Assembly: GCA_946536925.1 (NCBI GenBank)
Contig: CAMNFC010000002.1
Span: 1-64,000, forward strand
DNA from: an uncultured Selenomonadales bacterium
GTDB taxonomy: Bacteria > Bacillota > Negativicutes > Selenomonadales > Selenomonadaceae
Length of the DNA stretch: 64,000 bases
Direction of reading: 5' to 3'
Numbering within the stretch: the stretch's first letter is position 1; every line of letters begins with the position of its first letter. The position numbers and the translations under genes are program-made. The notes under the pieces are model-generated. The model did no database searches and had not been told where the DNA came from. It saw only the letters and a program-made list of their open reading frames with translations. Below, piece after piece: positions 1 to 64,000 of this stretch.

Positions 1-20
1 AAAATTACGGGACCAATCAT
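1..20 (-). CDS. dctM: TRAP transporter large permease (DctM), 5' end only, runs off left edge
   Basis: ATG at 20..18 overlaps the DctQ stop (ATGA); reads MIGPVI..., gene order P-Q-M. Confidence 0.55.
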
Positions 21-493
21 TTTGCGTCGCCCTCCTCGCCTTTAATCGTGTCAATTAACATGAACAGAAATTCAATCGTGATGAAGAACGCGCCGATTGG
101 GACGAACGAGCCGAAAATCCATTCCGGCCACTGCATGCCCGCCGTCACTTGCCCGTGAAAAATTTGGCTCTGCACCATGCTGATTCCGTACCAGAAAAGT
201 GCGGCGGAGAAAAAAGTTGCCAGCGCATAGCTCATCACTTGAATCCCGCGCTTTAAACCTTTGGGCATCAAATCCAAAATCGCGGTGAAACCCAAGTGAG
301 CTTTGCGTCTGGCCGCGGCCGCCGAGCCGATCAAACTAAGCAGAACGAAAAGATAAGTTGTGATCTCTTCCGAAAAAGAGAACGACGCGCTGAAGACGTA
401 ACGGGCGATGACGTTTGCGAAGGTTAAAGCCGTCATGACGATGAGGCAGATCGCGCAGATTATGTCTTCGATTTTTCCCAAAATGTATCGCAT
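17..493 (-). CDS. dctQ: TRAP transporter small permease (DctQ family)
   Basis: 158 aa, four hydrophobic segments, ARRKAHLGF motif; adjacent to DctP. Confidence 0.88.
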   Translation of the reverse strand: MRYILGKIEDIICAICLIVMTALTFANVIARYVFSASFSFSEEITTYLFVLLSLIGSAAAARRKAHLGFTAILDLMPKGLKRGIQVMSYALATFFSAALFWYGISMVQSQIFHGQVTAGMQWPEWIFGSFVPIGAFFITIEFLFMLIDTIKGEEGDAK

Positions 494-506
494 GCCGATT
501 GCCTCC

Positions 507-1541
507 TTACTTCATGCGGAAGGCCTTGCAAGCCTCGTCGCCGTATTTTTCCATGAGCTCCTGGCGCACGCCCTGAACTTTGTCTTGGAAAGGTTTCAAC
601 TGTTCGGGCGTGAGGACGATGACTTCCATGCCGCCCTGCTCGAATTTTTTGCGCAGATTTTCTTCGTCGTTCTCAACCAAGTCGCGCCCCCACTCGCAAG
701 CCTCTTTTGCCTTCGCGCGGATAAGTTCCTGAGTCTTGGGCTCCAGGCTCTCGAAAATCTTTGTGTTGGCGACGAACAGATAATTTTCGTAAGTGTAATT
801 CCAAACGGTCATGTACTGCTGAATCTCGTTGACTTTGGCGGAGTTGGTGACGGAGAAACCGTTTTCCTGTCCGTCGATCGTTCCCTGTTGAATCGCGGTG
901 AAAGCTTCCGACCAGCTCATTGCCACGGGGTCTGCGCCGAACGCCCGCCAAAACTTAAAATAAACCTCGCCGCCGGGCACGCGGATTTTCAGGCCGGCAA
1001 CGTCTTCCGGCTTGAGCACGGGGTGTTTGCCGTTTGTAATTTGTCTGAAACCGTTGTGCGCCGAGGCGAGGAAAGTCATTCCCTGTTGAGCGAGAATTTT
1101 TTTGTAGTATTCGCCGCCCGTCGTGTCGATAATTTCACGAGCCTCTTGATAGTTGTTAAAAGTCCAAGGAATCGTGGCAATCAAAAGATGTTCGTCCATG
1201 ACCGCCATAACGCCCGCCGCATACGCCGCCAAATCAACTGCGCCGTCGGCAATCATTTCGATACCCTTCGAGGCGTTGCCGCCCGCAAGCTGGTCGTTCG
1301 GGAAAACGTCGATTGTGATATTCCCGCCGCTCTCTTTTTCCATAAGCTCGGCAAATTTCATAGCAACTTTCGTATCAGTCGCAATGTTCGTGCCGTTGAC
1401 GCTCATGACGAGTTTGATTTTCTGATATTCGCCTTCTTTGCGTTCGGTTTGGGCTCCTTGTTCGCCGCAACCTGTCACGGCAAGCAAAGCGCAAACGAGC
1501 AACACCGACATCAGAATTTTTTTCCACATCGGCATTTTCAA
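507..1541 (-). CDS. dctP: TRAP transporter substrate-binding lipoprotein (DctP family)
   Basis: Lipobox VTGCG; typical DctP sequence (GLKIRVPGG, W-EAFTAIQQGTIDGQEN). Confidence 0.93.
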   Translation of the reverse strand: MKMPMWKKILMSVLLVCALLAVTGCGEQGAQTERKEGEYQKIKLVMSVNGTNIATDTKVAMKFAELMEKESGGNITIDVFPNDQLAGGNASKGIEMIADGAVDLAAYAAGVMAVMDEHLLIATIPWTFNNYQEAREIIDTTGGEYYKKILAQQGMTFLASAHNGFRQITNGKHPVLKPEDVAGLKIRVPGGEVYFKFWRAFGADPVAMSWSEAFTAIQQGTIDGQENGFSVTNSAKVNEIQQYMTVWNYTYENYLFVANTKIFESLEPKTQELIRAKAKEACEWGRDLVENDEENLRKKFEQGGMEVIVLTPEQLKPFQDKVQGVRQELMEKYGDEACKAFRMK

Positions 1542-1666
1542 ATCAGCTCCCCTCCTCTAAAAAACCCTTTGAACTTCCTAAACCAACATAGGACGTTGAT
1601 TGAGTTGCGCGTATATTATCATTGACGCGGTTAATCTGTCAACTGCCTGCAAAAATTTTTTTGGGC

Positions 1667-1689
1667 AAAAAAAAATCCGCCGAAGCGGA
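1667..1689 (-). terminator. Intrinsic terminator downstream of tolC-like gene
   Basis: TCCGC-TTCG-GCGGA followed by T9 on the minus strand. Confidence 0.8.
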
Positions 1690-1698
1690 AAAAATTTT

Positions 1699-3156
1699 TT
1701 ACTTGTCGAAGGGTTCGGGCGACTCTTTCGGCTCGGCGTAGATGTTTTCGACGGCGGCCGCCTCCAAAGATTTTGGCGAGGATTTTCCGCTCTGTTCGGC
1801 TTCGGCGTAAAGTTTGGCGTCAATCGTCACGGGAACACCCATTGCCTTTTCCAGCTGCGCGCGGCTCGTGTTGAAGTTGTAAATCGCGGCGTAGTAATTG
1901 TTGCGCGTCTCGACGACTTTTTCCTGCGCGTTCATGACGTTCAAGTTTGTGTCGACGCCTTCGACGTAACGGACTTGGGCGATGGCATATTCTTCTTCGG
2001 CTTTGTCCACGGCGGAGGCAGTCACCTCGATATTTTTTTCTGCGGTCTTGAGGGCGATGTACGCGCTGTGAACTTCAAGCTGAATCGTTTCGATCTGTTG
2101 CTTGGCCAGGCTCTCTGCGCGGGCTTGAGCGGCTTTGGCTTGATTGACGTTGGCGGAAGTTATGCCGTTGTCAAAAATATTCCATTGCATTTGCAGGCCG
2201 ACCGACCATTGCTCGGCGTTGTGGTTGGAGCCGAAAACATTTTCGCCGGACATGTTCCCTTGCACCACGGCACTCACTTGCGGGCGATATCCGCTCTTTG
2301 CGGCGTTGGTTTGAGCTTGAGCCTGTTTGAGCGCGTAGACCGCGGCGATTCCGTCGGGGCGATGAGCCAGCGCGTATTCCATGCAAGTTTCCTCGCTGAA
2401 GTTGTAGCGGACGAATTCGGGGTCGTCGCCGGTTGCAATCTCCGTGTTGACCGGCAAGCCCAAAATGTTGTTGAGTTGCGCCACGGCCGTTTGATAATTT
2501 CCTTGCGCGGTGTTCAAACTTTGGCGGCTGTTTGCAAGCTGAACGTTGGTGGCCAGCACGTCGGATTTTGCCACGGTTCCGACCTCATATTGAATCGTGA
2601 CGGTGTCCAAATGCTCCTGCAAAAGTCGAACGGCTTCTTCCTGAACGTTGACCAAAGACGCCTGCTGAAGAACTTGATAGTAAGCTTGCGCCGCCCGAAA
2701 CTTCACCGTCTGCCGAGAATTTTCCAAACTCAAGTCCGCCGAATTCAGAGCATAACGCGCCGCTTCCCGCTGATTTTCAAGCCGCCCGCCCGTATACAAC
2801 GGAAAGGACAAACTCGCGCTGTTGTAGTTTTCAAATTCGTAGGAAGGAAACAAATCTTGCCACGGCGAGCCTTTGTATTGGTCGTGCTGATCGCGTCGGC
2901 CGCTCCTGCGATAATATCTGCCGCCGATTCGATTTAGATTCGTCGACCAGCTGAATTGCAGACCCGACTGCCTGCGCACCGACGACAAATTCCAACGCGC
3001 GGACTCTCTCTCTTGTGTCGACTGTTCGATCAATCGATTGTTTTTCAACGCAAGGGCGATCGCCTCATCGCGCGTCAACGTCAAGCCTTCGGCGGCAAAA
3101 GTCGAGGAGGGGAGAAAGACACTCGCCGCCGCCAATGCCGCAAAAAATTTTTTCAT
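1699..3156 (-). CDS. TolC family outer membrane efflux protein
   Basis: Signal peptide and repeated coiled-coil TolC architecture (TRDEAIALALKNN..., AQAYYQVLQQ...). Confidence 0.92.
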   Translation of the reverse strand: MKKFFAALAAASVFLPSSTFAAEGLTLTRDEAIALALKNNRLIEQSTQERESARWNLSSVRRQSGLQFSWSTNLNRIGGRYYRRSGRRDQHDQYKGSPWQDLFPSYEFENYNSASLSFPLYTGGRLENQREAARYALNSADLSLENSRQTVKFRAAQAYYQVLQQASLVNVQEEAVRLLQEHLDTVTIQYEVGTVAKSDVLATNVQLANSRQSLNTAQGNYQTAVAQLNNILGLPVNTEIATGDDPEFVRYNFSEETCMEYALAHRPDGIAAVYALKQAQAQTNAAKSGYRPQVSAVVQGNMSGENVFGSNHNAEQWSVGLQMQWNIFDNGITSANVNQAKAAQARAESLAKQQIETIQLEVHSAYIALKTAEKNIEVTASAVDKAEEEYAIAQVRYVEGVDTNLNVMNAQEKVVETRNNYYAAIYNFNTSRAQLEKAMGVPVTIDAKLYAEAEQSGKSSPKSLEAAAVENIYAEPKESPEPFDK

Positions 3157-3168
3157 AAGTAATTCTCC

Positions 3169-5883
3169 TCAAGCAGTTTGTCTTTTGACCAAGTTTGCAA
3201 AAATTCCGCCGCGAGTAACCAGCTCGTCAAAGCCGCCGCTCTCGACGATTCGCCCCGCGTCCATGACCAAAATTCTGTCGCAATTTCGAATTGTGGAAAG
3301 TCTGTGCGCCACGATGATTCTCGTCGCGTTGAGGTTGTCCAAACTTTTCGTGACGATTGATTGCGTGCGATTGTCCAGGGCGGAGGTTGCCTCGTCGAAA
3401 ATCAAAATCGCGGGCTTGGTGACGAGTGCGCGGGCGATCAAAATTCTTTGTCGTTGTCCGCCGGAAATATTCGTTGAGCCTTCGCTGATAACGGTTTGCA
3501 TGCCCATTGGCATCATTGCGATATCGTCGGCAATTCCCGCGGCGGCTGCGGCTTCCCAGGCGTCTTCTTGAGTTAAAGGATTTGTGCCAATGATGTTTGT
3601 GAAGATGTCGCCCTGCATGAGCTGGCCGTTTTGGAGGACGACGCCCATTTGAGTTCTCACGGACGGCAAATTCAATTCGGCCAAGTCTTGTCCGTCGAAA
3701 TAAATTGAACCTTTGCGGGGGGTCTCGAAGCCCAAAAGAAGTCTGACGAGCGTGGACTTGCCGCAACCCGAACGCCCGACGATTGCCACGTTCTCACCGG
3801 CAGAAATTTTAAAGCTCACGTCGTGCAAAACGTCTCGACCTTCCGCGTAGCCGAACGTCACGTTGCTGACTTCAATCGCGCCGCTCAAAATTCCGGAGTC
3901 TGCTTTGTCGCCGACGCTTTCGGGAATTTCTTTGAGGATCGGGCGCAAATTTTCGATGTGCGGCTGAATCGCGAAGTATTGGCCGACGAGAGGAATGATT
4001 CCGTTGATCGTGGCGTTGAAAGATGAAAAGGCACCTTGGAAGGCGATGAACTGCGCGTAGGTTATGCCCTGAATCTGTTGGCCGTTGGGACCGACCTCGT
4101 TCATGCCGTAGACCGCGATGTAATAAAGGCACATGGTCAAGATAAACGGTTGGACGGAGCCGATGATCGAGTTGTAGTTTCCTTGCCAGCGCAATTTTAA
4201 ATTCCACTTCCACGTTTCGCCGAAAACTTCGCTCCACAACCAGAACGCTTGATTTTCCGCGCCGTGCTCACGGAACTTTGCGAGGCCTTTAAAAATTTGT
4301 TGGACGAGGCCGGCCTCTCGGTTGTTCGCGTCGATTAATTTTCTTTGGAAGCCGATGACGCGCCGATAAATAAAAGCGGTGATGATTGCATAGATAAACC
4401 AGACGACGACGGCCGCGGCCGTGAGCTTGAGGCTGTAGTAGCACATCAAAAAAATGCTCCAGAAGCTGAAGACGAAACCGAACAGCCCGCCGATAAAATC
4501 CGCGCTGACCAAACCTTTGATGACGTTGATGCCGCCCATGCGCGAGGCCAGTTCGCCGGAAGTAAATCGTCGGAAAAAACCCGTCGGCAAAGTGAGCAGT
4601 CGTCCCCAAAGCGCGGCCTCGGTCGCCATGTTCATTCGCGTGGTGATTCTCATCACGGCGATTGTTCGGACGATACCCAAGCTTGCCGTCGTGAAAGATG
4701 TGACCATGATGACTTGCGTGACGGTCGCCAAACCTTGTCGGTCGAGAATGGGGATGATGTCCGCGAAAATTGTTTCCGTAACCAGCGGCATTGCCAACGG
4801 AATAATTCCCGAAATTAAACTGATGACGATGACCGTGCGATAATCGGCGAACCAACACTGCTTGAAGATAAATTTCATCAGGTCGAGAATTTTTAACTCT
4901 TTGGCGGGGAAGCCCGCATAACATTCAAACGCGCTCTTGTCGATTTTTTTTGCGAGGTCGTCGGTGAGGGCGATACCTTCGGGGTGTTGGAGGTTGACGA
5001 GTTTATATTTGCCGGCGGCCAGAGGAATGAACGCCGACAAAATTTTTTCTTCGCCGAAGTAGCCGATGATGACGCCGCTGTCGTTTTTGTGCCAGTCCTC
5101 GACGAGTTCAATCAAGCGCATCTGCATGTTGCCCTTTTGAATCAAGCGACGAATCAAACGGATTTGGTCAAGCTTGCGCACGAGTTCCGCTTCGAGTTTG
5201 ATGTTGTCGGTCGGCATGTTCAACGCGACGGCCGCCCGCCGCACGATGAAGGTTGCCTCTTCCAAACGCACGGCGCGTTCGGTCGTCTCAGAATAAGTCG
5301 TGGTCTCTTCGCCGAGCAAATTTGAAATGGAGCTGTCCAAAAGTCTGCGTTGGTTGCGGGCGCGAACTTCGACGCGATTTGAAAATCTTTTGTCTTCGGC
5401 CGCGAACCGAACGCCCAGGAGCATTGAAAAAATTTCTTCGTTTTGACGGAAAGCCGCGGTCAAATCGATTGCGTCCTCCAAAACGGTGCCTTCCAGCCAC
5501 GTGATTAAAATATCGTCGCCCTTGTCCGCCAAAAGTCTGAGCCAGGGCAACTTTATCAGCTCGAAGAACCAGCGGCGCATGAAATTTTTTAATTCGTCGG
5601 GAGAAACTTCATCGAACGCAAAAAATTTTATCTGCGTGTCTTCGGCGGCATAGATTAGCGTTTCGGTCTCCTCGAATTCGTCAAGCAGAGGGAAGGCCGC
5701 TTCGCCCGCCGTCAGCTCAACCAAAAATTGTTGGCGGAAGGAACCCGCGGCTCTCGTCACGGCGTAAACTTCGACTTTGCCCGAATCAATCAGCGCGAGG
5801 CGTTCCACGTCCTGCAGCCGAAGTCGTTCGCCCGCCGTCAAAAATTTTTCAAAGCGGCTCAACTTCTCGGCTCCTTTCTTCAA
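3169..5883 (-). CDS. NHLM/NHLP-type peptide export ABC transporter, permease/ATPase subunit without peptidase domain
   Basis: 904 aa; long N-terminal regulatory-like region, TM region, ATPase with Walker A GRSGCGKST and ISGGQRQR signature; overlaps the C39 transporter gene. Confidence 0.87.
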   Translation of the reverse strand: MKKGAEKLSRFEKFLTAGERLRLQDVERLALIDSGKVEVYAVTRAAGSFRQQFLVELTAGEAAFPLLDEFEETETLIYAAEDTQIKFFAFDEVSPDELKNFMRRWFFELIKLPWLRLLADKGDDILITWLEGTVLEDAIDLTAAFRQNEEIFSMLLGVRFAAEDKRFSNRVEVRARNQRRLLDSSISNLLGEETTTYSETTERAVRLEEATFIVRRAAVALNMPTDNIKLEAELVRKLDQIRLIRRLIQKGNMQMRLIELVEDWHKNDSGVIIGYFGEEKILSAFIPLAAGKYKLVNLQHPEGIALTDDLAKKIDKSAFECYAGFPAKELKILDLMKFIFKQCWFADYRTVIVISLISGIIPLAMPLVTETIFADIIPILDRQGLATVTQVIMVTSFTTASLGIVRTIAVMRITTRMNMATEAALWGRLLTLPTGFFRRFTSGELASRMGGINVIKGLVSADFIGGLFGFVFSFWSIFLMCYYSLKLTAAAVVVWFIYAIITAFIYRRVIGFQRKLIDANNREAGLVQQIFKGLAKFREHGAENQAFWLWSEVFGETWKWNLKLRWQGNYNSIIGSVQPFILTMCLYYIAVYGMNEVGPNGQQIQGITYAQFIAFQGAFSSFNATINGIIPLVGQYFAIQPHIENLRPILKEIPESVGDKADSGILSGAIEVSNVTFGYAEGRDVLHDVSFKISAGENVAIVGRSGCGKSTLVRLLLGFETPRKGSIYFDGQDLAELNLPSVRTQMGVVLQNGQLMQGDIFTNIIGTNPLTQEDAWEAAAAAGIADDIAMMPMGMQTVISEGSTNISGGQRQRILIARALVTKPAILIFDEATSALDNRTQSIVTKSLDNLNATRIIVAHRLSTIRNCDRILVMDAGRIVESGGFDELVTRGGIFANLVKRQTA

Positions 5884-8062
5884 TCAATCTGCGATACGCT
5901 CCGTCGTGTTGAATCATTTCTTTGTGGGTGCCGCGCTCGACGACGACGCCTTTTTCCAAAACGATGATCTCGTCGCAATCGCGAATGGTGGAAAGTCTGT
6001 GAGCAACGATCAAGCACGAACAGCCGCGCCGACGAATATTTTCCAAGACGGTTTGCTCGGTCATCGGGTCGAGGGCTGAAGTTGCCTCGTCCAAAACCAA
6101 CAGCGACGGATTGTTGGCCAAAGCCCGCGCGATTTCCAAACGTTGACGCTGGCCGCCCGAAAAGTTCAAGCCGCCCTCCGAAACTTCAGAATCGTAGCCT
6201 TTGTCGAGCTGCAAAATGTCTTCGTGGATGCAAGCGTCTTTGGCGGCCTGAATGATATCGCTGCGGCGGACGGAATCGTCGAAGAGCGAAAGATTTTGCG
6301 CAATCGTCCCGGTGATTTGGAAAACGTCCTGGTCGACGGCGGAAATTGAATTGACGATGACGGCGCGGGAAAGCTCGCGACGTTTGATACCGTCGAAACG
6401 AACTTCACCGCTCCATTCCTCGTAAATGCCCGTGACGATTTTTGAAACGGTGGACTTGCCCGAACCGCTCGCACCGACGACAGCCACCCAATGCCCCGGC
6501 TCGATGTGCAGAGAAAATTTATTTATCAGCGGCTTTTCCAGCGGGCTGTAGCCGAAATCGATATCTTTGAGTTCAAGTTCGCCGTTCAAGCGGGCGACAG
6601 GCTCGTCGGAAATTTTTTCTTCGCGGCAATTCAAATCGTCAATCTCATATTTGCGCACGTCGTTCAATCTTTGCATTTGCATTTCGGTTGATTGAAGAGT
6701 TGAGCCCAAACCGAGCAGCGCGTTGACGGGAGCCTGGAAACTTCCCATTAAAGATTGGAACGCGGTGAACATGCCGGCCGTCAGCGCACCTTCCATTATC
6801 GAGAAGCCGCCCAGCGTCATAATCAGCGCGCCGTTGATTCCTCCCAAAAGTGTGGGGATAATCGTTGCGGTCATCTGCCAGAGCGCGACGTCTTGGCCGG
6901 CCTTCAAAACTTTTGCACGATAGCCCGCCCACTTCGCGAAAAAATCTGCCTCGTTGCCGTTAGCTTTAATCGTCTCAATCATCATCAAGCCGTTCATCGC
7001 CGTGCCGTATTCTTTGCCCGCGTCCTGCTGAATCTTCATGTTCATATCGGTCAAATGTCGGCGGAGCGCGAAGAACATGACGATATTGATGCTCGAAAAA
7101 AATACGCCAATCAAAGTCAGCGTCACGTCATATTGGAGAAGCAAGAGCAAATAAAAAATCGCGACGAGGAAATTTAAAATTGCCAAGGCCGCCGGCCCGG
7201 ACAAAACGCCCGCGATCGATTCGTTGTAGTTGACGCGAGAGGCAACCTCGCCCGCGAAACGCTGATTAAAAAATTGCATGGGCAGACGGAGCAAATGCCA
7301 GAAGAAACTCGACGAATCGGCCAGCGTCAATTTTTGTTGCCAGCGCGTCAAGATAACGGCCTGCAACCATGTCATCACGCCGCAAACGACCCAAGAGACC
7401 GTCATGGCCAAGCAGAAGTTGAACATCCAGTCCGTGTGCTTTTTGGCGAGAATGTCGTCCAAAAAAATTTGACTGAAGACGGGCGACGCCAGCCCCGGAA
7501 TTATCATGCCGAAGTTGAGGAGCAAAATAAAAAACACCGCCCATTTGTCGCGGGAAAGTTTTATGGCAACGTCTTTAAAAATGTTGTAGCGTTCGCCTTC
7601 GGGTTTAAAATTTTCGTTCGGGACGACGCGCAGAGCCACGCCCGTGTACGACGTGCGGAACTCGTCCCATTTGACGGTGCGCCTGCCCATGGCCGGGTCG
7701 TTTAGATAAACCGTGTCGCCTTTGATGCCTTCGAGCACGACGAAGTGATTAAATTCCCAGTGAATGATCAGCGGGAAAACCATCAGCTCTTTTAATCTGT
7801 CGGCCGTCCAACGATAGCCGTTTGCGTCGCAGCCGCGGTTCCTGGCCGCACGAATGACGCAACTGGCTTTGGAGCCGTCGCGATTGACGCCGCACTCTTG
7901 ACGGAGTTTTTCCAGCGGCAACCAAAGATTGTAATGCGAAAAAATCATCGACAGGGAGGCCGCGCCGCATTCGGTCGCTTCCATCTGCAAAATCGTCGGG
8001 ACTTTGACGCGCGTGGTCGTCAGCCCGAAAAAATTTTTTATCTTATCAATGAAACTCATCAT
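5849..8062 (-). CDS. NHLM/NHLP-type peptide export ABC transporter with N-terminal C39 peptidase
   Basis: C39 domain with Cys (QMEATECGAAS), His (HFVVLEG) and Asp (NDPAMG) residues; Walker A GASGSGKST; FSGGQRQR. ATG at 8062 or 8059 overlaps the preceding stop. Confidence 0.92.
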   Translation of the reverse strand: MMSFIDKIKNFFGLTTTRVKVPTILQMEATECGAASLSMIFSHYNLWLPLEKLRQECGVNRDGSKASCVIRAARNRGCDANGYRWTADRLKELMVFPLIIHWEFNHFVVLEGIKGDTVYLNDPAMGRRTVKWDEFRTSYTGVALRVVPNENFKPEGERYNIFKDVAIKLSRDKWAVFFILLLNFGMIIPGLASPVFSQIFLDDILAKKHTDWMFNFCLAMTVSWVVCGVMTWLQAVILTRWQQKLTLADSSSFFWHLLRLPMQFFNQRFAGEVASRVNYNESIAGVLSGPAALAILNFLVAIFYLLLLLQYDVTLTLIGVFFSSINIVMFFALRRHLTDMNMKIQQDAGKEYGTAMNGLMMIETIKANGNEADFFAKWAGYRAKVLKAGQDVALWQMTATIIPTLLGGINGALIMTLGGFSIMEGALTAGMFTAFQSLMGSFQAPVNALLGLGSTLQSTEMQMQRLNDVRKYEIDDLNCREEKISDEPVARLNGELELKDIDFGYSPLEKPLINKFSLHIEPGHWVAVVGASGSGKSTVSKIVTGIYEEWSGEVRFDGIKRRELSRAVIVNSISAVDQDVFQITGTIAQNLSLFDDSVRRSDIIQAAKDACIHEDILQLDKGYDSEVSEGGLNFSGGQRQRLEIARALANNPSLLVLDEATSALDPMTEQTVLENIRRRGCSCLIVAHRLSTIRDCDEIIVLEKGVVVERGTHKEMIQHDGAYRRLIEERSREVEPL

Positions 8063-9021
8063 CTGCTCCGTAGCCACTGGCTCAGCTTGTAGAAAACTTT
8101 TTCAATCGGCGGTTTGCGTTCGATGATGATTGAGCCCGTGCAAAAGGAGCCGGCCGTCACGGGTTTGTGTTCGCCGACTTTGGAAGTCCAAAGGTAGCCG
8201 CTCTTGTCCGCGGGATCTTTGACGAGATCGAAGACGACTTCCATCACCGAAGAGTTTTGAGCCTGAATAATCCATTGAGCAAGTTGCGCGTTGCCCAGGT
8301 GCTGTTGGATTCCGTTGATCGTTATGGGATATTGAGAGACGGAACGCACGACGCCGATCAAAGAGCCCGTTTGCGAAATGTCCGCGCCGTTGGGGGCAAG
8401 TTGAATCGACATGCCGCTTTGAACGCGTTTGCCTTTGTCGAGGGGAATGTACAAAAGCCCCGTCAAGTCCCCGCGATTTTGAGTGATGCGCACGGAACAA
8501 ATCGGCGAGCCGGGAGAAAGCATCGTGCCCACGTCGACCATAACCTCGTCGACAATTCCGTCGTAATCGCTGTAGACATCTTCGGCCACGTCCTGCTGAT
8601 ATCTTTTGGCGTCGTATTGATAGGCGCGACCCATTGCGTCTTTGTCGCCGGAAGCCAGACCCATTCCGTATTGAGCCATGCGAGTATCTGCGGCTTGAGC
8701 GGCCTGTTCCATGTGCGCTATCAAGTCACCTTTTTTAATCATCATGCCGGGGCGAACGTAAAGCCTGCCGATTTTTCCGCCGGCCGTGTGCGTCACGTTC
8801 ATAACGCCCGCCGAATCCATGATTAAACCCATGCCGTCCGCTTTGACGGTGAACGCGCCGTAAATCGACCAGAGGACAACCGCGAACAAAAGCACGAGCA
8901 CCGCAATCAACGCAATCCAGCTGACGGGCGTCGTTATTGGCAACATCGTATCGAGCTTTTCGGGCGAGCGAAGTTTATCGAGAGCTTCTTGGCTGAAAAT
9001 TTGACTGTTCTGCTGTCTCAT
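8059..9021 (-). CDS. HlyD-like secretion adaptor of NHLM-type exporter
   Basis: Single N-terminal TM, biotinyl-lipoyl-like segments (GGKIGRLYVRPGMMIKKGDLIAHMEQ); operon position. Confidence 0.85.
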   Translation of the reverse strand: MRQQNSQIFSQEALDKLRSPEKLDTMLPITTPVSWIALIAVLVLLFAVVLWSIYGAFTVKADGMGLIMDSAGVMNVTHTAGGKIGRLYVRPGMMIKKGDLIAHMEQAAQAADTRMAQYGMGLASGDKDAMGRAYQYDAKRYQQDVAEDVYSDYDGIVDEVMVDVGTMLSPGSPICSVRITQNRGDLTGLLYIPLDKGKRVQSGMSIQLAPNGADISQTGSLIGVVRSVSQYPITINGIQQHLGNAQLAQWIIQAQNSSVMEVVFDLVKDPADKSGYLWTSKVGEHKPVTAGSFCTGSIIIERKPPIEKVFYKLSQWLRSR

Positions 9022-10190
9022 TTGCCGTCGCCTCCCGCAAAGGTCACTTCAACTTTTGTTCCGACTTCCAGGCCTTCTGCGTCCGAGGTAACGACAGTTT
9101 CGCCTTCGCGCAAGCCGGAAATAATTTCAACGTAGCGACCGTCATCCGCGCCCGTTCTGACCTGTCGACGTTCCAAAGTGTTTTCCGCCGTCACGACGAA
9201 GACTTCCGTCCGTTTTGTATCGATCATCGCGGAAAGAGGTGCCGTCAAAAATTTTCGCGTCTTGGAGGAAGTCAGAACCGCGCCGTTGTATGTTTGCTGC
9301 TCCAAAAGTCCGACGCGATTGTCAATTTCCAAAACGACTTTGCGCAAGCTCGCGGGCTCGTCCAAGGACGGCATGATTTCCTTGACAGTCACGTCAAAAA
9401 TTTGAGCGTCGCCGCGGTTGCCGGCCGCGTATTCCGTGTCGTAAGCTTTGCGCAAAATTTGGTTGTTCGTGAAGGTGAGCTGAGCCGTGTCGCCGACGGA
9501 AAATCTTTGCGCGTTTTTGTCGTCAACGGGCATGGAGAAAAGTAATCTGGAAAAATTTCCGACGAGAGCAAGCGGCGTGCCGGCCTGAACGTACGCGCCC
9601 TGCTGACGATAGACGATTAAAATTTCGCCGTCGATTGGAGCCAAAACTTCTTGCCGCGCGGACTGAACCAATAATTGCTCCTTAATCGTTTTCGCTTCTT
9701 TGAGAGCCGCTTCGGAGGCAAAATACGCAGCCTCGGCCTCGTCGAATTTTTCAATGGAAGTTGCGTCGCGTTCGCGCAGCCGGGTGTAACGTTTGTAATT
9801 ATTTTTTGCGTTGGCCAGTTGCGCTTCGGCCTTGGCGATGGAGCTGTCCGCCTGCTGAATTTTTAAAGGGATATCGTCGTTGACGAGCGTGAAGATGACT
9901 TCGCCGCTCTCGACGTGGGAATTTTTTGAGACGGAAACTTTTTCGATTCGCCCGTCGATGAGCGCGATTGCGTCGGCCATATCTTCCGAATAAAGATTGA
10001 TCGCGTCCAAAAATAATTTCGGGTGCATGTCGCGCATTTGAACTTTGTCGCCCTGCAGAGGGATTGTCCGTTGCTCCATGCGCTCGGTGATTTGATTTTC
10101 GCCGGTTTTGTTGAGCCACGCGCCGTAACCAATCATCGCAATAGCAAAAAGCAAAATCAGCACGAGCCCGACGATGTAAAGTCTTTTCAT
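9018..10190 (-). CDS. HlyD/RND-type periplasmic adaptor
   Basis: Adaptor architecture (IEKVSVSKNSHVESGEVIFTLVNDD ... APIDGEILIVYRQQGAYVQAGTPLALVG); ATG at 10190 preceded by GGGAGG. Confidence 0.87.
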   Translation of the reverse strand: MKRLYIVGLVLILLFAIAMIGYGAWLNKTGENQITERMEQRTIPLQGDKVQMRDMHPKLFLDAINLYSEDMADAIALIDGRIEKVSVSKNSHVESGEVIFTLVNDDIPLKIQQADSSIAKAEAQLANAKNNYKRYTRLRERDATSIEKFDEAEAAYFASEAALKEAKTIKEQLLVQSARQEVLAPIDGEILIVYRQQGAYVQAGTPLALVGNFSRLLFSMPVDDKNAQRFSVGDTAQLTFTNNQILRKAYDTEYAAGNRGDAQIFDVTVKEIMPSLDEPASLRKVVLEIDNRVGLLEQQTYNGAVLTSSKTRKFLTAPLSAMIDTKRTEVFVVTAENTLERRQVRTGADDGRYVEIISGLREGETVVTSDAEGLEVGTKVEVTFAGGDGK

Positions 10191-10222
10191 CCGCGCGCCT
10201 CCCTTCAAGAAATTTTCAGTTT

Positions 10223-10251
10223 AGTATAAATCATCGCCAAAACTTTTTCAA
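10223..10251 (-). promoter_or_regulatory. Candidate sigma-A promoter for the exporter operon
   Basis: Minus strand TTGAAA - 17 bp - TATACT; -35 overlaps the stop codon of the upstream radical SAM gene. Confidence 0.55.
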
Positions 10252-11594
10252 TCGAGAAAATTTTCTTCGGCGAGCTTGGCCTGAACGTAGATGGCGCACT
10301 CCAAACGTTTCTTTTGAATTTCGCAGCCGACCTCGTAAGGCTGACGGATGTCCCCGTGAAAAAGATCCGCGTTGGCGTGGCAGCCGCCGGAACAAAAAAA
10401 TTTCGCCCAACACGAGCGGCACTTGGGCTTGTTCAAAACGTGCGACTCGCGAAAATATTTCAGCCAGTGCCGAGAATTTTTTTCCACGCCGTCAAAAATA
10501 TTTCCGAGCTTGTAACGTTCGCGGCCGACGAATTGGTGGCAAGGATACAGGTCGCCGTTTTCCGCCACGGCAAAATATTCGTGACCCGCGCCGCAGCCCG
10601 CCAGTCTTTTGGCGACGCAAGGGCCGTTGGACAAATCAACGTTGAAGTGGAAGAAAAAAAATCCGCGGCCTTCTCTTCGACGAGCAAGATAAGCTTCAGT
10701 CAGGCGATCGTATTCGGCAAAAATTTTCGGCAGATCTTCTTCCGTCAACGCGAGCGGCGAATCTTTCAGGACGACGGGCTCGACGGAGATGATGTCAAAG
10801 CCCGCGTCGTGAATGCTCAAGACGTCGGCGGTGAAGTCCAAATTTTTTTTCGTGTACGTGCCGCGCAGATAATAATTTTCTCCGTTGCGGCTCTCGACGA
10901 ATTTTTTAAAATTTTTCAGCACGCGGTCGTAACTTCCTCGGCCGGCGATGTCGGGTCTCATCGCGTCGTGAATTTTTTTTCGGCCGTCCAAACTCAGCAC
11001 GAGTGAAATTTTATTTTCGTTGAGCCAGGCAGAAATTTTTTCGTCGAGCAAAATTCCGTTGGTCGTCAGCGTCAGCTTGAAAATTTTTCCCGTGTCGCGC
11101 TCGCGTTGACGGACGTATTCGGTTACGGCTTTGACCGTGCGGAAATTTATCAGAGGTTCGCCGCCGAAAAAATCAATCTCGCAGTGTTTGCGCAAGCCCG
11201 AATTTTTGATGATGAAATCGACGGCCGCGCGCCCGACTTCCTCCGACATAATCGCGCGATGCCCGAAACTTCCTCCGTCGCCGAAACAATATTTGCAGCG
11301 CAGGTTGCAATCTTGGGCGACCATGAGGCAAAGACTTTTCACCACGCCGCGCGCCGCAAAAGTCGGAGGCACGTCGATATCCTCGGCAAAAAGTTCGCCC
11401 GCGTCAATCAGCTCGTGAAGTTCGGACAAAATTTCGGCGGTGTCGACGTCGGGATATTTCGCCAAAATTTTTTCGTCGTTGGAGCCGTCGAAGTCGTCCA
11501 AAATTTTGAAAGTCTTTTCGTCGACGAGATGAACCGCGCCGCTGTTTACGTCGAGCAAAATAAAATCGTCGCCCTGCTTAAATTTGTGGATCAT
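10248..11594 (-). CDS. SCIFF-type (six-cysteine peptide) radical SAM/SPASM thioether maturase
   Basis: MIHKFK...ILLDVNSGAVHLVD N-terminus, CNLRCKYC radical SAM motif, DFFGGEPL, C-terminal SPASM cysteines (CRSCWAKFFCSGGCHAN); matches the remembered SCIFF maturase pattern. Confidence 0.85.
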   Translation of the reverse strand: MIHKFKQGDDFILLDVNSGAVHLVDEKTFKILDDFDGSNDEKILAKYPDVDTAEILSELHELIDAGELFAEDIDVPPTFAARGVVKSLCLMVAQDCNLRCKYCFGDGGSFGHRAIMSEEVGRAAVDFIIKNSGLRKHCEIDFFGGEPLINFRTVKAVTEYVRQRERDTGKIFKLTLTTNGILLDEKISAWLNENKISLVLSLDGRKKIHDAMRPDIAGRGSYDRVLKNFKKFVESRNGENYYLRGTYTKKNLDFTADVLSIHDAGFDIISVEPVVLKDSPLALTEEDLPKIFAEYDRLTEAYLARRREGRGFFFFHFNVDLSNGPCVAKRLAGCGAGHEYFAVAENGDLYPCHQFVGRERYKLGNIFDGVEKNSRHWLKYFRESHVLNKPKCRSCWAKFFCSGGCHANADLFHGDIRQPYEVGCEIQKKRLECAIYVQAKLAEENFLD

Positions 11595-11605
11595 TTAATC
11601 GCTCC

Positions 11606-12115
11606 TCAGTTTTCGTTGTCCGCCAAGCGCAAAAGTTTGAGCTCAAGCGGGTCGTCGGGCTTGGGCGGTGCGTGGTGCCTGGCGATAATTTTTGCCTCTT
11701 TGAACAGCCCGATCTTTTGAAGTTTTCGCCCGCCGATTTCCGCGTGATTATGATAGACGTAAAGCGAGCGGTTGCCGTTGACTTCCAAACGTTCGGCGAG
11801 CTTGGGTGCAAGGCCGGTGATGAGCACGGCAAAAATTTTCCCGCGAATCGTCAAATCGCCGGCGCGTCTTCCGACGTCGTGGAGGAGCGCGCAACGAATC
11901 AAAAATTCTCGGTCGACGCCGCGTTTATCCTCGATGACGAGCCGTTCAATCGTGTAGGCCGTGCGCAGGCTGTGAACTTGGTCGGCGACGCTCATCGCGA
12001 AAAAAATTTTCTGCTCCTCGGCGTTCAGGTGCGCGGAAATATATTTTCCGTCGTCGACGCTGACTTTTGCCGTCACAGCCCGAACGAACTGCAAAATTCT
12101 TTTTAAAACACTCAT
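11606..12115 (-). CDS. HD domain protein (predicted phosphohydrolase)
   Basis: MSVLKRILQFV... with CALLHDVG HD motif; ATG overlaps the hisZ stop (ATGA). Confidence 0.75.
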   Translation of the reverse strand: MSVLKRILQFVRAVTAKVSVDDGKYISAHLNAEEQKIFFAMSVADQVHSLRTAYTIERLVIEDKRGVDREFLIRCALLHDVGRRAGDLTIRGKIFAVLITGLAPKLAERLEVNGNRSLYVYHNHAEIGGRKLQKIGLFKEAKIIARHHAPPKPDDPLELKLLRLADNEN

Positions 12116-13257
12116 GCCAAATAAATTAACTCCGTACAACTTTTTTCTGTGCAAGATTTTTCCGCGTCGGATTTTTTTTGCGACGTTAAAGACAGCTCGA
12201 CGATTTTTCCGTCCGCGCGAAGGGAGGCAGCTTTTTTGATCGCCGAGTCCTGGAAGCCCGCCGCGAAGCTCACGTAAAATTTTTTTGCTTGAGAATTTTC
12301 TTCGACGCCCTGAAATTTTCTCGCGTCCAAAATCCGTTCGATGCCGAGTGCAAAACCCGTCGCCGGACACGCCGCGCCAAAATCTTTGAGCATGTTGTCG
12401 TATCGGCCGCCGCCCGCAAGAGAGTAGCCGACGCCGGGCGCGTACGCCTCGAAGACCATGCCGGTGTAATATTCGAAGTCGCGAATCAGTCCGAGGTCGA
12501 AGGTAATTTTTTCCGCGACGCCGTAAACTTCCAGCAGACGATAAATTTCTTTCAAGTTGTCGAGGGCGCGACGTGAGCGATCGTTTTTGGCGAGAGCTTC
12601 GGCCGCGGATAAAATTTCTCGTCCGCCCTGCAACGTCGGAATTTTTTTGAACGCGTCGTCCGTCTCCAAATTTTTCAGCGCGACGAGATCGTGGCGTTCG
12701 ATTGCCGATTTGATTTGCGTTTGAAGTTCGGGCGAAAGATTTTCCACGAGAGAGCCGACAAATTCCGCTTGGCCGAGACAAATTTTAAAATCTTTGAGCC
12801 CCGCGACGGTCAGAGCTTGAGCAGCGAGCGCGACGATCTCCGCGTCGGCCAAAGCGTTTGAAATCCCGATGAGCTCGACGCCGGCTTGATAAAATTCACA
12901 TTGGCGGCCGGGCTGATTTTTTCTGAATCGGAAGACGTTCGTGTTGTAGGAGAGTTTGAGCGGCAGCGGCTTATCTTTCAGGCGGCTGACGGCCAGGCGC
13001 GCAATGGGCGTTGTCATCTCGTGGCGCAAGGCCAGCGTTCGATTGAGCCCGTCGAACATTTTAAAAAGGTGCGGCTCGATGATTCGCCCGCCCGAAGTTG
13101 TCAGCGTCTCCAAAAATTCCATCGTCGGCGTGACGACTTCCTCGTAGCCGAAGAGCGCGAAGAGTTTAAAAATTTTTTGTTCGATCTCGCGTTTGGCGGC
13201 CGCTTCCGCCGGCAAAAAATCTCGCGTGCCGTACGGCGTCTCTAAAAGTCCCGTCAT
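12112..13257 (-). CDS. hisZ: ATP phosphoribosyltransferase regulatory subunit (HisRS-like)
   Basis: HisRS-like fold without a full synthetase length: TPYGTRDFLPAEA, MTTPIARLA, YYTGMVFEAY, LAGGGRYDNML. Confidence 0.88.
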   Translation of the reverse strand: MTGLLETPYGTRDFLPAEAAAKREIEQKIFKLFALFGYEEVVTPTMEFLETLTTSGGRIIEPHLFKMFDGLNRTLALRHEMTTPIARLAVSRLKDKPLPLKLSYNTNVFRFRKNQPGRQCEFYQAGVELIGISNALADAEIVALAAQALTVAGLKDFKICLGQAEFVGSLVENLSPELQTQIKSAIERHDLVALKNLETDDAFKKIPTLQGGREILSAAEALAKNDRSRRALDNLKEIYRLLEVYGVAEKITFDLGLIRDFEYYTGMVFEAYAPGVGYSLAGGGRYDNMLKDFGAACPATGFALGIERILDARKFQGVEENSQAKKFYVSFAAGFQDSAIKKAASLRADGKIVELSLTSQKKSDAEKSCTEKSCTELIYLA

Positions 13258-13381
13258 AAAAAAACCTCCTCTTATCCGCGCAATTTTACAGGAGATTTTT
13301 ATTTTGAGCAAGCGGGCTCAATTGACGCAAAAAATTTTTCAAGGTAAAATATTTTTCAAAACGACGGAGGGGAAATTTTTC

Positions 13382-14158
13382 ATGAGCAAGATAAAAGAGG
13401 CCTTCGCCCGCGGCAAAGCTTTCATTCCGTTTATCACTTGCGGCGATCCGAATTTGGAGACGACAGCCGCCGTTGTGCGAGCAGCCGTCAAAAACGGTGC
13501 CGACCTCGTCGAGCTGGGCATTCCTTTTTCCGACCCGACGGCCGAGGGCGTCGTCATTCAAGCGGCAAATCTTCGTGCGCTTCAAGCCGGCGTGACGACC
13601 GAAAAAATTTTTGACATGGTGAAAGACCTGCGCCGCGATGTAAAAATTCCGCTCGTCTTCATGACTTACGCGAACGTCGTCTTCTCTTACGGCGCGGAAA
13701 AATTTTTGTCGAATTGCGCGGCTCTGGGTATCGACGGATTGATTTTGCCCGACGTTCCTTTCGAGGAGAAGGAAGAATTTTTTTCGACGTGCAAAAAGTT
13801 CGGCGTCGATTTAATTTCGATGATCGCTCCCACTTCCGAAGACCGAATCGCCATGATCGCCCGCGAGGCTGAAGGTTTCGTTTATATCGTGTCGAGTTTG
13901 GGCGTGACGGGCGTGCGCAGCGAAATCAAAACCGATTTGAAATCAATCGTCGCCTCCGTCCGAGCCAACACAAAAATTCCGTGCGCTATCGGTTTCGGAA
14001 TCTCGACGCCCGCGCAGGCTCGGCAGATGGCAAAAATTTCTGACGGCGTGATCGTCGGCTCGGCGATCATAAAAATTTTGGCGGCTCACGGCGCGGCGGC
14101 TCCACCTTTTGTCGGGGAATACGTCCGCGAAATGAAAAATGCTTTGACGGAGGATTGA
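13382..14158 (+). CDS. trpA: Tryptophan synthase alpha chain
   Basis: FIPFITCGDPNLETT, ELGIPFSDPTAEGVVIQ, LILPDVPFEE motifs; promoter TTGACG-17-TAAAAT upstream. Confidence 0.96.
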   Translation: MSKIKEAFARGKAFIPFITCGDPNLETTAAVVRAAVKNGADLVELGIPFSDPTAEGVVIQAANLRALQAGVTTEKIFDMVKDLRRDVKIPLVFMTYANVVFSYGAEKFLSNCAALGIDGLILPDVPFEEKEEFFSTCKKFGVDLISMIAPTSEDRIAMIAREAEGFVYIVSSLGVTGVRSEIKTDLKSIVASVRANTKIPCAIGFGISTPAQARQMAKISDGVIVGSAIIKILAAHGAAAPPFVGEYVREMKNALTED

Positions 14159-14162
14159 GGTC

Positions 14163-15185
14163 ATGTTCAAAAAAATTTTTGCACTGCTGACGATTTGCTC
14201 GCTGATTTTTTTGACGGGCTGCGGCTCAGAAAAATCTGCCGACAAAAACGCTGACAAAAAAAATCCGGCCAACAAACTCGTCATCTACACGTCCATGAAA
14301 GAATCGCTCATCGGCGGAATCGTCGAAGGTTTTAAGGCGAAAAATCCCGATATCGACGTTGACTGGCAATCGGCGGGCGCGGGAAAAATTATGGCAAAAC
14401 TCGAAGCCGAACGACAAAGCGGGCACCTCATGGCGGACATAATTTGGACGAGCGAAGTCCCCGACTTTTACCAGATGAAAAACGACGGCTTGCTGGAAAA
14501 ATATCAGCCCGCGGGCTTCGACGAACTTTTGAATCCCTTCGACGATTATGACGGCTCGTTCACCGCCGCGCGACTCGGAACGCTGGGCATCGTCGTCAAT
14601 ACCAGCAAAGTCACGACCGACCCGACCGGCTGGGAGACGATTGCCACCGATCCGCTTTACAAAAATTCTTTCGGCATCGCAGACCCCGCACTAAGCGGCA
14701 CGGCGTTCATGAGCATTGCGCTTCTGGAAAAACAATTCGGCTGGGATTACATCGTCCGCCTGCACGACAACGGCGCGACTAAAAGCAAAGGTTCAGGACG
14801 AGTCATCGACGACACAGCCGACGGAGCACTCAACGCTTGCTTGGGCGTCGACTACATCACCGCCGGAAAAATCGACAAGGGCGCGCCGCTCAAAATGGTT
14901 TATCCCAAAGAACTTTTGATGGTGCCCAGCCCCGTTGCAATCTTCAAAGACGCCGAACACAAAGACGCCGCCAAAAAATTTGTCGACTATCTCATGACGC
15001 AAGAAGCTCAACAAAAAGTCGCCGAGGCCGGAACCGTGCCCGTTCGCCGCGACGTGAAGATGCCCGAACGTTACAACTTGCCCGCGCCCGAAGACGCCCT
15101 CAAAAACGGAATCAAAATAAATTATTCCGAAGTCCTCGAACAAAAGGACGACATCGTAAAAAAATTTTCCAACCTGTTCAAATAA
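14163..15185 (+). CDS. ABC transporter substrate-binding lipoprotein (iron/Fe3+-type)
   Basis: Lipobox LTGCG; KLVIYTSMKESL..., Fe-binding-protein-like pattern. Confidence 0.85.
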   Translation: MFKKIFALLTICSLIFLTGCGSEKSADKNADKKNPANKLVIYTSMKESLIGGIVEGFKAKNPDIDVDWQSAGAGKIMAKLEAERQSGHLMADIIWTSEVPDFYQMKNDGLLEKYQPAGFDELLNPFDDYDGSFTAARLGTLGIVVNTSKVTTDPTGWETIATDPLYKNSFGIADPALSGTAFMSIALLEKQFGWDYIVRLHDNGATKSKGSGRVIDDTADGALNACLGVDYITAGKIDKGAPLKMVYPKELLMVPSPVAIFKDAEHKDAAKKFVDYLMTQEAQQKVAEAGTVPVRRDVKMPERYNLPAPEDALKNGIKINYSEVLEQKDDIVKKFSNLFK

Positions 15186-15207
15186 TTTTTCTCGCAAAAA
15201 AAATTTT

Positions 15208-15238
15208 CCCGCAAGAATTTTTGCGGGATTTTTTTTTG
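15208..15238 (+). terminator. Intrinsic terminator
   Basis: CCCGCAA-loop-TTGCGGG followed by T-run. Confidence 0.85.
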
Positions 15239-15250
15239 ACGCGGAAGAGC

Positions 15251-15427
15251 TCATTTGTCTTTCCTGAAAAAGTTGCGGACAAATTTCACGACGCCCGCCA
15301 AACCGCCCGCGGCGAACGGCGCAATCAACGGCAAATAATTTGAGACCGCGCTCAGCAACGCACCCGAATGCGCGGAGCAAACCGAAGTAACACTGCACGA
15401 TACAAAAACCAATGCAAGAACTCTCAT
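15251..15427 (-). CDS. Small secreted/membrane hydrophobic peptide (58 aa), unknown function
   Basis: MRVLALVFVSCSVTSVCSA signal-like N-terminus, hydrophobic glycine-rich middle, basic KFVRNFFRKDK tail; AGGAG SD 8 nt upstream and strong promoter. Confidence 0.65.
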   Translation of the reverse strand: MRVLALVFVSCSVTSVCSAHSGALLSAVSNYLPLIAPFAAGGLAGVVKFVRNFFRKDK

Positions 15428-15455
15428 CTCAATCACTCCTTTTGCCGGGGAGTAT

Positions 15456-15490
15456 ATCCCCCATACAGGGATATGTCAAGATATCTTGTC
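15456..15490 (-). promoter_or_regulatory. Promoter with overlapping palindromes for the 58-aa peptide gene
   Basis: Minus strand CAAGATATCTTG palindrome overlapping TTGACA, 17-bp spacer carrying ATATCCC-N7-GGGATAT, then TATACT. Confidence 0.7.
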
Positions 15491-15576
15491 GCAATCGGAA
15501 AAATTTTGTATGCCGCAGAGGGGGATAAATCAAAAAGCGATCGGCGATTAACCGACCGCTTAATTTTTTCAACGTT

Positions 15577-15927
15577 TCAAATATTTTCTTTGGCGACTGC
15601 GACGAGTTTTGCAAAGGCCGCCGCGTCGTTGACTGCAAGTTCTGCCATCATTTTTCTGTCGACGGCAACGCCCGCTTTGGTCAGGCCGCAGATCAATTTG
15701 CTGTAAGAAATTCCGTTTATGCGAGCCGCCGCGTTGATTCGGGCGATCCACAGGCGGCGGAATTCGCGCTTTTTGACACGACGGTCGCGGTGCGCGTATT
15801 GGCCGGCCTTCATGATTGATTCGTTTGCTTTTTTAAATTGTTTGCTCCTCGCGCCGCGATAACCTTTGGCGAGCTTGAGGATTTTTTTATGGCGTTTGTG
15901 AGCCGTGACGCCCGTCTTTATTCTCAA
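15577..15927 (-). CDS. rplT: 50S ribosomal protein L20
   Basis: Highly conserved L20 sequence. Confidence 0.99.
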
Positions 15928-15954
15928 GATAATCTCCTCCGTTCAAAAAATTTT

Positions 15955-16152
15955 TCAAGCGTAGGGAAGCATTTTCCTCACGCGCGCTTTGTCCGCTGCC
16001 GAAGCAAGCGTCGCCTTGCGGAGATTTCTCTTGCGTTTGCGGGTCTTCTTTTCCAAGATGTGGCTCTTGTATGCTTTATTGCGTTTGAATTCGCCGCTGC
16101 CGGTCACGTGGAAACGTTTAGCTGCTGCGCGGTGTGTCTTGATTTTGGGCAA
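15955..16152 (-). CDS. rpmI: 50S ribosomal protein L35
   Basis: [14 protein letters not shown]...; TTG start with AGGAGG SD. Confidence 0.99.
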
Positions 16153-16714
16153 CGTTGTCCCCTCCTTTTGTCTGAGTAGTTTTCTTTGTCTTTTGCGCCT
16201 TTTGTGCCTTAGGAGAGAGAATCATCGTCATGTTTTTGCCTTCCAATTTGGCGGCACGCTCGACCGTCACGACATCTTCCAGAGCCTTGGCAAGTTTGTT
16301 CAAGACTTCGGCGCCCAATTCGGGGTGAGAGAGCTCGCGCCCGCGGAACATGATCGTCACTTTGACTTTGTTGCCTTCTTCAATGAAACGCTGAGCGTTT
16401 TTTAATTTGACTTCAAAGTCGTGCTGTTCGATGTTGGGGCGGAGTTTGACTTCTTTGACCGTGATGATTTTTTGCTTCTTGCGAACTTCCTTTTCGCGTT
16501 TTTGCTGCTCATAACGATACTTGCCGAAGTCCATGATGCGGCAAACGGGCGGTCTGGCTTTGGGCGCGACTTCGACCAAATCCAAATGTTTTTCTTCGGC
16601 CAATCTGAGCGCGTCCCGCGTGAGCATGACGCCGAGCTGTTCGCCGTTTGCGTCGGTTACTCTGACTTCGCGGATACGAATCTCTTCATTGATTCTCAAA
16701 GTGTCCCTGCTAAT
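16118..16714 (-). CDS. infC: Translation initiation factor IF-3
   Basis: [23 protein letters not shown]...; likely ATT start at 16714 about 9 nt after AGGAGG; 3' end overlaps rpmI. Confidence 0.96.
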
Positions 16715-16734
16715 CGAAATACACCTCCTGCGGC

Positions 16735-16854
16735 GCGTCGGAAAAAAATTAAAGGCGGCCGATAAGCCACCCGCGATTCCCACAGAAAAATTCGTTGCAA
16801 CCGCGCCAACACATTCAAGGTCGGCGGGTGAGAAGCGCAGGCTCCTGCTTAACG
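16735..16854 (-). ncRNA. Candidate ribosomal protein L20-type leader of the infC operon
   Basis: Transcribed leader between promoter and infC with GGAGCCTGCGCTTCTCACCCGCCGACC...GCGGGTGG, resembling Firmicute L20 leaders. Confidence 0.6.
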
Positions 16855-16860
16855 CGCCAA

Positions 16861-16890
16861 AGTTTATCACAGCGGCTTTGATTCTGTCAA
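16861..16890 (-). promoter_or_regulatory. infC operon promoter
   Basis: TTGACA - 18 bp - TAAACT on minus strand. Confidence 0.65.
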
Positions 16891-16957
16891 TAAAATTTTT
16901 TTTATCATACTTTCTTTGCTTGCCCAAAGACGGGCGGCCTGAAAAATTTCGTTGAAT

Positions 16958-18397
16958 TTATTTTTTGTTCCAAGCGTGAATGCCTTCTTGGTTCGGCAAA
17001 ATTTTTTCGTCAAAAACGGGCTCTTCCACGCCGCGATTTTTTTGAGCAACGTAATCGTCCAGAGCAATGAAAGCGTATTTGCCCAGGCGAGCGACGGCGT
17101 AAAGGTTCGTCAAGCACAAAAAGCCCATGAACAAGTCGGCCGAATCCCAAACCAAACCGAGCTCCGCGAAAGCCCCGACCAAAACCATCACCACGACACC
17201 CACGCGGAAAAGATTCATGGCGTGGCTGGCAACGGAGCTGGGCAAGAAGCCGGACTCATCACCTTCAAAAAATGCAATGTTGACTTCGCCGTAAAAATAG
17301 TTGCCGACGATTGAACTGAACGCGAACAGGAAAACGATGATCGCCAAAATGTGCGGCGCGTAAGTTCCGTAGACACTTGCCAAAGACATTTGAACGAGAG
17401 AGACGCCGGTGAGTTCGCCGCCGACGGAATATTCGCCCGTGAGCAGAACGGAAAAAGCCGTCGCCGAGCAAACGAGCCACGTGTCGACATAGACGCCGAA
17501 ACTTTGAATCAGACCTTGACGCACGGGGTGTTTGCCGCTGGCGGTTGCCGCAGCGTTCGGGACGGAACCTTCGCCCGCCTCGTTGGAGAAAAGCCCGCGA
17601 CGCACGCCCGTCATGAAGACAGCACCGAATCCGCCGCCGACCGCAGCTTGAGGCTCGAAAGCGTCGTGAATGATGAGCGCGAACACCGCCGGCAATTGAT
17701 CGAAATTCATCACGATAATTATCAGCGCGGACAGAAGATAGAGCCCGGCCATGGACGGCACGAGCATTTCCGCGAACTTTGCAATTCTGGTCACGCCGCC
17801 GAAAATTACCAGAGCAGTCAAAGCGGCCACGACGACCGCGGTTATCGCGTGATCGATTCCAAAGGCAGTTTCGACCGCACCGACGATTGTGTTTGCTTGA
17901 ACGGAAACATAAATCCAACCGAACGTGACGGAAATTAAAATCGCGAAAAGTTTTGCCAAGCCCGTCATGTGCAAGGCGTTCTTCATGTAGTAAGCGGGGC
18001 CGCCGAAGAATGCTCCGTCGCCTCTGGGGATTTTATAAATTTGAGCGAGCGTGCTCTCGACAAAACCCGTGGCACACCCGATGAAAGCAATCAGCCACAT
18101 CCAAAAGACTGCGCCGGGGCCGCCCGTGACGATGGCAATGGCGACGCCCGCAATATTTCCGACGCCCACGCGCGAAGCCGTCGACACGCAAAAAGCCTGA
18201 AAACCGCTGATTTCTTTGCCGCCGGTTTTTTGTCCCGCGCTCTTGAAAATTAATTTAATCATTTCACCGATGAGCCGCAGCTGAACAAATTTTGTCCGCA
18301 ACGTGTAGATGACGCCCGAACCGATTAGCGCGATGATGATTATGTACGTCCAAAGGAATGAGTTGATGTCGTTGATCACGCCGTGCAATGCTTCCAT
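16958..18397 (-). CDS. Sodium:alanine/glycine symporter (AGCS family)
   Basis: 479 aa, AGCS-type sequence (GVGNIAGVAIAIVTGGPGAVFWMW, LFSNEAGEGSVPNAAATA). Confidence 0.94.
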   Translation of the reverse strand: MEALHGVINDINSFLWTYIIIIALIGSGVIYTLRTKFVQLRLIGEMIKLIFKSAGQKTGGKEISGFQAFCVSTASRVGVGNIAGVAIAIVTGGPGAVFWMWLIAFIGCATGFVESTLAQIYKIPRGDGAFFGGPAYYMKNALHMTGLAKLFAILISVTFGWIYVSVQANTIVGAVETAFGIDHAITAVVVAALTALVIFGGVTRIAKFAEMLVPSMAGLYLLSALIIIVMNFDQLPAVFALIIHDAFEPQAAVGGGFGAVFMTGVRRGLFSNEAGEGSVPNAAATASGKHPVRQGLIQSFGVYVDTWLVCSATAFSVLLTGEYSVGGELTGVSLVQMSLASVYGTYAPHILAIIVFLFAFSSIVGNYFYGEVNIAFFEGDESGFLPSSVASHAMNLFRVGVVVMVLVGAFAELGLVWDSADLFMGFLCLTNLYAVARLGKYAFIALDDYVAQKNRGVEEPVFDEKILPNQEGIHAWNKK

Positions 18398-18412
18398 AAA
18401 ATTTCCTCCCGT

Positions 18413-19351
18413 TTAAATTTTTATATAGCCCGCGCGAGCCTCCAAAATTTTTATTGCGGCGGCCTCCAACATTTGCGCGAAGTCGGCGGTCGTCCCGTCG
18501 AAGTCAACGTCGAGTTCCAAGCTTGCGTCCAGTTTGCGGGTGAAGATGTCGTTCACGCCCGAAATATTTTTTATCCGTTCGCAAACGCCGCTCAACGTCC
18601 CGCCCAGTCGCTCGAAAGTTTCTTCCGTTATCATCAACGTCAAATGATTTTCAACCTGCGCGGCAAATTTTATCGCGGCCAAAGAAAGATCGTAGCCCGC
18701 ACGTCGCCCGGCCAAGACAAGCGCGTCGTCGAGAGAAAAAAATCCTCCGCCGCCCGAAGAAGTGCCCGCAAAAATAATTTCACCCGTGTTGCACTGAATC
18801 ATTCGGCTCGCGACGTTGACCTCGTTGTCAGAAAAAAATTTTATATCGGCGACGACAAGATAATCTGCGGCCTGAGCGATGTCGACCGTGCGCGTGAAGC
18901 CCTGACGTTTGAGCGCGGAAATAATTTCGTTTTCAATCTGCGTGAAGCGTCGACCGCTCGAATCTTTCGCCACGACCGCCACGCGCGGAGAGCCCGCGTT
19001 GAAGTCGACGAGAGATTTTTTGTCCGCATGAGCAGAAATTTTTTTGTCGTCGAGCTCGGCCAAGATTTCCACGAAAAAAATTCCATTCTCGACGCGGCTT
19101 GAAAGAATTTTCCAGCCGGAAACGAAGCCCGAGCTGTCGACAGAATTTTCATCGGAGACGAGCACAAAATTTTTCACGAAAGTTTTTGAGCGGACGTGCG
19201 CCCCGAATTTTTGTTCAATCGCAGAGCGCAACGCGTCGTGAATCGCCATGCGTTCGGTGTTGCCGTGCCCGAATGCTCGAACATTTTGCGCCGAACACAT
19301 TCCGAAATTTATCAGCGTGAAAAAAATCATCGACGTAAAAAAAATTTTCAT
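18413..19351 (-). CDS. Secreted hypothetical protein (LPP20/FlgT-like)
   Basis: Signal peptide MKIFFTSMIFFTLINFGMCSA; ARAFGHGNTERMAIHDALRSAIEQ pattern. Confidence 0.6.
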   Translation of the reverse strand: MKIFFTSMIFFTLINFGMCSAQNVRAFGHGNTERMAIHDALRSAIEQKFGAHVRSKTFVKNFVLVSDENSVDSSGFVSGWKILSSRVENGIFFVEILAELDDKKISAHADKKSLVDFNAGSPRVAVVAKDSSGRRFTQIENEIISALKRQGFTRTVDIAQAADYLVVADIKFFSDNEVNVASRMIQCNTGEIIFAGTSSGGGGFFSLDDALVLAGRRAGYDLSLAAIKFAAQVENHLTLMITEETFERLGGTLSGVCERIKNISGVNDIFTRKLDASLELDVDFDGTTADFAQMLEAAAIKILEARAGYIKI

Positions 19352-19467
19352 AGCTTCATTCCTCCGCAAGCATATTGTAAAAAATTTTCCCGTCAACGTC
19401 AAATTCGTCGCAAAAAAAATTGCCGCAGACATTTTCGCCCGCGACAAAATTCTTTGAATCGCTCGCT

Positions 19468-19797
19468 TCACGTGCCGAAGTCGCGGTTCATGTCCACGAA
19501 CTCGACGAGCTCGTCGACGCTGTAGCATTCGATGACCGTGCGGCAAATTTTTTTGAGCAGCTGTTGAAGTTTATGAAAATCTTCGTTCGGCGGAAAAGGT
19601 TCCTCGGCGTTGAGGACGGCGGTCAAAGTTTCGGGGCGAATGTATGCCGCGGGATAAAAATTTTTGTAGAGGATCAAATTGCCGACCACGCCCGTGCCCG
19701 CGATTAAAATTTCGCCGTAAGTTTCGTCGTTCAAAGCTCGGCACGTTCCAACTTGAAAATTTTCCGTCAACGCGGCTCGAAGTTCGTCTTCAGTCAC
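19468..19797 (-). CDS. Hypothetical protein, 109 aa
   Basis: ORF with consistent codon usage in same-strand cluster. Confidence 0.6.
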   Translation of the reverse strand: MTEDELRAALTENFQVGTCRALNDETYGEILIAGTGVVGNLILYKNFYPAAYIRPETLTAVLNAEEPFPPNEDFHKLQQLLKKICRTVIECYSVDELVEFVDMNRDFGT

Positions 19798-19818
19798 GGC
19801 TTTTCCCTCCGCAAAAAT

Positions 19819-21054
19819 TTATTGGGCGTTGCGTTTGGCGGTCAAGTATTCGTCCATGGCCTTTGCAACGATTTTTGAATACTTGACGGCGAGCACAACA
19901 TTTTTCGCGCCGATGACGACGTCGCCGCTGGAGAAGACGCCTTCGCGGGTGGTGCGGCCTTGCTCGTCGACGACGATCAATCCTTTGTCGCTGACTTTCA
20001 AATCGTGCGTGGTGTTGACGATTTTGTCTTTGGGGCCTTGACTGATGGCGATGATCGTTGAGTCGGCTTTCATGAGGACGGGCTCTTCCTCGCGAATCAA
20101 ATTTCCTTCGTCGTCATAAATTCGCGGGGTGAGGAGCGGGCCTTCCTCGGTGAATTCTTTTATCGCCATGCCCTGTTGAATTTCAATTCCGTCGACGGCC
20201 GCATAATCGAGTTCGCGTTGGCTGGCTGCGATTCTTCTTCGGCGGGCGTAAAGCGTGACGTTGCCCGAACCTTGACGGACGACGGTGCGCGCCACGTCGA
20301 TAGCAGAGTTTCCCGCGCCGATGATAGCCACGGTGTCGCCCAAATCGTACGCGTCGGGGTTTTGCAGATAATCAATGGCGTAGTGGACGTTGCCGAGCGA
20401 TTCGCCTTTGACGTGCGGTCGACGCGGCCGCCAAACGCCCGTGCCGATAAAAATTGCGTCGTAGCCGTCGTTGAAAAGATCGTCCAGGTGGAGCGCGCCG
20501 CCGATTGCCGTGTTCGGGCGGAAGTGAATTCCCATTTCGCGCAGCTTGACTTGATAGCGGTCTAAAATTTTTTTCGACAGACGGAAAGCCGGAATCCCGT
20601 AGCGCATCATCCCGCCGACTTTGTCCATGCGTTCAAAGATTGTGATTCGATAGCCGAGCGCGGCGAGCTTGACGGCGATTGTAATTCCCGCGGGACCCGA
20701 ACCGATTATCGCGACTCTTTGGCCGGTGTCGGGCGCGCGTTCAATTTTTATCTTGTCAAAATAAAATTCGGAGATGTAATGTTCGATGCTGGGGATTTGG
20801 ACGGCGGCCGCGTCCTTTCTTTTGCCTTGAATGCAATTTCCCTCGCACTGATTTTCGTGGTCGCAAACAAGAGAGCAGACGACGCTGAGCGGATTGTTTT
20901 CAAAGAGCATGCGCCCGGCCTCCACGGTTTGCCCCGCCAAGAACAGGCGAATCATTTCGGGAATGTTCGTTTCAATCGGACAGCCTTTGAGCCGGCAAAG
21001 CGGCTTCTTGCATTGCAGACAGCGGCGAGCCTCTTCGATGACGTGTGCAGCCAT
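19819..21054 (-). CDS. NAD(P)-dependent oxidoreductase, glutamate synthase small-subunit-like
   Basis: N-terminal Cys clusters (CLQCKKPLC, CDHENQCEGNCIQG) and GxGxxG motifs. Confidence 0.9.
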   Translation of the reverse strand: MAAHVIEEARRCLQCKKPLCRLKGCPIETNIPEMIRLFLAGQTVEAGRMLFENNPLSVVCSLVCDHENQCEGNCIQGKRKDAAAVQIPSIEHYISEFYFDKIKIERAPDTGQRVAIIGSGPAGITIAVKLAALGYRITIFERMDKVGGMMRYGIPAFRLSKKILDRYQVKLREMGIHFRPNTAIGGALHLDDLFNDGYDAIFIGTGVWRPRRPHVKGESLGNVHYAIDYLQNPDAYDLGDTVAIIGAGNSAIDVARTVVRQGSGNVTLYARRRRIAASQRELDYAAVDGIEIQQGMAIKEFTEEGPLLTPRIYDDEGNLIREEEPVLMKADSTIIAISQGPKDKIVNTTHDLKVSDKGLIVVDEQGRTTREGVFSSGDVVIGAKNVVLAVKYSKIVAKAMDEYLTAKRNAQ

Positions 21055-21073
21055 ATTTTTTCCCTCCTAAAAT

Positions 21074-21577
21074 TTATCTGATTAAAAAATTTTTTATCGC
21101 GTCCAAAAGATTTCCTCCGTTGAAAAAAATTCCCGCGTGAAGTCCGGCCGCTTCAGCCGCTTGAATATCTCGGTCGGTGTCGCCGAACAAAATTGCCTGC
21201 GACGGATCGATTTTAAAATCTTGACACGCGCGAAGAATCAAACCGGGCTTGGGCTTGCGACAATCACACGCGACGGAAAATTTTTCGACGATGCCTTCGG
21301 GGTGGTGCGGACAAAAATAAAATGCGTCGAGGTGCGCGCCGATTTGAGCCAAACTTTTTTGCATGAAGCCGTGAAGATTTTCGACGTCCTCAATCGTGTA
21401 AAGCCCGCGAGCAATTCCGCCCTGATTTGTGACGACGACGGTTAAAATCGAATGCTCGTTGCAAAATTTAACGGCCTCGCGCGCGCCGTCAATCCATTTA
21501 AATTTTTCAATCTCCCAAAGGTAACCGACTTCCTCGTTTAGGACGCCGTCCCTGTCAAAAAAAATCGCTCGAATCAT
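21074..21577 (-). CDS. gmhB: D-glycero-D-manno-heptose 1,7-bisphosphate phosphatase-like HAD-IIIA phosphatase
   Basis: FFDRDGVLNEEVGY, TNQGGIARG, Zn-loop CPHHPEG...CDCRKPKPG. Confidence 0.87.
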   Translation of the reverse strand: MIRAIFFDRDGVLNEEVGYLWEIEKFKWIDGAREAVKFCNEHSILTVVVTNQGGIARGLYTIEDVENLHGFMQKSLAQIGAHLDAFYFCPHHPEGIVEKFSVACDCRKPKPGLILRACQDFKIDPSQAILFGDTDRDIQAAEAAGLHAGIFFNGGNLLDAIKNFLIR

Positions 21578-21694
21578 GTGACCAACTCCCGAAAGATTTT
21601 TTCTGCCCGCGCAAAAAATTTCCTGCCGAAAAAAAAAGCTTGCCGATTTGATTTTTTGAAAGTATAATGTCAAAATATCAAGAGGTGATAAATC

Positions 21695-22171
21695 ATGTTG
21701 AACAACAAGGCGGACACGATTGAAGAATATATTTTGAAACTGCTGGCGCAAAACGCCGACAAGCAAATCGAACTCAAGCGGACGGCTCTGGCCGACGAGA
21801 TAAGTTGTGCGCCGTCGCAGATAAGTTACGTTTTGAGCACGCGCTTCACCGCCGACAGAGGTTTCGTCGTGGAGTCGCGCCGAGGCTTGGGCGGTTATAT
21901 CCGAATCGCGCTGGTGAACGAGGATCTCGACCGCAAACAGCTTTTGTTCCAAGAAATGCTCGACCAAATCAACGAGGCAACGCCTTTCGAGGACGTCAAG
22001 TCGATGCTCGATTTTCTTTTGAGCAACAGATTAATCACGCGGCGCGAAGCAGAACTCGTCGCGCAAATGTCGCTCAATCTTTACAAATCTGAAGCGGCCG
22101 GAAAAATTCAAGCTGCCGAACGGGCACGATTGATTCGTTCGGTCTTCGTCACGCTGGCCAAAATAACCTGA
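21695..22171 (+). CDS. ctsR: CtsR family heat-shock transcriptional repressor
   Basis: DTIEEYILKLL...CAPSQISYVLSTRFT...GGYIRI; promoter TTGCCG-17-TATAAT. Confidence 0.93.
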   Translation: MLNNKADTIEEYILKLLAQNADKQIELKRTALADEISCAPSQISYVLSTRFTADRGFVVESRRGLGGYIRIALVNEDLDRKQLLFQEMLDQINEATPFEDVKSMLDFLLSNRLITRREAELVAQMSLNLYKSEAAGKIQAAERARLIRSVFVTLAKIT

Positions 22172-22184
22172 CGCAAAAAAATTT

Positions 22185-22225
22185 TCGTCACGAGAAAAAA
22201 TTTCTTGTGGCGATTTTTTTTCGCC
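22185..22225 (+). terminator. Intrinsic terminator after ctsR
   Basis: CGTCACGAGAAA...TTTCTTGTGGCG stem followed by T8. Confidence 0.75.
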
Positions 22226-22323
22226 GCCCGAAGCTTGATTGTATACAGAAAATTATTTGCAAAGCCGGCGGGCGTGTGCTAAACTTTTTTCGACGTATAA
22301 CAAAAAAATTTAGGAATCAGCAG

Positions 22324-23412
22324 GTGAGAACTTTGAAAGGAAAATTGGTTCTGCAAGACGGCACGGTATTTCGCGGGCAACTATTCGGCGGCGCGAACGC
22401 CACGACCGAGGGCGAAGTCGTCTTCAACACGGGCATGACCGGCTATCAGGAAATTTTGACAGACCCGTCGTATTGCCGGCAAATCGTCACGTTGACTTAT
22501 CCTTTGATAGGCAATTACGGCACGGCGAAGCAATTTAATCAGAGCCGCAAAAGTTTTGTCGGGGGATTGATTGTCGGGGAAGTTTGCGAAAAACCGTCGA
22601 GCTCGTCCATGCAAAAGACTTTGGCAGAATTTTTAATCGCGGAAAAAATTTCTTGCCTCTACGAAGTGGACACGCGCGCCTTGACCAGAAAAATTCGTTC
22701 GTCGGGCACGATGAAAGGCGTAATCGTCAGCGAATACACCTCGCAGGGCACGATTGACGAGATGATGGCTCTGCCGATTCGCAAAAATGTCGTGGAAATG
22801 GTGACTACGCCCGTTAGCTACACGCTCGACGCCCCCGACGGCGCACCTTACGTCGTGACGGTGGACTTTGGAATCAAAAAAAATATCCTCGACGCGCTAC
22901 GCAAGTTGGGTTGCAAAATCACGGTCGTCCCCGCCAAGGCCACGGCTGAAGAAATCCTCGCGCTCAATCCCGACGGAATTTTTCTTTCCAACGGCCCCGG
23001 CGACCCAAAGGACGTCCCAAATGCTATCCGCGAAGTCAAAAAACTCATCGGGCAACGGCCAATCTTCGGAATCTGTCTGGGGCATCAGATTTTGGCTCTG
23101 GCAATGGGTGCCGACACTTACAAATTAAAATTCGGGCACCGCGGCTCCAATCAGCCCGTGAAAAATTTGGAGACTGGCAAAGTCGCAATCACCGCGCAAA
23201 ATCACGGCTACGCAATCGACGAAAAATCTTTGGCAGGCCTTCCCGTCAAAGTCACGCACATTTCTTTGAATGACGGCACGGTCGAAGGTTTCCGCCACAC
23301 ACAGCTGCCCATATCGAGCGTGCAATATCACCCCGAAGCCGCGCCCGGCCCCAACGACAGCGTTCATCTCTTCGACGAATTTATTTTCAACATGCAGAGG
23401 TTCAAGCCATGA
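22324..23412 (+). CDS. carA: Carbamoyl-phosphate synthase small chain
   Basis: GTG start; GQLFGGANATTEGEVVFNTGMTGYQE, GICLGHQILALAMGA, YHPEAAPGPND. Confidence 0.96.
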   Translation: MRTLKGKLVLQDGTVFRGQLFGGANATTEGEVVFNTGMTGYQEILTDPSYCRQIVTLTYPLIGNYGTAKQFNQSRKSFVGGLIVGEVCEKPSSSSMQKTLAEFLIAEKISCLYEVDTRALTRKIRSSGTMKGVIVSEYTSQGTIDEMMALPIRKNVVEMVTTPVSYTLDAPDGAPYVVTVDFGIKKNILDALRKLGCKITVVPAKATAEEILALNPDGIFLSNGPGDPKDVPNAIREVKKLIGQRPIFGICLGHQILALAMGADTYKLKFGHRGSNQPVKNLETGKVAITAQNHGYAIDEKSLAGLPVKVTHISLNDGTVEGFRHTQLPISSVQYHPEAAPGPNDSVHLFDEFIFNMQRFKP

Positions 23413-24593
23413 AAAAATTTTTTTCGATCCTCGCGATTTTATTTTTAATCAGTGTCTCCTATGCTCAAGCCGCAGATTACAAAATGACGGGCGTGGTCGT
23501 CCTCAGCCGCCACAACATCCGCTCGCCCCTCGTCGACAAAAATTCTGCTCTCGCCAAACCGCACAACCGGTTCAAATGGACTTCCGCACCCGCTGAACTT
23601 TCCCTGCGCGGCGCAGAGGACGAAACGATTATGGGGCAATATTTCCGGCGGTGGCTGGTCAGCGAAAATCTCATCACCGAAAATTATTTTCCAAAGGACG
23701 GCGAAGTCCGCTTCTACGCAAACTCCCGGCAACGCACAATCGCGACCGCAAAATTTTTTTCGAGCGGGCTGTTCCCCGTCGCCAACGTCCAAGTCGAGCA
23801 CAAATTTGATTCGTTCGATAAAATTGACCCCGTCTTCAAACCGCGGCTGACTTTGGTCAACGACAAATTCATCGCTCTGGCCGACGCGCAGATTAAAGAA
23901 AAGTTCGCCGATAAAATCCCGACGCAAAGTTATCGTTTGATTGAAAAAGTTACGCAAAAACATTTCCCCGCCGCCAATCTCGACGTGACTTTTGAACTCG
24001 GCAAAGAGCCCGCCGCCCACGGAACGTTGAAGCTGGCCAACCAAGCCGCCGACGCTCTCACGCTGCAATATTACGAGGAAGATTTCGGGCACAAGATAAG
24101 TTTTAATGACCGCCAAAAAATCGCCGACGCCGTGACTTTTTACGCTCAAGTTCTTTTCACCGCGCCGGCAGTCGCAACCAACATCGCTCACCCGCTCCTG
24201 CAAGTCATAAACGACGAACTTTCCCTCGACAGAAAATTTACCTTCCTTTGCGGTCACGATTCCAACATCGCAAGCGTCTTGGCCGCCCTCGACGTCGAAG
24301 ATTATTCTTTGCCGCAAACGTTGGAGAGGAAAACTCCAATCGGCGTGAAGTTCGTCATAGAAAAATGGCGCGGCGCGGACGGTGTCGATTACGCCAAAAC
24401 AAAATTGATTTACGCGTCTTCGGAGCAGTTGCGCAACAAAACCACGCTGACTTTGGAAAACCCGCCGATGATTTATCCGATAAAGTTCAAAGGCCTCTCT
24501 CAAAACGCCGACGGCTTTTATCGACTGGAAGATTTGCAGAAACGTTTCCAAAAAGCTTTCGACGCTTACAATGATTTGCCGGCGGGAAATTAA
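23409..24593 (+). CDS. Secreted histidine-type acid phosphatase (branch 2, phytase/glucose-1-phosphatase-like)
   Basis: Signal peptide; [11 protein letters not shown] (RHxxRxP) and CGHDSNIAS (HD-type) motifs. Confidence 0.82.
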
Positions 24594-24625
24594 AAATTTC
24601 TTCACGACGAAGGGAGCAGATTTAT

Positions 24626-27600
24626 TTGCCAAAGAAAAAAAATCTGAATAAAATACTCGTCATCGGTTCGGGCCCGATAATCATCGGACAGGCCGCCGAG
24701 TTCGATTACGCGGGCTCGCAGGCTTGTCGTTCGCTCAAAGAGGAAGGCTTGGAAGTCGTCCTCGTCAATTCAAATCCCGCGACGATTATGACCGACGTCA
24801 ACATTGCCGACAGAGTTTACATTGAGCCGCTGACTGTGGAATTTTTGACGGCGATAATCGAGAAGGAACGCCCCGACGGATTGCTTGCGACCCTCGGCGG
24901 GCAGGCGGGCTTGAATTTGGCGGTGCAGCTGGCGGAGAGCGGCGCGCTGGAAAAATTCAACGTCGAACTCCTCGGCACGTCGATTAAAGCGATAAAGAAA
25001 GCTGAAGACCGCGAGCTTTTCAAAGAGACCATGGAGAAAATCGGCGAGCCCATCCCCGAATCGACAATCGTCGAGGACATCCACGCGGCGATTGATTTCG
25101 CGAACAAAATCGGTTACCCGCTCATCGTGCGCCCCGCCTACACTCTCGGCGGCACGGGCGGCGGCATTGCCAACAACGAGGAAGAACTTTTCGAGATAAC
25201 TCTGCGCGGCTTGAAATATTCAATGATTGGCCAAGTTTTGATTGAACGTTCAATCGCCGGCTGGAAAGAGATTGAATATGAAGTCATGCGCGACGGCAAC
25301 GACACCTGCATAACGATTTGCTCAATGGAAAATTTCGACCCCGTCGGCGTCCACACGGGCGACTCAATCGTCGTGGCTCCAACGCAAACCTTGACCGACC
25401 AAGAATATCAACTTCTCCGTTCGGCAAGCTTAAAAATTATTCGTGCGTTGGAAATCGAAGGCGGCTGCAACATTCAATTCGCCCTCGACCCCAAGAGCCA
25501 AAATTATTACGTCATCGAAGTCAACCCGCGCGTCAGCCGTTCGTCAGCGTTGGCAAGTAAGGCCACGGGTTATCCAATCGCAAAAGTCAGCGTCAAAATC
25601 GCTGTCGGCTACACGCTCGACGAAATCGTAAACGCCGTCACCAAAAAAACCAAAGCTTGCTTCGAGCCGTCTGTCGATTATATCGTCGTGAAGTTCCCGC
25701 GCTGGCCGTTCGATAAATTTGTTTACGCCGACACGACGCTTGGCACGCAGATGAAGGCGACGGGCGAAGTCATGAGCCTTGACCGTTCGTTCGAGGGCGC
25801 GATACTCAAAGCCGTCCGCAGTTTGGAAATCGGCGTCAACCGCCTGCACATGGACAAGATGGACGAGTGGGACGACGAAAAAATTAGGAAACGCCTCAGC
25901 CGCATTGACGACGAAAGACTTTTCCTTATCGCCGAGGCACTGCGCAGAAATATCGCCACGCCCGAAGAAATTTCCGACATCACAAAGATTGACCGCTGGT
26001 TTATCGACAAGATAAAAAATATTACGGATATGGAAGTTCGTTTGCAGAAGGGCGAACTCAACGCAAAAACTCTGCGCGAGGCAAAACTTATCGGCTTGGC
26101 GGACAAATCAATTTCTGAACTCACGGGCGTTCACGTCGACGAAATCCGCAACATGCGCAAGCAATTTAAAATTCTTCCCGTGTATAAAATGGTTGACACG
26201 TGCGCGGCCGAATTTGAAGCGGCGACACCTTATTACTACTCAACTTATCGCGGCGAAGTCGACGAGGTTGAAGTCAGCAACAAAAGAAAAATTCTCGTGC
26301 TCGGCTCCGGCCCGATAAGAATCGGTCAAGGCGTCGAGTTCGATTATTGCTCAGTACATTCGGTTTGGGCACTGCGCGAGGCCGGAATCGAAGCGATAAT
26401 CATCAACAACAACCCCGAAACAGTCTCGACCGACTTTGATATCTCCGACAAACTTTATTTCGAGCCGCTCACCACCGAAGACGTCTTGAATATCATCGAC
26501 AAGGAAAAACCCGAAGGCGTCATCGTTCAGTTCGGCGGTCAGACCGCGATTAATCTTGCGGCTTCTTTGGCCGAAGCCGGCGTGAAAATTTTTGGCACGA
26601 GCGTCGACGATATCGACCGCGCAGAAGACCGCGAACGCTTCGACGAAATGTTGACCGAATTAAAAATCGCGCGGCCAAAAGGAATCAGCGTGACGAATTT
26701 GGACGACGCGATAATCGGCGCACAAAATATCGGCTACCCCGTCATGGTACGCCCTTCTTACGTGTTGGGGGGCCGAGCAATGGAAATCGTTTACAACGAG
26801 GAAGAACTCCGCGATTACATGAGCCGAGCCGTCAAAGTCACGCCCGACCACCCCGTCCTCGTCGACAGGTACATGCAAGGCACCGAGGTTGAAGTTGACG
26901 CGATAAGTGACGGGGTTGATGTGGTTATCCCCGGAATTATGGAGCACGTCGAACGCGCGGGCGTCCACAGCGGAGATTCAATCGCCGTTTATCCGCCGCA
27001 AACTCTTCCGTCAAAAGTAATTTACACCATCACCGATTACACAAAACGTCTCGCGCTCGCCCTCAACGTCAAAGGCCTGCTCAACATTCAATACGTCGTG
27101 GCGGACGGAAAAGTTTACGTCATCGAAGTCAATCCGCGTTCAAGCCGCACCGTCCCGTTCCTCAGCAAAGTCACCGATATAAAAATGGTCAACGTTGCAA
27201 CGCGCGTGGCTTTGGGCAAAACTTTAAAAGAGTTGGGCTACTATTCGGGTCTCGTCGAGCCCAAGCCTTACGTCGCGGTGAAAGCTCCCGTCTTCTCTTT
27301 TGCCAAAATGCAGGACGTGGATATCTCTCTCGGCCCGGAAATGAAGTCCACCGGCGAAGTCATGGGCATCGATTATCATTACGCCCGCGCACTTTACAAG
27401 GCGATAACAGGTGCCGGCATGAACATTCCCAAGCACGGCTGCATTCTCTTCACCGTGGCCGACAAAGACAAAGAGGAGATGAAGCAACTGGCGCGCGCTT
27501 TCTCCGAACTGGGCTTTAAAATCGTGGCGACCGAAGGAACCGCCAAAGCCTTGCACTCAATCGGTATCGACGCGGAAATCGTCGGCAAAGTTCATCAGCG

Positions 27601-27853
27601 TTCCACCGACATCATCCAAATGATTAAGCTCGGAAAAATTCACATGGTCGTCAACACTCAAGCCCCCGGCAAACACATCGCCAAAGACGGATTCAGAATT
27701 CGCCGCGCCACGGTCGAGCTGGGCGTCCCCTGCCTGACGAGCCTTGATACCGCTTGGGAAGTCATGCGCGTTTTAACTTTCATGCGCGACAGACGTTTGG
27801 TATATTCCCTGGCCATTCAAGATTACGTCGGCGGCGGCGATGCTCTGGCATGA
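24626..27853 (+). CDS. carB: Carbamoyl-phosphate synthase large chain
   Basis: 1075 aa duplicated ATP-grasp protein; TTG start. Confidence 0.98.
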
Positions 27854-27857
27854 ACGC

Positions 27858-28160
27858 ATGGAAAAAGTTATCGAAGAGCAGCTCGTCGAGTGGGACGACA
27901 AAAAAGCCGCCATAAATTTTCAAAAGCACGGCGTAAGTTTTGAAACGGCCGCATTGGTTTTCGCTGATGAAAATTGAATCGAACGGCGCGACAAAAAACA
28001 TTCGCAAGACGAAGAGCGTTGGCAAGTTATCGGAATGGTTGAAGATGTTTTGTTCGTCGTTTACACCGAACGCGGCGAAGCTGTTCGATTAATCACTGCT
28101 CGCGCCGCCACGCCAAACGAAAGAAGGGAATATTATGATTGTGCGACGAGTTATTTATAA
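27858..28160 (+). pseudogene. brnT: BrnT family toxin gene interrupted by in-frame TGA
   Basis: MEKVIEEQLVEWDDKKAAINFQKHGVSFETAALVFADEN*IERRDKKHSQDEERWQVIGMVEDVLFVVYTERGEAVRLITARAATPNERREYYDCATSYL*; TGA at 27975-27977. Confidence 0.85.
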
Positions 28161-28314
28161 AGGTCAAAAACCGACGCCCGAACAAATCGAGGAAATAAAA
28201 AAATTGAAAGACCGGCCGATAATTTTTGACGAAGATTGCCCCGAACTCACCGACGAACAGTTAAAACAATTCAAGCGCGTGAATCCTCGGCGGAAAGAAA
28301 AGGAAGTCGGCTGA
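28135..28314 (+). CDS. Small antitoxin-like protein overlapping the BrnT 3' end
   Basis: 59 aa MIVRRVIYKGQKPTPEQIEEIKKLKDRPIIFDEDCPELTDEQLKQFKRVNPRRKEKEVG; 26-nt overlap with brnT. Confidence 0.75.
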   Translation: MIVRRVIYKGQKPTPEQIEEIKKLKDRPIIFDEDCPELTDEQLKQFKRVNPRRKEKEVG

Positions 28315-28349
28315 AAAAAATTTTCCCTCCAACGCGGAGGGATTTTTTT
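28315..28349. terminator. Bidirectional terminator between antitoxin gene and comEC
   Basis: A-run, CCCTCC-loop-GGAGGG, T-run. Confidence 0.8.
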
Positions 28350-30660
28350 ATTGATTGAAGGTTTCGACGCGAAGATTTTTTCCGTCGGTTTTGAATTTTA
28401 TCAGGCCGTGGCGGTCGGTGCGAAAAATTTTCGTCGGGAGATTTTCCAGCCGCTGCAAAACTTCGGCGCGCGGGTGCCCAAAATTATTTCCGTAGCCGAC
28501 GCTGATGACGGAGCATTTGGGATTGACGGCTCGCAAAAATTCTTCGCTCGAAGAAGTGGCTGAGCCGTGGTGGCCGACTTTCAAAACGGTGGCGGAAACG
28601 TCGACGCCCTCGCGCAAAATTTCCGCCTCAATCTCTTTGACCAAATCGCCCGTGATCAGAAAAGTCACGTCGCCGCAACGGACACGATAGACGTTGGAAA
28701 TTTCGTTGCCCGACCCGACTTTCGGCGCGAAAAGAATTTCGACTTGCACGCCGTCGACAGAAAAAATTTCGCCCGTTTGAGCGGCTCTCATCGGCGGCAA
28801 AAATTTTTCGGCGATACCGAAGACCGCCGCGTATTCGGATTTATTTTCACTCGCGGTGATGATTTCGCCGACGGGAAAATTTTTTATCACGGAGCCCGCG
28901 CCGCCCGAATGATCTTCGTGGACGTGAGTCAAAAAAATTTTTTCGACCGCGCGAATATTTTCGTGCTTGAGATAGGGGACGACGACGCGCCCGCCGACGT
29001 CGAACATTTTTTCGCGGACGCCGCCCGTGTCGAAGAGCAAACATTTTCCGTGGGGCGTGACGACGACCGCGCAATCGCCCTGGCCGACATCGACGAAACT
29101 GACTTCAACATCGCCAGCCTTGAAAAAATTTATCGCGAAGAAAAAAATTATCGGCAACAAAATTATCGGGCGACGGAAAATCAGCGCGACGTAATAAAAA
29201 AATCCCGCGGCAAAACCGAGCGTCGGCACTTGCACGGAACTTAGCGGCAGGCTCGCGAAAATTCGATTGAGTTCCGCGCCCGCCCCGAAGATTAAAGCCT
29301 CGCCCGCGAAAAAAATTTTTCCGACGAGAGGGACGACCGCCGCGATTAATCCGCCCAAAAGCCCGCCGACGATGACGATTTCCAACAGCGGCATGACGAA
29401 GACGTTGGCCAAGACCGAGCTCAAAGAAATTCTGTTGAAGTACCACACGACGATTGGCAGGCTCGCGACTTGCGCGGCGATTGTCATTGACGCGGGCACG
29501 GAAAAAAATTTCGGGAAGCGTTCAAATTTTTCTTGCAGGTCTTGCGACAAATACATCAGCCCGGCCGTCGACGAAAAGCTCAACTGGAAACTCACGTCGA
29601 AGAGGAGCAGCGGCTGATTGATGAGCATTGCCAAGGCCGTCAACGTCAGGAGGCGCGCGCCTTCCGCTTCCGCGTCCAAAGTTTTTGCGAAGAAAATTAA
29701 AATTCCCATGGACGCCGAACGCAAAACTTGCGGCAAAAGCCCGCTCAAGATTGCGTAAGTTCCGATGACGAAGAAGCCGACTGCGAACGTCAATTTTTTT
29801 GGAAGGCGGAGCAAAAGACAAAGCCAGGCCGTCGCCATCGCCAACATGCTCATGTGCGAGCCACTGACCGACAAGATGTGGATTATCCCCGTCGTTGCAA
29901 AATCTTCGACGAGTTCGGGGTTCAGTCCCGCGTAGCCGCCGAAAAGCATTGCAAAAATCGCCGCAGCGTCCTCCGTCGACATGCCCCGCGCCATCGATTC
30001 GCGATAGTGTTCGCGGATTGAGGCGACGACCCGCAAAAATTTTGTCCAAAGGTTGCCGTCGACTTGCTCAATAAAAATTCCTTGCTTGCCGGCCGACATT
30101 CGCGCGGTGATTGAATTGGCCTTCATGCGCGTGACGCCGTCGATTTGCCCGGGGTTGTTGTAGTTCGTCAAAAGTTTCAGGTTGCCGCCCGCAGAAATTT
30201 TGTCGCCGATTCGTGCCGTCGGGAAAGTTTCGTTCGGATAGAAAGTCACGATCAGCCCGCCGGAAATTTTTTTCTCCTCGCCTTTGAGCTTGACAGATTC
30301 TGCGTCGACTACGAAGCGCACTTGAGTTAATCCGTTCGGCAAAATTTTTTTCTGAGGATCCTCGCGCACCGTGCCCGTCAAAAAAATTTGTTGCCCCGCG
30401 AATTTTGAAATGTCATCGGGCGGCAAGCTGTCCGCGGAAAAAAATCTGAGGCCGCCGAGCGCAAAAAAAATTATCGGGCAGAGGATACATGCTGTCAAAT
30501 TTTTTCGCCGCCACGTGAAAATTATTCCGCCGATCATCAGAGCCGCGCAGATTCCGATAAAAAATTTCGGCAAGCGAAGAAAATTTTCCGTGAAAAAAAT
30601 TCCCGCCGCCAGAGCCGCCAGCAGCACGTTCAAAAAGGCGTTCGAGATTTTCGGTTTCAT
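28348..30660 (-). CDS. comEC: ComEC/Rec2 DNA internalization protein
   Basis: 770 aa; Competence membrane domain plus MBL C-terminal domain (FVDVGQGDCAVV, LTHVHEDHSGG). Confidence 0.93.
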   Translation of the reverse strand: MKPKISNAFLNVLLAALAAGIFFTENFLRLPKFFIGICAALMIGGIIFTWRRKNLTACILCPIIFFALGGLRFFSADSLPPDDISKFAGQQIFLTGTVREDPQKKILPNGLTQVRFVVDAESVKLKGEEKKISGGLIVTFYPNETFPTARIGDKISAGGNLKLLTNYNNPGQIDGVTRMKANSITARMSAGKQGIFIEQVDGNLWTKFLRVVASIREHYRESMARGMSTEDAAAIFAMLFGGYAGLNPELVEDFATTGIIHILSVSGSHMSMLAMATAWLCLLLRLPKKLTFAVGFFVIGTYAILSGLLPQVLRSASMGILIFFAKTLDAEAEGARLLTLTALAMLINQPLLLFDVSFQLSFSSTAGLMYLSQDLQEKFERFPKFFSVPASMTIAAQVASLPIVVWYFNRISLSSVLANVFVMPLLEIVIVGGLLGGLIAAVVPLVGKIFFAGEALIFGAGAELNRIFASLPLSSVQVPTLGFAAGFFYYVALIFRRPIILLPIIFFFAINFFKAGDVEVSFVDVGQGDCAVVVTPHGKCLLFDTGGVREKMFDVGGRVVVPYLKHENIRAVEKIFLTHVHEDHSGGAGSVIKNFPVGEIITASENKSEYAAVFGIAEKFLPPMRAAQTGEIFSVDGVQVEILFAPKVGSGNEISNVYRVRCGDVTFLITGDLVKEIEAEILREGVDVSATVLKVGHHGSATSSSEEFLRAVNPKCSVISVGYGNNFGHPRAEVLQRLENLPTKIFRTDRHGLIKFKTDGKNLRVETFNQ

Positions 30661-30751
30661 TCAATACCTCAATCGCTTGCAAAATTCTTTAGCGTTGAAA
30701 ATTTTTGCCGTCAATGATATATTGATTAAAAATTTTTGGGAGGTTTCGGCC

Positions 30752-31309
30752 GTGACTTATCTGAAAAAAATTTTTGCAATGGCGATCTTTCTCGTCTTGT
30801 CAGTCGCTTCCGTTTGCAGTGCCGTCGACAGGAACGAATTCAGCTTGGGCGGCATTTATCTCAACATGCCTTATAACGACGTTTTGAAAATGTACGGGCA
30901 ACCGACAAGCCGGCCGGGCGGTTATGCGCAACTGGTCACGGACGTCATCAAATACGGCTCCGACGTGGAGATCGGTTTTCTCGGAAAGAACGTGCGTTAC
31001 GTCGTGACGACCGCGAACAACGGCTGGAAAACTCCGTCGGGTCTTCACGTCGGCATGACGATTGACGAGGCAATAAGAATTTATGGAACGGATTACAAAA
31101 TTTCGACGCGCTCTCAATCCGACATTTACGATTGGATGAAAAGCCAACCGTATTTCCCTCTTACATGGACGGGAAAAAAATACAGCTGGTCTCGCGTCGC
31201 GGAAACTTATGGATACAATCCCGGCGACACGATTTTTGTTTTGTCCGTCGTTGAAAAGGGCGGCCGAGTCTCGGCGATAGAGCTGGATCAAATCACGCCC
31301 GAATATTAA
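30752..31309 (+). CDS. Secreted hypothetical protein, 185 aa
   Basis: Signal peptide; GTG start; promoter TTGAAA-17-TATATT upstream. Confidence 0.7.
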   Translation: MTYLKKIFAMAIFLVLSVASVCSAVDRNEFSLGGIYLNMPYNDVLKMYGQPTSRPGGYAQLVTDVIKYGSDVEIGFLGKNVRYVVTTANNGWKTPSGLHVGMTIDEAIRIYGTDYKISTRSQSDIYDWMKSQPYFPLTWTGKKYSWSRVAETYGYNPGDTIFVLSVVEKGGRVSAIELDQITPEY

Positions 31310-32727
31310 TTTTTCAGCGGGATTTTCAGCGTGAAGGTCGTGCCGCGTCCGAGCTCGCTTTCGACGGAAATTTTTATGCCGTGGCGGTCGGCAATCCACT
31401 TTGCAATCGACAGGCCGAGCCCGCTGCCGTTTGCCTCGCTGACCAAATCCTCGCTGTCGATTCGGACGAAGCGGTCGAAAATTTTTTCAAGGTTCTCCGC
31501 GGCGATTCCGATGCCCGAATCCGAAATCTTCAGCAAAATATTTTTCCCGTCGCGCGCGGACGAAACTTTTATGGAGCCGCCTTCAGGCGTGTATTTTACG
31601 GCGTTGTCCAAAAAAATTCTGATCATCTGGCGGACGGTCGTCTCGTCGCCGAAAATTTTTGCCGGCTCATTTTTTTCCAGCGTGACGTTGTGGGTTTTGA
31701 CGACGGTTTTCATTTTGCTCATCACGTCGCCGACGATATCGTCCAAGTCCAAATCTTTTTTGTGAAGTTTTTGGCGGTGCTGGTCTGTGCGCGAGAGGAA
31801 CAAAAGATTTTCCAGTAGAGCCTGCATGTTTTGCGCCTCGGAGCCGATGACTTTTAAATTTTCTTTGAGGAGAGCCTCGTCAGCCGTGCCGTAAGTCTCG
31901 ATGAAGTCGATGTAACCTTTGATGACGGCGGCGGGCGTGCGCAGCTCGTGCGAGGCGTCGGAGACAAATTTTTGCTGCTGATTTATTCCGCCCTGCAAAC
32001 GATCCAACATTTCGTTCAAAGTTTTTGCCAGCTGATTAAGTTCGTCTTCGGTCTCGGAAATCGGAATGCGCCCGCTCATCTTCTCGAAGGCAATTTCCCG
32101 CGCCAACTCGTTCATGGTTTTTATCGGCGTCAAAACTCTGCGGCTCATCACGTAACCGAGCCCGATTGAAAGAAGAATCCCGAAGAAGTCGAGCATCAGC
32201 AAAATTCTATCCAGGTTCTCGAAGAGATTGACCTCGGCGGTTATCGTGCGGAAAAAATACAGCGTGACGGTCTCGCCGTCGTGAGTGTATTCCATTTTCG
32301 CGCGATAAATCAGCCCGGAGCCGACCCGCGCGACATCAAATTCGTCAAAGGAAAAAAGCGGCGGGTCGCGCAAAATTCCCGCGTCAAATTTTTCCAGCGA
32401 CGGATATTTTTCGTCCGTGTCGATAAAAACTTTTCCGTCAGCGTCCGTGACACGCAACACCACGCCCGCCACCAACGCCCCGCGAAAAGCATTCGGGTTG
32501 AAAGTCACGTAATGTTCTTCCAGCTCGACGAAAACTTTTTTCACCCGCTCCATGCTGAAGAGAATTGCTTTTTCGGCCGGGACGTAAAGCGCGTTCATGA
32601 CGCCGAGCCACATGGCGAAATTTATCACGCCGAGCAAAATCGTAAAGCAGGCCGCGTAAGCCAAAGTGATTTTCGTGGAGATGCCGAAGCTGCCGATTTT
32701 GCGTTTGATTTTTTCTGTGACGCTCAT
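31306..32727 (-). CDS. Two-component sensor histidine kinase (HAMP-HisKA-HATPase)
   Basis: SDASHELRTPAAVIKGYIDF, DNAVKYTPEGG, GSGLGLSIAKWIADRHGI. Confidence 0.95.
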   Translation of the reverse strand: MSVTEKIKRKIGSFGISTKITLAYAACFTILLGVINFAMWLGVMNALYVPAEKAILFSMERVKKVFVELEEHYVTFNPNAFRGALVAGVVLRVTDADGKVFIDTDEKYPSLEKFDAGILRDPPLFSFDEFDVARVGSGLIYRAKMEYTHDGETVTLYFFRTITAEVNLFENLDRILLMLDFFGILLSIGLGYVMSRRVLTPIKTMNELAREIAFEKMSGRIPISETEDELNQLAKTLNEMLDRLQGGINQQQKFVSDASHELRTPAAVIKGYIDFIETYGTADEALLKENLKVIGSEAQNMQALLENLLFLSRTDQHRQKLHKKDLDLDDIVGDVMSKMKTVVKTHNVTLEKNEPAKIFGDETTVRQMIRIFLDNAVKYTPEGGSIKVSSARDGKNILLKISDSGIGIAAENLEKIFDRFVRIDSEDLVSEANGSGLGLSIAKWIADRHGIKISVESELGRGTTFTLKIPLKN

Positions 32728-32827
32728 AAAAAGTGCCTTTCCGTTTTAAAAATTGTATTCGTATAATAAACAATCGGCGGCGGAATGTAAAGTCATAAAC
32801 CCACAGAAAATTTTCATAAAACTTTGC

Positions 32828-32858
32828 TTGACACGAGTCGACTCCCGTGCGGTATAAT
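32828..32858 (+). promoter_or_regulatory. Promoter of aldehyde dehydrogenase gene with 19-bp spacer carrying a dyad
   Basis: TTGACA - CGAGTCGACTCCCGTGCGG (19 bp) - TATAAT; GAGTCGACTC perfect palindrome. Confidence 0.7.
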
Positions 32859-32889
32859 ATGTGAAATTATTTTTGAGAGGGATTCTTCA

Positions 32890-34377
32890 ATGGCATCGGT
32901 TCCGAAGAAAATTTGGCAGGATTCGTACCAGCTTTACATCGGCGGACAGTGGCGCGACGCTGAAGGCGGCAAAACTTTCGACGTGTACAATCCGGCCAAC
33001 GGCTCCTTCATGTGCAAGGTCGCAGCCGCAAGCAAACAAGACGTCGACGAGGCGGTCAAAGCGGCCTGGAAAGCTTTCCCCGAATGGAAGAAAACTTCCA
33101 TAACCGAGCGCGCGACCATTCTCCTCAAAATCGCAGACATCATCGACGCGAACAAAGAGCACCTGGCAATGATCGAGACGCTCGACAACGGCAAACCTAT
33201 CCGCGAGACAATGAACATCGATATCCCCATGGGCTCGGATCATTTCCGCTACTTCGCGGGCGTCATTCGTTCCGAAGAAGGCTCGGCCAACATGATCAAC
33301 GAAAATACTTTGAGCCTCATCCTCAACGAACCAATCGGTGTCGTCGGACAAATCGTCCCATGGAATTTCCCGTATCTCATGGCGGCGTGGAAATTGGCAC
33401 CGGCTTTGGGCGCGGGCGACTGCATCGTCTTCAAGCCGTCGAGCACAACTTCTTTGAGCGTCCTGGAACTCATGAAGCTCATCGAAAAAGAATTGCCGCC
33501 CGGCGTTTTGAACATCGTCACGGGCAGCGGCGGCAAAACCGGCCAATATCTCCTCGATCATCCCGACATTTGCAAGTTGGCGTTCACCGGCTCGACGGAG
33601 GTCGGTTATTCCGTGGCGGACGCGGCGGCAAAAAAACTCATTCCCGCGACGCTCGAACTCGGCGGCAAATCCGCGAACATTTATTTCGACGACATGCCTT
33701 GGGAAAAAGGCGTCGAGGGCGCGTGCCTCGGAATTCTTTTCAATCAAGGTCAAGTTTGTTGCGCGGGCTCCAGAATTTTTGTGCAGGATACAATCTACGA
33801 CAAATTCCTCGCGGCGATCAAAGAAAAATTCGAGAGCGTCAAAGTCGGTCTGCCTTGGGAACCCGAAACTCAAATGGGTAGCCAAATCGACAACCGCCAG
33901 CTTGAAAAAATTTTGAACTACGTCGAGATCGGCAAGGCTGAAGGTGCACAAGTCATCACGGGCGGAAAGAAAGCCAACGTCGCGGGCGGCGAGAACGGAG
34001 CTTTCATGCAGCCGACGATTCTGGCCGACGTGAACAACAACATGCGCGTTGCCTGCGAAGAAATTTTCGGCCCCGTGGCCGTCGTCGTCAAATTCCACGA
34101 CGAAGAAGAAGTCATCCAAATGGCAAACGACAGCGAATACGGTTTGGGCGGCGCGGTCTGGACGAAAGACATCAATCGTGCGCTCAGGGTCGCTCGTGCA
34201 ATCGAGACGGGCAGAATGTGGATCAATACTTACAACGAACTGCCCGCGGGCGCACCTTTCGGCGGCTACAAAAAATCCGGCATCGGGCGCGAAACCCACA
34301 AGCTCATCATGAACGCTTACACGCAGAAGAAAAATATTTTTATCAGCCTCGGCGAAAAACCCACGGGACTTTACTGA
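32890..34377 (+). CDS. NAD-dependent aldehyde dehydrogenase
   Basis: FTGSTEVGYSVADAAAKK, LELGGKSANIYFDD, FNQGQVCCAGSR catalytic Cys region. Confidence 0.96.
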   Translation: MASVPKKIWQDSYQLYIGGQWRDAEGGKTFDVYNPANGSFMCKVAAASKQDVDEAVKAAWKAFPEWKKTSITERATILLKIADIIDANKEHLAMIETLDNGKPIRETMNIDIPMGSDHFRYFAGVIRSEEGSANMINENTLSLILNEPIGVVGQIVPWNFPYLMAAWKLAPALGAGDCIVFKPSSTTSLSVLELMKLIEKELPPGVLNIVTGSGGKTGQYLLDHPDICKLAFTGSTEVGYSVADAAAKKLIPATLELGGKSANIYFDDMPWEKGVEGACLGILFNQGQVCCAGSRIFVQDTIYDKFLAAIKEKFESVKVGLPWEPETQMGSQIDNRQLEKILNYVEIGKAEGAQVITGGKKANVAGGENGAFMQPTILADVNNNMRVACEEIFGPVAVVVKFHDEEEVIQMANDSEYGLGGAVWTKDINRALRVARAIETGRMWINTYNELPAGAPFGGYKKSGIGRETHKLIMNAYTQKKNIFISLGEKPTGLY

Positions 34378-34449
34378 TCCTTCGGCGCGGAGAAAATTTT
34401 CTTCGCAAAAAAAAATTTGACCGGCAGTCATCGACCGTCGGTCATTTTT

Positions 34450-35706
34450 TTATTTCAAGTTCAAATATTTGTCGAGCCACGCGGCCACAGCCTCGCCGAT
34501 GAAACGTTTGCCGTCAGCGTCGGGGTGCAAGCCGTCAATCGACAGAGTTTCAATCAGATTTCCTTTGTCGTCGGTGAGCTTTTCGTTCACGTCGATGAAA
34601 TATTTTCGGGAGCGAACCCAATCGCAGATGATGCGTCGGTTTTCTTGCCAATCGGCGGGCGGAACCTCGATGAAATTTACTTTTTGGATTTGCGCGGGAT
34701 TTAGCGGCGTCGGCGTGAGGAACACGGGCTTGATTCCGTTTTGCTCGCATTTGTATTCCAGAGCCGCCAAATTTTCTACGGATTCGCGGCCGCCGATGTT
34801 CGCACGATAATCGTTGACGCCGGCCATGATGAAAAGAATTTCGGGGCGGAAAGGCAAAACGTCGTTGTCGAAGCGTTCCAAAATTTCGGCGGTGGTGTCG
34901 CCGCTGCGTCCGAGATTTTTTATCGGAATGGCGCAATACGTTTCCCAGTTGTAAATGACTGTCGAGGGCGGGACGGAAATTGATCCGCCGCCGTGAGTTA
35001 TGCTGTCGCCCAAAGCGCAAAATCTGACTTGGTGCTTGACGGTGAAGCTGTTCGCGGAATTTTTTTCCGACCAACGAGTGAGCGGCTGACCGTCCGCCGT
35101 GAACGCGCGCAACCGCCAAAAATATTCGCCCTCGTCGAGCACGGGCTGCTTGTCATAAAAATCAAAGTCGTCGTCCTGCTCCTTCGAATGCGTAAAATAT
35201 CGGCGAACAATTTTTCCGTCCTTGATGAGTTCAATTTCATAATAATCCGCGCCGCTCGTCGGAATCCACGAATACACGGGATAAATCGGCGGATAATTCA
35301 TTTTGTCAAATTCTGTCGTCGTGCGCGGGGAATTCGGGTTGGTGTCCAGCGCGACGATCGGCAATTTTTTTTCAAGCGTCGTTCCTTCCAGCGAAAGAGC
35401 GTTGACTTGAAATTTCGCGTTCAAATTTTTTACGGGCAACTCGATTCCGTTGGTGTACGAGTAAAAAGTTTCGCCCTCGATAAAAATTTCGTACTTGACG
35501 GCACCGGGCACGATATCCCAACATAAACGCAAAATTTTTTCTTCGCGAGGAACAATTTCTTCGTTCGTGTCGTAAAGTTCGTCGACGGCGGCGGCTTGCG
35601 TTTGTGCGACGTGAATTTTTTTTTCCGAGCGGTCGCCGAAATTTATAAAGCCGAAATTGGAAATGCAAAGGATGACGGCCAAAACAATCGGCGCAAATTT
35701 CAGCAT
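34450..35706 (-). CDS. Secreted SGNH/GDSL-type hydrolase
   Basis: ALGDSITHGGGS (block I), IMAGVNDYR, SIDGLHPDADG (D-x-x-H). Confidence 0.88.
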   Translation of the reverse strand: MLKFAPIVLAVILCISNFGFINFGDRSEKKIHVAQTQAAAVDELYDTNEEIVPREEKILRLCWDIVPGAVKYEIFIEGETFYSYTNGIELPVKNLNAKFQVNALSLEGTTLEKKLPIVALDTNPNSPRTTTEFDKMNYPPIYPVYSWIPTSGADYYEIELIKDGKIVRRYFTHSKEQDDDFDFYDKQPVLDEGEYFWRLRAFTADGQPLTRWSEKNSANSFTVKHQVRFCALGDSITHGGGSISVPPSTVIYNWETYCAIPIKNLGRSGDTTAEILERFDNDVLPFRPEILFIMAGVNDYRANIGGRESVENLAALEYKCEQNGIKPVFLTPTPLNPAQIQKVNFIEVPPADWQENRRIICDWVRSRKYFIDVNEKLTDDKGNLIETLSIDGLHPDADGKRFIGEAVAAWLDKYLNLK

Positions 35707-37337
35707 TGCAATTCCTCCCACCGCAAATAAAGTCCGTCGATCTCCGCGATTTTTTCTGCGTGCGCGGCCGCCAATTCCGTCAATTTTTCCGGCAAACTCG
35801 CGCGGTTTATCTCGTGCTCTATCATCTTCAGCTCCATCTCCGCCATTTTTATTTGCGCCTCGACTTTTGCGATTGCCTGCTCGTTCGGTTTGGGCGCGGA
35901 AGATTTTTTTTCAACGGCGGTTTTCGTTTTCGGCGGGGAAATTTTTTTCTCCGTCGCCGCGGCAAATTCTATTATTCGCGTCGCCACTTTGTCAAGCAGG
36001 TATCGATCGTGCGTCACGATTAAAATTGTCCCGTCGAAATTTTTCAGCGCGTCCTCGATTGCTTCGCGTGCCGGCAAATCCAAATGATTCGTCGGCTCGT
36101 CCAAAATTAAAAAGTTTGCGCCCGTCAAAATTAATTTCGTCAACGCAACGCGGGTTTTTTCTCCGCCCGACAAATCAGCTATCGGTTTCTCGACGACTTG
36201 CGCGAACAAATTCAATTTTGCCAGCTCCGAACGCGCCCGGCCTTCCGTCAAACCAAATTCGTTGTTCAATTCTTCCAGCGGCGTGAAATTTTCGTTCAAT
36301 TCCTCGTGGCCTTGAGAAAGATAGCCGATTTTCACGCGGTTGCCGATTTTTATTTCGCCCGAATCAGCTTTGAGCTCGCCGACGATAATTTTCAGCAGCG
36401 TGGACTTTCCGACGCCATTTCGACCGATGAGCCCGATTTTTTCGCCTTTGAAAATTTCCGCGCCAAAATTTTTTATCACGTCCTTGAAGAAAATTTTTTC
36501 CAAGATAAGCACGCGATTTGCCGATTCCGAAGCGTCACCCAAATTTATTGAAGATTTTTCTGTCGACGGCGGCTTTTCCAGGCGTTGCATTCGGTCGAGA
36601 AGAGTTTGTCGCCCGCGAGCCTGCTTTGCTTTGACGCCCGCTTTATTTCGTCGCACAAAATCTTCCAGCTTCGCGATTTCTTCCTGCTGTTTTTCGTAAG
36701 CTTTGAGTTCTGCCTCGCGTTTTTCACGTTTGAGCCGCACAAATTTTTCGTAGTTGCCGGGATAGAGCGTCGCGCGAAAATTTTCCATGTCTAAAATTTT
36801 TTCGACGCAATTTTGGAGGAAATGTCGGTCGTGGGTGACGGCGATGACCGTTCCGCGATAATTTTTCACGAAATCCTCCAGAAATTCAATCGAGTAGATG
36901 TCCAGATGATTTGTCGGCTCGTCGAGAATCAAAATTCGCGGTTCATGCAACAAAGCTTTGGCCAGAGAAATTTTTGCACCCTCGCCGCCGCTGAAATGGT
37001 TCGGATTCTTTTCAAGGTCGCTTTCCGTGAATCCAAGGCCGAATAAAATTTTTCGCGCCTGAAATTTTTCTACGCCGACCAAAAGCATCTCGTCAAGGAG
37101 AGTTTCGGCAAAAAATTTCGGTATTTGCTCGACGAAGCCGATATCTTCCGCGCGAAGCCCAAAAATTGTTCCCGCGTCAAAATTTTCCGCGCCCGTCATG
37201 ATTTTTACCAGCGTGGACTTTCCCGCGCCGTTTTTGCCGACGATTCCGACTTTTTCGCCGTCAACGATCTTAAAAGTCACGTCGCGGAAAATTAATCGTT
37301 CGCCATAAAATTTTGTAACGTTGTCGAGTTGAATCAT
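35700..37337 (-). CDS. ABC-F family ATPase
   Basis: Two ABC ATPase domains without TM; signature SGGEGAKISLAKALL and SGGEKTRVALTKLIL; linker between. Confidence 0.93.
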   Translation of the reverse strand: MIQLDNVTKFYGERLIFRDVTFKIVDGEKVGIVGKNGAGKSTLVKIMTGAENFDAGTIFGLRAEDIGFVEQIPKFFAETLLDEMLLVGVEKFQARKILFGLGFTESDLEKNPNHFSGGEGAKISLAKALLHEPRILILDEPTNHLDIYSIEFLEDFVKNYRGTVIAVTHDRHFLQNCVEKILDMENFRATLYPGNYEKFVRLKREKREAELKAYEKQQEEIAKLEDFVRRNKAGVKAKQARGRQTLLDRMQRLEKPPSTEKSSINLGDASESANRVLILEKIFFKDVIKNFGAEIFKGEKIGLIGRNGVGKSTLLKIIVGELKADSGEIKIGNRVKIGYLSQGHEELNENFTPLEELNNEFGLTEGRARSELAKLNLFAQVVEKPIADLSGGEKTRVALTKLILTGANFLILDEPTNHLDLPAREAIEDALKNFDGTILIVTHDRYLLDKVATRIIEFAAATEKKISPPKTKTAVEKKSSAPKPNEQAIAKVEAQIKMAEMELKMIEHEINRASLPEKLTELAAAHAEKIAEIDGLYLRWEELQC

Positions 37338-37433
37338 TGCTTGGCCTCTAAAGTTTTTTTTCATGATAGCAGAAAAAATCTTCCGCGTCGACAAAATTTT
37401 TCCTCGTGATATAATTTCAGCGAGGTGATGACG

Positions 37434-38072
37434 ATGAAAAAGATTTTTTTGAGCACACTGGCCGTTTTTATCCTCTGCGTCCAAAATTTTTGCTGCGCGG
37501 CGACGATTGAGAGCAAAAACTTCAACGGAAACGAAAATTTGATTTATCCCGTCGTGCACGTCGCAGATTCTTCCGCCGAAAAAAAAATTAACGTCGCGAT
37601 TGTCGCCGAGATCGACAGATTTTTGACGGGAATTTATCGAAACGCGCAAGTCAACGGTTTTCAAGTCGCCGATGTCCGCACAAATTTTGAAATCGCCTGC
37701 AATGAGGCCAGAAATACCGTGATTTTGAGTTTGCTTTTGACGGAGAGCAATTATTACAAGGGCGCGGCTCATCCGTCGACTTTTTTGCACGCGATGAACT
37801 TCAATTTGTCGAACGGCGAGCTGATCGACAAAAATTATTTGCTTGATGTCGGCTCAGGCGTCCCCGAAAGTCATTTCGTCGCCAAATTGGAGAAAAAATT
37901 GCGCGAAAAGGTCGAGCGCGAAAAAATTTTCCTTTTCGATAACGTTTTTCCGCTAAAAAAGCTCCCAGAAAACTTTTATTGGGACGAAAACCTTCATTTG
38001 CATTTTATTTTCCAACAATACGATATCGCGCCGTACGCAGCGGGAATTATCGACGTGGATATCGACGCTTGA
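37434..38072 (+). CDS. Secreted DUF3298/DUF4163-like protein
   Basis: Signal peptide; YYKGAAHPSTFLHAMNFNLSNGELI pattern. Confidence 0.7.
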   Translation: MKKIFLSTLAVFILCVQNFCCAATIESKNFNGNENLIYPVVHVADSSAEKKINVAIVAEIDRFLTGIYRNAQVNGFQVADVRTNFEIACNEARNTVILSLLLTESNYYKGAAHPSTFLHAMNFNLSNGELIDKNYLLDVGSGVPESHFVAKLEKKLREKVEREKIFLFDNVFPLKKLPENFYWDENLHLHFIFQQYDIAPYAAGIIDVDIDA

Positions 38073-38082
38073 GCAAAAAAAT

Positions 38083-38116
38083 GGAGCCGTTCGAGTTGAA
38101 CAGCTCCTTTTTTTTG
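38083..38116. terminator. Bidirectional terminator
   Basis: GGAGCcGTTC-loop-GAACaGCTCC with flanking A/T runs. Confidence 0.8.
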
Positions 38117-38131
38117 TTTCCGAATGAAAAA

Positions 38132-39436
38132 TTACTTTTGAACAGCCATTGCAGCCGCGATTGCCGCACCGAGACCCGATCCGCCGTTGTCAAGTATCGT
38201 ATCAACCTGCGCGGCGTCTTCTCCGAGTAATTCGCTCAAAGCTTTTGTGATATTTTCTTTTGCAAGCGGCATTTTTTCATAAACTGAGCCGTCAACAGCC
38301 ACGTGTTGGTGAACAATCTTGCCTTTGCCAGCGCGTTGCCAGATAATCGCGACGAATGACGCCGCAACCAGCCTTGCAGAACGAATTACGATAACTTTTG
38401 CAAGTTCGCGGACTTTTTTCACGTCTTCAAGGTCAAGTTCGCGTCCAACCTTCGCCATAATGATATCCGAAGCCTTCGTGAGCTTTTCCGAGTCGTCAAG
38501 AATCATCATCGACATATCAACGGAGGTCAGAGCGTATTTTTTGCCTTTTTCGCCCAAAAGTTCGGCAATCGCCATGCCAAAAAGCTCTCCCATGTAACGA
38601 CCCGATACCATTTTCTCAAAACGCTGCTCACCGGGCTTTTCGGAGCCTTCATCGTACTCTTTATCGAAACGATTGGGCATCAACTTCATAAAATTGCCGC
38701 ATTCGAGGTTCAAAATCATTCCGCCGAGGCCTACGCCGTTCGGATCGTGGATTGAAGGCTCAAGATAGCAAGTATTGTGCCCCGTAGCGTAAATTGAGCC
38801 GATAAAAATGTCCGGAGTCTTGTAAGCCGCGCTCAAAAGGACTGCAACGGTGTCATTTAGGACTGCAACGGGCACAATGTTATCCGCGCCGCGACGTTTG
38901 AGGGCTTCGACGAGCAAATCGTTTGCAATTTCGCCTTCAACGCCTTGAGTGGCAAATTCTTTCGTCCAAATGATTAAACGCGCGTTATAAAGGTTACTTT
39001 GCGTCGACGGGAAAGAAAAAGTGTGTCCGAGATAAAATTTTGTCTCGTGATCGCCGTCAACAGCCTCGTCAATCAGTTCTGCGATGAAATCGAACATCTG
39101 TTCGGCGGTTGCGTCCTTGCAAATGTAATCGTATTCGCCGGGAACGATTAAAGGGCGTCCGACGCGCTTAATAATCTCATATTTGCCGCCGCCGTCCAAT
39201 TTGATCCGAAAAACGCGAACATTTGTGCCTCCGAAGTCCAAAGCGAGGTATTCGCCCGTTTCTTTGCCGCTCGGAAGGCCAACATACGATTTGAGCATGC
39301 GCATGGACGAAAGAGACACGTCGCGGAGCCCCAACTGCAAATCTTGACGGAAACTGGCCGCAATTTCGTGGAGACGCTCGCCGCCGATTGTAAATTCCGC
39401 CAAAATCTCTTTGAATTGCTGTTCGTTAAACGCCAT
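38132..39436 (-). CDS. Eukaryotic-type hexokinase family protein
   Basis: LALDFGGTNVRVFRI, FSFPSTQSNLYNARLIIWTKEF, ILDNGGSGLGAAIAAA; two-domain hexokinase pattern. Confidence 0.9.
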   Translation of the reverse strand: MAFNEQQFKEILAEFTIGGERLHEIAASFRQDLQLGLRDVSLSSMRMLKSYVGLPSGKETGEYLALDFGGTNVRVFRIKLDGGGKYEIIKRVGRPLIVPGEYDYICKDATAEQMFDFIAELIDEAVDGDHETKFYLGHTFSFPSTQSNLYNARLIIWTKEFATQGVEGEIANDLLVEALKRRGADNIVPVAVLNDTVAVLLSAAYKTPDIFIGSIYATGHNTCYLEPSIHDPNGVGLGGMILNLECGNFMKLMPNRFDKEYDEGSEKPGEQRFEKMVSGRYMGELFGMAIAELLGEKGKKYALTSVDMSMMILDDSEKLTKASDIIMAKVGRELDLEDVKKVRELAKVIVIRSARLVAASFVAIIWQRAGKGKIVHQHVAVDGSVYEKMPLAKENITKALSELLGEDAAQVDTILDNGGSGLGAAIAAAMAVQK

Positions 39437-39486
39437 AGAAGATTTCCCCCTTCAACACTCAAAAAAATCCCACAAACGAATTATAA

Positions 39487-39662
39487 CACGTCAAAAAAAA
39501 TTTTACAGCGTCAAAACATTTTTACGGCGAAAAAAACATTTTTACAGCCTCAAAACAGTTTTACGGCGAAAAAAACATTTTTACAGCCTCAAAACATTTT
39601 TACGGCCAAAAAATCATTTTTTCAGCCTCAAAACACTTTTACGGCGTCAAAATATTTTTTCA
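39487..39662. repeat. Tandem array of about nine 19-20 bp A/T-tract monomers (39-bp alternating dimer)
   Basis: Monomers such as CAGCCTCAAAACATTTTTA and CGGCGAAAAAAACATTTTTA read directly. Confidence 0.92.
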
Positions 39663-39743
39663 ATCCGCAAAGTGACGATTGACAGGCAAGATTAAACGTG
39701 ATAGCTTTGAAAAAACAATTTTTAACAGTGGAGGCCTAAAAAA

Positions 39744-40907
39744 ATGCGCAAAACTTTGTTTACAAGCGAATCTGTGACGGAAGGACACCCCGATAAGGTC
39801 GCGGACAGGATTTCAGACAGTATTTTGGACGAAATTATAGAAAAAGACCCGATTGCCCGCGTGGCGTGCGAAACTTTGGTCACAACCGGCCAAGTTCACG
39901 TCGTCGGCGAAATTTCCACCCATTGCTACGTTGATATCCCGAAAATCATCAGAAATGCCATTCGAGACATCGGTTACACGAATTCTGCTTACGGTTTCGA
40001 CGCGGATACCGTCGGAGTGCTCGTTTCTCTCGATGAACAGTCGCCCGATATCGCTCAAGGCGTAAATAATGCCTTTGACGACAAAAATGAGATCGGCGCG
40101 GGCGATCAAGGCATGATGTTTGGCTACGCAACCAACGAAACGCCCGAATTTATGCCTTTGCCCATATCTTTGGCGCATAAACTCGCTCGTCGGCTTGCTG
40201 AAGTCCGAAAAGTCACCCGCGAGGTCGATTATCTGCGTCCCGACGGAAAAACTCAAGTTACAATCGCTTATGAAGGCAGAAAACCCGTTTCAGTCGACAC
40301 AATCGTCATTTCAACGCAACATAACCCCGAAATTTCGCTTGAACAGATAAAATCGGATATGATCGAGCACGTCATTAAAAAAATCGTTCCGAATGAACTT
40401 TTGACGGCTGAAACAAAAATTTTCGTCAATCCGACGGGAAAATTCGTTATTGGAGGCCCGCAAGGCGACAGCGGCTTGACAGGCAGAAAAATCATCGTCG
40501 ACACGTACGGAGGCTGGGCTCGGCACGGCGGCGGTGCTTTCAGCGGCAAAGATCCCACAAAAGTCGACAGAAGTGCGAGTTATGCCGCTCGATACGTCGC
40601 AAAAAACATTGTGGCCGCAAATTTGGCCGATGAATGCGAAATTCAGCTCGCTTACGCTATCGGAGTCGCCGAACCCGTCAGTATTCGCGTTGACAGCTTC
40701 GGAACCGCAAAAATCGACGAAAAACTCATCGAAAAGCTCGTAAAAGAGAATTTTGACCTTCGTCCCGCAGGAATTATCAAAATGCTCGACTTGAGACGCC
40801 CGATTTACAAAAAAACTTCCGCTTACGGGCATTTCGGCCGCACTGACGTCGATTTTCCATGGGAACGCACCGATAAAGCCGACGTTTTGAAAAAATTTAG
40901 GAGTTGA
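39744..40907 (+). CDS. metK: S-adenosylmethionine synthetase
   Basis: [32 protein letters not shown]; promoter TTGACA-17-TAGCTT upstream. Confidence 0.98.
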
Positions 40908-40911
40908 GACA

Positions 40912-41547
40912 ATGTTTGATGATATCGGCGGATTTTTGACTGGAATTGTCGCGGGATTGCCTGGAATCGTCATCGCAATGGTAATTCACGAATATTCTCA
41001 CGCACGCATGGCAGATTTCCTCGGAGACTTCACGCCGCGAATGCAAGGACGTTTAACGCTCAATCCGGCCGCTCACGTCGATCCAATCGGGCTTTTAATG
41101 CTTTTTCTCGTGCATTTCGGCTGGGCAAAGCCCGTTCAGATAAATCCGACGAATTTTTCCAATCCGAGACGCGACGATATCTTAGTTTCGCTCGCAGGCC
41201 CCGCTTCAAACTTAATTACAGCGTTTTTCGCGCTGATTTTGCTGGTTTTGCTGGCGAAATTCGATTTTCCGCTGTCTGAAGGGCTTTTGGTCGTCTTTAA
41301 CCTGATAATCGTCTACAATATCAACTTCGCGATATTCAATATGCTGCCAATCCCGCCTTTGGACGGCTCACACATACTTAGAAACCTTTTGCCGTACGAA
41401 ATGGCGCGCGTTTATGAGCAACTCGAACGTTACAGCTTCATTTTCCTGATTATTATCCTCATGACGCCGATTTTAAGCTATATTTTCGTGCCGCTGCAAA
41501 AATTAATCTTCGGAATCTTCCAAAGCGTGGTAAATATCCTGCTTTGA
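40912..41547 (+). CDS. Site-2 protease family (M50) membrane metalloprotease
   Basis: HEYSH motif and NMLPIPPLDGSHI. Confidence 0.92.
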   Translation: MFDDIGGFLTGIVAGLPGIVIAMVIHEYSHARMADFLGDFTPRMQGRLTLNPAAHVDPIGLLMLFLVHFGWAKPVQINPTNFSNPRRDDILVSLAGPASNLITAFFALILLVLLAKFDFPLSEGLLVVFNLIIVYNINFAIFNMLPIPPLDGSHILRNLLPYEMARVYEQLERYSFIFLIIILMTPILSYIFVPLQKLIFGIFQSVVNILL

Positions 41548-41557
41548 GCAAAAAAAA

Positions 41558-41590
41558 TCCTCTGCACGCCGCGGAGGATTATTTTTTTTT
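41558..41590. terminator. Bidirectional terminator
   Basis: TCCTCtGC-loop-GCgGAGGA with A/T runs. Confidence 0.75.
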
Positions 41591-42479
41591 ACAAAAGGCG
41601 ATTTCCCGTGTCAAAATCGTACAAACTTTCCGCCTCGTCGATAATTTCTTCCAATTCGGCGCGTGCGGAATATTTTTTCATGTTCAACCAGAAATTTTCG
41701 CGGTGAACGACGACCGAACGAATGAAAGCCGCCGCATAATCGGGAAAAATCCCTTCCGAGTCGAAAATTTGCCAAAAATCCTTCACGCTGTCCTCAATCG
41801 CCACGTCATATTCGATTCTGTGGAGGATTCTCGAAAAATCTGCACGGATTTCGTGCGAAAACATCGATTTTAGCAGCGCAAGCTCCGGCATCGACCGTTC
41901 AGCCCGCACCAACCAAAATTCTGTCTGTAAATCATCGTCGAAGTTGTCAAAACCGCAATTTATCAGTCGTTCGAGCATTTCGGGCGGCGATTTTTTTTTC
42001 AGCGGCAAAAATTTCACGTTTTTGTAGAACGATGCGTATAAAAGTCGCTCAAATTCGATTCGCGTGTACAATCTCGACACAATTCCGCCGAAAACGCCGC
42101 GCATGAGCTTTTCCAGGATTTTCCAGTGCCGAATGTTGCGAAAACTCGTAATCCAACAGCCGGTTTGCTTAATAAACGTCGAAAAGCCCGCCGCGATATC
42201 CTGAGGATTGGTTACGACCTCCAAAGTCAAATCGCCGATGATTGCGTCGAAAAATTCTTGGTCGAAAGGCAATTTTTCCTCGCGATAGTCCAAAATGAAA
42301 ATTTTCGCGTCAAAAACGTTTTCAAAGTCGATTTCTTTGTCTGAAACGAAAAAAATGTTTGCGGAAGGGAATTTTTGGCGCAGAGGCTCAAGATAAGCAA
42401 AACTTTCGACGACCAAAACGTTTTTCCAGAAATCTTCGCCGGAAACGAAGTCAATCAAGCTCGGTTTAATGTCATCCAT
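41589..42479 (-). CDS. Hypothetical SAM-methyltransferase-like protein
   Basis: Rossmann-like spacing (FDAIIGDLTLEV) and a conserved-looking C-terminal region; next to a glycosyltransferase. Confidence 0.5.
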   Translation of the reverse strand: MDDIKPSLIDFVSGEDFWKNVLVVESFAYLEPLRQKFPSANIFFVSDKEIDFENVFDAKIFILDYREEKLPFDQEFFDAIIGDLTLEVVTNPQDIAAGFSTFIKQTGCWITSFRNIRHWKILEKLMRGVFGGIVSRLYTRIEFERLLYASFYKNVKFLPLKKKSPPEMLERLINCGFDNFDDDLQTEFWLVRAERSMPELALLKSMFSHEIRADFSRILHRIEYDVAIEDSVKDFWQIFDSEGIFPDYAAAFIRSVVVHRENFWLNMKKYSARAELEEIIDEAESLYDFDTGNRLL

Positions 42480-42524
42480 GATAAAACCTCCGATTTTTTG
42501 GAAATTATATCACATGCGCCGAAA

Positions 42525-42625
42525 ATTTTTGAGTTTGGACAAAAAAAATGGTTTGAAACGATTTTTCGGCTTGAAACTGATTTTTTCGGCTCAAAACGAA
42601 TTTTTTTGCTCAAAATACGTTTTCC
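42525..42625. repeat. Degenerate 19-20 bp A/T-tract repeats related to the 39.5 kb array
   Basis: GGCTTGAAACTGATTTTTTC / GGCTCAAAACGAATTTTTTT / GCTCAAAATACGTTTTCC. Confidence 0.65.
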
Positions 42626-42635
42626 GCGTGCATGG

Positions 42636-42662
42636 AAAAAAAAATCGCCCGCGCAGGCGATT
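42636..42662 (-). terminator. Intrinsic terminator of glycosyltransferase gene
   Basis: ATCGCC-TGCGCG-GGCGAT then T9 on minus strand. Confidence 0.8.
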
Positions 42663-42688
42663 TGAGCTTCAAAAACTGATTTTTACAA

Positions 42689-43372
42689 TCAAACTTCGGG
42701 ATTTAGTTCGTTTCCGTACTCTTTCAGGAAAATTTTTTGATATCGGCGATATTTTGGATCGAGGGGCTTTTCTTTGGGGCAATGAATGCACCAAAAATCG
42801 TTTGATTGGTTCGGAATGACGATTTTATAGCCTGCGCGGCTCATTTCTTTGCAAATTGACGTGTCGTAGAGGTGCCAGCCGTCAAATAAGTCTTCTCGCC
42901 AGGTTAAATCGTATTGAGTGGCCAAAAAAAGCCCGTCAACCGCCTCAACGACCTGATAATCGCCTTCAGGCTCGTTGCATTCGGAATCAACGACGCTTTC
43001 GGGCTCGCAAGCGTGCAAAACGCGGCCGTAAGTGCGCAAACCGTCCCACCAAACGCCTGTAGCGGGCAAATTCACGCAACCGATCACTCCGACGACGCCG
43101 ATTGACTTATCGGAGAAAATTTTGAGCAAATCGGCGATCAAATTCTTATTTACGACGAAAGTATCCTGGTGAAGGTAGATTTTGTACTTTGCATTGGAAT
43201 TTTTCATGGCAAAATTGTATCCGGCGGTCATTGAAGCGGCATTTCGCACGTCAATGAACTCTGCGGACATATTTTCGGGGATTTTAAGGTGTTTGAGATA
43301 CAATTTGCACTCATCGTACCACCAATCGCTGTTTACGCAGGTTATAAAGGCGATTTTTCGTTCATCAAGCAA
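42689..43372 (-). CDS. Glycosyltransferase (GT2-like, Glyco_tranf_2_5-type)
   Basis: FITCVNSDWWYDECKLYL...AGYNFAMKNSNAKYKIYLHQDTFV...VDGLFLATQYDL. Confidence 0.75.
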   Translation of the reverse strand: MLDERKIAFITCVNSDWWYDECKLYLKHLKIPENMSAEFIDVRNAASMTAGYNFAMKNSNAKYKIYLHQDTFVVNKNLIADLLKIFSDKSIGVVGVIGCVNLPATGVWWDGLRTYGRVLHACEPESVVDSECNEPEGDYQVVEAVDGLFLATQYDLTWREDLFDGWHLYDTSICKEMSRAGYKIVIPNQSNDFWCIHCPKEKPLDPKYRRYQKIFLKEYGNELNPEV

Positions 43373-44523
43373 AATTTTTCCTCCGTTCCATTCAAAACGC
43401 GGCGAACTTCTTTAATCGTCGTCAAACCTGCGCGAATTTTTTCCGTTGCGTCGTCCGCCAAAGTTTTCAAGCCCGACTCAAGCGCAAAATTTTTCATCTC
43501 GTCGAGATTGCGATTATTCCTGATGAGCTGGCGAAAATTTTTGTCGACGCGCAAAATTTCGTGCAAGGCAATTCGTCCGCGATAACCCGTGCCTCTGCAA
43601 TTTTCACAGCCTTTTCCGCCGCAATGAGTACAAATTTTTCTGATCAATCGTTGAGCAACGACGCAATTAAGAGTTGCGGCCAAAAGATACGGTTCCACGC
43701 CCATTTCCAACATTCGGAAGACCGCGCTGCAAGAATCGTTTGCGTGGAGCGTCGTGAAAAGCAAATGACCCGTGAGGGCGGCGCGCACCGCAATTTTTGC
43801 AGTCTCGGCGTCGCGAACCTCCCCGACCATCAAAACGTTGCAATCCATGCGCAACATCGAGCGCAAACCCGCCGCAAAAGTCAAACCCGTCTTCTCGTTG
43901 ACTTGCACCTGGCTGATTCCTTCCACGCGCTGTTCAATCGGATCTTCGAGCGTCATTATCGAGCGCGTCGGCTGATTCAATTCTCTGAGCGCGGCGTAAA
44001 GTGTCGTCGACTTGCCCGAATTCATCGGCCCCGTCAAAATTATCATTCCAGACGCAGAATTTATCATCTGCCGAAAAATTTTTTCGTTCGCCGCAGAAAA
44101 TCCCAGCTCTTTCAAGTTGTGAAGTTCCGACGACAAATTCAACAGTCTGATCGTCAAACTTTCCGCGCCGTCGGAGGGCATGGACGCCACGCGCATTTCC
44201 ACGTTGTCCAGGCGGATTGCTCCGTCCAGCGGCAAGAAAGCGGCCGTCGTGTCCATTCGCGCCAAAATTTTTATCCGCGACGTCAAAGCTTCGGCCAAAT
44301 TGAGCGGCAACGATTGATGAAGTTCTTGCAGTTGCCCGTCGATTCGATAGCGCACGCGCAAAGATTTTTCAAACGGCTCGATGTGCAAATCCGACGCCCG
44401 CATTTTTATCGCGACGTCAAAAAGAAAATTCACCAGCTCGACAATCGCCCGCGACGAGGAGCCCGCAAAGTTGTGCCGCTCCATGTGAATCAATTTTCTT
44501 ATCTGCTCGTCGAAATCGTTCAT
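43342..44523 (-). CDS. GspE/PilB-type secretion ATPase, lacking the usual N-terminal domain
   Basis: RASDLHIEPFEKSLRVRYRIDGQL, GPMNSGKSTTLYA, MVGEVRDAETAKIAV, CTHC...CENC Zn motif. Confidence 0.93.
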   Translation of the reverse strand: MNDFDEQIRKLIHMERHNFAGSSSRAIVELVNFLFDVAIKMRASDLHIEPFEKSLRVRYRIDGQLQELHQSLPLNLAEALTSRIKILARMDTTAAFLPLDGAIRLDNVEMRVASMPSDGAESLTIRLLNLSSELHNLKELGFSAANEKIFRQMINSASGMIILTGPMNSGKSTTLYAALRELNQPTRSIMTLEDPIEQRVEGISQVQVNEKTGLTFAAGLRSMLRMDCNVLMVGEVRDAETAKIAVRAALTGHLLFTTLHANDSCSAVFRMLEMGVEPYLLAATLNCVVAQRLIRKICTHCGGKGCENCRGTGYRGRIALHEILRVDKNFRQLIRNNRNLDEMKNFALESGLKTLADDATEKIRAGLTTIKEVRRVLNGTEEKFCLMNEKSPL

Positions 44524-45383
44524 TTTGTCGAGAGAAATTTTTTCAAAGTCTTTTCCATAATTTTCATGTCGGGGAGCTCGCCCGTGTACAGTCGATAAGC
44601 CTCGCGCCCTTGGAGCAAAAGCATCGACAGGCCGTCCAGCGTCGGGTAGCCCAGCTCTTTGGCCGTGCGCAAAAGTTTCGTTTCGACGGGGTTGTAGATG
44701 ATGTCGTAGACGAGTGCACCTTCCGGCAAAAGTTTCAGTTCAACGGGCGGCATGTCGTCAACTTCCGGGAACATTCCAAGCGGCGTCGTGTTGATTAAAA
44801 TGTCCGCGGTCTGAAGCATTTCCTTGAACTCGTCCGAAAGCCAATCGAAGCCTTCAACATTTCCGTAGGACAAAAAATCGTTCGCCAAAGCTTGAGCCTT
44901 TTGCGGGTTGCGCGCGCCGATTGCGACGAATTCGGCACGACGTTTGCATAAGCCCCAAAGAACCGCACGAGCCGCACCGCCTGCACCCAACATCACCGCG
45001 TGACAATCTTCCGGCAAAAAATTCGCTTCGGCCAGAGCAGCCAAAAATCCCGAAACGTCCGTGTTGTAGCCCGTCAACATTCCGCCGTCGTTTACGACCG
45101 TGTTGACCGCGCCGATTACAAGGGCGTCCGCGTCGATGGCGTCCAGATATTTTGCAATAGTCGTTTTGTGCGGAATCGTCACGTTCACGCCGCGAAAGTC
45201 CAAACCTTTAATCGCCTCGACCGCCATGAAAAGTTTTCCCGCGTGAACCTGCAGAGGAATGTAATTGTAGTTGACGAAACCCGCCGCCGTGAAAGCTGCT
45301 TTGTACATTTGCGGCGACAGCGAGTGACCGACGGGGTAGCCCATGATTCCGAAATTTTTTATCTCCAAAGAATTCATTTCCAA
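44520..45383 (-). CDS. aroE: Shikimate dehydrogenase
   Basis: GYPVGHSLSPQMYKAAF, NVTIPHKTTIAKYLD, LGAGGAARAVLWGL. Confidence 0.96.
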   Translation of the reverse strand: MEMNSLEIKNFGIMGYPVGHSLSPQMYKAAFTAAGFVNYNYIPLQVHAGKLFMAVEAIKGLDFRGVNVTIPHKTTIAKYLDAIDADALVIGAVNTVVNDGGMLTGYNTDVSGFLAALAEANFLPEDCHAVMLGAGGAARAVLWGLCKRRAEFVAIGARNPQKAQALANDFLSYGNVEGFDWLSDEFKEMLQTADILINTTPLGMFPEVDDMPPVELKLLPEGALVYDIIYNPVETKLLRTAKELGYPTLDGLSMLLLQGREAYRLYTGELPDMKIMEKTLKKFLSTK

Positions 45384-45467
45384 ATCTCCTTTCGTTAAGC
45401 GGCGTCATTCTATCACAAGCGGCTTTGAGTGACAATCAAATTAAGCCGACGGAAATTTTTTTGAAAT

Positions 45468-45510
45468 TGTCCCCGCGGGACACCACACGAAAATTTTTTC
45501 GCGCTATAAT
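45468..45510 (+). promoter_or_regulatory. Palindrome plus -10 element upstream of small Cys-rich protein gene
   Basis: TGTCCC-CGC-GGGACA (45468-45482) and TATAAT (45505-45510); no recognisable -35. Confidence 0.55.
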
Positions 45511-45552
45511 TCTCCCAAAAGTTTCAAAAATATTTTTCTGGAGGTAATCATC

Positions 45553-45759
45553 TTGAAAAAGTTCGCAGCAATTTCAATCGGAGTTCTCACGGCGTTCCTC
45601 GCAGCGTTCGTCGCGCCTGTTGTCACCGACGCAAATGTTGCACACGCCGCCTTCTACAAATGCAACAAATGCGGGCGCGGCACCAGTGCTTCGAATCCGC
45701 ACAAAGGCAACCAAAGCTGTCCGAAAGGCGGTTCTCATAATTGGGTTCGTGAAGGCTGA
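45553..45759 (+). CDS. Small secreted Cys-rich (zinc-ribbon-like) protein, 68 aa
   Basis: Sec signal ending AHA; YKCNKCGRGTSASNPHKGNQSCPKGGSHNWVREG; TTG/ATG-type start with GGAGG. Confidence 0.8.
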   Translation: MKKFAAISIGVLTAFLAAFVAPVVTDANVAHAAFYKCNKCGRGTSASNPHKGNQSCPKGGSHNWVREG

Positions 45760-45840
45760 TTAATCAGCGCGCTCGATTCCCTTGCCTTCGACGCGCCAAA
45801 AAATTTTGTTCGAAAAATTTCCTCCGTTCATCGCGGGGGA

Positions 45841-47127
45841 TTATTTTTTTTTCAGCAGAGAAAAGATTGGAATCAGCCAGAGATACCACGCGGCCAGGAT
45901 TGAAATTTTCGGGGCGGCAACGGGCATCAAAACTATCACGCCGGCTATCGACCAGGGAATCAGAGGCGAAATCACCACGGCGGAATTTTCAATTTGGATC
46001 GCGAAGACTTCCGCGCGCGGCTCAACTTTTTTGCAGAGACGGTGCGTCAACATTATGGCCAGCGTTTGGTTGCAGGCGATCATGCTCGTTAGGACGGCCG
46101 CGATTAAAATTCCCGCGAACGACGAAAATTTTTTTCCGAGGCGCACGAAAAATTTTTCAGGGCGATTCAAAAATCCCGTCGCTTGAAAAATTCCCGCGTA
46201 GCAGCTCGACAGGCAGACGATAGCGATGACGTTTGCCATTGAAAAAATTCCGCCGCCGCTCAAAATTTTTGCAAGCACTTCGTCCGACGGATAAAAGCCG
46301 AACAGCGCGATTTTTATCAGCTCGAAAAAGTTTGCGCCTTGAAAAAAAATTGCGACCGCCGCACACGCCAAAATGCTGGCCGTCATCATCAGCCGAACTT
46401 TTAATTTGAACAGCGACAACACGACGATTAAAATTGCGGGGACGAGCACGAAGAAATTTATCTCGAACGCGCGCGAAAAAATTTCTTTTGCGTCGACGGC
46501 GGAGGCTCCTTCGCCCGCGAAAAAAATTCCCGCCGCCAAATAAAGTGCGCTCGACAAAATCAGCGGGACGATTGAAGTTTTCATCATGCCGACGAGATTT
46601 TTAAAAATGTCCGTGCCGGTGAGAGTCGCAACGAGAAGTGCGCTCGTCGACATCGGCGAACACCTGTCACCCATATAACAGCCCGACAAAATCGCGCCGC
46701 CCGTCAGCCAAATCGGGACGCCCAAGCTGTCGGCCATCGAACCGCAAATAATTCCCATGGTCGCGGCCGTGCCAAACGCCGTGCCCGTCAAAGTCGAGAT
46801 CAATCCGCAAAGCCAAAACGACATGAGCAAAATTATTGCGGGCGAAAAAAAATCTGCCGTGAAAAAAATTATCGCGGGGATGACGCCGGCCGCCCGCCAA
46901 TACGCCGTGACGATTCCGATTAAAATTAAAGTTATCAAAATCGATTTGACGGGGCGCACGCCTTCGAGCCACATGGAAAAAATTTTTCGCGGCGAGTGTC
47001 CGGCTTCGGCGGCGTAAAAAGAAAAAATCATCAGCCCGAAGACCAGCGCGAACAAAATCGACACGCCCGACAAAACGCACGCCAAAAGTGCGGCAGAAAA
47101 AATTCCGAGCAAAAAAATTTCCGTCAT
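45841..47127 (-). CDS. Na+/H+ antiporter NhaC family protein
   Basis: Polytopic; GDRCSPMSTSALLVATLTGTD pattern. Confidence 0.87.
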   Translation of the reverse strand: MTEIFLLGIFSAALLACVLSGVSILFALVFGLMIFSFYAAEAGHSPRKIFSMWLEGVRPVKSILITLILIGIVTAYWRAAGVIPAIIFFTADFFSPAIILLMSFWLCGLISTLTGTAFGTAATMGIICGSMADSLGVPIWLTGGAILSGCYMGDRCSPMSTSALLVATLTGTDIFKNLVGMMKTSIVPLILSSALYLAAGIFFAGEGASAVDAKEIFSRAFEINFFVLVPAILIVVLSLFKLKVRLMMTASILACAAVAIFFQGANFFELIKIALFGFYPSDEVLAKILSGGGIFSMANVIAIVCLSSCYAGIFQATGFLNRPEKFFVRLGKKFSSFAGILIAAVLTSMIACNQTLAIMLTHRLCKKVEPRAEVFAIQIENSAVVISPLIPWSIAGVIVLMPVAAPKISILAAWYLWLIPIFSLLKKK

Positions 47128-47197
47128 AAAAATCCTCCCGAAAAAATTTTAGCACTTTCGTCAAGCTTGTGATAAAATCTTCGCGGGAGGTTTTGAA

Positions 47198-48010
47198 ATG
47201 AAGTACAAACTTTTGGCTCTGGACATGGACGGCACGCTTTTGAATTCGGAGAAAAAAATTTCTTCGCGAACGAAGGCTGCCCTCGAAAATCTTTCTGCGC
47301 GGAGAATTTTTATCGTGGCGAGCACGGGTAGAAATTTGGCCGAGCTTTCCGAGTACCGCGACGATTTGAAATCGATGAGCTGCGGGATTTTGATCAGCGG
47401 CGGAATGATTTACGACTTCGTGAACGACGCGCCGATAAAAATTCACGCCATGGACGAGCCGACGATTTTTAAATTGATTGACTTCGGGCTGGAAACTCGC
47501 GCGATGATTCATCTGCACACGATAAAAAAATCCGTCGCCCGCCAAGAAGACATTCAAAACATGGCGGCCTTTGACATGGGCGTCTATCAAAATATGTTCG
47601 ACAAAATTTGTGAACGTTGCGCCGACCCGAAAGAATACGTGCGCTCTCACCCCGGCTCCGTCATCAAGGTCAATCTTTATCACCGCGACAAAATTTCTCG
47701 CGACAAAAATTTCGAGCGAATAAAAAAAATGAATCTGTCGATAAGTTTCGCCGAGGCTTTCAACCTGGAGATGTCGCCCGCGAACATCACGAAGGCTTCC
47801 GGCTTGAAAGAGCTTTGCGATTTTTTGAAAATTGATTTGAGCGAGGCGGTGGCGATTGGTGACGCAGACAACGACCGAGAAATTTTGCAGACGGCGGGCT
47901 TTTCCGTGGCCATGGGAAATTCTTCCGACGAGATAAAAAGTTTGGCGGATCTCGTCACGCTCGACAACGACAACGACGGAGTGGCCGCGGCGATCGAAAA
48001 AATATTTTAA
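47198..48010 (+). CDS. Cof-type HAD-IIB family hydrolase
   Basis: LLALDMDGTLLNSEKKIS, AIGDADNDREIL. Confidence 0.95.
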   Translation: MKYKLLALDMDGTLLNSEKKISSRTKAALENLSARRIFIVASTGRNLAELSEYRDDLKSMSCGILISGGMIYDFVNDAPIKIHAMDEPTIFKLIDFGLETRAMIHLHTIKKSVARQEDIQNMAAFDMGVYQNMFDKICERCADPKEYVRSHPGSVIKVNLYHRDKISRDKNFERIKKMNLSISFAEAFNLEMSPANITKASGLKELCDFLKIDLSEAVAIGDADNDREILQTAGFSVAMGNSSDEIKSLADLVTLDNDNDGVAAAIEKIF

Positions 48011-48067
48011 ATTGTTTTGTCTTTGCGTGGTGAAAAATTTTTATCGCTTAAAAGCAGACCAGCTGGA

Positions 48068-48084
48068 TGCAACGTCACGTTGCA
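48068..48084. promoter_or_regulatory. Perfect 17-bp palindrome upstream of fabF
   Basis: TGCAACGT-C-ACGTTGCA; -10 TATAAT at 48116-48121. Confidence 0.6.
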
Positions 48085-48160
48085 AAAAATATTTTAAAAA
48101 ATTTTTCCCGCGTGATATAATTTGCGTCGAAAAAATTTCAGGCAGAGGAGGCCGATAAAT

Positions 48161-49405
48161 TTGATTCAAGAAAACAGAGTTGTGGTCACGGGTTTGGGCG
48201 TGGTCACTCCAATCGGTATCGGCAAAGAAAATTTTTGGTCGGCGGCCAAAGCCGGCACAAACGGAATCGGCAGGATAACTCGCTTCGACCCGACGGGTTA
48301 CACCTGTCAAATCGCCGGCGAAGTTTTGGATTTCGACCCCGTGCAATTCATCGACAAAAAAGAAACCAAACGCATGGATCGCTACACTCAATTTGCTTTG
48401 GCGGCGGCGCGGCTGGCACTCGACGACGCGAACTTAAAAAATTTTGACAGCTCTCGTGCGGGAGTTTTCGTCGGCGCGGGTATCGGCGGAATGGAAACTC
48501 TGCACAATCAATACGAAAAACTTTTCACCAAGGGTCCTTCGCGAATCAGTCCGTTCTTTATCCCGATGATGATTGCGAACATGGCCGCGGGCAACATCGC
48601 CATTGCCTTCAAACTTCAAGGACCTTGCGAATGTATCGTGACGGCCTGCGCTTCGGGAACAAATTCAATCGGCGACGCATACCGCTCGATTCAGCGCGGC
48701 GAGGCTGACGTGATGTTGGCGGGCGGCTCCGAGGCTGCGATTTCTCCTGCGGGCGTTGCGGGTTTTGCGTCCATGAAAGCTCTTTGCTCCGACCACAACG
48801 ACGACCCGGCTCACGCGTCCCGTCCGTTTGATAAAAATCGTTCGGGCTTTGTCATGGGCGAAGGTGCCGGAATTGTCGTCCTGGAAAAATTGGAACACGC
48901 TCTGGAGCGCGGCGCACACATCTACGCGGAAATCGTCGGCTACGGCAGAAACGACGACGCTTATCACATCACCACGCCCGCGCCCGGCGGCACAACTCAA
49001 GCAAAATGTATGCAGCTCGCGCTCGAAGACGCAAACCTCAAGCCCGAAGACATCGACTACATTAACGCCCACGGAACGTCAACGCAATTCAATGACCGCG
49101 GCGAAACCGAAGCCATTAAAATTCTTTTCGGCGACCACGCAAAAAATCTGGCCGTCTCGTCGACAAAATCAATGACGGGGCACATGCTCGGCGCGGCCGG
49201 AGGTGTCGAAGCGGTCGCAACCGTTCTTTCAATCGAAGAAAACATCGTTCACCCCACAATCAACTACGAAACGCAAGACGAAGGCTTGGATTTGAATTAC
49301 GTGCCCAATTTCGCCCAAAAAAAACAAATTTTCGCCGCGCTGACAAATTCTTTCGGCTTCGGCGGACACAATGCGTGCCTGGCCTTCAAAAAATTCGTCG
49401 AATGA
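48161..49405 (+). CDS. fabF: Beta-ketoacyl-ACP synthase II
   Basis: VVVTGLGVVTPIG, TACASGTNSIGDA, NAHGTSTQFND, GHMLGAAGGVEA; TTG start. Confidence 0.97.
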   Translation: MIQENRVVVTGLGVVTPIGIGKENFWSAAKAGTNGIGRITRFDPTGYTCQIAGEVLDFDPVQFIDKKETKRMDRYTQFALAAARLALDDANLKNFDSSRAGVFVGAGIGGMETLHNQYEKLFTKGPSRISPFFIPMMIANMAAGNIAIAFKLQGPCECIVTACASGTNSIGDAYRSIQRGEADVMLAGGSEAAISPAGVAGFASMKALCSDHNDDPAHASRPFDKNRSGFVMGEGAGIVVLEKLEHALERGAHIYAEIVGYGRNDDAYHITTPAPGGTTQAKCMQLALEDANLKPEDIDYINAHGTSTQFNDRGETEAIKILFGDHAKNLAVSSTKSMTGHMLGAAGGVEAVATVLSIEENIVHPTINYETQDEGLDLNYVPNFAQKKQIFAALTNSFGFGGHNACLAFKKFVE

Positions 49406-49427
49406 TAAAAAAATCGACTTGAAAGGA

Positions 49428-49459
49428 AATTTTTCCCGTCAAAGCGGCGGGAATTTTTT
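49428..49459 (+). terminator. Intrinsic terminator after fabF
   Basis: CCCGtcaaagcggCGGG followed by T8. Confidence 0.7.
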
Positions 49460-49473
49460 TTGGAGGAAAAATT

Positions 49474-50091
49474 ATGGACGAAATTAAAATCATAAGAAGC
49501 GAATACGTGACCTCGGCGGTGAGCAAAAAAACTTGCCCCGAAGAAATTTTGCCGGAAATTGTTTTCGTCGGTCGCTCGAACGTCGGCAAGTCCTCGCTGA
49601 TAAATTCTCTGACGAACAGAAAATCTTTGGCGCGAACGAGCGGCACGCCCGGCAAAACTCAGACGATAAATTTTTTTCGCGTGACGTTGAAACTTCCCGC
49701 TGACGAGAGCCGCGAAATTTTTTTTGTCGATCTGCCCGGCTACGGCTACGCAAAAACTTCCAAGACGAACAGAAAACTTTGGGCGAAATTCATCGACGAA
49801 TATCTTTCGAGCCGCCGCGACATAAAATTTGTCTGCCAGCTCATCGACATGCGCCACGAGCCCCAAGAGAGCGATTTGAAATCTTTTGCCGGCCTCGTCG
49901 AAAAAAATTTGCCCGTGCTAATCGTGGCGACCAAGTCAGACAAAATCGGCAAGACGCAGCGACAAAAACATCTCGACGCGATAAAAAAATCTTTGGGCGT
50001 CGACGATGAATCCGTGCTACCCTACTCGTCGACAAAAAATGAAGGCCGTTCAGAATTGCTTGACGTTATCGCAAACTCTTTGATAAAATAA
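49474..50091 (+). CDS. ysxC: Ribosome biogenesis GTP-binding protein YsxC/EngB
   Basis: FVGRSNVGKSSLINSLTNRKSLARTSGTPGKTQTINFF. Confidence 0.96.
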   Translation: MDEIKIIRSEYVTSAVSKKTCPEEILPEIVFVGRSNVGKSSLINSLTNRKSLARTSGTPGKTQTINFFRVTLKLPADESREIFFVDLPGYGYAKTSKTNRKLWAKFIDEYLSSRRDIKFVCQLIDMRHEPQESDLKSFAGLVEKNLPVLIVATKSDKIGKTQRQKHLDAIKKSLGVDDESVLPYSSTKNEGRSELLDVIANSLIK

Positions 50092-50145
50092 TCGCAGAAA
50101 ATTTTGCGCCGTTGAGCGTTGTGCGGCGCAGAGGGAGAGTTTGAA

Positions 50146-50604
50146 ATGACGAGGCTTTCAACTTTCGACAAAGCACTGCTCAATCTTTTGCAGGGCTCCA
50201 TCCCGATTTGTTCGCACCCGTTCGCGGAAATGGCAAACCGTTTGGGCACGGACGAAGAAACGCTTTTGATACGGTTGCGCGAACTGAAGGCGGCGGGTTT
50301 TCTTCGGCGAATCGGGACGTTCTTTGATTCAAATCGGCTGGGCTATCAAGGGACGCTCGTGGCTCTCAAAGTCGCTCCGTCGGAACTTTGCGCGGTGGCC
50401 GAGGCAGTCAATCGATATCCGGGCGCAACACACAATTACGAGCGCGAAGGAGCCTACAATCTTTGGTTCACTCTTTTAACGCCGAACGCACAATACGAAT
50501 CGAAAATTTTGGCGGAGATCGGAAAACTGCGCGGCGTGGAAGAAATGCTCAAGCTCAAAGCGAACAAGAAGTACAAAATCAACGTGCAGTTCAAATTGAT
50601 GTGA
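50146..50604 (+). CDS. ahbA: Siroheme decarboxylase subunit AhbA-like (Lrp/AsnC family)
   Basis: DKALLNLLQGSIPICSHPFAEMANRLG; RRIGTFFDSNRLGYQGTLVALKV; AHYEREGAYNLWFT-type motif. Confidence 0.87.
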   Translation: MTRLSTFDKALLNLLQGSIPICSHPFAEMANRLGTDEETLLIRLRELKAAGFLRRIGTFFDSNRLGYQGTLVALKVAPSELCAVAEAVNRYPGATHNYEREGAYNLWFTLLTPNAQYESKILAEIGKLRGVEEMLKLKANKKYKINVQFKLM

Positions 50605-50619
50605 CGCGGAGGGAAGGAG

Positions 50620-51096
50620 TTGGAAATTTTAAGTCAGCGGGACAAAGAAATCGTCAAAGCGTTGCAAGAAGATTTTCCGCTGTGCGAGGAGCCGTACAAA
50701 ATTTTGGCCGCGCGAGCCGGAATGAGCGAAGAAGAATTTTTGCAGCGCGTCAAGGAGTTGGTCGACGAAAAAAAAATTCGCAAGATGGGAGCGGTGCTCC
50801 GTCATCGCGAAGTAGGTTTCAATGCAAATGCTTTGTGCGCCTGGCACGTCCCGCCCGAAAAAATCGACGAGATCGCGCAGGTGATGATCTCTCACGCGGC
50901 GGTTTCTCACTGCTACGACAGGACGCCCGCGCCGAACTGGAATTATAATCTTTATACGATGATTCACGCCAAAACCCGCGACGAGTGCGAAAAAATTATC
51001 GGCGAACTTTCAAACCTCACGGGCGTCACAAATTTTAAAATCCTTTACACGAAAAAAGAATGGAAGAAAACCGGAATGAAATATTTTTGCGAATGA
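50620..51096 (+). CDS. ahbB: Siroheme decarboxylase subunit AhbB-like
   Basis: IVKALQEDFPLCEEPYKILA; RKMGAVLRHREVGFNANALCAWHVP; SHCYDRTPAPNWNYNLYTMIH. Confidence 0.9.
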   Translation: MEILSQRDKEIVKALQEDFPLCEEPYKILAARAGMSEEEFLQRVKELVDEKKIRKMGAVLRHREVGFNANALCAWHVPPEKIDEIAQVMISHAAVSHCYDRTPAPNWNYNLYTMIHAKTRDECEKIIGELSNLTGVTNFKILYTKKEWKKTGMKYFCE

Positions 51097-51146
51097 CGGC
51101 AGGAAATTTTTTCCTGCTTAATTTTTTTTGCGCGGGAGGCGTCTCC

Positions 51147-53516
51147 ATGAAGAAAAAACTTTTCCAAATTTTATCCGAGGCCGAAAACGAGGAAGAACTC
51201 AAAAATTTTTTCGCGAAATTTTTCAAGCTCAAACTCTCCACGAAAAATTTTATCGACCTGTACACGCCGCAAATTCTTTTCGAGTTCAAATTTGATTCAA
51301 ATCTTTCAAATCCGCAAGTCCTGGCAAAAATCGTCGCGCAAACTCTTTATTACGTTCGCAGATTAAAATTCGGCTCAGATTTCCGACCCGTAAGCCAAAA
51401 TATTTGCGTCGTCACAAAAAATTCTGCCGCGCTCTTCCCGACCGAAGCTTTTGCCGAATTTTACAACGACGAAAATTACGATTGGGATTTGGCTCCGTCG
51501 TCGCCGTGCAAAAAATTAATCGCCGCGCTGACAAATTTTGACGCCGTAAAAAATTCTCGCGTCTTCGATTTTTCCGTCGTCCAAGAAGAAATTTCTTTTG
51601 CCACGCTCCTCAACAACACGCTCGACAAAAAATCTTTCGCCGCGAAAAAAATTTCCGCAAAAAATTTCGAGCAGATCTTTTTCTACTGGAAAAAACTTTT
51701 CGGGGCGGCCGTCGCCAACGGCAGAAAACCTTCCGAATATTTTATCACCGACATTGAGCAGGGAAAATCCGAGGATTTGCGCCACAGCGTCCTTTTCCGC
51801 ATGGCCGGCGGCGAGCTCGTCGAAAAATCTATCACGCCGAAAAAATATCACGACTTCTGGGATTTTTACGAGAAAATTCAAAACGTCCAAGACATCATCG
51901 CCATTCGCCAGAGGATGGACAGGATGACCGAAGAAAATTTGCGGCGGCGCACGGGTGAATTTTACACGCCGATTCCTTTTGCCGATAAAGCCTTCGATTA
52001 TTTGAAACGCACGCTCGGCCAATGGTGGACGCAAAAAAATTTCCGCCTCTGGGATATGGCCGCGGGCACCGGCAACATCGAATATAATTTCCCGCCCGAA
52101 GTCCTCAAACATTGCTACATTTCCACGCTGCTCAAGGACGACGCCGATTATTGCAAAAAAATTTTCCCCGAAGCCGCCGCCGTCTTCCAATTCGACTTCC
52201 TCAACGACGACGAAAAAAATTTGCCCAAAAATCTCCGCGCCGATTTGAACGACCCCGACGTCCGCTGGATTATTTTTATCAACCCGCCATACGCCACCGC
52301 CAACAACTACGAACGCGACAAAACCAACATAAAAAAAGACGGCGTGGCAGACACCGCGATTAGAAAACTTATGACGGCCGAAGATTTGGGTCAAGCCAGC
52401 CAAGAATTATTTTCCCAGTTCATTTATCGAATCAGCAAAGATTTTTCCAATCGTCAGGCGTGGCTCGGAATGTTTTCAAAGGTTAAATATATCAACGCGA
52501 ACGCCGATCAAAAATTTCGCGACAAAATTTTTTCTTATAAGTTTGAGCGCGGCTTTGTCTTCAACTCGAAAAATTTTCACGGCTGCAAAGCTCAATTCCC
52601 CGTCGGATTTTTGATTTGGAATCTCGCGGAAAAAATTCCTCTCGAAGCTCAAGAAATTTCTTTGGACGTCTTCAACTCGGCCGCAGAAAAAGTTGCCGAA
52701 AAAATTTTTCACGCCGCGAATCAAAAAGAAACTTTAAACAAATGGATTGATCGCCCGCGCAGGACAAAAAAATTTCCGCCGATGTCGAGCGGAATAAATA
52801 TTAATCGCGGCAAAGTTCATTGCGACACAGTTTCAGAAAATTTTTTGGCTGATTTAATGAGTTTGGGAAATGATTTTCTTCACCAAAATTATACAGCGAT
52901 TTTGTCTGGCGTTTATTCGGACGGACACGACATTTCAATCACGCCGGAAAATTTCGAGCAGGCAATGGTGGTGCACATGGTGCGGCGTTTGCCCAAGGCG
53001 ACGTGGCTCAACGACCGCGATCAGTTCATGCAGCCGACGAAAAAATTATCGGCGGAATTTATTTCGGACGCGGTGATTTGGTCATTGTTCGCGCCGTCCA
53101 ACGCCACGGTTTCTTTGCGCAACGTGGAATATGAGGGCGAAATTTATCGCATACCGAATAATTTTTTCCCGTTCACTTTGTCGGAGATAAAAACTTGGCC
53201 GTGCACATCGCCCGAAATCCGAATGCAAATCGCGCGGGCGACCGAAGACCGATTCGCGGCTCTGTGGATAAAAAATCACGCGTTGAGCGCGGAGGCCTCG
53301 GAAATTTTTTCGGCGGCACGAGAGATCTACAAAAAATTTTTCGCGGAGATTGAGCGATTGGACTTGCACCGTTGGAAGATTGAAGACTGGGACGCGGGCT
53401 GGTATCAAATTCGCATGAGCTTGGACGCAAAATTGAGCTTGAAAAAACTTTCGGCGAAATTGGAACCGCAAATTTATGAGCTGGGATTTTTGCGCGACGA
53501 AGTAAAATATTTCTAA
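51147..53516 (+). CDS. Solitary N6-adenine DNA methyltransferase, possible Type IIG-like restriction-modification enzyme
   Basis: Motif I DMAAGTGNIEY, motif IV INPPYAT, TGEFYTP; N-terminal FIDLYTPQILFEFKFD resembling D...ExK. Confidence 0.75.
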   Translation: MKKKLFQILSEAENEEELKNFFAKFFKLKLSTKNFIDLYTPQILFEFKFDSNLSNPQVLAKIVAQTLYYVRRLKFGSDFRPVSQNICVVTKNSAALFPTEAFAEFYNDENYDWDLAPSSPCKKLIAALTNFDAVKNSRVFDFSVVQEEISFATLLNNTLDKKSFAAKKISAKNFEQIFFYWKKLFGAAVANGRKPSEYFITDIEQGKSEDLRHSVLFRMAGGELVEKSITPKKYHDFWDFYEKIQNVQDIIAIRQRMDRMTEENLRRRTGEFYTPIPFADKAFDYLKRTLGQWWTQKNFRLWDMAAGTGNIEYNFPPEVLKHCYISTLLKDDADYCKKIFPEAAAVFQFDFLNDDEKNLPKNLRADLNDPDVRWIIFINPPYATANNYERDKTNIKKDGVADTAIRKLMTAEDLGQASQELFSQFIYRISKDFSNRQAWLGMFSKVKYINANADQKFRDKIFSYKFERGFVFNSKNFHGCKAQFPVGFLIWNLAEKIPLEAQEISLDVFNSAAEKVAEKIFHAANQKETLNKWIDRPRRTKKFPPMSSGININRGKVHCDTVSENFLADLMSLGNDFLHQNYTAILSGVYSDGHDISITPENFEQAMVVHMVRRLPKATWLNDRDQFMQPTKKLSAEFISDAVIWSLFAPSNATVSLRNVEYEGEIYRIPNNFFPFTLSEIKTWPCTSPEIRMQIARATEDRFAALWIKNHALSAEASEIFSAAREIYKKFFAEIERLDLHRWKIEDWDAGWYQIRMSLDAKLSLKKLSAKLEPQIYELGFLRDEVKYF

Positions 53517-53551
53517 AAAAAATTTCCCCCGCAAGTCGCGAGGGATTTTTT

Positions 53552-56500
53552 TTATTCCTTGATGAGTTCCTGCAAAGCCTTGTAAAGTTGTTCGGGGTCG
53601 GCGGGCTTGGTCAAGTGCGCGTTCATTCCGGCCTTGAGCGAGCGTTGGACGTCCTCATCGAAGGCGTTGGCTGTCATTGCGATAATCGGGACGGTTTTTG
53701 CGTCGGGGTGATTGAGCTTGCGAATTTCTTCCGTGGCTTTGAGGCCGTCCATCACCGGCATGCGGATATCCATGAGCACGGCGTCATAAAATCCTGGCGG
53801 CGAGGCAGCGAATTTTTCCACGGCGATTTTCCCGTTCTCCGCGTGATCGGAAATCATTCCGCGCATTTCCAAAATCATCATCATAATCTCAGCGTTGACG
53901 GGCATATCCTCGACGACGAGAATTTTTCTGCCTTCCAGCTCGACAAATTTTTTTTCGGGGACGGTCTGCCGCTTGCGATTGAAAGCCTGTTGGAATTCGT
54001 AAAGGACGTTGGCCGAAGAGAGCGGCTTGGACATGAAGGTATCGACGCCGGCCTTTGTCGCGCGCTCCTCGACCTCGTACCAGTCGTAAGCCGTCAAGAC
54101 GATGACAGCGGTCTCCTCGCCGAGAATGGAACGAATTTTCCCCGCGAGTTCGATTCCGTCCATTTCTGGCATCAACCAGTCGACGATTATCAAGTTGTAA
54201 TCTTCGCGGCGACCGTGGCGCAAATTTATCAGCTCCAAAGCTTCCTTGCCGCCGGCGCACGTCTCGGATTTTATGCCGACTTCTTCCAGCACGGATTTGG
54301 CATGTTCGCGGGCGAGCGGTTCGTCGTCGACGATGAGCACGGAAAAATCTTGCGGGCGCATTTCGTGGGATTCGTCGCCTTCGGTTCGCGCGGAATCTTT
54401 CAGCGGGACGTTCACGACAAAAGTTGTGCCGACACCTTTTTCCGAATCGACGCTGATTGAGCCGTTCATCATCTCGACGATATTTTTTGTTATCGCCAAG
54501 CCCAAACCGGAGCCGCCGTATTTTGAAGTGGTCGTGTCGTCTTCCTGGCTGAAGGGCTCAAAAATTCTCGGCAGATAATCGCGGCTCATGCCTATTCCCG
54601 TGTCTTTTATCGTGAAGCGGAAATTTGATTGGCCGTCGAATTGCGCGGTGCACTCGATAATCAGCGTGACTTTTCCGCCCGCGTCCGTGAACTTGACGGC
54701 GTTGCCCAAAATATTTATCAGCACCTGCTCAAGCTTGGTGTCGTCGCCGATGTAATATTTTCCGATGTCGCCTTTGAGCTCGCACTCGTACGTTAAATTT
54801 TTTTCGTTGCATTGGCCGTCGACGAGGCTGTTAATCTGATAAATAAACGACGTGAAAGAAAATTCTTCGTTGCGGAAAGACATGCGGCCGCTCTCAATCC
54901 TGCTCATGTCCAAGATGTCGTTGATGATTGACAGGAGGTAGCGCGCGCTCGTCCCGATTTGTTCCAGGTAACTTTTTAGCGTCGGCGTCAAATCTTTGTC
55001 GTGCAGGGCGATGTTGTCCAGGCCGATGATAGCGTTCATTGGCGTGCGGATTTCGTGGCTCATTCGCGAGAGGAAAGCTGTTTTGGCGACGTTGGCCTGC
55101 TTTGCGACGTTGAGCGCGTCTTTCAATCTTGCGTTCTGTTGAATTTGTTTTTGCTGAATCTCGGTCGTGTCGCTTTTGAGCAAAATAAAAAATTCCGCGC
55201 GGGGATCAATCGTGTAGAAGTCGAAGCGTTTATAAAAAGTTTCGCCGCCGATGTTGCAGGCGATGTTGACGACGTACGGCTCGGAAATTTTGAGCTTGTC
55301 TTTAATCGTCGAGAGGCTCAAAGCTTCCGCCAAATTTTTTTTCAACGCGTCGTCACCTTCCAGCACGGGGAAAACTTGATTCTTAAAATATTCGTCGTAA
55401 TTTCCTTCGCGGGTTATCGGGAAGATTGAACCTTTGCCGATGAGCGAAGCGTCGCCGACGACCACGCTGTATTTGTCGTTGACGAGGTAGGCGACCATAT
55501 CGAATTGCCGCGCCAAAATTTTATCGAGCAGAGCACCTTCGACTTTTTCTTTGCCGGCTTCCTGCTCGGAAATAAAAATTATAATTTCGTTCGAGATTGG
55601 GTGGCGCGTGAAGACCGCACGATAATTCACGTAACAATAATGGCCGTCACGTCGACGAGAGAAAAGATACATTGAAAGTTGAGTTTCGCCGCGCAGAAAA
55701 CGGGCTTTGATATTTTCCGCGTCGAAATTTTCCAGGAAAGCTTCGCGCTCCTCGTCAATCGGATAATTTTTTGAACGCAGATTGATCAGCTCGGAATAGG
55801 GGCGAATGACCGAATCGGTGCCGAACAAATCTTTGCCTTGGACGTCCTCGACTTTGTTGCGCGTGACGTTTGCTCTGAACATGGAAAGCGTCCGCTCGTT
55901 TGCGCGATAAAAATTGTCGGCGATGGACATGTACGTGCGTTGAAGTCGTTGCGCATAAACTTTGGCGGCCGTCACGTCGAAAAAATTGCAACAGACGTAA
56001 TGCTCGTTGAAATCGTCGATGAACGTGAAGCTGACGAGGCACCAAACAATTTCACCGCTCCCCGTCGTCTGCCGAATCGTCAAATCTTTCGTGCTCTCTT
56101 CGGACACGCGGCGGCGCAGCATTCTTTTTACGGCAAGGCGGTCGTCTGCGTGCGTGAAGGCGATGATTCCGTTTGCGTTCAAATTTTTTTGGGCGTCCTC
56201 CACGGAGCAATTCATCAGCCGCGCAAAACTTTTCGACACGAAGACGGCTTCAAACTTCCCGTAATCTTTTTCGCGCAAAAGAATTATCGCGCCCTCCATT
56301 TTGCGAATCGAACGGAGAAAATGATTGCGCGCGGAAAGTTTTTCGTGCTCAGAAATTTTCATCAACGTGAAGCCGACGTACGGCGCGGGGAAATTTTCAA
56401 TCGGTGCGGACAAAAATTTTTCTCCGTCGACGATTTGGCTGACGAGGGAGCCGACGAAATTTTTTTTGCCCAAGAGGCCGGCGAACGGCTCATTACCGAA

Positions 56501-56614
56501 GACAATACGATAATCGCGCGCGGAACCGTCCGCATTCAAAACGGGCGTGCAGATAAAAATTGCCAGTGGCAGTTCTTCAAACTTCGTCGTATCGAACGGC
56601 AATGAACTGTTCAT
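53552..56614 (-). CDS. Hybrid sensor histidine kinase with PAS-like input, HisKA/HATPase and two receiver domains
   Basis: LSRMSHEIRTPMNAIIGL, GSGLGLAITKNIVEMM, two receiver segments (VLIVDDEPLAREH..., ILVVEDMPVNAEI...). Confidence 0.95.
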   Translation of the reverse strand: MNSSLPFDTTKFEELPLAIFICTPVLNADGSARDYRIVFGNEPFAGLLGKKNFVGSLVSQIVDGEKFLSAPIENFPAPYVGFTLMKISEHEKLSARNHFLRSIRKMEGAIILLREKDYGKFEAVFVSKSFARLMNCSVEDAQKNLNANGIIAFTHADDRLAVKRMLRRRVSEESTKDLTIRQTTGSGEIVWCLVSFTFIDDFNEHYVCCNFFDVTAAKVYAQRLQRTYMSIADNFYRANERTLSMFRANVTRNKVEDVQGKDLFGTDSVIRPYSELINLRSKNYPIDEEREAFLENFDAENIKARFLRGETQLSMYLFSRRRDGHYCYVNYRAVFTRHPISNEIIIFISEQEAGKEKVEGALLDKILARQFDMVAYLVNDKYSVVVGDASLIGKGSIFPITREGNYDEYFKNQVFPVLEGDDALKKNLAEALSLSTIKDKLKISEPYVVNIACNIGGETFYKRFDFYTIDPRAEFFILLKSDTTEIQQKQIQQNARLKDALNVAKQANVAKTAFLSRMSHEIRTPMNAIIGLDNIALHDKDLTPTLKSYLEQIGTSARYLLSIINDILDMSRIESGRMSFRNEEFSFTSFIYQINSLVDGQCNEKNLTYECELKGDIGKYYIGDDTKLEQVLINILGNAVKFTDAGGKVTLIIECTAQFDGQSNFRFTIKDTGIGMSRDYLPRIFEPFSQEDDTTTSKYGGSGLGLAITKNIVEMMNGSISVDSEKGVGTTFVVNVPLKDSARTEGDESHEMRPQDFSVLIVDDEPLAREHAKSVLEEVGIKSETCAGGKEALELINLRHGRREDYNLIIVDWLMPEMDGIELAGKIRSILGEETAVIVLTAYDWYEVEERATKAGVDTFMSKPLSSANVLYEFQQAFNRKRQTVPEKKFVELEGRKILVVEDMPVNAEIMMMILEMRGMISDHAENGKIAVEKFAASPPGFYDAVLMDIRMPVMDGLKATEEIRKLNHPDAKTVPIIAMTANAFDEDVQRSLKAGMNAHLTKPADPEQLYKALQELIKE

Positions 56615-56632
56615 AAAAATTTCCTCTCTTCC

Positions 56633-56674
56633 AAAAAAAATCGGCGGTCGAGACTCTCTCGGAATCCCGCCGCC
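56633..56674 (-). terminator. Terminator-like hairpin in the presumed 5' UTR of the hybrid kinase
   Basis: GGCGG...CGAGA-GAG-TCTCG...CCGCC followed by T8 on the minus strand. Confidence 0.65.
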
Positions 56675-56675
56675 A

Positions 56676-56681
56676 ATTATA
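56676..56681 (-). promoter_or_regulatory. -10 element (TATAAT) immediately upstream of the terminator-like hairpin
   Basis: Minus-strand TATAAT; weak TTCGCA -35 candidate 18 bp upstream. Confidence 0.45.
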
Positions 56682-56884
56682 GCAGGTCTGAACTTTTTGT
56701 GCGAATTTTTTTTCGCGTTGAAGGCTAATCGGACTAATCAACCGATTAGGCGAAAACGAAAACCCCCGTACAGTTAATCACTCTGCGCGGGGGTTCTTCG
56801 TTTGTGTACACGATGCCTAGTCACACTCTTTAAATAGTTTTACGCTCGTGACGAAAATTTATCACACGGAAAAAATTTTGTCAA

Positions 56885-57727
56885 TCAGAAAAATTTTCGG
56901 CGTTGCTCGACGTAAAGAGCTCGCACGCTGATATCCACGGCGTGAACGATCATTCCCGTTGTGAACTCGACGGCGTCGCGGATGTGGCTTTGCGTCTGGC
57001 GAATGAGCGTGGGAATGTGGCTACCGTAGCTCAAGACGACTTCGCAAGAAATTTTCAGGCCGCGGTCTTCGTTGCCCTTGAAGACGTGATGAACCGTGAC
57101 GCTTTTCAAACTTTTGACGAGCGGGCGGATAATTTTTTCGACGATGGCCTGGACAACTTTGTCTTCGATGATCAATTTGCCGTAGTAGCTGAAGACGGGG
57201 CGCACGATTGATTTTTCACCGAGCTTGCGGCGGCGAACGGGCGATTGCTTGAAGAAAGATTGCAGCGGGTTGACCAGGAAGCCCGAAAAGTGCGGCTTGA
57301 GTTCAATCGTCGGGACGGGGATTATGTGCTTGCCTTCTTTTAGGCGGTGGAATTGTGCCGTTTCAATTTCCGTTCGAGAGGCGATGTCTTCTATGCGCAC
57401 GATTTGTTGGATGGGCGGCAGTTCGAGCGTCTTGGCGATTTTTTGAACCATGTTCTCGCTCGTGCCGATGACCAAAATTCTGTGCGGCTGAACTTCCTTT
57501 ATCGCCTTGGAGACCTGTTCGGCGTGGCCGGGCAAGACAAAAATCGCGCGACGCACCGCCATGATTTTGCTTTTTTCAGTCTTGGCAGATTCGCCTGCCA
57601 CGATGTGCCCGTCCTTGATTAAAATTCCGTCGTCGATAATCGTGTCGGCTCCGTGTTCGCGTGCCACCTGCAGGGCGCGATGACTTTTGCCCGTGCCGCT
57701 CGGTCCGACCAGTGCAATCACGTCCAT
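56885..57727 (-). CDS. P-loop protein with C-terminal Asp23/Gls24-like domain
   Basis: VGPSGTGKS Walker A; C-terminal KISCEVVLSYGSHIPTLIRQTQSHIRDAVEFTTGMIVHAVDISV. Confidence 0.75.
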   Translation of the reverse strand: MDVIALVGPSGTGKSHRALQVAREHGADTIIDDGILIKDGHIVAGESAKTEKSKIMAVRRAIFVLPGHAEQVSKAIKEVQPHRILVIGTSENMVQKIAKTLELPPIQQIVRIEDIASRTEIETAQFHRLKEGKHIIPVPTIELKPHFSGFLVNPLQSFFKQSPVRRRKLGEKSIVRPVFSYYGKLIIEDKVVQAIVEKIIRPLVKSLKSVTVHHVFKGNEDRGLKISCEVVLSYGSHIPTLIRQTQSHIRDAVEFTTGMIVHAVDISVRALYVEQRRKFF

Positions 57728-57755
57728 AAAAATTTCTCCTTTAAAAATAATTTCG

Positions 57756-59144
57756 TCAGGAATTTTTTTCGAGCCACGACCTCGCAAACTCAATTTGAAG
57801 CTCAATTTGCCGCGGAGAAGTCCCGCCTTGAGAATTTCTGGCTGCCACGCACGTTTCAGGCTTTATCGCGTCGAAAATGTCGGCTTCAAACAGCGGCGAA
57901 AACTTTTTGAACTCGTCGAGCGTCAAATCTTTGATGTAAAGCTCTTTTTCAATGCAATAACGAACAATTTTGCCCGAAACCTCGTGCGCGAGGCGAAAAG
58001 GCAAATTTTTTTTGACCAAATAGTCCGCAACGTCCGTCGCGTTGGAAAAATCCTCTTCAACGGCGCGGCGCATGTTTTTTTTGCGAATTTTCATGCCCGA
58101 AACGATTTGCGCGAACACTGACAGCGAAAATTTCACCGTATCGAGCGCGTCGAAGACTCCTTCCTTGTCTTCCTGCAAATCTTTGTTGTAAGCGAGCGGC
58201 AAGGCCTTTATCGTCGTCAAAAGTGCCGTTAAGTGTCCGAAAACTCTTCCAGCCTTCCCGCGAACCAATTCCGGCACGTCGGGATTTTTTTTCTGCGGCA
58301 TCATCGATGAGCCTGTGCAATGCGCGTCGTCCAGCTCAACGAACGAAAATTCGCGGCTGCACCAAAAAATTATCTCCTCGCTGAATCTCGACAGGTGAAT
58401 CATCAAAATTGACGCCGCAGACAAAAATTCCAGCAAATAATCGCGGTCACTCACGGCGTCGAGGCTGTTTTGATAAATTTCGCCGAATTTTAACTCGCGG
58501 GCGACAAAATTTCTATCAATCGGCAAAGTTGTGCCTGCCAACGCGCCCGCACCCAACGGCATGATGTCCGCGCGGGAATAAACGCCCTCGAATCGTTCAA
58601 AATCCCGTTTCAGCATGAAAAAATACGCCAGCAGGTGATGAGCAAACAAAATCGGTTGCGCGCGCTGCAAATGTGTGTAGCCGGGAAAAATTACGTCGGA
58701 ATTTTTTTCTGCCGCGTCCACGAGAGCCTTTTGAAGCTCCAAAATCAGTTTTTGAATCTCGCGAACCTGTTTTCTCATGTAAAGATGAGTGTCGAGCGCA
58801 ACTTGGTCGTTTCGAGAGCGTGCCGTGTGCAATTTCCCGCCGACCGCGCCGATTTCTTCCGTCAACGCCGCCTCAACGTTCATGTGGATATCTTCGAGCG
58901 CGATTTTAAATTCAAAGTCGCCCGAATCGATTTTTTTAAGGATTTTTTCCAAGCCCGCGCAGATTTTTTGCGAATCGTCCTCGGAAATGATTTTTTGAGC
59001 CGCCAACATCTTTGCGTGCGCGATTGAGCCTTCGATATCCTCGCGATACATGCGTTTATCAAAATTTATCGACGCCTGAAACTCATTTATCATCTCGTCG
59101 GTCGATTTCTCAAATCTTCCGCCCCAAAGTTGTTTGTTGCTCAT
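57756..59144 (-). CDS. argH: Argininosuccinate lyase
   Basis: [41 protein letters not shown]. Confidence 0.98.
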
Positions 59145-60343
59145 TTTTTGTTCACCAAGGCGCGAACTTTCAGCGGCAGACCGAAAAGATTGATAAATCC
59201 GGTCGCGTCGGCCTGATTGTAAACGTCATCGTGCTCGAAAGTCACAAATTCTTGGCTGTAGAGCGAATACGGCGATTTTGAGCCCGCAGAAATGATATTT
59301 CCCTTGTAAAGTTTCAATTTGACCGTGCCCGTGACAGTTTTTTGAGTTTCGTCGACAAAAGCCGCCAAAGCTTCGCGCAAAGGAGCAAACCACATGCCGT
59401 CGTAGACCAATTCGCCATATTTAACCGCAACGTGCTGTTTGAAATGGAAAGTCGCGCGATCGAGGCAAAGATATTCCAATTCGCGGTGAGCGTAGTAAAG
59501 AATCGATCCTGCGGGATTTTCGTAAACTCCGCGGCTTTTCATGCCGACCAAACGATTTTCGCAGATATCGACGATGCCGACGCCGTTTCTCGCGCCAATT
59601 TCGTTCAATTTCGTCACGAGAGCCACCGAATCGAGTTTTTCGCCGTTAATTGCAATCGGAATGCCCTTTTCAAAGTCGATAGTGACTTCTTCGGGCTTAT
59701 CGGGGGCGTTTTCGGGCGCAACACTTATCAAAAACATTTTATTTTGCGGCGCATTCCACGGATCTTCCAAATCGGAGCCTTCGTGCGACAAATGCCAAAT
59801 ATTTCTGTCCATGCTGTAGGTTTTGTTCGCGGCGGCAATCGGAATGTCGTGTTTTTTCGCGTATTCAATCTCGGATTCGCGGCTGTCGAGTTCCCATTCG
59901 CGCCAAGGAGCGATAATTTTCAATTCGGGAGCCAAAGCCTTGACCGTGAGCTCAAAACGGACTTGATCATTGCCTTTTCCCGTCGCACCGTGAGCCACAG
60001 CGTCGCAACCTTCCGCCAAAGCCACTTCAACCAATTTTTTTGCGATAATCGGGCGAGCAAACGACGTTCCGAGCAAATATTTCTCCTCGTAAGTCGCTGA
60101 GGCCTTGAGCGTGGGGAAAATGTAGTTTTCGATGAAATCTTTCGTGAGATCGGCGATAAAAACCTTCGACGCGCCCGATTTCAAAGCTTTATCGTGCACA
60201 ACGTTGAGTTCGTCGCCCTGACCGACGTCCGCGCACACCGCAATGACTTCGCAGCCGTAATTTTCTTTGAGCCACGGGATAATAACCGAGGTATCGAGGC
60301 CGCCGCTGTATGCGAGCGCAACTTTTTTAACAGAATTCTTCAT
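59141..60343 (-). CDS. argG: Argininosuccinate synthase
   Basis: [22 protein letters not shown]; overlaps argH start. Confidence 0.98.
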
Positions 60344-60382
60344 TTTGATATCTCCTTCGAGAAAATTTTGTGTAACGCATGC

Positions 60383-60411
60383 ATTTTACCTTCGCAACCG
60401 AATATTGTCAA
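60383..60411 (-). promoter_or_regulatory. argG promoter
   Basis: TTGACA - 17 bp - TAAAAT on minus strand. Confidence 0.75.
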
Positions 60412-60482
60412 AAAATCCTGTAACAAATCCTTCTAATCAACATATAAGGAACAGAAAATAAATTTTAAAGGAGAAAACAGAA

Positions 60483-60803
60483 ATTAAGAACGAAATTTTG
60501 AATTTTGAGCCATTGGACGGCGTTTCGGGCGGAAATATTAACGACAGATCGCTTTTGGCACTTTTTTTTAAATGTTATTACGATGTCAACGGCGGAGTGC
60601 ACGGTTCCGTTATAGATTACTCCAAAACTGATTTTTTAAAAGTAATGCAGACTTTGTGCGATAAAGCCGGAATCGAATACAAACCGGACGAAAAAGTCCT
60701 CGATCAATACAAAATCAACGGTCAGTGGCGCGACGGCACCTGGATGATTAAAAATCAGCAAGAAACAATCGATTTCTTTGACAAAAAGCTCGGAATCAAA
60801 TAA
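60483..60803 (+). CDS. Hypothetical 106-aa protein with probable ATT start and N-terminal LDGVSGG motif
   Basis: AAAGGAG 9 nt before ATT at 60483; the TTG at 60498 is 24 nt from the SD; followed by a terminator. Confidence 0.65.
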   Translation: MKNEILNFEPLDGVSGGNINDRSLLALFFKCYYDVNGGVHGSVIDYSKTDFLKVMQTLCDKAGIEYKPDEKVLDQYKINGQWRDGTWMIKNQQETIDFFDKKLGIK

Positions 60804-60805
60804 AT

Positions 60806-60848
60806 CAGCGAAAAAAAACCCTTCGGCGCGTGTCGGAGGGTTTTTTCA
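60806..60848 (+). terminator. Intrinsic terminator
   Basis: AACCCTTCGGCGCG...CGGAGGGTT followed by T-run. Confidence 0.75.
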
Positions 60849-60898
60849 TTGACGGAGATAAATTTTTTTGCTAAAGTTGCGTCGGAGGCGATAAAAAC

Positions 60899-61987
60899 AT
60901 GAAAAAAAAGATTTTAGCGGCACTCACGGCGGGATTTATCGCGTTTGGCACGTTCGGAGCGGTTGACGCCATGCCGCGCGACCAAATCGCAAAGATTCAA
61001 GTCAAAAAGGCCGCAGATTTCAAGTATTGGACGAAAAATTCCGTCGCGAATCGAAAATTAGTCGCTTACGTCGAGGACGTGACGAACAAAAAGAGCAAAA
61101 ACTTCATTCCGGTTGAAGATCGGCTGGCGGTTTTCGATATGGACGGAACTTTTATCGGCGAAACCATGCCCTGCTACTTCGAATGGATGCTTTATCTGGA
61201 TCGCGCGCTTCACGACCCGAATTTCACGCCGAATAAAGAAGATTTGGCCTATGCAAAGATGGTTGACGCCGAAATCCGCGCGGGACACTTCATGACGGGC
61301 AAATTTCCCAAAGGAATCGATTTGGGCGAGGCAAAATCGCAACAATCGGTTTTTTCGGGCATGACACCCAAAGATTACGAGGCTTACGTCAAAAAATTCA
61401 TGGAAAAGCCGGTTGAAGGCCTCACGAACTTAAAATGGGGCGAAGTTTTTTATTTGCCGATGGTTGAAGTGATAAAATACCTTCAGGCGAACGATTTTAA
61501 AGTTTACATCGTCACGGGCAGCGATCGGCCGGCAATGCGCGTTATGGCCTCGGAAATTTTGAAAATTCCCTACGACAACGTGATTGGAACGAATCCTGAG
61601 ATAAAAGCGGCTCATCAGGGCGAAATTTCCGCCGACGACTACGCTTACAAGCACGATGATTATCTGATTCGCGGTCAACTCACTCAAAAGAACTTGAAAA
61701 TGAACAAAGTCGTTGCGATTGAGCACGAAATCGGCAAACAACCCGTTTTGGCCTTCGGAAACAGCGGCGGCGACACTTCAATGCTGAATTACGCGATAAC
61801 GGGCAACAAATACAAGAGTTTGGCGTTTTTTGTCATCTGCGACGACACGGAGCGCGAATTTGGCAACGTCGACAAGGCAAACAAGAGCATAAAGCTGGCC
61901 GATCAAAACGGTTGGATAAAAATTTCGATGAAAAACGACTTCAAGACGATTTACGGCGACAAAGTTAAGCGCGAAATGAATTCTTGA
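60899..61987 (+). CDS. Secreted HAD-superfamily phosphatase
   Basis: Signal peptide; AVFDMDGTFIGE, YIVTGSDRPAMR, FGNSGGDTSML. Confidence 0.88.
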   Translation: MKKKILAALTAGFIAFGTFGAVDAMPRDQIAKIQVKKAADFKYWTKNSVANRKLVAYVEDVTNKKSKNFIPVEDRLAVFDMDGTFIGETMPCYFEWMLYLDRALHDPNFTPNKEDLAYAKMVDAEIRAGHFMTGKFPKGIDLGEAKSQQSVFSGMTPKDYEAYVKKFMEKPVEGLTNLKWGEVFYLPMVEVIKYLQANDFKVYIVTGSDRPAMRVMASEILKIPYDNVIGTNPEIKAAHQGEISADDYAYKHDDYLIRGQLTQKNLKMNKVVAIEHEIGKQPVLAFGNSGGDTSMLNYAITGNKYKSLAFFVICDDTEREFGNVDKANKSIKLADQNGWIKISMKNDFKTIYGDKVKREMNS

Positions 61988-62059
61988 ACGTCGGCAGGAA
62001 ATTTTGCGTCGGCAATAGAATAAATCCCGCGAAAAAATTTTACGGAGGGATTTTGCGGA

Positions 62060-64000
62060 ATGAAAGATTACAAAAGCGAAAATATCCGAAACGTAGCGTT
62101 CTGCGGTCACGGCCGCTCGGGCAAGACCACGTTGCTCGAAGCGGCTCTCTTCGACAGCGGCGCGACCACTCGTCTTGGCAACGTCGACTTGGGCACGGGC
62201 GTCCTCGACTTCGAACCCGAAGAGACCAAGCGCAAGATGTCAATCAGTGCGTCGCTGGCGGCTCTTGAGTGGAAAAATTTTAAAGTCAACGCGCTGGACG
62301 TGCCGGGCTTCCCCGATTTTGTCGCGGAAATGCACGGAGCGTTGGCTGCGGCCGATTCTGTCGTTATCGTCGTGAGTGCGAGTGCGGGCGTCGAAGTCGA
62401 GACGGAAAAAGCTTGGGCTCTGGCGGAAAGTTTGAATCTCCCGCGCGCATTTTTCATCAGCAAACTTGATCGCGAGCACGCGGACTTTGAAAAAGTTTTG
62501 GCCGAACTCAGAAGCAAATTCGGAAACGGCGTCGTGCCCGTGCAAGTTCCCGTCGGCAAAGAAGACAGCTTCAAGGGCGTCGTCGATCTGATTAAAGTTT
62601 TTTCCAAAGTCAACAACGACGACGAACAAATTGACGCGGCTCCCGTCGCCGATGAAGTGGAAGACATGCGCCTGGAAATGCTCGACACGGTCGCGGAATT
62701 CAATGACGACTTGATGGAAAAATATCTTGAAGGCGACGTCGAGGACTTGGACGAAAAAGAAATTTCCGAGGCGTTGGCTCTGGGCTTCAGCGAGGCAAAA
62801 GTTTTCCCGGTGTTCGTCGGCTCTGCGCTGAAAAATATCGGCGTGAAAAAATTCCTCAACAGCCTGGTCGAATTTTTCCCCGCGCCCTCGTCAAAAGTTT
62901 ACAGCGGAATCGACACCAAAACCGACGAGCTCGTCGAACGCAAAATTTCCGAGCCTTTCAGCGGACAAATTTTTAAAACAATGGTCGACCCGTTCGTCGG
63001 CAGAATGAGTTACGTGCGCGTCATCAGCGGCGACATGAAGGGCGACGCAACTTATCAACTCGTCGGCGCGGAAAACGAAGGCCGTGAACGTTTAAGCGGA
63101 CTTTTCACCATGCAGGGCAAAAAACAAATTCCCGTTGACGTGGCGCACGCGGGCGATATTGTCGTCACTTCCAAACTCGCAAACGCAAAAACCGGTGACA
63201 CTCTTTGCGACGCGGCCGCCCCGATCAAATACGAGCGCATTCAATATCCCGAACCGATGTTGGCGATGGCCGTCACGTCCGAAAAGAAAGGCGAGGAAGA
63301 TAAAGTTTTCGGCGCGATCACTCGCCAGCAAGACGAAGACCCGACGATTTGGCTGGAAAAGAAAGCCGAGACCAAACAGACAATCCTGCGCGGCATCGGC
63401 GAAGTTCACCTGGATATTTTGAGCGACAAAATTCAGCGCAAATTCGGCGTGAAAATGGTTTTGGGCGAACCGCGCGTGGCTTACCGCGAGACAATCCGCA
63501 AGCAAGTTGAAGTCCAAGGCAAACACAAAAAACAATCCGGTGGCCACGGACAATACGGCGACGTTTGGCTCCGAATCGGCCCGAACAAAGAAGCCAATAC
63601 CGAAGTCAACAACGGCAACGTTTGGTCGGAAAGCATCTTCGGCGGCTCCGTCCCGCGTCAATATTTCCCCGCCGTGGAGAAGGGCACGCAAGAAACTTTG
63701 GCGGAAGGTGTCATCGCGGGCTACCCCGTCGTCAACGTCAGCGTAAATCTTTTTGACGGCTCCTATCACGCGGTCGACAGCTCCGAGGCCGCTTTCAAAA
63801 TGGCAACGTCCATTGCAATCAAAAAAGGAATTCTTTCCGCCGATCCGATTTTGCTTGAGCCCATCGACGAGATAACCGTCCTCACGCCCGAAAATTACAT
63901 GGGCGACATCATCGGCAACCTTAACTCAAGACGCGGCAAAATCCTCGGCATGGATCCCAAAGGCAAAGGCATGACCGAAGTCAAAGCGTACGTTCCCGCC
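62060..64000 (+). CDS. Elongation factor G-like translational GTPase, 3' end beyond window
   Basis: GHGRSGKTTLLEAALF, DVPGFPDF, SKLDRE, GIGEVHLDI, RGKILGMD; open to window end (not in ORF track). Confidence 0.92.
   Translation, partial: MKDYKSENIRNVAFCGHGRSGKTTLLEAALFDSGATTRLGNVDLGTGVLDFEPEETKRKMSISASLAALEWKNFKVNALDVPGFPDFVAEMHGALAAADSVVIVVSASAGVEVETEKAWALAESLNLPRAFFISKLDREHADFEKVLAELRSKFGNGVVPVQVPVGKEDSFKGVVDLIKVFSKVNNDDEQIDAAPVADEVEDMRLEMLDTVAEFNDDLMEKYLEGDVEDLDEKEISEALALGFSEAKVFPVFVGSALKNIGVKKFLNSLVEFFPAPSSKVYSGIDTKTDELVERKISEPFSGQIFKTMVDPFVGRMSYVRVISGDMKGDATYQLVGAENEGRERLSGLFTMQGKKQIPVDVAHAGDIVVTSKLANAKTGDTLCDAAAPIKYERIQYPEPMLAMAVTSEKKGEEDKVFGAITRQQDEDPTIWLEKKAETKQTILRGIGEVHLDILSDKIQRKFGVKMVLGEPRVAYRETIRKQVEVQGKHKKQSGGHGQYGDVWLRIGPNKEANTEVNNGNVWSESIFGGSVPRQYFPAVEKGTQETLAEGVIAGYPVVNVSVNLFDGSYHAVDSSEAAFKMATSIAIKKGILSADPILLEPIDEITVLTPENYMGDIIGNLNSRRGKILGMDPKGKGMTEVKAYVPA

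Follow-up and report, generated by a model that had tools for sequence, protein, structure and literature searches.

The window analysed here is a stretch of 64 000 nucleotides from a 1.87-Mb draft genome (76% complete, 123 contigs). Its positions 51147–53516 on the forward strand encode a protein of 789 amino acids, P0001, which ends at a TAA stop and contains zero internal stops. The translation, full-length relatives and an AlphaFold model of the whole protein (mean pLDDT 91.6) delimit the gene as one encoding a putative single-chain nuclease-methyltransferase-recognition protein. The same open frame has an alternative start at 51060 that would give 818 amino acids, which we discarded because it overlaps the preceding gene and because a good ribosome-binding site precedes 51147. 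The start at 51147 is favoured, since the likely ribosome-binding site GGGAGG (51134–51139, +; read directly from the sequence) lies 7 nt 5′ of this ATG, and relatives of P0001 align from the matching residue or close to it. The left neighbour, which marks the insertion site (50620–51096, +), carries siroheme decarboxylase NirDL-like HTH and AsnC-like domains in Pfam, as does an ahbA-like gene 5′ of it, consistent with a previous reading made from the sequence alone (hereafter the sequence-only reading) that placed P0001 right after ahbB. The same reading had noted that separate R or S genes are absent, and indeed the next gene downstream (53552–56614, −) encodes a hybrid histidine kinase according to a domain search. 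All the motifs that it quoted for the 789-aa protein, FIDLYTPQILFEFKFD, AKIVAQTLYYVRRLKFG, DMAAGTGNIEY and INPPYAT, are present in the translation.

Residues 1–130 (51147–51536, +) form a putative PD-(D/E)xK-type nuclease domain, as judged from residue conservation, from a model of residues 1–168 and from the relative L175, where this part is a gene of its own. We aligned the N-terminal region with 90 diverse relatives, whose identity in the nuclease domain goes down to about 15–20%. E15, D37, E46 and Y69 are found in 90 of 90 relatives, while K48 and Q65 are each found in 89, both being missing from one and the same protein (L065, which is the same gene as L011). Conservation on this scale argues that the motifs of P0001 are not due to chance. 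It defines a putative catalytic motif D37-x8-E46-x-K48 (51255–51290, +) and, together with the model, a Q65xxxY69 motif on the following helix (51339–51353, +). The spacing between D37 and E46 varies in the alignment (9, 13–15 or 18–19 residues), as expected for a loop joining two strands. The model of residues 1–168 (pLDDT 93.9) predicts, in order, a helix with E15, a strand with D37, a strand with E46xK48, a helix with Q65xxxY69, and further strands. P0001 displays the active-site features of PD-(D/E)xK enzymes, namely D...ExK, an accessory Glu (E15) and the QxxxY helix that certain subgroups possess.

Taken alone, the PDB fold search would make for a weak nuclease assignment, as the best match of the isolated N-terminal domain was non-significant (E 0.43), with PD-(D/E)xK nucleases being frequent among the top weak matches. 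The first 41 of these include the Eco15I N-terminal domain, BpuSI, DrdV, MGME1 and RecU, which we take to be PD-(D/E)xK-type enzymes. A fold search of the domain against a viral library returned two significant matches, one to an uncharacterised protein of 196 aa and the other to an annotated N-6 DNA methylase. At the profile level, the N-terminal region matched HSDR_N_2 nucleases at E 0.037; this value was equalled by one of 12 column shuffles, and the match was hence not counted as evidence. For these reasons the nuclease call relies mainly on residue conservation and on the behaviour of the domain as a module. On that footing the candidate D...ExK nuclease of the sequence-only reading stands, with D37-x8-E46-x-K48 and Q65xxxY69 kept in at least 89 of the 90 relatives.

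Two natural variants of this domain deserve mention. The gene of one congener (L011:1501–3906, the same gene as L065) encodes N in place of K48 and K in place of Q65, with the methyltransferase motifs intact; it is likely a nuclease-dead variant and a potential control. In Vibrio phage D69 (L054:4839–5387) and two sister phages, a 182-aa protein matches only the N-terminal nuclease domain (residues 33–139, E 1e-3), and is possibly a free-standing nuclease of the P0001-family type.

One rival explanation is that P0001 is an orphan adenine methyltransferase with a role in regulation or maintenance, the N-terminal domain of which has ceased to be, or never was, a working nuclease. Relatives in Brachyspira are nuclease-less methyltransferases encoded by solitary genes with no visible nuclease partner, and these would fit such a role, as would the L011/L065 protein that lacks K48 and Q65 and the weak PDB match of the N-terminus alone. 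We nevertheless regard this explanation as unlikely: the putative nuclease residues of P0001 are all intact and their segment shows strong purifying selection, with a dN/dS of only 0.14–0.18 in comparisons with its two nearest relatives, the D, E, K, Q and Y positions are retained in 89 of 90 relatives, and the patchy presence and shifting position of the gene within the genus (see below) speak against a housekeeping role.

The nuclease domain is followed by a mostly helical connector (residues 131–262; 51537–51932, +), delineated from the secondary structure of the model and less conserved within the genus than any other part of the protein. Residues 263–505 (51933–52661, +) constitute a predicted gamma-class N6-adenine methyltransferase domain, recognised by its conserved motifs X, I, III and IV and by Foldseek matches to adenine methyltransferases. 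Motif X reads GEFYTP in P0001. Motif I, for AdoMet binding (WDMAAGTGNIE; 52050–52082, +), contains G307 and N310, and motif III (FQFDFLND; 52185–52208, +) contains F347, Q348, D350, L352 and N353, all invariant in 90 sequences; in motif IV (NPPY; 52281–52292, +) NPP is invariant and the fourth position is Y or F. T274 is also invariant in this full-length set, so that the methyltransferase motifs first noticed in the middle of the protein are borne out across the family. The order X (GEFYTP), I, III, IV (NPPY), with a C-terminal domain after it, is the layout of a gamma-class N6-adenine methyltransferase. The remaining ∼285 residues (506–789; 52662–53513, +) comprise a predicted target-recognition and C-terminal helical region. 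The earlier suggestion that this long C-terminus serves target recognition is consistent with its occurrence as a separate gene in split relatives (L165, L191, L200, L206 and L207) and with its evolution as a mosaic block.

A Foldseek search with the model of whole P0001 gave DrdV (7lvv) as the best PDB match, with an E-value of 2e-9 over 762 columns, followed by LlaBIII (ranks 2 and 3), a Type I M subunit, CamA, M.BseCI and MmeI (rank 7). TM-scores did not exceed 0.28 of the query (0.26 for DrdV and 0.24 for MmeI), and such low values imply that the global domain arrangement of the P0001 model differs from that of DrdV or MmeI. Sequence searches against solved structures, whether they started from P0001 by itself or from profiles, found nothing significant, with matches in the methyltransferase region only (E 0.01–0.1).

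Relatives of P0001 are naturally split, and the splits fall at the expected module boundaries. For example, in L165, L200 and L206 (also L191 and L207) the RM gene stops at about residue 500 and the recognition part is a gene of its own, while L175 has a distinct open frame of 169 aa for the nuclease (R + MS); L157 has an additional nuclease-like open frame. The states seen across the family are thus fused, RM + S, R + MS, RMS with a second M, and M-only, and they mirror the arrangements tabulated for Type IIG enzymes, which are R-M-S, R-M + S, and R-M-S and M (PMC3874165 Table 4; PMC4752239, on new Type IIG-like families). These split and fused forms reveal where functional modules can be separated. 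At two Selenomonadaceae loci (L067:926–4946 and L070:5099–9233) the full-length gene is overlapped by a nuclease-less paralogue made up of a methyltransferase and a recognition domain.

Among 154 loci there is no recurrent partner gene; no neighbour cluster is common to more than seven of them, and those that are shared represent related phages or shared local backgrounds. Because no neighbouring gene family recurs in these loci, the enzyme appears to act alone. For lack of conserved partner genes in the same 154 loci, BREX, DISARM and other multi-gene methylation-based defence systems were rejected. Four Selenomonadaceae loci (L057, L058, L069 and L093) have upstream genes in common. These resemble genes for a helix-turn-helix regulator and an ImmA/IrrE-like metallopeptidase and may be the sign of a mobile island common to these loci; the copy in the window is without them.

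In its layout P0001 resembles Type IIG enzymes, since motifs, model and splits together point to a nuclease, a gamma-class methyltransferase and a recognition domain on a single chain (or as RM + S), and the neighbours and the 154 loci show no reliance on a separate R or S gene; in Type IIG enzymes an additional methyltransferase is optional. P0001 also differs from each of the closest known systems. DrdV, the best structural match, likewise has an N-terminal nuclease, an adenine methyltransferase and C-terminal recognition in one chain, although at 12% identity and a TM-score of 0.26 of the query it represents another sequence family with another relative domain placement, and its chain is longer, with 1012 residues in the structure compared to 789 in P0001. 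MmeI also has the order nuclease-methyltransferase-recognition on one chain and acts as a stand-alone enzyme (PMC3874165, PMC4081073). Membership of its family (Type IIL) was rejected because none of the Pfam domains MmeI_N, MmeI_hel, MmeI_Mtase, MmeI_TRD and MmeI_C matches P0001 or 48 relatives, unlike two further proteins encoded by this genome, which match all five and served as a positive control. In a profile–profile comparison of the P0001 family and MmeI-like proteins, no more than 62 columns were aligned. The two control proteins, both true MmeI-like single-chain enzymes, are encoded on other contigs of this genome, G000 (C13, L261:2050–4878; C60, L262:133–2904), and a large protein encoded on a further contig (C34, L272) has an HSDR_N_2 (Type I R-like) domain.

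Eco57I has the same functional layout and a companion methyltransferase (PMC3874165 Table 4), as have some members of the P0001 family (L067 and L070); assignment to the Eco57I family was rejected, with the Eco57I methylase domain PF07669 matching one of 49 members weakly (E 2e-4) and not matching P0001. The Type ISP enzyme LlaBIII carries a nuclease, a gamma methyltransferase and a recognition domain on one chain, but has about 1500 residues as opposed to 789. Type ISP membership was rejected because P0001 has no translocase, the nuclease and methyltransferase being separated by ∼130 mostly helical residues with no Pfam domain. BcgI-like Type IIB systems have the RM plus separate S layout seen in L165, L200, L206 and other split relatives, whereas the S-like proteins of the P0001 family, at ∼300 residues, would by their length hold one recognition domain rather than two. 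By sequence the P0001 family stands on its own, unmodelled in the main annotation libraries and set apart from MmeI, Eco57I and Type ISP; its functional kind is a known one. A more far-reaching proposal, which we consider doubtful though worth stating, is that the family is a phylum-wide superfamily of single-chain restriction-modification enzymes assembled independently, with its own divergent PD-(D/E)xK (E-D-ExK-QxxxY) and methyltransferase motifs, and not derived from MmeI/Eco57I stock. If true, it would provide a natural series for studying fusion and splitting of Type II systems.

Within the genus the gene is under purifying selection, with a dN/dS of 0.18–0.28 between congeners; in most congener pairs the nuclease-motif segment is the most constrained part or close to it. 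The nearest relative (L002) shares 79% amino acid identity with P0001, and nucleotide identity between the two is distributed unevenly: 97% in codons 1–60, 83–91% in codons 61–360, 67–77% in codons 361–660, 79–84% in codons 661–780, and 96% at the very end. In another pair, L003 and L007, the recognition region is 85% identical while residues 1–500 are only 66% identical. Replacement of the recognition block is what specificity switching would look like.

At least a fragment of the gene is carried by 20 of the 37 genomes searched in the genus, and P0001 is one of 13 full-length proteins. The gene changes chromosomal sites. In three congeners (genomes G031, G065 and G015; loci L232, L242 and L244) the histidine-kinase gene directly follows ahbB and the family gene is absent from the site; a relative occupies the same ahbB site in G073, and G015 has its own family copy beside a different gene. 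Because ahbB and the histidine-kinase gene are directly joined in G031, G065 and G015, these comparisons indicate that the gene reached the ahbB site recently. The reading as an ancestral housekeeping gene was rejected on account of the empty site in congeners. No insertion-sequence ends or flanking repeats are present near the two ends of the gene, and a transposon-borne insertion was rejected on this ground.

Internally deleted or frameshifted copies occur in congeners. For example, G020 has a 5′ remnant (L028:6731–7018) near a full-length copy, and in G030 both gene ends are kept with the interior deleted (L041:9274–9714). Broken copies of this kind, and the draft state of the source assembly, could suggest that P0001 itself is a pseudogene or an assembly artefact. 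We consider this extremely improbable, given its intact frame, motifs and ribosome-binding site, the purifying selection described above and the 12 other full-length relatives in the genus.

The mobility of the gene could also accommodate a methylation-guarded defence that dispenses with classical cleavage of infecting DNA and acts, for example, by nicking or by an attack on the cell's own DNA (abortive infection, plasmid addiction), as could the occurrence of the gene on small plasmids and viral contigs, for which addiction would be of use. Classical restriction-modification requires fewer assumptions, the layout matches that of cleaving DrdV- and MmeI-type enzymes, and no toxin-like extra domain is seen in P0001, which makes this defence mode very unlikely in our judgement. 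Rather, the conserved residues, the DrdV/LlaBIII/MmeI-like model, the module splits, the mosaic block, the mobility and the absence of a recurrent partner agree with the sequence-only reading, which had proposed a possible single-chain restriction-modification enzyme with no partner genes. P0001 is very probably a stand-alone, Type IIG-like enzyme that reads DNA with its C-terminal part, methylates adenine, and cuts unmethylated DNA with its N-terminal part.

We postulate that the C-terminal domain would read a short, probably asymmetric DNA sequence, within which the middle domain would methylate an adenine, and that the N-terminal PD-(D/E)xK-type domain would cut unmethylated DNA at a fixed distance. 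One recognition domain would thereby serve both methylation and cutting, so that the cell's own DNA would be marked and unmarked foreign DNA cut. As each molecule has a single nuclease site, double-strand cutting would probably follow the meeting of two enzyme molecules (by analogy with PMC3874165). Self-protection could occur by methylation of a lone strand, as in MmeI; with no second methyltransferase gene in the vicinity, this is the simplest assumption.

The family is large and scattered. At least 563 loci were confirmed in a species-level genome collection, and the 80 loci listed include Selenomonadaceae, Ruminococcus, Bacteroidota, Proteobacteria, Spirochaetes, Fibrobacter, Verrucomicrobia and others; among the matches listed, the closest named relatives of P0001 are rumen and gut Selenomonadaceae, including Quinella. 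Relatives are also found on 113 viral contigs and in 18 plasmid records, such as the 9–10-kb plasmids of Acinetobacter and Fluviibacter. P0001 has zero matches at E ≤ 1 in Pfam, NCBIfam and PADLOC, a PHROGs search gave nothing useful, and generic methyltransferase models match weakly in only a few of 49 diverse members. A literature search, with REBASE outside its scope, found no report naming the family. The family is mostly annotated as ‘hypothetical protein’, and nearly all plasmid-borne relatives bear this label; because of such labels and the lack of matches in Pfam, NCBIfam and PADLOC, the P0001 family is overlooked when restriction systems and defence genes are counted. If active, it would supply new DNA specificities, each from one compact gene. 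Lastly, the Helicobacter pylori plasmid pUM157 contains an unannotated family member spread over three reading frames (L052:12479–15429); this copy may be broken or phase-variable.
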